From a virus: a stretch of DNA of 28,489 nt. Location of the stretch: the IMG/VR virus record IMGVR_UViG_3300030110_003481, positions 1-28,489 of that record; one strand, given 5' to 3'. Shown here piece after piece: positions 1 through 28,489 of the stretch (the stretch's first letter is position 1; every line of letters starts with the position of its first letter). The position numbers and the translations under genes were made by a program. The notes beneath the pieces were generated by a model. That model saw nothing but the letters and a program-made list of their open reading frames with translations, searched no databases and had not been told where the DNA came from.

Positions 1-46
1 GTTATATATTTACACCTACATAAGATTTTTTTACCCCCTACCATTA

Positions 47-259
47 TTATTTTTTTAAAATTTCTAACTCGTTTTTTAGATGATCTATAGCCTTTTGTAA
101 ACATTCATCTGGTGTATTGTGTTTTCTATAACACCTAAGTATATAAGATAAAGCAGTCGCACAATTATAATTTAATTTATAATCTTCTATAATATCAAAG
201 GCTTTGTAACCATATACTAAACCTTTATAATAGTGTGGTGTTTTATCTTTTTCGCACAT
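47..259 (-). CDS. DUF3310 family protein (phage SaV-like)
   Basis: This is a 70-residue protein. It fits the small phage family DUF3310, whose usual pattern is an initial HY, then an aromatic/acidic helix, a short N-x-A/G-x-A turn, Y-I/V-L/K-R, a basic K and a final K-A-x-x-x-L helix. Here one sees HYYKG near residue 9, AFDIIEDYKLNYN, ALSYILRCYRKH and CLQKAIDHLKNEL. The family is sometimes labelled nucleotide kinase in databases, but no P-loop is visible, so I assign no reaction. The ATG at 259 overlaps the stop of the upstream HNH gene (243), which suggests translational coupling. It is the last gene of the early operon. The family call is by motif memory; the biochemical role is unknown. 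Confidence 0.75.
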   Translation of the reverse strand: MCEKDKTPHYYKGLVYGYKAFDIIEDYKLNYNCATALSYILRCYRKHNTPDECLQKAIDHLKNELEILKK

Positions 260-584
260 AATTTTTAATTCCTTTTCTGTATTCTATACTTTCTTGTTGG
301 TTTTTTTTATTGTGGCATTTATCACATAGGCTTTGTAAATTTGAAATATCGTAACGTAGGCCACCTAACCTTATTGGTTTTACATGGTCAACAACTTTAG
401 CTGGTGTTATTTGTGGCGATTTGTTTCTTTTACATTGTTCACACAAAGGATTTAATTTAATATAAAATTTCCTAATGTTACGCCACGCTTTACTAACATA
501 AAATGCTGAATTATCGTGTTGCCTTAATTGTTTAGGCATAGTTTTTATCCAACTTCTTTTTTTTGTTTTAGGTAATGTTGGCAT
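243..584 (-). CDS. HNH endonuclease (packaging-associated type)
   Basis: This 113-residue protein has a basic N-terminus (MPTLPKTKKRSWI) typical of phage HNH proteins. It carries a treble-clef/HNH core: CEQCKR (C..C), then VVDHVKPIRLGG with the DH catalytic pair, then NLQSLCDKCHNKK with the Asn and the second C..C pair. HNH nucleases of this kind normally sit beside the small terminase of HK97-like cos phages, where they assist DNA cleavage during packaging. In the linear window it lies at the opposite end from the terminase genes. If the ends were joined, it would be separated from the small terminase only by the DUF3310 and zinc-ribbon genes. It overlaps its neighbours on both sides. Family assignment is confident; the packaging role is inference. 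Confidence 0.88.
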   Translation of the reverse strand: MPTLPKTKKRSWIKTMPKQLRQHDNSAFYVSKAWRNIRKFYIKLNPLCEQCKRNKSPQITPAKVVDHVKPIRLGGLRYDISNLQSLCDKCHNKKNQQESIEYRKGIKNYVRKR

Positions 585-834
585 AGAATTTAGCTTCTTT
601 TATTATTTGATTGTTTTCTTTTAATTTCCTTCCTATTAATTTAAAAAACATAATCATTTCATCTTTATATTCATTGTTGCTTAATACATAACCTAATGTT
701 GATAGCATATATATTGTCCTTATATATTCTGTTTCATTTTCCCACTCGTAATCTTTACTAATTTCTTTTAAAATATTTATTGTTTGTTCTAAGCATTCAG
801 TTGTACAATAAGTTATTTCATTTACCTTAGACAT
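568..834 (-). CDS. Hypothetical protein, mostly helical
   Basis: This 88-residue ORF has an ATG start at 834 that overlaps the end of the upstream gene (827). Its stop overlaps the HNH endonuclease start (584). The sequence is rich in charged and amphipathic helices (CLEQTINILKEISKDYEWEN, then MFFKLIGRKLKENNQIIKE). It has two cysteines close together near residue 9 but no recognisable domain. No signal peptide or membrane segment is seen. It is kept as real because it fills the space exactly between two supported genes with coupling overlaps on both sides. I do not recognise the family. Confidence 0.6.
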   Translation of the reverse strand: MSKVNEITYCTTECLEQTINILKEISKDYEWENETEYIRTIYMLSTLGYVLSNNEYKDEMIMFFKLIGRKLKENNQIIKEAKFYANIT

Positions 835-1162
835 TTAATTCTGTTATTATATAATAATATTCTTGGTCGACTTGTTTTATATATGCTAAGTTAGTAAAAT
901 AATCTAAAAGTTTGTGCCTATCCTTTGCTGATTCCCATAATGTATGACAACCAACCCTTTCACCTATACTTAAACAATGTAAAGTTATGTTTTTTTTATC
1001 TGTAATTAAATCACCCCTGCGGCTCCTTGGTATAATATGGCTAAAACTTAATGGAACAACATTGCCATGTTTACCGCATCCACTACAATAATTACGTTCT
1101 AATAAAATTTCATTATATATTTTATTTAATTGCCTTTTAATTTTATTTTGTTTTTTACTCAC
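827..1162 (-). CDS. HNH-like zinc-binding nuclease (NinG-like position)
   Basis: This 111-residue protein has a basic N-terminus followed by CSGCG, a zinc knuckle. Then comes SFSHIIPRSRRGDL with the H of an HNH/treble-clef finger, then KKNITLHC and VGCHTLWES. The order C..C, H-I-I-P, N-x-x-x-x-C, C-H resembles HNH nucleases and the zinc-finger resolvase-like NinG proteins. Its placement after a NinB-like and a VRR-NUC gene supports a role in recombination or repair, but I cannot separate an ordinary HNH from a NinG-type protein. The start is GTG at 1162, overlapping the TGA of the upstream gene (1159-1161). No in-frame ATG is available near it, so coupled re-initiation is likely. Confidence 0.65.
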   Translation of the reverse strand: MSKKQNKIKRQLNKIYNEILLERNYCSGCGKHGNVVPLSFSHIIPRSRRGDLITDKKNITLHCLSIGERVGCHTLWESAKDRHKLLDYFTNLAYIKQVDQEYYYIITELNV

Positions 1163-1494
1163 ATTAAATATTTATCTAGTTCTTGTTTACATTCCATAAA
1201 ACCTTTACATATTACAGCTTTATAACCTCTATCATTTAATGCTTTTATCCAATCTTTTTGTGCTTTTGTTGCTCTACCTTTTTCTGTTTTTATTTCTATA
1301 AATAAGCCATAATAATTATGATTAGGCTCACATATTTGTAAATCTGGAAATCCAGCCCAATAACCTGTCTTTTTTGCTTTTCTAGCTTGACTAATTGATG
1401 TCCTTATTCCTCCCAAACTTGCACAATACCTAGCTTTTGGGTATTGCATTCTTATGTAATTAACAACATGTGTTTGCAAATCAGTTTCATTCAT
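1159..1494 (-). CDS. VRR-NUC domain endonuclease
   Basis: This 111-residue protein is essentially a single VRR-NUC domain of the PD-(D/E)XK nuclease superfamily. The visible catalytic signature is GFPDLQI (the D near residue 51), followed by GLFIEIKTEKGRATKAQKDWI with the E-x-K pair. The downstream Q-x-x-W-I and the L-x-x-x-G-Y-x-A-V-I pattern is typical of the family. Phage members are stand-alone nucleases thought to act on branched or damaged DNA during replication and recombination. It lies between a NinB-like gene (overlap at 1487-1494) and an HNH-like gene (overlap at 1159-1162). The ATG at 1494 gives the usual family length. Confidence 0.88.
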   Translation of the reverse strand: MNETDLQTHVVNYIRMQYPKARYCASLGGIRTSISQARKAKKTGYWAGFPDLQICEPNHNYYGLFIEIKTEKGRATKAQKDWIKALNDRGYKAVICKGFMECKQELDKYLM

Positions 1495-1870
1495 AAGTAG
1501 GCAATGTTATATTTAAAGTTGTTGTACTCCAATAACTAATATTATTCATTAAATCATTAAATTCTTTTTTTGTTAACGTAGATGTGCCTTTTAAATAAAC
1601 TTCTGTATAACCTTGTTCATTTTGCCTTTCTCTACGCAAAAATTTATATGAAATTAACTCTTTAGTTTCTTCCTTAGTGTAGCCAGTTTCTTTGCTAATA
1701 ATATCTAACCATTTCCAAAATAAACTGTTTTGGTCTATTGTTCTATTATTGTTTCTTTCAACTATTTTAATTACAACTTGTTTGCCTTCAAATTGTTGTA
1801 ACTGATCATTAAACAATTGTTTATTATTCAATGTCAATTTGCCCTTGTTTACTGTTCCAAAGTGTTTCAT
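1487..1870 (-). CDS. NinB-like recombination protein
   Basis: The protein has 127 residues from the ATG at 1870 (MKHFGTVNKGKL). A TTG nine bases further upstream is a poorer start. It matches the NinB/YbcN pattern: an N-terminal strand-rich part with a hydrophobic VVIKIVE, then RTIDQNSLFWKWL, then an ETGYTKEETKELI helix, and a C-terminal EFNDLMNNIS segment. NinB of lambda (Orf) binds single-stranded DNA and assists recombination-mediator steps, and the role here is inferred from that. It is followed by a VRR-NUC nuclease and an HNH-like protein, a recombination set similar in logic to the lambda nin region. A 44-residue membrane ORF overlaps its beginning in another frame. Confidence 0.8.
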   Translation of the reverse strand: MKHFGTVNKGKLTLNNKQLFNDQLQQFEGKQVVIKIVERNNNRTIDQNSLFWKWLDIISKETGYTKEETKELISYKFLRRERQNEQGYTEVYLKGTSTLTKKEFNDLMNNISYWSTTTLNITLPTYE

Positions 1871-1958
1871 GTATTGCAATTATTATTGCCCCAATTAACA
1901 ATAAAATCATTAAAGGGCTTATTAATATTGATATTAGTATTTTAAAAATTGTTTTCAT
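1824..1958 (-). CDS. Small single-pass membrane protein (44 aa)
   Basis: This short ORF was read directly from the sequence. The ATG at 1958 abuts the TAA of the upstream gene (1959-1961), giving a TAAATG junction, and the stop is at 1824-1826. The product begins MKTIFKILISILISPLM and continues through LLLIGAIIIAIHETLW, which is one long hydrophobic segment after a short basic start. It ends in a polar tail (GQIDIE). The last 47 bases overlap the NinB-like gene in another frame. It could be a small inner-membrane protein. Without homologues it remains possible that the hydrophobicity only reflects AT-rich codons, but it fills an otherwise empty gap in a tightly packed operon. Confidence 0.5.
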   Translation of the reverse strand: MKTIFKILISILISPLMILLLIGAIIIAIHETLWNSKQGQIDIE

Positions 1959-2246
1959 TTAAATTAGTCTTATTACTACAACTTGTTTGCAGTTTCTTTC
2001 ATATAGTTCTCTATGTTGTTCTGTTAATTCAGCATCCCAAATATCCTTGACTTCAACACCAGTTTTACGCCACCATTCTGTTATTTGTTTTTTTGTGCCA
2101 ATTAAACGTAAATCTCTACCAACACTTGCAAAGTCAGCAACATAACCACCATTTTTACCTTTATCATAGCTCCAAACATTTGTAGGCAACAATGATGGCT
2201 TTAACCACCAATCCTCAGCAATTAATTTATCATCATTATTCTTCAT
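1959..2246 (-). CDS. Hypothetical protein, Trp-rich
   Basis: The reading frame is open to an ATG at 2273, but the first residues from there merely shadow the end of the upstream gene. The ATG at 2246 (MKNNDDK) leaves an 11-base overlap and is preferred, giving 95 residues. The protein contains several tryptophans (EDWWLKPS, TNVWSY, ITEWWRK, KDIWD). The section GGYVADFASVGRDLRLIGTKKQITEWWRKTG looks like a compact strand-helix unit. I do not recognise a family. It lies between a coiled-coil protein and a small membrane ORF in the replication/recombination operon. Confidence 0.6.
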   Translation of the reverse strand: MKNNDDKLIAEDWWLKPSLLPTNVWSYDKGKNGGYVADFASVGRDLRLIGTKKQITEWWRKTGVEVKDIWDAELTEQHRELYERNCKQVVVIRLI

Positions 2247-2481
2247 TTTCTTTAATTTCTGATAGTTCTCCATTTTCTATGTTAATACTTACTTTACCAT
2301 ATTTGTTTTCTAATTCCTTTTGTAATTCATCAAACAAAGATTCTATCTCATTTACTTGATGCAATATTTTATGTTTTTGGTTTTCAAGTTTACCTAGTTC
2401 TATATGTATTTGGTTTAATTTGCTTATATTTTCTTGTAATGATTTTAATTCATTTTCTGTTAAATTTGTTGGTTTTGCCAT
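2236..2481 (-). CDS. Coiled-coil hypothetical protein
   Basis: This is an 81-residue protein starting at the ATG at 2481. Residues 8 to about 62 form an almost continuous charged/hydrophobic heptad pattern (ELKSLQENISKLNQIHIELG, then KHKILHQVNEIESLFDELQK), predicting a long coiled coil. The tail is acidic. Similar small coiled-coil proteins are common in Bacteroidetes phages next to replication genes, but no function is known to me. It overlaps the downstream gene and starts 7 bases after the upstream stop. Confidence 0.65.
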   Translation of the reverse strand: MAKPTNLTENELKSLQENISKLNQIHIELGKLENQKHKILHQVNEIESLFDELQKELENKYGKVSINIENGELSEIKENEE

Positions 2482-2487
2482 TTTTAT

Positions 2488-2877
2488 TTATTTATTAGTT
2501 ATTAATTTTTTTATTGCATTATCCACACCAGCTATTCCAGTATGTATTTCTTTTCTATAATCCAGACGTTTATCTTTTTGATGGTCTGCAACACCTTCAT
2601 TATTCCATATTATATTTCTCCATAATTTAATCCATTTATAATATGTTTTTGCATTAATGCTGAAATCATCTGTATTACGCACTCCATTCCAAAAACTCAT
2701 TTCTACGTCACGCCACAATAATGAAGAAAATGATTTTTTTAAATCAGTTGCTAAGCTTTGTGCCATTAACACTTTTGTTTTTGCATCTATATTATGCTGG
2801 CCTAAATCAAGATATGTTTTAGACAATAATTCAACACACATTTTTGTTAATTCAGCTTCACTTATTTTTTTTATCAT
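2488..2877 (-). CDS. Hypothetical protein beside the replication initiator
   Basis: The protein has 129 residues and overlaps the end of the winged-helix replication protein by 20 bases. It is helical, with a conserved-looking aromatic core (LLWRDVEMSFWNGVRNTDDF, then TYYKWIKLWRNIIW) and a basic region DHQKDKRLDYRKE. No Walker motif is present, so it is not an ATP-dependent helicase loader of the DnaC type. By position directly after the initiator it could be an accessory replication factor, but that is inference only. I do not recognise the family. Confidence 0.65.
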   Translation of the reverse strand: MIKKISEAELTKMCVELLSKTYLDLGQHNIDAKTKVLMAQSLATDLKKSFSSLLWRDVEMSFWNGVRNTDDFSINAKTYYKWIKLWRNIIWNNEGVADHQKDKRLDYRKEIHTGIAGVDNAIKKLITNK

Positions 2878-3529
2878 TATCTTGTATTTGTTTCAATATT
2901 TGCATTGCTTCATTATGTGTTTGTAAATGCTTATCAACTTTGCTTATTCCTACGCTTTTTAATGCCCATTTACTTTCGTTTTTAGCCCATGTTTTTAAAC
3001 GCCTTTCTGTACTCCAAGTTTTTTGTAAATCTTTTCGCATCTGACCTTTTTTAGTTGGCTCACTCCAATATTCATAAAATTCTTTTAATAAATTTTTATC
3101 ATATTTTTTAAAACTAAAAACTTCATTAAAAAAAATAATTTTATTATTGCCTTTATATAATTTATTTTTTATTATATTATTATTTAATAGGCTTTTATTA
3201 TCCACATGTGGGTTTTCCAGTTGTGGCTTATTTAATAATGGTGATTCATAAACAGTATAATCTATGCCGATAATTATACCTTTTTCGTTTTTTATTTGTT
3301 GCCTTTCAACATAATTAAAAGTAATTAACTCATTCATTGTTGACCTTATTGCCGATTCACCTTCTTTTAAAATAGTAACTAAACCTTTTATATTTAATTT
3401 CCAAGAATCACTAAAACTTAATAACATAGCTAATAAACCTTTTGCTTTTAACGATAACCTTTTGTCCTTAAAAATCCTATTACAAATAGTAGTATAATCT
3501 TTACTTTTTATAACTCTAACTATGTCCAT
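2858..3529 (-). CDS. Winged-helix replication initiator-like protein
   Basis: This is a 223-residue protein. Residues 1 to about 85 have the pattern of the winged-helix domain found at the start of phage replication/replisome-organiser proteins. It shows an early IVRV strand, then RLSLKAKGLLAMLLSFSDSW, then IKGLVTILKEGESAIRSTMNELITFNYVERQQI, which forms the recognition helix and wing. A low-complexity Asn/Lys-rich linker follows (about 95-135). The C-terminal part, with LLKEFYEYWSEPTKKGQMRK and KTWSTERRLKTWAKNESKW, is typical of the tail of such phage proteins. The expected role is to bind the phage origin and recruit host replication proteins. No helicase or polymerase is encoded nearby. Confidence 0.75.
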   Translation of the reverse strand: MDIVRVIKSKDYTTICNRIFKDKRLSLKAKGLLAMLLSFSDSWKLNIKGLVTILKEGESAIRSTMNELITFNYVERQQIKNEKGIIIGIDYTVYESPLLNKPQLENPHVDNKSLLNNNIIKNKLYKGNNKIIFFNEVFSFKKYDKNLLKEFYEYWSEPTKKGQMRKDLQKTWSTERRLKTWAKNESKWALKSVGISKVDKHLQTHNEAMQILKQIQDNDKKNK

Positions 3530-3530
3530 T

Positions 3531-4343
3531 TTAAAAAAGTATTGTTTGATCTTTATTATATTTTTTATTTTGCCTTATTTTAACATGGCTTTTATCTTCC
3601 CACCCCTTTTTATCAGCATACCTTATAAATTGTGGGAATTTAGATGTTAAATATTCACATTCCTGTTTTTTTTGTTGCATACGTTTTTTTATACTACCAA
3701 AAGCACCAGCTGTATATCTTTTACAATTAGGCAACAACCAATTATTTATTACAACACCACCAAATTTTTTTAAATTTAATGCTGTAAAACATGTATCATC
3801 TATTAATTGTACATTAGTATCAAAAAGTAAATCAGTTTTTTTTATTAACCAACACCTACCATCTGCTAAACCCCAATAGCTGTATTTTTTATCCCTAAAT
3901 AATGGGTTATCAGTTAAACTAAAACCACATAATGCATAATTTTTTTGTTCAGCATGTTTTATAGTTTCATTAGCTATTTGTATAAAATCATTTGGGCTAC
4001 ATTGTTTTTTAAATTCTTTACGGAAATGTTTTACATTATCAAAATCACAATTAATTTTTTCTATATAATTATTATAATTATTAAGCATTGTTATGTTTAT
4101 TAAATCATCTACAAAAAAAATAGCCCATTCATTTGTTTGCATCATATTTAAAGCAAAATTTCTATTGTTACTAAGCCCTTTTGGTTCATTAGTTGCAATA
4201 ATATCGCCAAATATATTGCCAGCTTGCAAAAACTTTTGTTTGGCTTGTTCTGTATGGCACAAAATAGTGTGTTTAATATTTTTAAAATATTTACTTGTTG
4301 TTATGCTATCATACCTATCGTATGTAAATATAAATATTTTCAT
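3531..4343 (-). CDS. TET-associated glycosyltransferase (TAGT-like, DNA base modification)
   Basis: This 270-residue protein has a GT-A-like organisation. It starts with a strand MKIFIFTYDRYDS and a conserved NEPKGLSNNRNFAL segment near residues 53-65. The metal/nucleotide-sugar site candidate is FFVDDL (Asp79-Asp80). Further on are YWGLADGRCWLIKK (156-169), LIDDTCFTALNLKKFGG (180-196) and a terminal RYTAGAFGS turn. Its ATG overlaps the stop of the TET/JBP dioxygenase gene by 4 bases (ATGA), so the two are translated together. Phage glycosyltransferases in this setting are predicted or shown to add sugar to hydroxymethylated pyrimidines in DNA. Sugar identity and base target cannot be read from the sequence. 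The call rests on fold-like motifs plus the fixed pairing with the dioxygenase. Confidence 0.75.
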   Translation of the reverse strand: MKIFIFTYDRYDSITTSKYFKNIKHTILCHTEQAKQKFLQAGNIFGDIIATNEPKGLSNNRNFALNMMQTNEWAIFFVDDLINITMLNNYNNYIEKINCDFDNVKHFRKEFKKQCSPNDFIQIANETIKHAEQKNYALCGFSLTDNPLFRDKKYSYWGLADGRCWLIKKTDLLFDTNVQLIDDTCFTALNLKKFGGVVINNWLLPNCKRYTAGAFGSIKKRMQQKKQECEYLTSKFPQFIRYADKKGWEDKSHVKIRQNKKYNKDQTILF

Positions 4344-5203
4344 ATTGTGTAAAAACCTGTTTTTTCCATTTTAATATTATGCAATTCATCTTTTGGTTGT
4401 TTACATTTATACATATATTCCCTATAATATAATACAAAACTAATGCGCATATAATCATCAGATTCGTTATATATAGGAGTATTACCATGATATTTATGTA
4501 CATCTACAAATAATATATCAGTATTGTGTAAATCAATAGCAACTTTATATTCTGGTAAACAAAAAAAACCGCCTTCATAATTACCTTCCCTGTAAACTAT
4601 TAAATTGCCAAAACCTTCATTAAAATCACCGCTATCTTTATGTACAGCTGTAACAAAATTTTTATTTACAGTTACAGTTGTAAAACTTGTATCAGCTATA
4701 ACATAATTTTTATTTGTTCCTACTGCTATTGCTTTTTGTTTGTTATAATATGGCTCACACAATTCTTTATATTTTTTATCTATAAATTTTACAAATGGTA
4801 TTCCTTGTTTAAATTCATCAAAATATTTCCTAGCAAAAGCAGTTTTTCTGCAATATTTAACCATAGCATTTCTATCCATGTAACCTACATTTCCACTTTG
4901 TACTTTATTACCAACTGTTATATTGCTTATAGAACCATCTTTACGTATCCTTTTATGGCTACTTCCACTTGTTATACCTCTTCCTTCTGTCCATTCTATA
5001 CTTTTTTTAAAGCTTTCGTAACCATTTTTTAATATTTCAAATGGAATAACATTTTTACGAAATTTAAATAACAATTTACCATTTAAATCGTATGCATCAG
5101 TATTTTCATTAATAAGTAAATCGTAACTATTTTGTTTTAAAAATTTACCTTTTAAATTATCCCCGTTTTTAATTTTCTTATCTAATTTAATTATTTTGGT
5201 CAT
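4340..5203 (-). CDS. TET/JBP-family 2-oxoglutarate/Fe(II) DNA dioxygenase
   Basis: This 287-residue protein is predicted to hydroxylate the 5-methyl group of a pyrimidine in DNA. The double-stranded beta-helix signature is complete. The proximal iron ligands are His188 and Asp190 in AVHKDSGDF. The distal histidine is most likely His239 in VDVHKYHGNTP. The 2-oxoglutarate-binding arginine is Arg253 in MRISFVLYYRE. Upstream is the family-typical region GYMDRNAMVKYCRKTAF (107-123) and a helix ending LCEPYYNKQ. A GRGITSGSSHKRIRKDGS stretch (74-91) precedes it. The length fits stand-alone phage members. It overlaps a 74-residue protein upstream and the glycosyltransferase downstream. No DNA methyltransferase lies next to it, so thymine or host-made 5-methylcytosine are both possible substrates. 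Confidence 0.87.
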   Translation of the reverse strand: MTKIIKLDKKIKNGDNLKGKFLKQNSYDLLINENTDAYDLNGKLLFKFRKNVIPFEILKNGYESFKKSIEWTEGRGITSGSSHKRIRKDGSISNITVGNKVQSGNVGYMDRNAMVKYCRKTAFARKYFDEFKQGIPFVKFIDKKYKELCEPYYNKQKAIAVGTNKNYVIADTSFTTVTVNKNFVTAVHKDSGDFNEGFGNLIVYREGNYEGGFFCLPEYKVAIDLHNTDILFVDVHKYHGNTPIYNESDDYMRISFVLYYREYMYKCKQPKDELHNIKMEKTGFYTI

Positions 5204-5411
5204 ATTTTTTTAATATATATAATAACAAATCTGATAGATTTCCTTTTTCATGAGCATTTTGTTTATAAATTTTATGCATTAATTTTTTGCATAATATTTT
5301 AAATGTTTTTAATTCTTCTTTACTAAAATATAATATAGTTGTTGTAATTTCTGTATCATCATATTGGCTTTTATCAACACCCCAATCATCATCAAATAGT
5401 TTTAAGCCCAT
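5187..5411 (-). CDS. Hypothetical protein upstream of the TET-like gene
   Basis: This 74-residue ORF overlaps the HTH gene upstream by 10 bases and the dioxygenase gene downstream by 17. It has an acidic N-terminus (LFDDDWGVDKSQYDD) followed by a strand-like TEITTTILYFS. Two helices come next (EELKTFKILCKKLMHKIYKQ and LSDLLLYILKKY). The strand-helix-helix order is reminiscent of a ribbon-helix-helix DNA-binding protein, but the match is loose and I do not assign it. Position suggests it could be an accessory of the modification pair; nothing in the sequence proves that. Confidence 0.6.
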   Translation of the reverse strand: MGLKLFDDDWGVDKSQYDDTEITTTILYFSKEELKTFKILCKKLMHKIYKQNAHEKGNLSDLLLYILKKYDQNN

Positions 5412-5689
5412 AAAATATAATTTTTAATTTTATCAACTATTGTTTTTGGTTCATTATAAATGTATTTTGCTATTTGTATATTACGATTAAAACGATTTGT
5501 TGTATGTAAAATCACGCTTTCTATTTCATAACCATTTTTGCGCATATTATAAATTTTACTTGCTAACCTTGTTACACCATATTTTTGTATAGCTTCCCAA
5601 CTTGTAATATTTCCATAATTTTTTAAATGCCACATAATAGCATCAGTTTGTGTTTTAACTTCTTTTTCTGTAATATTTATTTTTTTCAT
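5402..5689 (-). CDS. Helix-turn-helix protein (HTH_39-like)
   Basis: This 95-residue protein has the pattern of the small phage HTH family HTH_39. It shows QTDAIMWHLKNYGNITSWEA, then IQKYGVTRLASKIYNMRKNGYEIES, with the typical R-L-A-S-x-I-x-x-x-R-x-x-G-x-x-I recognition part. The remainder is a short C-terminal extension. Such proteins are widespread in Bacteroidetes and Firmicutes phages and are presumed DNA binders; the target is unknown. It lies in the early operon between the DnaA-like protein and the 74-residue unknown, and could regulate the operon. Confidence 0.75.
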   Translation of the reverse strand: MKKINITEKEVKTQTDAIMWHLKNYGNITSWEAIQKYGVTRLASKIYNMRKNGYEIESVILHTTNRFNRNIQIAKYIYNEPKTIVDKIKNYILWA

Positions 5690-5695
5690 TTTGTT

Positions 5696-6070
5696 TTATT
5701 TGTTTAATTGTTCTAAAAGTTTTTTTATTTCTTTACGTTTTTCGTAAAACCCTCCACCATATACATTAAATGTATGCATTTTATACATAAATTTGTTAAA
5801 TGATTTTTTAACGTCATCATAAGTATCTATTTCAAATTTAAATTTATTTACATGGTGTATGCTAGATGCGTGATTAATGTTTTTTATGTATTTTTTCATA
5901 CCAGTATGTTTTATTCCCATATATTCATATAAATAATATAAAAACATTCTTTTAGCTTTAATTGTTGTAGAATACCTATTATTATTACTAATAACATAAT
6001 TTTTGTCAGCTTTATATATTTTGCAACTTGTATTTAAAGCATAATTAATTATTTTATCTCTTGTTGTCAT
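5696..6070 (-). CDS. DnaA domain IV-like DNA-binding protein
   Basis: The protein has 124 residues. Residues 35 to about 95 resemble the C-terminal (domain IV) helix-turn-helix of the initiator DnaA. There is a helix IKAKRMFLYYLYEYMGIKHT and a loop. A signature-like INHASSIHHVNKF follows (about 65-77), comparable to the DnaA box recognition motif R/N-D/N-H-x-T/S-x-x-x-H, and then an amphipathic helix. There is no AAA+ ATPase domain, so it cannot act as a full initiator. Family members in phages are presumed to bind DnaA-box-like sites, either to recruit or to interfere with the host replication machinery. It overlaps the upstream gene by 17 bases. Confidence 0.65.
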   Translation of the reverse strand: MTTRDKIINYALNTSCKIYKADKNYVISNNNRYSTTIKAKRMFLYYLYEYMGIKHTGMKKYIKNINHASSIHHVNKFKFEIDTYDDVKKSFNKFMYKMHTFNVYGGGFYEKRKEIKKLLEQLNK

Positions 6071-6452
6071 TAGGTTGGTTTTTTAGTTCATCTTCACCAT
6101 AAGTATTAGTAAGGCCAATAGTTTTTATTATTACCCTTGCTAAACATCTTTTTTCAGCTATTTCTGCTAAAAAATGTTGCCTACAATTGTTAACAGATGC
6201 ACTTCCAAAAGATTCCATTTGTTTTAACCAGTCACCATCTTTATTTTGAATATAACTTATGCCTTTTAAAACTACATTATCTAATTCACATGTTATAACA
6301 TTATATTCAACTTGGATATTTTTATTATATTGGATTTTTTCAACACCACTCCTAGTTATTATAGTAAACCCTCTTTTATCAGTGAAAACATCATTTTCAT
6401 TTAAATTATAACTTCTATAAATTTTTTCTAATTCTTTTCTATTTATTCCCAT
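6054..6452 (-). CDS. Possible ssDNA-annealing/recombination protein (Erf/Rad52-like pattern)
   Basis: This 132-residue protein begins with a beta-rich stretch (DVFTDKRGFTIITRSGVEKI, then QVEYNVITCELDNVVLKGIS). A SFGSASVNN segment (81-89) follows. Next is a helix AEIAEKRCLARVIIKTIGL followed by YGEDEL (119-123). The arrangement 'A-E-K-R-x-x-x-R-x-x-x-K-x-x-G-L ... Y-G-E-D-E' recurs in Bacteroidetes phage proteins and is reminiscent of the Erf/Rad52-type annealing proteins. I cannot prove this from one sequence. Its place in the early operon with NinB-like and VRR-NUC genes is compatible. An alternative is a phage-specific family of unknown function. Confidence 0.5.
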   Translation of the reverse strand: MGINRKELEKIYRSYNLNENDVFTDKRGFTIITRSGVEKIQYNKNIQVEYNVITCELDNVVLKGISYIQNKDGDWLKQMESFGSASVNNCRQHFLAEIAEKRCLARVIIKTIGLTNTYGEDELKNQPNDNKR

Positions 6453-6454
6453 AA

Positions 6455-6673
6455 TTATAATTTATCCATTATTGCTCCTAACATTAGTAATGCAACTGAT
6501 CCAATTGCAACTGTAATAAATGCAATGACGTTACCTAATATTTCTTGAGCTGTTAATTTATCTTTTATAGTATAGTTTTCTATATCTTGGTATTTAAAAA
6601 ACCTATCTAACTCTACTGTATTTAATAAATACTTTTTGTTGTTTTGTTTATGTTTTACAATATGTTGTTTCAT
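6455..6673 (-). CDS. Small C-terminally membrane-anchored protein
   Basis: This 72-residue protein is the first gene after the intergenic region and so probably the promoter-proximal gene of the early operon. The N-terminal 45 residues are polar and basic (MKQHIVKHKQNNKKYLLN). The C-terminal part NVIAFITVAIGSVALLMLGA is a single membrane segment followed by IMDKL. Tail-anchored topology with the N-terminal domain in the cytoplasm is expected. First-transcribed small membrane proteins of phages often modify the host or block superinfection, but that is only analogy. No family is recognised. Confidence 0.65.
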   Translation of the reverse strand: MKQHIVKHKQNNKKYLLNTVELDRFFKYQDIENYTIKDKLTAQEILGNVIAFITVAIGSVALLMLGAIMDKL

Positions 6674-6718
6674 AATTTATTTGTTTAATAATGCTAAATT
6701 ACATAATTTTTTTAACAT

Positions 6719-6738
6719 ATTGTATAAAACTTTACAAT
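6719..6738. promoter_or_regulatory. Inverted repeat in the early leader (possible operator)
   Basis: Within the 185-base gap between the early and late modules there is a perfect 6-base inverted repeat, ATTGTA/TACAAT, separated by 8 bases. It lies 46 bases upstream of the first early gene (start 6673). The surrounding sequence is AT-rich, and I found no convincing TTG...TAnnTTTG promoter pair with the right spacing. The repeat is a candidate operator or part of the promoter, but short repeats arise easily at this base composition. Confidence 0.25.
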
Positions 6739-6768
6739 TATTTTAATTTACTACATATAAATAAATAA

Positions 6769-6797
6769 AAAAAAGCCCCCTAAATGAGAGCTTTTTT
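6769..6797 (-). terminator. Rho-independent terminator closing the late module
   Basis: On the minus strand this reads as an AAAAAAGC arm pairing perfectly with GCTTTTTT. It is extended inward by four more pairs (two of them G-U) to a 12-bp stem, with a 5-base loop. The stem runs into a U-tract of eight. It lies 62 bases beyond the stop of the metallophosphoesterase gene and before the early genes. It therefore separates the two transcription units. A/U-rich outer arms with a short GC core are typical of Bacteroidetes terminators. Confidence 0.85.
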
Positions 6798-6858
6798 CAA
6801 ACAAATATTACAAAAACTATTACTGTCAAACTTAAAAAAACAGCTAAATATATAAAAA

Positions 6859-8085
6859 TTATATAACAATTTTAAATACTGTTTGTTTTTTATGTGTTTT
6901 ATCTAAACTTTTAGCATTGTAAGCTGATAATTCTTTATTTATAGCATAGCCTTTAAATCCTTTTGTATGCTGTAAATCAATTCTTATATCATGCCTTTCA
7001 TTATCTTTCATAATATATATATTTTGTGCAGCCCTAGAGCTTAAAAGTAAAGCATTTTCACTATATGCATTAGCCCCTACAAGTGAACTTGACCTTGCAA
7101 ACATATCAGTTATTTTAGTCTCATGTAAATGCCCACATATCATAAAATCTAGAATAATACCATTTCTAGCATATTTACTTATAACTTTTGCAATCTTGTC
7201 GTTTTGCATATTGCCTAACTGGTGGCCATGTATCAATAATACGTTATGCCCATTAATTTCTACTATTAATTCTAAACTACCTGATGTAATAAAATTTGTT
7301 TTAGGTAATAATAACCTTAAAATTTCAAATATTGTGAAGTCATAATTGTCTGTAGATACTAAATCTACCCAACCGAGTTCGTATGCTCTGCTTTCATTTC
7401 CAGAAACACACCCAACACTAACATTAGCAATGCTATTTAAATCTAAAATAAAATGTTTTAATAAATGTACACCTAAAAATGTTGCTTTTGCCCTGTTTGT
7501 ACTCATAGCAAGTTTTTCGTCAAGCCTTCTATCTGAGTTTAATAAATCACCTGTTATTGCTATAAATATTTCGTTTACATTATAAAAACTAACATATTTT
7601 TTAATATAGTGTGCAAACTTTTGCAATCTTTTACTAGCTACTTCAAAATCATACTTATTATTTTTTAACGAAACAAGTTCATTAAAATGAGTATCAGCTA
7701 TATGAACTATAATAGCTTGTTTGCTTTTACTTGTATGCTGTTTTATTGTAGTATTTAAGCTCTCTGTTTTAAGCAAATCTATTAAAGCTTTGTTATATTC
7801 AACTAAAGCATTTTCAAGCCTAGTATGTTCTCTAAATGATTTGTTTTTTATTCTATTTAAATCAGCTTGTTTTTGACTTTTTTTAGCTAATTTTAAATTT
7901 TCTTGTATAACTTCTTTATCAGCTATTTCATATTGAATTATATCTTTTATTCTATGCCTGAGAGTTTCTTTTTTTACGTTTAAATTATATTTTTCAATTA
8001 AATGTCTAGCAATAGCTTGATAGCCATTGCCATTCCAAAAATGTTCTAATATTTCATCTAAATATTCTAAATACTTTGATTCCAT
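6859..8085 (-). CDS. Calcineurin-like metallophosphoesterase with N-terminal HTH
   Basis: The protein has 408 residues. Residues 10-55 look like a helix-turn-helix (GNGYQAIARHLIEKYNLNVK, TLRHRIKDI), followed by a lysine-rich linker. From about 124 on is a metallophosphoesterase core with the classical metal motifs in order. These are D131-x-H133 (HIADTHFNE), G179-D180 (ITGDLLN), G229-N230 (SGNESR, where families usually show GNH), HGH at 286-288 (LIHGHQL) and GHLH at 318-321. Relatives act on phosphodiesters, often nucleic acids (Mre11/SbcD-like) or nucleotides; the substrate here is unknown. It is the last gene of the late module, one base after the endolysin gene and just before the terminator. 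The HTH fusion suggests a DNA-linked role. Confidence 0.85.
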   Translation of the reverse strand: MESKYLEYLDEILEHFWNGNGYQAIARHLIEKYNLNVKKETLRHRIKDIIQYEIADKEVIQENLKLAKKSQKQADLNRIKNKSFREHTRLENALVEYNKALIDLLKTESLNTTIKQHTSKSKQAIIVHIADTHFNELVSLKNNKYDFEVASKRLQKFAHYIKKYVSFYNVNEIFIAITGDLLNSDRRLDEKLAMSTNRAKATFLGVHLLKHFILDLNSIANVSVGCVSGNESRAYELGWVDLVSTDNYDFTIFEILRLLLPKTNFITSGSLELIVEINGHNVLLIHGHQLGNMQNDKIAKVISKYARNGIILDFMICGHLHETKITDMFARSSSLVGANAYSENALLLSSRAAQNIYIMKDNERHDIRIDLQHTKGFKGYAINKELSAYNAKSLDKTHKKQTVFKIVI

Positions 8086-8451
8086 TTAATAAGTCCAAAT
8101 TACACCTTGTATTTTATCTTCATCGAGGTCAACATGTATAAAATTGTGACCGATACCAAACCTACTAAACCCAGCATTCATTAATGCACCTAAAATTACA
8201 GCTCTTTCCCTACTGTTTTTTACTAATATATCAGCTGCTAAACCTTTTATATGTGAACTATTAGGGTTTTTTTTACTTTCTGGATGGTTTTCACACCTAT
8301 AACCACTTGTTATAATAAATGGTATGCCTGTCCCATCTTCATTTTTAGAATAACCCCTTGCAGCATCTAAAACTTTTAAAAAAGTTCTATTAATTTTATT
8401 TTTACCGCACCCACAAAAACACGCAAATTCTTTTAATTTAAAGTATTTCAT
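8086..8451 (-). CDS. Endolysin, peptidase M15 family (D-Ala-D-Ala carboxypeptidase-like)
   Basis: This 121-residue protein is a single peptidase M15_3-type domain. The zinc-site motifs are SSHIKGLAADI (His67, Asp74) and NFIHVD (His106), with the conserved ITSGYRC before them. The N-terminus carries a CFCGCGK cysteine cluster common in phage members of this family. It is expected to cleave peptide cross-links of the host cell wall at the end of infection. No signal peptide is seen, so a holin is needed for export. Holin-like genes lie just upstream. Its start overlaps the end of a 43-residue ORF. Confidence 0.88.
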   Translation of the reverse strand: MKYFKLKEFACFCGCGKNKINRTFLKVLDAARGYSKNEDGTGIPFIITSGYRCENHPESKKNPNSSHIKGLAADILVKNSRERAVILGALMNAGFSRFGIGHNFIHVDLDEDKIQGVIWTY

Positions 8452-8569
8452 AACAATTATAGATTTTACAACCTTTTATTTGTTTAACAAATACTTTTTT
8501 ATATAAAATTTTTTTTTCTTCCTTTTTATATTTAGGGTTGTTACTATTTAATTTGCGTTTTTTAGCCAT
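8438..8569 (-). CDS. Small basic protein (43 aa) in the lysis region
   Basis: This short ORF was read directly. The ATG at 8569 overlaps the stop of the upstream 58-residue ORF (8562-8564), and its own stop (8438-8440) overlaps the endolysin start by 14 bases. The product starts MAKKRKLNSNNPKYKKEEKK and is rich in lysine, ending GCKIYNCYEIL. It has no membrane segment. Its support is the unbroken overlap chain in a gap that otherwise would hold 270 bases without genes. Function unknown. Confidence 0.45.
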   Translation of the reverse strand: MAKKRKLNSNNPKYKKEEKKILYKKVFVKQIKGCKIYNCYEIL

Positions 8570-8738
8570 TATATTTATTCATTTCGCCATTATGTGGCCT
8601 TTGATTACCATACTTTTTAGTTCGCTTATCAATACGCCTTGGATATTCATACCTTTTTTTTAACTCTTTTACAATATTTCCAAATTGCATAACTAAACTA
8701 TTAGTTTTTTCTGGGTCGTATAATTTATTTTTTTTCAT
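8562..8738 (-). CDS. Small basic protein (58 aa) in the lysis region
   Basis: This short ORF was read directly. The ATG at 8738 overlaps the end of the holin-like gene by 14 bases, and the TAA at 8562-8564 overlaps the next ORF start. The product is MKKNKLYDPEKTNSLVMQFG, then a helix IVKELKKRYEYPRR and a basic polar tail. It has no membrane segment or cysteine motif. Small basic proteins at this position are not diagnostic. Kept because of the coupled overlaps and a balanced amino-acid composition unlike random AT-rich frames. Confidence 0.5.
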   Translation of the reverse strand: MKKNKLYDPEKTNSLVMQFGNIVKELKKRYEYPRRIDKRTKKYGNQRPHNGEMNKYNG

Positions 8739-9117
8739 TATTTATTTTTTCAAAAGAACGCCCACCAAAATATGCTGTATAAATTACAATTAATAATGTT
8801 TGATATACTGGTATAAATTCTTGTTGTATTTTAAATTGCCCAATGTTTCCGCTAAATATAGAAATAATTACAAACATAAAAGTTAAAAATGCTAAAGCTA
8901 ATGGCCTAATGTTTTTGGTTAACAAACTACCATTATTATCACTTAACCATCTACTGGTAACTTCTTTTTGCATTGACTGTTCATAATCAAGCAAAACTTC
9001 TTTTAACTTTTTTTTGGCTTCTAATTTTTCTTCCTTAGTTGTAGTTAAATTATCTACAACACTACCAACTTCTTTTACCAATTCACCAGAATTAAATAAT
9101 TTTTTAAAAAACGTCAT
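8725..9117 (-). CDS. Holin-like protein (3TM-holin / GTA-holin type)
   Basis: The protein has 130 residues. An amphipathic, charged N-terminal part (VDNLTTTKEEKLEAKKKLKE) is followed by a W-L-S-D-N-N stretch and an R-P motif (KNIRPLALAFLTFMFVIISI, membrane segment about 69-90). A second membrane segment follows (about 102-122, IPVYQTLLIVIYTAYFGGRS). This is the pattern of the phage holin family described for gene-transfer-agent release. Expected role: permeabilise the inner membrane to release the endolysin encoded downstream. It begins directly after the stop of a 53-residue membrane ORF (TAAATG). Confidence 0.7.
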   Translation of the reverse strand: MTFFKKLFNSGELVKEVGSVVDNLTTTKEEKLEAKKKLKEVLLDYEQSMQKEVTSRWLSDNNGSLLTKNIRPLALAFLTFMFVIISIFSGNIGQFKIQQEFIPVYQTLLIVIYTAYFGGRSFEKINNEKK

Positions 9118-9279
9118 TTATTTTTTAAAATTCCAATAATATATCTTATAAAAAGATATGCTAATTGCTAAAACAAGTGATACAAAAGTTAAATATTCGT
9201 TACAATCTGTTATACTAAAACCTATTGCTGTTCCATTAGCCGCTAAAATTTCAATTGTATCTTTAAGCTCGCCTTTCAT
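9118..9279 (-). CDS. Small single-pass membrane protein (53 aa), possible second holin component
   Basis: This short ORF was read directly. The ATG at 9279 overlaps the preceding TAA (9279-9281) as TAATG, and its stop abuts the holin-like start at 9117. The product begins MKGELKDTIEILAANGTAIG and contains one hydrophobic segment, YLTFVSLVLAISISFYKIYYW, with a basic tail NFKK. One-segment membrane proteins beside a holin may be antiholins or pinholins; which one cannot be told. The exact junctions on both sides argue that it is a real gene. Confidence 0.6.
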   Translation of the reverse strand: MKGELKDTIEILAANGTAIGFSITDCNEYLTFVSLVLAISISFYKIYYWNFKK

Positions 9280-9623
9280 TATTCTGTCCAAGGCAAAGGC
9301 AAAGTTTCCTCAACTGGGTTTTTTTGCAGTTCAATATTTTCAGCTAATTGTGCATCCATTTCAGCTGGTGTTGGGTCTGTCATTTCATTTAACCAACTTT
9401 CAACATCACTTTGTGTTAAATCATTATAAGGTATAAATGTTGCTGGGTCAACTGGTCCAACTGTTAAAGCACCATAAATATCAGCATAGTAACCTGTTTC
9501 TGTTTCTGGGTTATAGTCATCTGTTTCAGCTGACCTTCTCCAATGTACTGTTATAACAACGTCTTGTAAATCGCCTTCTTGCAATTTAGAATCCATTGAG
9601 CTTATTATCCAATTATATTTCAT
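9279..9623 (-). CDS. Small phage protein of a marine tail-associated family (DUF7936-like)
   Basis: This 114-residue protein starts MKYNWIISSMDSKLQEGDLQ and goes on with VVITVHWRRSAET, a G-Y-Y-A-D-I-Y-G-A segment, FIPYNDLTQSDVESWLNEMT and a C-terminal LPLPWTE. The succession 'W-I-I, VV-x-x-V-H-W-R, F-I-P-Y-x-x-L-T, W-L, L-P-L-P-W' is a pattern I associate with small proteins next to tail fibres in marine phages (DUF7936-like). No enzymatic motif is seen. It lies between the giant fibre gene and the lysis genes, so a role in fibre assembly or tail decoration is plausible but unproven. Confidence 0.55.
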   Translation of the reverse strand: MKYNWIISSMDSKLQEGDLQDVVITVHWRRSAETDDYNPETETGYYADIYGALTVGPVDPATFIPYNDLTQSDVESWLNEMTDPTPAEMDAQLAENIELQKNPVEETLPLPWTE

Positions 9624-9647
9624 TTTTTTTTATTTTTAATTAATTAA

Positions 9648-12600
9648 TTATCCTTCAAAAGCCGCTATTGTCCTTGTTACAGTTGTTCCACCGCTATCGG
9701 TCATTTTAGCTTTTATATTTCCATTTGTGTCCATCCAAATTATTGATTTATTATTTGCTGGATTTGCTGGGTCTGTTTGAGCTGTTAATTCTAATACAGC
9801 ATCTAATGTTACTTTCTTTTGTGTTCCACTTGTTGCTGTAACTCTTGGGTCAAACCTAGCTATTTCAACTTCACTAACACCAGTTGTTGAGCTATTTCCA
9901 CCAATAGTAACTATTCCACCACTTGTTGCAGCACTATAAATACTTCTATTTGTTAGCATTAATAAATCACTTCCACCTACTGTTCCAGCCGCCCCAAATT
10001 TTAATCCATACCTATTATTTCCAGCTTCGTCATTTAATGTAAATCCATAATCTTGTGCAGCTTGTATTCCACCACCGACAGCTCTAATAACTCCATTAAC
10101 GTATAAAGGCACACCAACATCAGTTGTTGTATTTATTAATAAGTTTTGAGAAACATTTACAGTTTCTTGGCTACCATCTAACGTTATATATGCTGTTTGC
10201 CCACCTAAACCATCATCGCACTTAAGCACTAAATCAGCGTTATCAACATTTTGAGTTATAATTAAATTTCCACTTGTATTTTGAGTTGCAATAATACTAT
10301 TAGTTCCATCGTTATATATAAGTAAATCAGAATTAGTACCGAATACAGCTTTTACATTGTCTTGAAATTCTAATCTGTCTTGACTTGCGTCCCATAACAA
10401 ATCTCTACCAGATGTATCGCCATAAAACTTAACATCACCATCTACTTGCAGTTTACTAGAGCCATCGTCAGTTGTTGTTCCAATGAGTACGTTTCCTCCA
10501 GATGTTAAACGCATTTTTGTTGATTCATTAGAGCCATCAATATCTCTGAATCCAAAATTTATGTTTCTATTAGCAGTAGTTTCAGAATCTAATGTAATAT
10601 TTATTGCATGACTTGTAGATGATAATTCGTCTTGCTTATGATAAATTCTTGCAATACCATCATCAACATCAAAATTTAAAGTTTCTAGTTCATTTCGTCC
10701 AATGCTTAATCTAGGATTTGCAGTTGCATCATCTTTAAAAATATCTATACTTTCAAAAAAACCTCTACCAGCTACTTGTAAAATACTTGAAGAACTTAAT
10801 GCACTTGCAGTTGTTGTTCCAATAAGTAGATTTCCGCTAGATGTAATCCTAGCTTTTTCTGAGCCTCTTATGTCAAATTGTATAGCTGAGTTATTAGATA
10901 AAAAATTTGGGTCATTACGAAATCTTAAAATACCATCATTTTGTTCAATTAAAGAGTTATCCGCTGTATTTGTAGCATCTGTATCTTGTAATTTTATTCT
11001 TGGAAATAATCCAGAAATGTGTAGCATTTGGTCTGGACTGGTCGTTCCTATTCCTACGTTTCCAGAACTACCTTCAACAAAGAAAACTTTATCAGTATTA
11101 TCAGTATTTATTCTAAAATCTACGTCTAATTGTGCATCATTAAAAAATATTGTTTTATTAGCCGCAGCATTAACACTTAAATATGTGCTTGTAGCTTTAA
11201 CAGTTGCTATTTCTGTACCAGCCCTATCAAAAGAAATAAAATCACCACTATCTGCTTTTTTCAATTGTAGCTTTGCCCCACTATCAGTTGTTGTTCCAAT
11301 TAGTACATTTCCACCAGATGTCAAGCGCATTCTTTCAGTATAATTTGTAGAAATTACAGCATTACCACTTGACGAGCCAATTCTAACTTGGTCGGCAGTA
11401 GACGCATTGTTTGAAAATGAAACAAAAGAATTATTGCCAGAAGCACTTCTAAAATCAGCTACCATGCTTGAGCTTGATGCATGTACATTTAATGCTCTAT
11501 TAGTTGCTGGTGTTCCAGCACCACTTATAATTGATGTGTTACCATTTACATTTAACTTAGCTCCAAAATCACTAGTTGTTCCAATTAGTACGTTAGATGT
11601 TCCAGCATCAATTCTCATTACTTCTGTATTGTGTGCTGTAAAAATTATATCATCCGCAGTTCTTGTTGTTAATAATTGTAAATTATTAAATCTAGATTTT
11701 ACAACACTATTAGTTGTATCTCCACCAAGCTCAATTATTCCAGAATTTTTATTTCCTAACCTTAAATAATTAGTATTGTTATCAACATAAATCCCTTTAT
11801 TATTTTGTACTAAAATATCACCATGCACTTGTAGTATATAATCGCCACTTGTATCTTCACTAGTTTGTCCAATAAGTAGATTTCCTCCAGATGTTATTCT
11901 AGCTAACTCATTATTATTTTCAACAAACCTCCAGCCATTTGTATCTAAAAATAATTTTCTTGAATTGTCTTGTGTTTTAATATAACCTTCACTTGTTGCA
12001 GTAGTGTTTCCACCAACTTCAAATCCATTAATTCTAGCATGAGCATAACCATTGCTATTAGTGATTACTAAAGGAGTAAAATTACTTGGAAGAATATCTA
12101 CTGTACTATTTGAATCTACAAATCTACCTCTACCAACTACATCTAATGTTCTTGCTGGGCTGGACGTTCCAATTCCTACGTTATTAGTATCTTTTTGTAA
12201 AAATAACCCATCATTACTATCAGCTTTAAAATGCAAAGAGTTCCAACCTGAAAACCCAGTATCAGCACCAGAAATTTGGTAAACATCCGTTGACACAATC
12301 CCAAAAGCAATACCAGTTGATGAATCACCAAATCTTGCATTTCCATTTACTTCTAAAGGTACATTAGGGCTTGTCGTTCCAATTCCTACTTTAGAAGTAG
12401 AATTATTAATCCTCATTGTTTCGCCACCTCCAGAATCTAAAAATCTAAACGTATTTCCATTAAATGTTCTTACAAAACCTCCAGTTGAATCGCTACCAAA
12501 CCAAGTAGCTCCGCCATTACTAATTTGCATATTTCCACCAACCAAATCTAATTTATATGCTGGACTGGCAGTACCTATTCCTACGTTTCCTTCATGTGTA

Positions 12601-15600
12601 AATCTTACTTTTTCAATTAATGACCCAGCGGATGTGCCATCAGGAAAATCAATAGTTATATCCCCAGATGTACTTCCACTTGTACTATCTAAAACACCAA
12701 AAATTCCACCAATAGAATATTCATTATATCCACCAAATTGTAAACCATATTTTTCACCAATAGTTCCACCAATATTATTTATAAATAAAGCTGTATGAGT
12801 ATCTTGAACTGAATTAGTTATTCTAACTGGCTGACTAGTTGTAATTGCATCACCTTTGATTGTTACTAATGCCTCTGGACTAGTAGTTCCAATACCTAAG
12901 CCAGTAGATGTCAAACGCATTTTTTCACTAGAGCCAATATTATGTACTATTGCAGCACTTGAGCCAGATTCAATAGTTATATTTTGAGCTGAAGAAAAAT
13001 AACTTGACCTAATTTTTCTTGTAGCAACACCATCATTTCCATCTACTCTTATTTCAGTATCTACATGCAATCCAACACCACCAGCTGGAGCTGATGAACT
13101 ACCTATTCTAATACTATTTGTTGTTGTGTTACCATTATCAGTAACTTCTTGAAGCGTATCGGCACTTCCAACTTGAGCGTCTACATAAGATTTACTTGCA
13201 GCATCAGTTGCGGCTACTGGAGTTGCTGGTATTGTTACTTGGTCTGTGAATATACCTTTACCAACAACATGGAGCTTTTCTGTGGGGGAATCAGTATTTA
13301 TACCTACGTTATTTCCACCAGTTCTGTTTAATAAAACGTGACCATCTCTTGCTGAAACATAAGCTGTTCCATTGTTTGTTTTTAATTCAACATCAGAATA
13401 TGTTTGATTTGTTTCTAATCTTGCAATACCAGAAGTTGTATCATAAACATGCAATCTTTTACTTGCACTTGTTAATCCTAAAGCCAAATCACCATCAGAT
13501 GTAAGCCGCATTTTCTCACTATTATTTGTGTTGAATGCTATTGGTTGTGTTGCTAAGGTTGTAATATCTAACGAATGGCTACCAACTAAACTGTTATAAC
13601 CAAGAAAAGTGTGTTGAGTTCCACTTAATGAATAGGCACTTATAATTTTTGTAGTAGCTACATTATCTCCACTTACAACGTGTAATTTATTACTTGGGCT
13701 AGTAGTTCCAATTCCAACGCCAGTATCATTTATATAAAGTTGAGTAGTATTTGTATTTGTGTTTTTAAAATTCCAAGTTCCACAATCACCAGTTAACCTA
13801 CTTATAGTTCCAAATAAAATACTACCATAACAACCATTTGTAGTATGAGATACTTGTATTACACCAACATCAGCATTTCCTACTACATCTAAAGCTGAAC
13901 TTGCATTAGTTGTTCCAATTCCTAAGCCAGTAGATGTCAAACGCATTTTTTCAGTAGTTGAAATTGTAAATCTTATATCTGACCCATTGATTAATAAAGG
14001 ACTTGAAGCACTAAAAGCATCATTATATGAAGAAATTCTTGCTAAATTACTACTTGAATTAAAACCAATATTTTGGTCTGTTCCAACATTTATTTGCAGT
14101 TTTGAATTTGGGCTAGTCGTACCAATTCCAACTCCAGTTGTGTTTAATCTTATAACATGGCTATTACTGTTATCAACAGACATGTGTATAAAATCACTAC
14201 TTTCATCACCAATAATTTTAACTCTTCCAATATTAGAATCAAGTGTAGAAAAATAAATTCCTTTAGAATTATCTAACCTAATATCACCACTAGCAATATC
14301 TAATTTTTTTTGAGGGCTGGAAGTACCTATTCCTAAATTACCTCCAGTTGTCAATCTCATTTTTTCCCCATTAGCTTCAAAAATATGATTACCACTTTGA
14401 GTTAATTGATGAGCTGCAACACCATCTCCATTTTGTAACATTAAACCAGCACTTCCACCTCTTAAATAAATAAGGTTATTTGAATGCAAACCTATTTTTG
14501 CACTACCTATACTAAAATTTGTACTTGTAAATGATATTCCATAAGAGGTACTATTTCCATTTGCTGTAACTTCTTCAAGTGTATCAGCTGTTCCAACTTG
14601 AGCATCAACATAGGCTTTTACACTTTCGGCTGTTGGAACATTATTTGCAGTAGCACCACTCATTGTATCACTATCAAGCCAACCAGTTATTTCAACACCA
14701 CCTTTTGCAATACCATCAGCATCAATAGTAAATCCAGCAACTGTTCCTTTTGTTTTGTTTTGGTATTGTTCTGATAAGTCATCTTGGTTTATAAGTAAAA
14801 CAGAATTTTCTGCAATATCATCATATAATGGAACAGCTGTAACACTTATTGTATCATCAGACGCCCCTTGATTTGATGTTACTGTTAATGGGATTATTTC
14901 ATCACCAATAGAATTTACAATATTAAAAGTATCGCCAGTTTTAAATACAGTATTTCCTATTACATTTATTGGTAAACTACTTAATGATTTTTGATCTCTT
15001 GCTGTTATATGTTTTATTGTTCCAGTAAATGTTGTTCCAGCTTGGAATTTTATTAAGTTTGACCCTTCACAATTTAAATAAATACTATAATCACCACTTG
15101 TTGTTATTGTTTCAGTTGTGCCGCTACTACCAGCTTTTACTAATAAACTTCCAGCACTTACAACAACTGTAAAATTAATTTGATATGTAAGCCCTTGCGT
15201 TAAAACTGATTGTGTTAAATCACTTGTTGAGCCAGTTGCTGTAAATGATGCTTTTTTTGCAGTTGTATCTATTGACCAACCAGCACCTAGCGTCCAACCA
15301 GTAGCAACATTAAAGTTACCATTAACAGCAACGTCTGATCCAGTAGCTGGAACAGTAGCCCTAACATAAGCAACTGGGCTGTTCATCATTAAAGCATTTG
15401 TAACTGGTCCTTGTATTTTTGCATTGCCTAATGGGTTATCTATTTGGCCGCCACCTAAACCACCCATGTTAGTTGTAGTTGTTGTAGTAGTTGGTGTATC
15501 TCTAAGAATTTGATAACCTTCATAATCCCATTCATCATATAATGTGTAAAAACTTCCTCTTCTGAAAATATATTCTGGATCAATTTGTTGGCTCCTACTT

Positions 15601-17771
15601 TCTCTTAATCTACCTATTGGATTTACATATCTTGGCCTTGTTGCTGAACCACTTTGACCAGTTGCAGTTTGGTTTTTATTTAACTCGCCAACTGCTAACC
15701 TCATTGTTGGTGCAATAGCAACTTTAACTTGGCCAGTCATAAATTCATCTATTAATAATTCAGTAAATGTTTGTGTTCCAGTTAATGTACCACGCCCCCA
15801 TTTACCATCTGGGTCTGTTTTAACAAAAGAACTTCCATTATTTACCCTCAAACCACCTACCGCAAATTGTTGTACAGCATCACCCCAAAGTAATGTACCA
15901 AAACTGTATATTTCTGTGTTGCTATTATTATTAATTTGTGTATTTACAGATTGACCAAAAGTTGCATTTTGTGTTACATTTAAAGTTTGTAAAAAACCTT
16001 TAAAAGAACTTAATGTTGCTAATCTAATATCATCTTGGTTTGTGCCAGCATTAAAACCAGCTGGGTTTAAAATTGTACTTGGTACAGCAATTGCGGTTGG
16101 GTCTTGTAATGTATTTGACCAACTAACTGTTCCAGATTTAATTGGAACACCAAGTGGGCTTACAATTGTTATATTATTATTAGGGTTACGCATTTTGGTT
16201 GGCGTACCATAACCATTATATCCACTAAAATTGCAATAAAATGAACCAGGATTGCTTCCGCTTGTTCCGTAATCTTCAATGTCTAAGAAAAAACTCCAAG
16301 CACCATTCATAGTAATAGCACTTCCAGAGCTATCTACAAAAGACAATTGTTCTTGAAAACCTATGTAATTAGTTTCAGTCAAATTTCTAGATTTAACAAC
16401 ATATCTAGGAGATGTATTCCCTAATGGTGACCAATCAGCTTCAAGTACCCAATAATAAGCCCCTGTACTAGAATCGTATTGCAAATAATAAGTTGTTGTG
16501 CCATCACTTGCATAGAAATTAAATTTTATAGAACACCACCAACCATTCGTATGGCCATTTGATAAATTATAATTTCCAGAACCAGCTTGCGACATATCCC
16601 AAACCCAGTTTAATGGTATAGAAAGCCAAATAAAATTAGCAGAAGATGGGTCTATAATTGTGCTTTGAAATATTTCCTGACTAGTTGCATTTGTACCATA
16701 AGGAAAACCACCATAATAATTTTTTCCTGCAAAACTTAAAAAATCAGCTGATACTCTATGAATTATTGGTAAATAATTATATTTAGTTCCAACTAATTTA
16801 CTTACCTGATTATTTGCAATAGTTTGCTCATACCTTGTATAATATGTATCGCCTAAATGATCTTGACTACCTTGATAAGCACCAAACCTATTATATTGCC
16901 TAGAGTTAATGTTATCAGGGTTATCTATTAAGCCAGCTTCGTCTTGTATATATTCTGGTATTTGTACTATCCATAATTCATGTTTCCAATATGTAATTCT
17001 TGCACCCCAATGCCTAAGTAATTGTTTTAAAACAGTATAACAATTTTCTGGCGTATAAACATCTTGATCATTTTTTGTGTGGAACATAGAAACAATACAT
17101 TGTGTTAAAGCTAAAGGATCACTACTTTGGCTTGTGCTAGTCATTGTTTCATTATACCAATTTATAGCAGTTGTAAAACCCCAATCAATTGATACACCTT
17201 GCGATGTTGTTGCAAAGCCAGCTTTCCCTAAAATTTCTCTAATCCAATATATATATGTAGCTGGTCCGAAATACATGTTATCTTGCGTATAACTTCCCAT
17301 TATGTTAGTTTCTGAGCCAGAATTTGATAAATCAACAAAATCAATATCTTTTAGTAATGATAACCCATCAACAAAAGTTAATTTTTGTTCATAAGGGAAG
17401 CTAACATCTTCACCAGCACCTAAATCCATTACTAAAAAACCAGACCAAATTGGTTTAACAGAACTATATCCACTACTATTAGCCCTATATAAATGCAGAT
17501 AAACTTGTCTTTCTTGATAAGTTGTACGCAATAATTGTATAAATGATTGAGTTCCAGTTCCTTGTACCATAAAAGGTAAAACACATTGAGAACTTAAAAT
17601 AGGTGAAAACCTATCTTCTTGATCAGTTTCGTAGGTTATAACTGGTCCGCCAGCACCAAGTGTTATTTCAGATGGATTGCCACCTGTATAACCATCAACA
17701 AATATCTCTAGATAATATTCTAAGTTATTACTACTTTTATATGAAGAATAATACTGTTTTGCAAACGCCAT
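9648..17771 (-). CDS. Giant tail tip / tail fibre protein with GIGTTSP-type repeats
   Basis: The protein has 2707 residues, more than a quarter of the window. Residues 1 to about 755 are a structured part with many aromatic residues (YLEIFVDGYTGGN, WIREILGKAGFATTS). This is the type of protein that replaces separate Dit/Tal tail-tip genes in Bacteroidetes phages. A Thr-rich, Gly-rich linker follows at about 758-775. At about 805-930 is a carbohydrate-binding-like beta-sandwich (NGNFNVATGWTLGAGWS, YQINFTVVVSAGSLLV). Two related AYVDAQVGTADTLEEVT-type segments lie near 1055 and 1535. From about 1134 to 2560 there are some 17 repeats with EKMRLTS...GNVGIGTTSP...KLDVVG. The end (KSIIWMDTNGNIKAKMTDSG) is typical of marine phage fibres. 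It should mediate host recognition. It follows the tape measure gene by 3 bases. Confidence 0.85.
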   Translation of the reverse strand: MAFAKQYYSSYKSSNNLEYYLEIFVDGYTGGNPSEITLGAGGPVITYETDQEDRFSPILSSQCVLPFMVQGTGTQSFIQLLRTTYQERQVYLHLYRANSSGYSSVKPIWSGFLVMDLGAGEDVSFPYEQKLTFVDGLSLLKDIDFVDLSNSGSETNIMGSYTQDNMYFGPATYIYWIREILGKAGFATTSQGVSIDWGFTTAINWYNETMTSTSQSSDPLALTQCIVSMFHTKNDQDVYTPENCYTVLKQLLRHWGARITYWKHELWIVQIPEYIQDEAGLIDNPDNINSRQYNRFGAYQGSQDHLGDTYYTRYEQTIANNQVSKLVGTKYNYLPIIHRVSADFLSFAGKNYYGGFPYGTNATSQEIFQSTIIDPSSANFIWLSIPLNWVWDMSQAGSGNYNLSNGHTNGWWCSIKFNFYASDGTTTYYLQYDSSTGAYYWVLEADWSPLGNTSPRYVVKSRNLTETNYIGFQEQLSFVDSSGSAITMNGAWSFFLDIEDYGTSGSNPGSFYCNFSGYNGYGTPTKMRNPNNNITIVSPLGVPIKSGTVSWSNTLQDPTAIAVPSTILNPAGFNAGTNQDDIRLATLSSFKGFLQTLNVTQNATFGQSVNTQINNNSNTEIYSFGTLLWGDAVQQFAVGGLRVNNGSSFVKTDPDGKWGRGTLTGTQTFTELLIDEFMTGQVKVAIAPTMRLAVGELNKNQTATGQSGSATRPRYVNPIGRLRESRSQQIDPEYIFRRGSFYTLYDEWDYEGYQILRDTPTTTTTTTNMGGLGGGQIDNPLGNAKIQGPVTNALMMNSPVAYVRATVPATGSDVAVNGNFNVATGWTLGAGWSIDTTAKKASFTATGSTSDLTQSVLTQGLTYQINFTVVVSAGSLLVKAGSSGTTETITTSGDYSIYLNCEGSNLIKFQAGTTFTGTIKHITARDQKSLSSLPINVIGNTVFKTGDTFNIVNSIGDEIIPLTVTSNQGASDDTISVTAVPLYDDIAENSVLLINQDDLSEQYQNKTKGTVAGFTIDADGIAKGGVEITGWLDSDTMSGATANNVPTAESVKAYVDAQVGTADTLEEVTANGNSTSYGISFTSTNFSIGSAKIGLHSNNLIYLRGGSAGLMLQNGDGVAAHQLTQSGNHIFEANGEKMRLTTGGNLGIGTSSPQKKLDIASGDIRLDNSKGIYFSTLDSNIGRVKIIGDESSDFIHMSVDNSNSHVIRLNTTGVGIGTTSPNSKLQINVGTDQNIGFNSSSNLARISSYNDAFSASSPLLINGSDIRFTISTTEKMRLTSTGLGIGTTNASSALDVVGNADVGVIQVSHTTNGCYGSILFGTISRLTGDCGTWNFKNTNTNTTQLYINDTGVGIGTTSPSNKLHVVSGDNVATTKIISAYSLSGTQHTFLGYNSLVGSHSLDITTLATQPIAFNTNNSEKMRLTSDGDLALGLTSASKRLHVYDTTSGIARLETNQTYSDVELKTNNGTAYVSARDGHVLLNRTGGNNVGINTDSPTEKLHVVGKGIFTDQVTIPATPVAATDAASKSYVDAQVGSADTLQEVTDNGNTTTNSIRIGSSSAPAGGVGLHVDTEIRVDGNDGVATRKIRSSYFSSAQNITIESGSSAAIVHNIGSSEKMRLTSTGLGIGTTSPEALVTIKGDAITTSQPVRITNSVQDTHTALFINNIGGTIGEKYGLQFGGYNEYSIGGIFGVLDSTSGSTSGDITIDFPDGTSAGSLIEKVRFTHEGNVGIGTASPAYKLDLVGGNMQISNGGATWFGSDSTGGFVRTFNGNTFRFLDSGGGETMRINNSTSKVGIGTTSPNVPLEVNGNARFGDSSTGIAFGIVSTDVYQISGADTGFSGWNSLHFKADSNDGLFLQKDTNNVGIGTSSPARTLDVVGRGRFVDSNSTVDILPSNFTPLVITNSNGYAHARINGFEVGGNTTATSEGYIKTQDNSRKLFLDTNGWRFVENNNELARITSGGNLLIGQTSEDTSGDYILQVHGDILVQNNKGIYVDNNTNYLRLGNKNSGIIELGGDTTNSVVKSRFNNLQLLTTRTADDIIFTAHNTEVMRIDAGTSNVLIGTTSDFGAKLNVNGNTSIISGAGTPATNRALNVHASSSSMVADFRSASGNNSFVSFSNNASTADQVRIGSSSGNAVISTNYTERMRLTSGGNVLIGTTTDSGAKLQLKKADSGDFISFDRAGTEIATVKATSTYLSVNAAANKTIFFNDAQLDVDFRINTDNTDKVFFVEGSSGNVGIGTTSPDQMLHISGLFPRIKLQDTDATNTADNSLIEQNDGILRFRNDPNFLSNNSAIQFDIRGSEKARITSSGNLLIGTTTASALSSSSILQVAGRGFFESIDIFKDDATANPRLSIGRNELETLNFDVDDGIARIYHKQDELSSTSHAINITLDSETTANRNINFGFRDIDGSNESTKMRLTSGGNVLIGTTTDDGSSKLQVDGDVKFYGDTSGRDLLWDASQDRLEFQDNVKAVFGTNSDLLIYNDGTNSIIATQNTSGNLIITQNVDNADLVLKCDDGLGGQTAYITLDGSQETVNVSQNLLINTTTDVGVPLYVNGVIRAVGGGIQAAQDYGFTLNDEAGNNRYGLKFGAAGTVGGSDLLMLTNRSIYSAATSGGIVTIGGNSSTTGVSEVEIARFDPRVTATSGTQKKVTLDAVLELTAQTDPANPANNKSIIWMDTNGNIKAKMTDSGGTTVTRTIAAFEG
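12895..12927 (-). repeat. 33-base direct repeat, copy 1
   Basis: This 33-base block is identical to 13921-13953 and lies within the fibre gene repeats. It encodes the E-K-M-R-L-T-S-T-G-L-G segment. Perfect identity over 33 bases between otherwise diverged units suggests recent duplication or gene conversion. Confidence 0.8.
13921..13953 (-). repeat. 33-base direct repeat, copy 2
   Basis: Identical to 12895-12927. Recombination between the two copies would remove 1026 bases (342 codons) in frame. Confidence 0.8.
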
Positions 17772-17774
17772 AAA

Positions 17775-19574
17775 TTAAACTGCTCTTTGTCTATTTAAAC
17801 CACCTCTTTGGTTACTAATAAATATATCATTACCGCTTATACGCCCATAAACCTCAACATGTTGTTTTTCTTTTTGGATCATTCCTTTTAATCTATCAAG
17901 AGGGGCAACGACTTCTGGATTACTAGCACTAGTACCAGCACCTTCACCAACTAAGGCCATAGTCGGTCCAGTAACTAAACCTCCATTTGCTAAACCTAAA
18001 ATAGAAGTTTTTGCAGCACCAAAAGCTTTACTTAAAGTCATTCCTGTTCCACCCATCAATAAATTTATAGCAGTCATAACAGCTAATTGTATAAGTAATT
18101 GTTTTACAACTTTTTTTATGTTTTCTATAAATGTTTTAACAAACCCTTCTTGGCTATTAGCAGCATTCATCATAGATTCAAACATAATATCACCAAACAA
18201 TTGTGTTGTAGCATTATATTCTTTTTGAGCTTTTGTTAATTCAAACAATGGGGCTTCAACATTTTCTAATTTTTCAGGTATTTTACTCAATTCTACATTT
18301 AATTTTTGTACTGGCAATGAATCCATTGCAGCCATCATACTACCTTTGGGTTTTGTTATTGTAGGCTTTTTTGTTTTTGGTTCTCCTAAAATATTTACAT
18401 CCCCAAAACTTTGTTTTTTATTAAAAGCATTTATCATGCCTTTTCTAATATCATCTGGGTTTATTGCTGCATTTTGTTGCATTATAGTGTTATCTAACTT
18501 TTTTGCTTCTTCGTTAACACCAAATATTGCTGTTTTTAATTCTGTAAATTTTTTCTTTAAATTACTTACTATGCCATCGCCTTCGTCCATTTTAATAAAT
18601 AAAGCAGTGAAAGCAGCCGCAATACCTAGCGGTCCGGTTAAAGCTGCATATAATTTAGGTATAAATATTATTAAATTTTTAAGTAATGTAGAAAATGATG
18701 CTAAAGCTTTAATAACTGGTCCGAGAGCAGCTGTAACTAAAGCTATATTTATTGCTAGTTTTTTGTTTTCACTACTCATGTTACGCATGCTACTAACAAC
18801 ACCCCTAAGGGTTTTAATAACATCGCTTGCAAGTGGCAATAATTCTTTACCAAATTGTTCGCCAAGTTCTTTTACACTTTCTTGCAAACTTCTTGTACTG
18901 TTTGCAACCCCATCACTTGTTCTTGCAAAATCACCTATTGCATTATTAGATTGCGCCATAACAAAATTATACCTTAGCTGTACTTTTTCAGCTTGAGTCA
19001 TTTGTTTTATGGTTTTTGTAATACCTTGTTCTAAAGCAAATTGTTTTAGGTTTGCTTCAGTCATTACAACACCTAATTTTTTAAGAGATTCTGTTTCGCC
19101 AGTAAAAATACTTGCTAACGCTGTTTGAGCAACATCTATTCTTATATTTTTAAATGAAGCTAAATCACCAGCTAAACCAACTAATGATGTACTCATGCCA
19201 GCCGCTTGTTTTTGTGTAAGCCCCATAGAAGTCCCCATATCGCCAAATAATGAAGCCATTTCAAGCGCTGAACCTTCTGCAATACCAAAACTATCTATTG
19301 TAGTTTTTGCAAAAGCCTGTACTTCTTTAGATGAATCGCCAAAACTTACGTTTACTTTGTTTAATGATTCCTCAAAATCTGATGCTAATTTAACAGCACC
19401 AGCACCTACTGCTAGTATAGGTAAAGTTAAATTTGTAGTTAATTGATTTCCTAACCTATTAGCGTCTCTACTGAATTTATTTAATTTTCTAGTTGCATTT
19501 TTAACAGATTTGTCAAAACCTTTAAAGTCAGCACCAAACATTACAGTTAATTTACCTACTAATCCTAATGCCAT
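17775..19574 (-). CDS. Tail tape measure protein (TP901 core type)
   Basis: This 599-residue protein determines tail length and occupies the tail lumen. The N-terminal part (LTVMFGADFKGFDKSVKNAT, then NKFSRDANRLGNQLTTNLTL) and the following core have the alanine-, serine- and glycine-rich helical character of phage tape measure proteins of the TP901 family. The core includes DFEESLNKVNVSFGDSSKEV, FGIAEGSALEMASLFGDMG, LASIFTGETESLKKLGV and DGVANSTRSLQESVKELGEQ. Hydrophobic segments lie at about 275-330 and 495-525. The length is short for the family; at about 1.5 angstrom per residue it would fit a tail near 90 nm. It is preceded by the two chaperone frames, the universal siphophage order. Confidence 0.92.
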   Translation of the reverse strand: MALGLVGKLTVMFGADFKGFDKSVKNATRKLNKFSRDANRLGNQLTTNLTLPILAVGAGAVKLASDFEESLNKVNVSFGDSSKEVQAFAKTTIDSFGIAEGSALEMASLFGDMGTSMGLTQKQAAGMSTSLVGLAGDLASFKNIRIDVAQTALASIFTGETESLKKLGVVMTEANLKQFALEQGITKTIKQMTQAEKVQLRYNFVMAQSNNAIGDFARTSDGVANSTRSLQESVKELGEQFGKELLPLASDVIKTLRGVVSSMRNMSSENKKLAINIALVTAALGPVIKALASFSTLLKNLIIFIPKLYAALTGPLGIAAAFTALFIKMDEGDGIVSNLKKKFTELKTAIFGVNEEAKKLDNTIMQQNAAINPDDIRKGMINAFNKKQSFGDVNILGEPKTKKPTITKPKGSMMAAMDSLPVQKLNVELSKIPEKLENVEAPLFELTKAQKEYNATTQLFGDIMFESMMNAANSQEGFVKTFIENIKKVVKQLLIQLAVMTAINLLMGGTGMTLSKAFGAAKTSILGLANGGLVTGPTMALVGEGAGTSASNPEVVAPLDRLKGMIQKEKQHVEVYGRISGNDIFISNQRGGLNRQRAV

Positions 19575-19581
19575 TTTTTAT

Positions 19582-19929
19582 TTATTTTTTGTGTTCAGAT
19601 AATTTTTTAATATACTCAGCTTTTTCTTTCAACTTTTTATAATCAATCTTTTTTTGTTTTTTATCCCATTCAAACTCTATCAAATCAGTAGGTTTTAACT
19701 TTTTACCTTTTCCTATTTGTATGTTTAACAATAAAGTAGTTTGCCACCTAACCCTTTCCCATTTAGTTTTTTCCCTCATGTTTTCAAGCTCATAAAAGCC
19801 ATCTAACTTGTTCCAAAAATGTTTAGGTAAATAATCATAAAATTCATTTACCCCCATATTTAAATAACCAAAAGCAATTTTTTCAAGTTCACGCCAAGAA
19901 AGTGTACTTTTTACTTCTTGGCTTTCTGC
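19582..19929 (-). CDS. Tail assembly chaperone, second frame (gpT-like, made by -1 frameshift)
   Basis: This frame has an internal ATG at 19857 (91 residues). It is open further upstream to the slippery site at 19929-19935, where it continues from the gpG-like gene in the -1 frame. The added segment reads AESQEVKSTLSWRELEKIAF followed by GYLN, and the sequence then goes on as MGVNEFYDYLPKHFWNKLDG. The 'W-R-E-L...A-x-G-x-L...G...E-F-Y' pattern is typical of the T part of G-T fusions and spans the artificial ATG. This shows that the true product starts in the upstream gene. The full fusion would be about 218 residues (103 + 24 + 91). Its role is to chaperone the tape measure protein and recruit tail tube subunits. 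The coordinates given are those of the -1 frame part. Confidence 0.8.
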   Translation of the reverse strand, partial: AESQEVKSTLSWRELEKIAFGYLNMGVNEFYDYLPKHFWNKLDGFYELENMREKTKWERVRWQTTLLLNIQIGKGKKLKPTDLIEFEWDKKQKKIDYKKLKEKAEYIKKLSEHKK

Positions 19930-19935
19930 TTTTTT
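19893..19935 (-). promoter_or_regulatory. Programmed -1 ribosomal frameshift signal
   Basis: On the minus strand the heptamer A AAA AAG (19929-19935) lies in the correct phase of the gpG-like gene (codons GAA AAA AAG), five codons before its stop. After a 6-base spacer a hairpin follows. The 8-base arms GCCAAGAA (19915-19922) and TTCTTGGC (19893-19900) are perfectly complementary, with a 14-base loop and one possible extra G-U pair. Heptamer, phase, spacer and hairpin all match classical -1 frameshift sites, and slippage leads into the gpT-like frame. Confidence 0.85.
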
Positions 19936-20237
19936 TCGTTATTACCGCCCATTTGTTCAGCTAATATTTCCATTGCTTTTGCAATAGCATCATAATCATT
20001 GTCTATTAAATCAGCTAAATCATCAATTGTTAATTTACATTCTTGTTTTGCAGCCCTATAACCATCTTCTACACCGCAATAAATAAGGGTTAAAGCATCA
20101 TCTAAAGTCATGTTTACACCTAATTTATCTAAATCTTGTAGTGTTGTTTTAGTTTTAGTTGAATATTTCCTCAATGCGTTAAAACCAAATTTAATTGGGT
20201 ATTTTTTTTTATTTATTTCTATAAAAGTATAATTCAT
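19911..20237 (-). CDS. Tail assembly chaperone, first frame (gpG-like)
   Basis: This 108-residue protein has the pattern of phage tail assembly chaperones. It shows an initial strand pair (YTFIEINKKKYPIKFGFNAL), a helix with RKYSTKTKTTLQDLDKLG, then DDALTLIYCGVEDGYRAAKQ and TIDDLADLIDNDYDAIAKAM, and a lysine-rich tail. It lies between the major tail protein and the tape measure gene, where siphophages keep this pair. The terminal residues EKKQKAKK contain the slippery codons through which a fraction of ribosomes shift into the downstream frame. An imperfect hairpin upstream (20263-20299) may lower its expression relative to the tail tube gene. Confidence 0.82.
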   Translation of the reverse strand: MNYTFIEINKKKYPIKFGFNALRKYSTKTKTTLQDLDKLGVNMTLDDALTLIYCGVEDGYRAAKQECKLTIDDLADLIDNDYDAIAKAMEILAEQMGGNNEKKQKAKK

Positions 20238-20262
20238 TTTTTGTTTAGTTAAAAAAGGTTCA

Positions 20263-20299
20263 TAGCAAAGGCACTAAACAAAATTTAGAGCCTAAGCTA
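20263..20299 (-). terminator. Imperfect hairpin after the major tail gene (possible attenuator)
   Basis: On the minus strand TAGC-TT-AGGC-T-CTAAA pairs with TTTAG-T-GCCT-TT-GCTA around a 5-base loop, with a U-U mismatch and a 2x2 U-rich internal loop. A run of six U follows, 6 bases after the stem. It lies in the 75-base gap between the major tail protein and the chaperone gene. It could act as a partial terminator or as an mRNA 3' end stabiliser. The internal mismatches make it weaker than the other two terminators. Confidence 0.5.
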
Positions 20300-20312
20300 A
20301 TCACCTATATTA

Positions 20313-20771
20313 TTATGCTGAAATTAATTGATACAATTCTCCAGTCCCAGTTAAACTAAAACTGTATGTTGCTGTATCTTCCGTTCCACCAGTAGCGCTA
20401 AAAGATGTAATATAAACATCTCCATAATAACTTACATCATGCGTCGAACCAGTTTGTAAACCACCAAACCTTACTTGAAATTTTTGTCTTGCATTTAAAA
20501 CATTTGTTTCTAGTATATCGTCAGCACCATTAGTTAACGATGCATTGCCAGCCGCATTTGTCCAAGCGTATGCCCCATCAACATCAATACTCCAAGACCT
20601 TAAACCTTCTAAATTTTCAGCAAAACCAGCTGATTCTTTATTAGTAATTTCTCTTGGGCTATGCTCTACGTTTAATGTGCAGTTTTGCGCAAAAGCAACA
20701 AGTAAATCTGTACCAACCCCTGATGAACTTGTAGCATATAATTTTAATTCTGTTCCATTTAAAATAGCCAT
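20313..20771 (-). CDS. Major tail protein (tail tube)
   Basis: The protein has 152 residues. It starts MAILNGTELKLYATSSSGVG and continues with TLNVEHSPREITNKESAGFA, ENLEGLRSWSIDVDGAYAW, FGGLQTGSTHDVSYYGDVYI and SFSATGGTEDTATYSFSLTG. This is the beta-sandwich tube protein pattern of siphophages of the TP901-1 type. It includes the N-E/K-S-x-G-F/W-x-E-x-L-x-G-x-x-S-W signature and the terminal strand carrying F-S-L-T-G-T-G. It polymerises as rings around the tape measure protein. It lies in the canonical position between the tail completion genes and the chaperones. The ATG at 20771 is preceded by an A/T-rich leader. Confidence 0.88.
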   Translation of the reverse strand: MAILNGTELKLYATSSSGVGTDLLVAFAQNCTLNVEHSPREITNKESAGFAENLEGLRSWSIDVDGAYAWTNAAGNASLTNGADDILETNVLNARQKFQVRFGGLQTGSTHDVSYYGDVYITSFSATGGTEDTATYSFSLTGTGELYQLISA

Positions 20772-20799
20772 TTTCTTTTATTTTTATTTATTAATTATT

Positions 20800-20967
20800 T
20801 TATTCAGCAATTTTTACTTTGCTTTTTTTTTCTTTTTTTTCTTCTTTGTATAAGTACCCATTTTCTTTTAAAAATTTTAAAGTATCATTATTTGTTATTT
20901 TTAATACAGCGCCTTCATTGTAAATTTGGCCTGCATACCTCCAACTTTTTTTTAATTTTATTTCCAT
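20800..20967 (-). CDS. Small phage protein (55 aa) before the major tail gene
   Basis: This short ORF was read directly. ATG at 20967, 13 bases after the stop of the DUF3168 gene; stop at 20800-20802. The product starts MEIKLKKSWRYAGQIYNEGA, continues VLKITNNDTLKFLKENGYLY and ends in a lysine/glutamate-rich tail (KEEKKEKKSKVKIAE). The W-R-Y-x-G-x-x-Y-x-x-G-x-V-L pattern suggests a small SH3-like or strand-rich fold, as seen in several head-tail accessory proteins. No function is assigned. It fills a 209-base gap that otherwise has no gene in a compact structural operon. Confidence 0.6.
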   Translation of the reverse strand: MEIKLKKSWRYAGQIYNEGAVLKITNNDTLKFLKENGYLYKEEKKEKKSKVKIAE

Positions 20968-20980
20968 TTTTTTTTATTTT

Positions 20981-21397
20981 TTAACTTGTAGGGTTAATTT
21001 GCCTTATTTCAAAATCTAAAGCTTTTCTGTAAATACCAGCATTTCCGCTAGTATCGTCAAAAATATCATTATAATTTTGAAATTGGCTTGATTGTATTTG
21101 TTCTCCTGCATAAGTTCCCTGATTAATTCTATCCATTGCAACCCTTACTTTTTTTGCTAAGTCAGAAGCTTGTGAATAGGTTTCGCTATAACAGCTAATC
21201 ATTACATCATTTGTATCTAATGTTGATGTTCCATCTTTAGTGTCATTTGGTTCAACACCAGTTATATCATATATAATAAAAGGAAATTGTGTAGTTTGTG
21301 GTGCTACATTAGGGAATATTCTTGTTCCAACTAAATCAAAAACATCACCACTTCCTGAGTTGTACAAAATATTATATATTGCTTTTCCTAATTCCAT
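20981..21397 (-). CDS. Tail completion protein (DUF3168 family)
   Basis: This 138-residue protein shows the DUF3168 pattern. An N-terminal helix ELGKAIYNILYNSG is followed by VGTRIFPNVAPQTTQFPFII with the typical R-I-F/Y-P...A-P...P-F-I-I-Y, and V-M-I-S-C-Y-S-E-T-Y for the strand before the long helix SQASDLAKKVRVAMDRI. It ends in GIYRKALDFEIRQ. Such proteins (SPP1 gp17 and HK97 gp10-neighbour types) sit at the head-tail interface and finish the tail end. It lies between the HK97-gp10-like gene and the major tail gene, as expected. Confidence 0.85.
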   Translation of the reverse strand: MELGKAIYNILYNSGSGDVFDLVGTRIFPNVAPQTTQFPFIIYDITGVEPNDTKDGTSTLDTNDVMISCYSETYSQASDLAKKVRVAMDRINQGTYAGEQIQSSQFQNYNDIFDDTSGNAGIYRKALDFEIRQINPTS

Positions 21398-21398
21398 T

Positions 21399-21962
21399 TT
21401 ATTTATAACCGAATGTTCCTAATTTTCTTAATTTTTTTGCTTCTTTAAACATAATTTTTCTAGCATCAATTAACATATTAGCCATTAAAATACGTTTTGT
21501 TTCATTGTATGCTGGTTTTATAAAAGGTTTAGCTGGTCCCCAATTATATGTTGGGCTTTTAGCATTTTTACCTACTTCAATCCAAGCGCCATAAAACCCA
21601 CTTTTTTCTTTGTTAGCGTAAGCACCCCTTACTCTTAAACCAACATAACCACCACCAATAGCCCTACTCCTTGCAGTTGTTATAAAACCAACACTATCTT
21701 CTAATTGCCTTGAACCAACTGTTCCTTTTTTAAAAGGCATGCCAGATATTTTTTGTTTTATTTTATTTTGTAATACTTGAGAATTTTCCCTAAAAATTCT
21801 TTCCTTATTTTTTGGTGTATTTAAAATTTGCGGGAACCTGTTCAAAAAATTTTGCAACTCATCCATGCCATTAATATTTACACCAACTTTAGTTTTTGTT
21901 CCACCAGTTCCAGCTAATTTTGCTGCTTTACTTCTACTTGTATTTCCAAAAGTTATTGCCAT
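21399..21962 (-). CDS. HK97 gp10-like head-tail protein
   Basis: The protein has 187 residues. After a basic N-terminal extension (TFGNTSRSKAAKLAGTGGTK) comes the gp10-type core. It starts INGMDELQNFLNRFPQIL and continues with a helical segment, a strand pair with G-Y-V-G-L-R-V-R and FYGAWIEVGKNAKSPT. It closes with GPAKPFIKPAYNETKRILMA, the P-A-x-P-F-x-x-P-A motif that marks the family. It acts in head-tail joining. Its ATG overlaps the stop of the head closure gene by one base, and it ends 2 bases before the DUF3168 gene. Confidence 0.85.
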   Translation of the reverse strand: MAITFGNTSRSKAAKLAGTGGTKTKVGVNINGMDELQNFLNRFPQILNTPKNKERIFRENSQVLQNKIKQKISGMPFKKGTVGSRQLEDSVGFITTARSRAIGGGYVGLRVRGAYANKEKSGFYGAWIEVGKNAKSPTYNWGPAKPFIKPAYNETKRILMANMLIDARKIMFKEAKKLRKLGTFGYK

Positions 21963-22291
21963 TAATCTTTATTTTCACAAATTATTTCTAAAAAAGCTGT
22001 TCTACCATCTATTTCATTAATTACTTTTGGAAAATAATATTTGCTATCATAAGTTAACCTAGATTGTAAAGATAAACTTGCAACATCTAAATTTCTTATA
22101 TAAATATGTAACCTAGTCATTCCAGTAATTTTGTTAGATTCGTCTGTTTTTTCTGATCCGCCTTTCCATTCTATTGCAGCCCAAACTGTTCTAAATGGGC
22201 TATAAGACCTTGTTCTTTCTCCATAACCATTTGGTGATGGGGTGTCTAGGTTTTCAATTAAAACTCTTCTATCTAGTTCACCTATTGTCAT
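21962..22291 (-). CDS. Head closure / head-tail joining protein
   Basis: The 109-residue protein fits the phage head-tail joining family (SPP1 gp16-like). It starts MTIGELDRRVLIENLDTPSP, followed by G-Y-G-E-R-T-R-S-Y, TVWAAIEWKGGSEKTDESNK, an R-L-H-I-Y-I-R strand and the final EIICENKD strand. The initial 'I-G-x-L-D-R-R-V-x-I-x-x' and the 'V-W-A-x-I-E' motif are diagnostic. The start overlaps the connector stop by 4 bases (ATGA). Confidence 0.85.
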   Translation of the reverse strand: MTIGELDRRVLIENLDTPSPNGYGERTRSYSPFRTVWAAIEWKGGSEKTDESNKITGMTRLHIYIRNLDVASLSLQSRLTYDSKYYFPKVINEIDGRTAFLEIICENKD

Positions 22292-22866
22292 CCTACTATT
22301 TGTACTTTATATGTATCTAATAACCATTTAACATTTTGAGGCAACTCAGTTGCAATTCTACCTATAACCACACTATTTCTATTTTGATAAAAATTTCCAA
22401 TAGTTAATAGTATTGCTTGTTTTATAATTTCTGGAACATCACTAGCTGAACTTCCATAGCCAACAACATATTCTACTTCAACAGCATCATTTCTTTTTGT
22501 TATATTAGGAAAACTTTGATTATGTGCTAATTGAATTTGTGCTGGTTCGTATTCTAATTGTTTACTATAAACATTTGGCGACAAAGTTTGTAATGTGTTA
22601 TTACTATCATAATATTTTACATGATTAACAGCACTAACTTTACTTTTAAATAAAGTTTCTATTTCTTTAAAACTACTAGCAAATTGTTTAAGAGTTGTGT
22701 TTATAAAAAATCTATTTGTGTACTCTTCGCTTAATTGAGTTGCAGCTTTAATAATAGATGTAATATATGTATCATCAGCACTTGTGTCAACTTTTAAATG
22801 ACTTTTAGCCTCTGTTAAACTTACTGGAAATGTACTTGCCGCTGTATCAACTTGATATGTTTTCAT
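22288..22866 (-). CDS. Head-tail connector protein (gp6-like adaptor)
   Basis: This 192-residue protein is of the gp6/gp15 adaptor type that sits below the portal ring. It has the opening FPVSLTEAKSHLKVDTSADD, followed by YITSIIKAATQLSEEYTNRF with the conserved long helix. A strand-rich middle ends in VEVEYVVGYGSSASDVPEII, and the C-terminal helices QAILLTIGNFYQNRN and LDTYKVQ close it. The 'L-T-E-A-K-x-H-L-x-V-D...D-D-x-Y-I' motif is characteristic. It starts just after the strong hairpin that follows the capsid gene, so it depends on read-through. Confidence 0.88.
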   Translation of the reverse strand: MKTYQVDTAASTFPVSLTEAKSHLKVDTSADDTYITSIIKAATQLSEEYTNRFFINTTLKQFASSFKEIETLFKSKVSAVNHVKYYDSNNTLQTLSPNVYSKQLEYEPAQIQLAHNQSFPNITKRNDAVEVEYVVGYGSSASDVPEIIKQAILLTIGNFYQNRNSVVIGRIATELPQNVKWLLDTYKVQIVG

Positions 22867-22882
22867 ATTATTAAGTTATAAA

Positions 22883-22916
22883 AAAAGGGATGATGGTTAT
22901 TTCCACCACCCCTTTT
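22883..22916 (-). terminator. Strong hairpin terminator/attenuator after the capsid gene
   Basis: On the minus strand AAAAGGGGTGGTGG pairs with CCATCATCCCTTTT over 14 bp (two G-U pairs) around a 6-base loop, followed directly by U residues. It lies 18 bases past the major capsid gene stop and 17 bases before the next start codon. It looks like a full rho-independent terminator in the middle of the structural operon. It probably gives high capsid transcript and reduced downstream expression. Confidence 0.85.
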
Positions 22917-22934
22917 GTTAATTAAGTATTAAAA

Positions 22935-24158
22935 CTAAGCTTTAATGTGTTTGTGGAATGTTGCAGCCTGAGCAGCTTTAGCGTCAACTAAAGAAGTCAT
23001 AACTAATCTTGGCACACCAACCCCAGAATAAGTATATGGATCAAATAACAGGTCAATCCCTCCAAATTGAGCAACATGCACTTTAGAAAAATCTCCAAAT
23101 AATAAAGAACCTTTTCCAGCATCCTGATCGCTAGTCATGTTACCTGAAACAAAACCAAAGTAACCATTTAACCTTTTATCATTATTATCCCAAATAGGAG
23201 AAACATTACTTACTTGCGGTAAAGCTTTCACGCTTCCATAAGCAGATGTATTCATAATGTATGCCATTCTAGCGCCTTCTAATGCAACTTTAGCACCTAA
23301 AGTATCTGTTTCCATTTTAACTATTGCAGCCGCATCTATAGCACCTGTTCCAGATGATGTTGCATCTAAAACCATAGATTCAGGGGCATTAGTTACATCA
23401 GCTTCTCTTAAAAAAGCATCTTCAATAGTTGCAGCTATATTAGCAGACATGTTTCTTTGTAAAGCAGCTTCTAAAGATGCATTTTGCACCATAGACTCTT
23501 GTGAAACATTAACAATAGATATAATTTTTTTCGGGCTTAAAACTAAATTTGTTGTGTTACCTTTACCTTCTGCTTCTGTTCCCCCTGTTTCAGGTTGAAA
23601 TGCAGAAGTAATACCTTGAATAACTGGGAATTTCATGTTTTCTACACCAGAATAAAAATTACATCCTGCACTTGCTAGAACTAAGTTGTTCTCTAATTGG
23701 TCTACAAAAGTCATTGTTCTTACAGAATTTTGGTTTGCAGTATCAACATAATCTTGCGCTCTAGTTAAAACAGAAGATGGTATTGCAATTCCTCTATAAT
23801 TTTGGCCAGTATATCTAGCTTTATCTCTAGCTTCCTGATCCATTTCTTTATAAATACCATTTAATTCACCAGTATAAGCAGCCCTAACAGCACCTTGGAA
23901 AGTAAATTTTTCTAGGTCTTTATCTTTTTTTGTAGCTGTAACCCCAGAAACAACCGCTGCATTACGCTTGATAGTTTCTATTTTTTCAGCTCTTACAATT
24001 TTAGAATCAAGGTTATCAATTTCAGTTAATAACCCATCAACTTGATCGTTTTCTTCAGAGGTTAAATCTCTTTCCTCAGTTGTAGCAACATCCTTAATGT
24101 TTTCCAACTGAGAAATAATATCTGATCTTTCCTCTTTTAAAATAATTGATGTTTTCAT
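22935..24158 (-). CDS. Major capsid protein (HK97 fold)
   Basis: This 407-residue protein forms the head shell. Residues 1 to about 70 form a charged helical delta-domain (IILKEERSDIISQLENIKDV, then EENDQVDGLLTEIDNLDSKI) that serves as internal scaffold and is removed by the protease encoded just upstream. The rest has the HK97 pattern. It includes RGIAIPSSVLTRAQDYVDTA, FPVIQGITSAFQPETGGTEA, KKIISIVNVSQESMVQNAS, then AAIVKMETDTLGAKVALEG, FGFVSGNMTSDQDAGKGSLL and VPRLVMTSLVDAKAAQAATF. It is followed by a terminator hairpin. The ATG at 24158 lies 17 bases after the protease stop. Confidence 0.93.
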   Translation of the reverse strand: MKTSIILKEERSDIISQLENIKDVATTEERDLTSEENDQVDGLLTEIDNLDSKIVRAEKIETIKRNAAVVSGVTATKKDKDLEKFTFQGAVRAAYTGELNGIYKEMDQEARDKARYTGQNYRGIAIPSSVLTRAQDYVDTANQNSVRTMTFVDQLENNLVLASAGCNFYSGVENMKFPVIQGITSAFQPETGGTEAEGKGNTTNLVLSPKKIISIVNVSQESMVQNASLEAALQRNMSANIAATIEDAFLREADVTNAPESMVLDATSSGTGAIDAAAIVKMETDTLGAKVALEGARMAYIMNTSAYGSVKALPQVSNVSPIWDNNDKRLNGYFGFVSGNMTSDQDAGKGSLLFGDFSKVHVAQFGGIDLLFDPYTYSGVGVPRLVMTSLVDAKAAQAATFHKHIKA

Positions 24159-24175
24159 TTTATGATTTTTTTTAT

Positions 24176-24961
24176 TTATTTTCTCTTTTTTAATTCAATA
24201 TTTAATGAGATAAGAGAATTCCTCACTAAATTGTTTTCTTTTTCTTTAATAATTTCTTCTTTAGTTTCATTAACTAAACTATCTTTATATGCTTGCAAAC
24301 CCCTTTTAGCAACTATTAAATCGCTATCTGCTTGATTATAAGCTGGATATGTCACGATTGCTGTATCATATAATCGGTCTATTTTTTTTATAGTTCTTAT
24401 ATTGTTTCCATCTTCATCTGTAGACCAATCATCTTCAGCAACTGTAAACGCAAATGAACTCTGATTAATATCTCCACGCTTCATAGAAATAGCTAAATCT
24501 TTTCCATAAGATGTTTCAGGCATTTCAAATTCGTATTTTAAACCCTTTTCATCAGCTGATAATTTTAATGTGCCAGCCTGATTCCTAGCCAAAATTAAAT
24601 TTGGATCATGATTAATTAAAGCCCTAACATCAGAATTATTTATTAATTCATCTGTGAAAGCACCTCTTTCTATAAATTCATAAAACCCCCCTAAGTTATT
24701 ACTTCTCGAGTCATAAACACTTGCATAGCCAACAACAACATCTTTACCATCTTCTGTTGAATCTACTCTTGTTTCTACATTAAATATTCTTTTTTCCATA
24801 TTATTATTATTTTTTTTATTTTCTAATTGAGTATTGCATATTGCTAACCTTTGTTTTTCATCATTATATTCCTCAACCATAATATCATCTGACATACACC
24901 TGTCAATAAAATCTTTATTGTTTTCATCTTTATTAGGAGTTGGTATCGGCATCTTCTCCAA
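24176..24961 (-). CDS. Prohead protease (HK97 type, peptidase S78)
   Basis: The protein has 261 residues. The core, from about residue 55, includes RIFNVETRVDST, VVVGYASVYDSRSNNLGGFY, ERGAFTDEL and the catalytic-type His118 in RALINHDPNLILARNQAGTL. The catalytic Ser candidate is Ser168/169 in MKRGDINQSSFAF, followed by LYDTAIVTYPAYNQAD. It cleaves capsid delta-domains during head maturation. Residues 10-46 (KDFIDRCMSDDIMVEEYNDE then KQRLAIC) form an extra N-terminal module with the F-x-x-R-C-M...Q-R-x-A-I-C pattern found at the start of some phage proteases. It is joined by an Asn-rich linker. A second in-frame ATG at 24799 would give the core alone. The start overlaps the portal gene by 29 bases. 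Confidence 0.88.
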   Translation of the reverse strand: MEKMPIPTPNKDENNKDFIDRCMSDDIMVEEYNDEKQRLAICNTQLENKKNNNNMEKRIFNVETRVDSTEDGKDVVVGYASVYDSRSNNLGGFYEFIERGAFTDELINNSDVRALINHDPNLILARNQAGTLKLSADEKGLKYEFEMPETSYGKDLAISMKRGDINQSSFAFTVAEDDWSTDEDGNNIRTIKKIDRLYDTAIVTYPAYNQADSDLIVAKRGLQAYKDSLVNETKEEIIKEKENNLVRNSLISLNIELKKRK

Positions 24962-26123
24962 TTTTTTCTATTGTAGTCATATTCATTTGCATAAAATGTT
25001 TATCACCACCTTCTATAGAGTTCATATTTTCTTTTTGTCTAACTTCATTTATAGACATATAACCATTTGTAATTGCTGCTTTATAAGCTTCTGTTCTAGA
25101 TTTTACGTCACCTCTTAATAAACCATTAACATTAAATTCAACAAATGTTTTTCCTAATTGATTAGTTCTAAATAATTTCAGGTTTATTTCTTCTTCTATT
25201 CTAGTAATGTATGGCATCAAAGTATAAGTAACAAATTCTTGGCTTTGCATTTCGATGTTATTAAAACTAGATTTAGTTAAATCTTTTAACATGTGTGGAG
25301 GGCAATTAAAGATTCTAGCTACTTCTTCAATGCTAAATTGCCTACTACTTAAAAATTGAGCTTGTTCTGGGCTTATTGAAATAGGTTTAAATGTTAAGCC
25401 TTCTTCTAAAACTATTGTTGAATTACTATTTTTTAACTTACTATAATTATTGTTAAAGCTACTTTTTAAACGTTCTAAAGCTGTATCACTTAATGCCCTA
25501 TCAGTTTGCAAAATAGAACTTGGTTTTGCCCCATTACTAAAAAAAGTTGCCCCAAATTGTTCAAGGCTTAAACTCCAATTTAAAGCTTTAGCACATTGGT
25601 CAATCGGGCTTAAACCATTAACACCATCATCAGTTAATGTTTTAAAATGTAAAATATCAGATGCATCTAATACACCAGAATTATCTACTTGATAAAACAA
25701 CTCATTATCTTTAACAACAATAGTTACATCTGTTGGGTCAACACACAATAATTGTATAGGTGTTCCAGAATTATTTCTTATTATTTTTGCATAAGCATTA
25801 CCATTAGTACAAATGCATAACATTATGTATTCAAAAAAAGTTATTTTATTTTGATAATAATTAGGCTTATATTTTAGTAAATTGTATATTGGGTTTTTTT
25901 TATCTTCTAATTTATCACCATTAATTTGTTTAGTGTAAACCGATATAGGCAATGATGATACTGATTCTGCTAACAATCTTATAGCACACCAAACAGCTGT
26001 GAGTGTTAATGCTTTATCTGTATCAAAAACATTTGCTTGCGGAAATATAGAATTTAAAGATAAATCTCTTTTTTGTGTTTTAGCAGGAATGAAAACGTTT
26101 GTGATTCTCTCTAATAAAGTCAA
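24933..26123 (-). CDS. Portal protein (HK97 family)
   Basis: This protein forms the dodecameric DNA channel of the head. Recognisable parts include ALTLTAVWCAIRLLAESVSS, the family hallmark after the N-terminal arm. LPISVYTKQINGDK, FEYIMLCICTNGNAYAKIIR, DILHFKTLTDDGVNGLSPID, FSIEEVARIFNCPPHMLKDL and a C-terminal region with RGDVKSRTEAYKAAITNGYM follow. No ATG exists before the conserved part. The frame is open to TTG codons at 26153 and 26123, with in-frame stops beyond. The TTG at 26123 gives MTLLERITNVF, which matches the usual portal start (396 residues), and is preferred. Use of 26153 would add 10 residues. It lies between the large terminase and the protease. Confidence 0.9.
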   Translation of the reverse strand: MTLLERITNVFIPAKTQKRDLSLNSIFPQANVFDTDKALTLTAVWCAIRLLAESVSSLPISVYTKQINGDKLEDKKNPIYNLLKYKPNYYQNKITFFEYIMLCICTNGNAYAKIIRNNSGTPIQLLCVDPTDVTIVVKDNELFYQVDNSGVLDASDILHFKTLTDDGVNGLSPIDQCAKALNWSLSLEQFGATFFSNGAKPSSILQTDRALSDTALERLKSSFNNNYSKLKNSNSTIVLEEGLTFKPISISPEQAQFLSSRQFSIEEVARIFNCPPHMLKDLTKSSFNNIEMQSQEFVTYTLMPYITRIEEEINLKLFRTNQLGKTFVEFNVNGLLRGDVKSRTEAYKAAITNGYMSINEVRQKENMNSIEGGDKHFMQMNMTTIEKIGEDADTNS

Positions 26124-26201
26124 TGTGAAATAATTATTTTCACAATAATACAATGCAATTTTTTTTTAAAAAAACAAACTAACTATTATTTTTTAACATT
26201 A

Positions 26202-27746
26202 TTATAATACTAAAATATCTCTATTGTCATACACACTATCACCATTTTCAGTTGTTAAATAACAACCTAAAGCCATTACTAATGCTATTATTGGGTCAAC
26301 TTTTTCTGTGCTTTTATTTTTTGCTATCTTAATATTTCCAGCAGGATCTTCTTGTAAAGCTACATTACTTATACACCAATTCATACAAGGGTTGTTGTTA
26401 TGTATAATATTTTTAGCAAGTATTTCAGCTTCTAAAGTTTTTGTCGGCATACTCATGCTAACAAAACCTTGTCCAAATGGATCTAAATTAGCACCATCAT
26501 TTTGTAAATCAATTACTATTTGGCTTGCATTCCACCTGTCATAACATATACTTTGTATCCTATATTTTTTACTAAGTTCATTTATTTTTGCCCTTATAAA
26601 ATTATAATCAGCAACATCTCCATTTGTTCCATAAACATGGCCATCTCTTAGCCATGCAACATAATCAACACCATCTCGTTCACTACGTTTTTTAGCATTT
26701 TCTTCTGGAATAAATATATAAGGAATAAAAACAAATTTACTATCAACATTAAATAATAAAACAAAAGCAGTCAGGTCTCTTGTACTTGCTAAATCTAATC
26801 CACCCCAACATTCCTTGCCTTCAAGTGTTTTGTAATCAAATTTTTGATAACATGCATTCCACTCGCCAGAGGTTAACCATGCGCTATGAGAATCCGTCCA
26901 TTGATTTAACATTAACCTACGAAAAGTATTTTGATACGATGGCACATCAATAGCCCTTTGGCTTTCTCTCTGCATGTATTCTTTTTTTAAACTAATACCA
27001 TAATTTGGGTTTGCTTTTTTCCATGTAGATTCTAAGGTAATGTCATCATCATTTTGTGCTTCATAAATTACTGCATAAAAACTTTCATCTTTAATTGTTT
27101 TGTCTACAACTTTTTTTGCATAAGAATATATCTCATAACAAATACTTTGTTTATCATAACCAGCTGTGGTTATAGCTATTGTTAAGGGTTGCCTTCTACT
27201 ACCTGTAGAGGTTGTTAGTGTATCCCATAAATCTCTATTTGGTTGTGTATGTAACTCGTCAAATAAAATGCAATTGGCATTGAAGCCATGTTTAGTATTT
27301 GCATCAGCACTTATAGCTTGATAAAAATTTCCTTTACTTTCATTGACTATTGAATTCCTATATGCTTTGCCCCTTTGCGTAAGTTCTTCGTTTTGCAATA
27401 ACATGCCTTTTGCAATTTCAAATACAATACCAGCTTGAGCCCTATCGCCAGCTGCACTATATACTTCGCTTCCTCTTTCCTCATCTGCAAACAACATATA
27501 TAAACCAATTGCAGCACATAGTGTACTCTTTCCATTCTTTCTTGGAACCTCTATAAAAACAGTACGATATTTTCTTAAATTAGTTTTTTTATTTTTCCAA
27601 CCAAAAATATCACCAACAATTTTGCTTTGCCATTTTTCTAATTTTAAAGGCTGGCCAGTCAGCTCACCTTTTGTATGTGTTACAAACGTTTCTATAAACC
27701 CAATACATTTTTCTGCAGCTTTTTTATCAAAATAATATTTACTCAA
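26202..27746 (-). CDS. Large terminase subunit (TerL)
   Basis: This 514-residue protein packages DNA into the prohead. The ATPase part has Walker A VPRKNGKST (67-75), Walker B CILFDELHT (159-167) and the coupling segment TTSTGSRRQPLTIAITTAGY (178-197). The nuclease part has WGGLDLASTRDLTAF with Asp318, YDRW with Asp403, and a C-terminal STEKVDPIIALVMAL with Asp484. All are in the order of RNase H-like terminase nucleases. The start is TTG at 27746, overlapping the stop of the small subunit. The next ATG would remove the N-terminal domain and the Walker A motif, so TTG is required. The type is that associated with P27-like small subunits and HK97 heads. Confidence 0.95.
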   Translation of the reverse strand: MSKYYFDKKAAEKCIGFIETFVTHTKGELTGQPLKLEKWQSKIVGDIFGWKNKKTNLRKYRTVFIEVPRKNGKSTLCAAIGLYMLFADEERGSEVYSAAGDRAQAGIVFEIAKGMLLQNEELTQRGKAYRNSIVNESKGNFYQAISADANTKHGFNANCILFDELHTQPNRDLWDTLTTSTGSRRQPLTIAITTAGYDKQSICYEIYSYAKKVVDKTIKDESFYAVIYEAQNDDDITLESTWKKANPNYGISLKKEYMQRESQRAIDVPSYQNTFRRLMLNQWTDSHSAWLTSGEWNACYQKFDYKTLEGKECWGGLDLASTRDLTAFVLLFNVDSKFVFIPYIFIPEENAKKRSERDGVDYVAWLRDGHVYGTNGDVADYNFIRAKINELSKKYRIQSICYDRWNASQIVIDLQNDGANLDPFGQGFVSMSMPTKTLEAEILAKNIIHNNNPCMNWCISNVALQEDPAGNIKIAKNKSTEKVDPIIALVMALGCYLTTENGDSVYDNRDILVL

Positions 27747-28215
27747 AGTAATTGTTTATTTGTGTGTTGTTATTAGTTACTGGTGCTGATATATTTGCCC
27801 TAGCACTTGGTGTAATGCCAAAATTTGCTGCAATTTTTAAAGCATTATTTAAAGCATCGTTTTTCATTTTAACAAATGGCTTTGCTTGAGTTCTAACAAT
27901 ATCACCATTGGTGTTTTTAAATGTATCTACCCTACCAGTTTTTTTTAATTCAGTTTCACATTCTATGTAAGTTGCCATTTCATTACAATAGGCTAAAATT
28001 AAACTCAAGTCAACATGGTGTAACATTTTTAAATTAAATAATTGACTTGTAATTTTATACCATTCTACAACACCTATTTCAGATAATAACTCTGGGGGTT
28101 CAGGCAATTGTAAAACTAAATCAGCTGTCATTTCATTAACTACTACCCTATCAGGCCTAGCTGTTCCTTGCATTTCTTTTAATATTGTCGGTGTTTTTTT
28201 CCTCCCTCTAGCCAT
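27739..28215 (-). CDS. Small terminase subunit (P27 family)
   Basis: This 158-residue protein of the P27 type recognises the packaging site. It starts MARGRKKTPTILKEMQGTAR, with the common R-G-R-K-x-T/K-P...G-x-x-R-P opening. A helical part follows with PEPPELLSEIGVVEWYKITS, HHVDLSLILAYCNEMATYIE and QAKPFVKMKNDALNNALKIA. The usual F-G-x-T-P-S-A-R motif (FGITPSARANI) comes near the end, then an Asn-rich tail. The TAA overlaps the TTG of the large subunit. Its ATG overlaps the zinc-ribbon stop by one base. Confidence 0.92.
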   Translation of the reverse strand: MARGRKKTPTILKEMQGTARPDRVVVNEMTADLVLQLPEPPELLSEIGVVEWYKITSQLFNLKMLHHVDLSLILAYCNEMATYIECETELKKTGRVDTFKNTNGDIVRTQAKPFVKMKNDALNNALKIAANFGITPSARANISAPVTNNNTQINNYFE

Positions 28216-28403
28216 TATTTTTTCAAAGTTGGCTCTGTTCTAATAAGATAAGGTATGCTAAATTCTTTTTGTACTTCTTGCATATAATCTCCACAATTTT
28301 TGCATTCACTATTTTTAGTAACAACTTTGGATTCAACAATTTGTAAAATAGCTTTTTCTAATTTTTTTTCTGTTTTGCATTTTTTACAATAAAATATAAA
28401 CAT
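28215..28403 (-). CDS. Small zinc-ribbon protein upstream of the terminase genes
   Basis: This is a 62-residue protein with two CxxC pairs: YCKKCKTEKKLEK at the start and SECKNCGDYMQEVQ after 24 residues. This is the layout of a rubredoxin-like zinc ribbon. The tail IPYLIRTEPTLKK is basic. It is the first gene of the late operon and sits directly before the small terminase, a place where small metal-binding proteins occur in several phages. Function is unknown; possible roles are late transcription control or DNA packaging. The ATG at 28403 follows an A/T-rich leader of 86 bases to the window end. Confidence 0.7.
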   Translation of the reverse strand: MFIFYCKKCKTEKKLEKAILQIVESKVVTKNSECKNCGDYMQEVQKEFSIPYLIRTEPTLKK

Positions 28404-28455
28404 AGTTTTTTGGTTTTAGTTTGAACTTAAACTGTTATGTTATTGATATAATACC

Positions 28456-28486
28456 TAAAGCTATAATTTTGACATTGTAAACACAA
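28456..28486 (-). promoter_or_regulatory. Candidate Bacteroidetes-type promoter of the late operon
   Basis: On the minus strand TTG (28484-28486) is followed after 20 bases by TAGCTTTA (28456-28463). This fits the Bacteroidetes consensus TTG-N17-23-TAnnTTTG with one mismatch at the last base. It lies about 53 bases upstream of the zinc-ribbon ATG, at the head of the structural operon where a promoter is expected. The -33 element lies within 6 bases of the window end. Matches of this length occur by chance in AT-rich DNA, so support is moderate. Confidence 0.45.
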
Positions 28487-28489
28487 ATC

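Follow-up and report, generated by a model that had tools for sequence, protein, structure and literature searches.

Phage pathways that combine a TET-type dioxygenase, a C5-methyltransferase, and a glycosyltransferase (GT) were reportedly outlined by Iyer et al. in 2013. In such pathways, TET/JBP enzymes stand beside TAGT-type GTs and other decorating enzymes. According to the account of Burke et al. 2021 given in PMC12730594, the phage TETs act on 5-methylcytosine (5mC) beside a co-encoded C5-methyltransferase. The locus analyzed here shares this pairing of a TET with a TAGT-type GT but departs from those pathways in three respects: it has no C5-methyltransferase, a branch of 1.9 substitutions per site lies between its TET and the methyltransferase-linked TETs, and it carries an arginine (R261) where those enzymes have Asp. 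It also resembles the base J pathway of kinetoplastids (JBP1/JBP2 plus JGT), in which a TET/JBP oxygenase is followed by a DNA glycosyltransferase, and both would be methyltransferase free if the substrate is thymine. Unlike that pathway, ours belongs to a phage, its TET has no recognized J-binding domain, and its use of thymine is a prediction. A third likeness is to the α-glucosyltransferase of phage T4, which glucosylates DNA and binds the T4 sliding clamp, gp45 (PMC13216743); clamp binding is predicted for our GT. T4 has its own clamp and hydroxymethylcytosine (hmC) nucleotides, whereas the bacterial-type motif of our GT points to the clamp of the host. Both protein families, and the occurrence of a TET and a TAGT in one phage, are already known.

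The stretch of DNA analyzed (the window), from a small marine bacterial virus, comprises the 28,489 nt of an IMG/VR record, in which we found no exact terminal repeat, and a few bases may be missing at its ends. Its two syntenic contigs, 26.7 and 27.4 kb long, start at the same point as the window, just 5′ of the small terminase gene, and all three end just past an HNH gene. That three independent assemblies have one common end junction suggests that they are near-complete linear genomes. More than a quarter of the window (9648 to 17771) is taken up by a single open reading frame (ORF) of 2,707 amino acids with many GIGTTSP..KL repeats, which is probably a tail or host-recognition protein. The nearest isolate is the cultured Nonlabens phage P12024L, which bears out the original prediction that this is a flavobacterial-type phage. 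Genes P12024L_25 to _28 include the same small upstream gene, a TET 72% identical to that of the window, and a GT with a clamp-type tail, and the 35.7-kb genome likewise has no C5-methyltransferase. The two phages differ in the GT, which in P12024L is a canonical TAGT that BLASTP did not significantly relate to the window GT, and in the gene behind it, which in P12024L encodes a QxxLF-tailed N6/N4-type DNA methyltransferase. The features of the window locus are as follows.

5187 to 5411, minus strand: small conserved protein, 74 amino acids, overlapping the TET start; 30 relatives with 55 to 66% identity lie immediately upstream of TET
4340 to 5203, minus strand: TET/JBP-type Fe(II)/2-oxoglutarate dioxygenase, 287 amino acids, from Pfam and fold matches
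4634 to 4642, minus strand: H188-x-D190, Fe(II) ligands, (near-)invariant in the family and aligned with the HxD of TET2
4625 to 4627, minus strand: D193, three residues past D190, (near-)invariant in the family
4487 to 4489, minus strand: H239, distal Fe(II) ligand, from the family alignment and the TET2 profile alignment
4445 to 4447, minus strand: R253, 2-oxoglutarate-binding arginine, from the same two alignments
4421 to 4423, minus strand: R261, at the alignment column of TET2 H1904
3531 to 4343, minus strand: GT-A glycosyltransferase of the TAGT structural group, 270 amino acids, from model, fold, and PHROG matches; it starts inside the last TET codons
4104 to 4112, minus strand: VDD (residues 78 to 80), metal- and nucleotide-sugar-binding acids of the GT; D79 and D80 are invariant in 14 relatives
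3534 to 3548, minus strand: QTILF, the C terminus of the GT (residues 266 to 270), a predicted sliding-clamp-binding motif and the sole terminal match among the 39 ORFs of the window
2858 to 3529, minus strand: replication-initiator/DnaD-like gene (PHROG 4707, E = 3.5e-19), directly downstream of the GT gene

The original prediction had described proteins of 287 and 270 amino acids whose ORFs overlap by 4 bp, and we recovered both on the minus strand with these lengths and positions. The 287-residue protein matched Pfam Tet_JBP with an E value of 1e-21 (77.3 bits against a cut-off of 34.9). Because of this match, and because the two genes stand next to each other again in an independent phage contig (G026, locus L034), where TET is 70% and GT 68% identical to the window proteins and the 4-bp overlap recurs, the ORF pair is not a product of chance. 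A single-sequence search of the PDB returned nothing useful for either protein. A fold search with the AlphaFold model of the TET (pLDDT, 80.6) gave as its best match NgTET1, the Naegleria TET1, in complex with 5mC DNA (E = 2.8e-12), and also CMD1 and TET2, all with a probability of 1.00; as the model matches solved TETs, the protein falls inside their double-stranded beta-helix fold. Moreover, the family profile found human TET2 in the PDB (E = 7e-7), with the iron- and 2-oxoglutarate-binding residues aligned. The catalytic residues that had been singled out from the sequence (H188, D190, H239, and R253) are correctly placed, agree with TET2, and are unchanged across 24 relatives. The Pfam scan gave the oxygenase domain alone, and a JBP-type J-DNA-binding domain was not found. 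Judged by its sequence and model, the 287-residue protein is a TET/JBP dioxygenase, for which oxidation of 5-methylpyrimidines is predicted.

The 270-residue protein scored below the cut-off of the Pfam TAGT family (PF20691; E = 0.026, 14.9 against 27.5 bits), as did its close homologue in L034, and matched PHROG 842, the beta-glucosyl-HMC-alpha-glucosyltransferase family, with an E value of 3.7e-8. Its AlphaFold model (pLDDT, 89.8) has a GT-A fold, and the fold search also returned polysaccharide synthases. The closest viral models in BFVD were uncharacterized phage proteins (TM scores of 0.79 to 0.88), followed by named TAGT-domain proteins (TM scores up to 0.73, E values down to 6.5e-15). 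The VDD motif noted beforehand is present as V78-D79-D80, and both acids are unchanged in 14 glycosyltransferases. The model and its TAGT-domain matches support the earlier identification of the protein as a GT-A glycosyltransferase, and on this basis we place it in the TAGT group by structure and only marginally by sequence. Neither tblastn against phages nor a single-sequence scan of IMG/VR detected relatives of the GT; these came to light through the gene neighborhoods of TET.

A scan of IMG/VR for the TET family yielded no fewer than 580 confirmed stretches. Nearly every close relative has a gene of 71 to 90 amino acids that overlaps or lies just before the TET start. Its 74-residue product in the window has a conserved LF..D(D/Y)WG-like N terminus and matched no Pfam family, so that the description "ribbon-helix-helix-like" rests on inspection by eye. 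From its conservation ahead of TET, we predict that it is a third part of the module, and it may guide or regulate TET. Thus, of the two-gene module proposed originally, the pair stands, but the pair is not the complete module. Nor is its compactness remarkable, as had been supposed: loci of this abundant family usually consist of a TET and one to three decorating genes. What follows TET varies and includes several TAGT types, a 151-residue EIKND protein, and a P-loop kinase; in locus L035, a radical SAM enzyme and a 309-residue protein stand behind TET while the flanking genes are unchanged. With the small gene and TET fixed and the content behind them variable, the locus appears as a conserved core carrying an exchangeable decorating cassette. 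The replication-initiator/DnaD-like gene, syntenic in L034 and L035, is a conserved flank that takes no part in the chemistry.

Several neighborhoods deserve mention in their own right. The pair that replaces the GT in L035 (6858 to 8736), a radical SAM/SPASM enzyme and the 309-residue protein, which belongs to no known family, is a candidate for a new base modification; each of the two carries a terminal QxxLF. In many flavophages, TET is separated from the decorating enzyme by a GIEIKND protein of 151 to 154 residues, nuclease-like by eye and without a Pfam family, in most cases with QxxLF at its end (L019, 2652 to 3107; L014, 6877 to 7341; and others). A second, unrelated glycosyltransferase of the Gly_transf_sug family adjoins the TAGT in L029 (7006 to 7665), which suggests a disaccharide on the base. 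Lone TET/JBP relatives with 28 to 35% identity (L196 to L198) occur in a Winogradskyella MAG, a Pirellulales MAG, and a Streptomyces africanus contig.

We compared the TET class of the window (class A, methyltransferase free) with a C5-methyltransferase-linked class seeded with the TET of Methylophilales phage Melnitz-3 (class B). A C5-methyltransferase was present in 65 of 71 class B loci, nearly always overlapping or adjoining TET; the remaining six loci are truncated near or within TET by the end of the contig. Conversely, none of 112 class A loci had one within 300 bp of TET (Fisher test, 5e-43, although both samples include related phages and the counts overstate their independence). The window, the syntenic contigs G026 and G027, and the complete P12024L genome contain no C5-methyltransferase, and whole IMG/VR records of class A had one over the cut-off in 6 of 33 and 1 of 50 cases. 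A thymidylate-synthase-type hydroxymethylase was absent from the window and its two syntenic relatives and from 21 of 22 class A records, the exception being the thymidylate synthase homologue of Cr30. The branch between the classes has a support of 0.97. Ten alignment columns tell them apart, among them that of R261, which is Arg in 94 of 95 methyltransferase-free TETs and Asp in 25 of 27 methyltransferase-linked ones; D193 is conserved in both. ADDT, an amino acid:DNA transferase (PF18724), was found in 29 of 50 class A records and in none of 50 class B records, and these proteins weakly match "alpha-glutamyl/putrescinyl thymine pyrophosphorylase clade 3." Divergent class A members carry clusters in the order ParB, TET, GATase, GNAT, ADDT, and P-loop kinase. 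Two such clusters (L083, 4376 to 8238, and L105, 4358 to 7831), which run from a ParB-like gene through TET and a GATase, GNAT, or FAD protein to ADDT and a kinase, probably make amino-acid-type hypermodifications without a hydroxymethylase.

The window GT ends in DQTILF, and the extreme C terminus of its model has low confidence, as a flexible tail would. QxxLF is the general clamp-binding motif of bacteria (PMC12309361), and bacterial clamp partners carry a C-terminal QL(S/D)LF (PMC9690074). In class A loci, exact terminal QxxLF was found on 75 of 412 ORFs downstream of TET, compared to 5 of 1,028 elsewhere (Fisher test, 6e-37), and on none of 102 TETs. In the close clade, a looser tail pattern was present on 38 of 39 glycosyltransferases, 10 of 11 kinases, and 22 of 26 EIKND proteins; after clustering at 60% identity, it remained on 10 of 11 glycosyltransferases and all 6 kinases. 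Of the close loci, 50 offer 1.5 kb or more of room, and in each of them one or more proteins behind TET end in QxxLF. These enzymes belong to about seven unrelated families and include radical SAM, 309-residue, and N6/N4- and C5-methyltransferase proteins without detectable mutual similarity. In the complete P12024L genome, the tail occurs on the TAGT and the methyltransferase alone; among more distant class A phages, it was seen in 2 of 42 loci. No gene for a bacterial-type beta clamp is present in the window or in the two contigs syntenic with it. In T4-like phages (L125 to L195, of the Melnitz type, L004, and L005), TETs and glycosyltransferases end in acidic-hydrophobic tails, for example NLEDFL, SLDEFF, or LGDFFV, which resemble the gp45-binding tails of T4 and may reflect a parallel origin of clamp tethering.

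We consider it very likely that the TET and GT together hypermodify DNA, the joint role first proposed for them. The explanation that best accounts for the data as a whole, and that we hold with modest confidence, is a postreplicative pathway with thymine as the base. The TET-type enzyme would act on a pyrimidine that is already part of phage DNA and hydroxylate its 5-methyl group, and the GT, translated from the same message, would move a sugar from a host nucleotide-sugar to the resulting hydroxymethyl. The QTILF tag would dock the GT on the beta clamp of the host DNA polymerase III, near newly made DNA. Direct oxidation of thymine would lead to a sugar-bearing 5-hydroxymethyluracil that resembles trypanosome base J, and the bulky base would shield phage DNA from nucleases, which we infer to be those of restriction or CRISPR systems. 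Nuclease protection is the usual purpose of hypermodified bases.

The original prediction had read the substrate as cytosine, which now appears doubtful: the window and its two syntenic relatives have neither a C5-methyltransferase nor a pyrimidine hydroxymethylase, and their TET class is not linked to such a methyltransferase. The absence of a cytosine-methylating enzyme makes thymine the probable base. With no hydroxymethylase either, no source of the hydroxymethyl other than TET is apparent, and thymine, as a methylated base, is present in any case. In phages M6, ViI, and phiW-14, thymidine hypermodification proceeds through 5hmdU in DNA, which a DNA kinase phosphorylates (PMC6449724). The same pathway could instead act on cytosine, with host 5mC (in other strains, phage 5mC) converted by TET to 5hmC and then to glycosyl-hmC at host-methylated sites only. 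This alternative, which we regard as less likely, accords with the use of 5mC by the phage TETs of Burke et al. 2021 (as related in PMC12730594) and with D193, common to the methyltransferase-linked class. A C5-methyltransferase over the cut-off is also encoded by 70 of 150 genomes of the candidate host family, a bacterial family that contains Winogradskyella, and by the 6 of 33 relatives mentioned above. Against it stand the 112 loci without an adjacent C5-methyltransferase, an enzyme that TET of the other class almost always overlaps, the roughly half of flavobacterial genomes that have none at all, and the restriction of ADDT genes, of the thymidine-hypermodification kind, to the TET class of the window. 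We rejected the P-loop kinase as proof of hydroxymethyluracil, since close homologues also lie beside methyltransferase-linked TETs; ADDT alone is diagnostic. D193 and R261 were likewise rejected as a substrate test: R261 splits the classes, yet neither residue separates thymine from cytosine. The NgTET1 Asp equivalent to D193 reads the cytosine amino group, and D193 may do likewise. The conservation of D193 thus argues for cytosine, and R261, too, might serve as a donor to cytosine N3. In T-even phages, known relatives of the TAGTs are active on hmC-linked glucose (PMC13216743). Given that D193 and the kinase occur in both classes and that TAGTs occur in hmC phages, our preference for thymine, with a base-J-like product, is a restrained one. 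Restriction experiments are on record for one TET phage, DLP6 (PMC5349666).

The tail bears on a single step and is compatible with either base. We think it likely, from the motif and its distribution, that QTILF tethers the GT to the host sliding clamp, and QxxLF on decorating enzymes predicts modification coupled to replication through that clamp. The tail might instead be a C-terminal habit of one lineage that serves, for example, to bind the small upstream protein or TET. Its limitation to one phage lineage would fit such a role: more distant TET phages lack it on their kinases and on almost all of their glycosyltransferases. We find this improbable, however, given the exact match to the QxxLF consensus (PMC12309361), the C-terminal position shared with bacterial clamp partners (PMC9690074), and the tails on DNA methyltransferases (the N6/N4-type P12024L_28 and the C5 enzyme of L018). 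The T4 α-glucosyltransferase and gp45 are a precedent that makes the clamp reading plausible, and in T4 clamp binding is not the main determinant of the share of glucosylation by this enzyme (PMC13216743). It is far less probable still that the two proteins work apart, with TET erasing host 5mC marks or oxidizing alone and the GT acting elsewhere, for example on glycans of the surface or on a structural protein of the phage. Phages commonly encode GT-A enzymes, and the polysaccharide synthases among the fold matches would suit such a role; however, the translational overlap and co-conservation of the two genes, the TAGT-type fold, and the radical SAM genes that take the place of the GT at the same spot all speak against it, as does the clamp-type tail, which makes sense only with a DNA substrate.

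To our knowledge, two elements are new: a clear methyltransferase-free class of TETs with thymine-type neighbors, and clamp tails on its decorating enzymes. We tentatively propose that bacterial viruses make base-J-like DNA, in which a widespread class of methyltransferase-free TETs hydroxylates thymine directly in DNA and feeds hydroxymethyluracil to interchangeable glycosyltransferases, kinases, ADDTs, and radical SAM enzymes that, in flavophages, are held by QxxLF on the clamp and follow the replication fork. A phage origin of the JBP thymine hydroxylases has, as far as we know, been a hypothesis only; if the proposal is true, the methyltransferase-free class would be the phage counterpart of those enzymes. 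The clamp-tail pattern provides a sequence rule by which phage DNA-modifying enzymes of unknown chemistry may be recognized, and it offers a mechanism by which a 28-kb phage could modify its DNA during synthesis.
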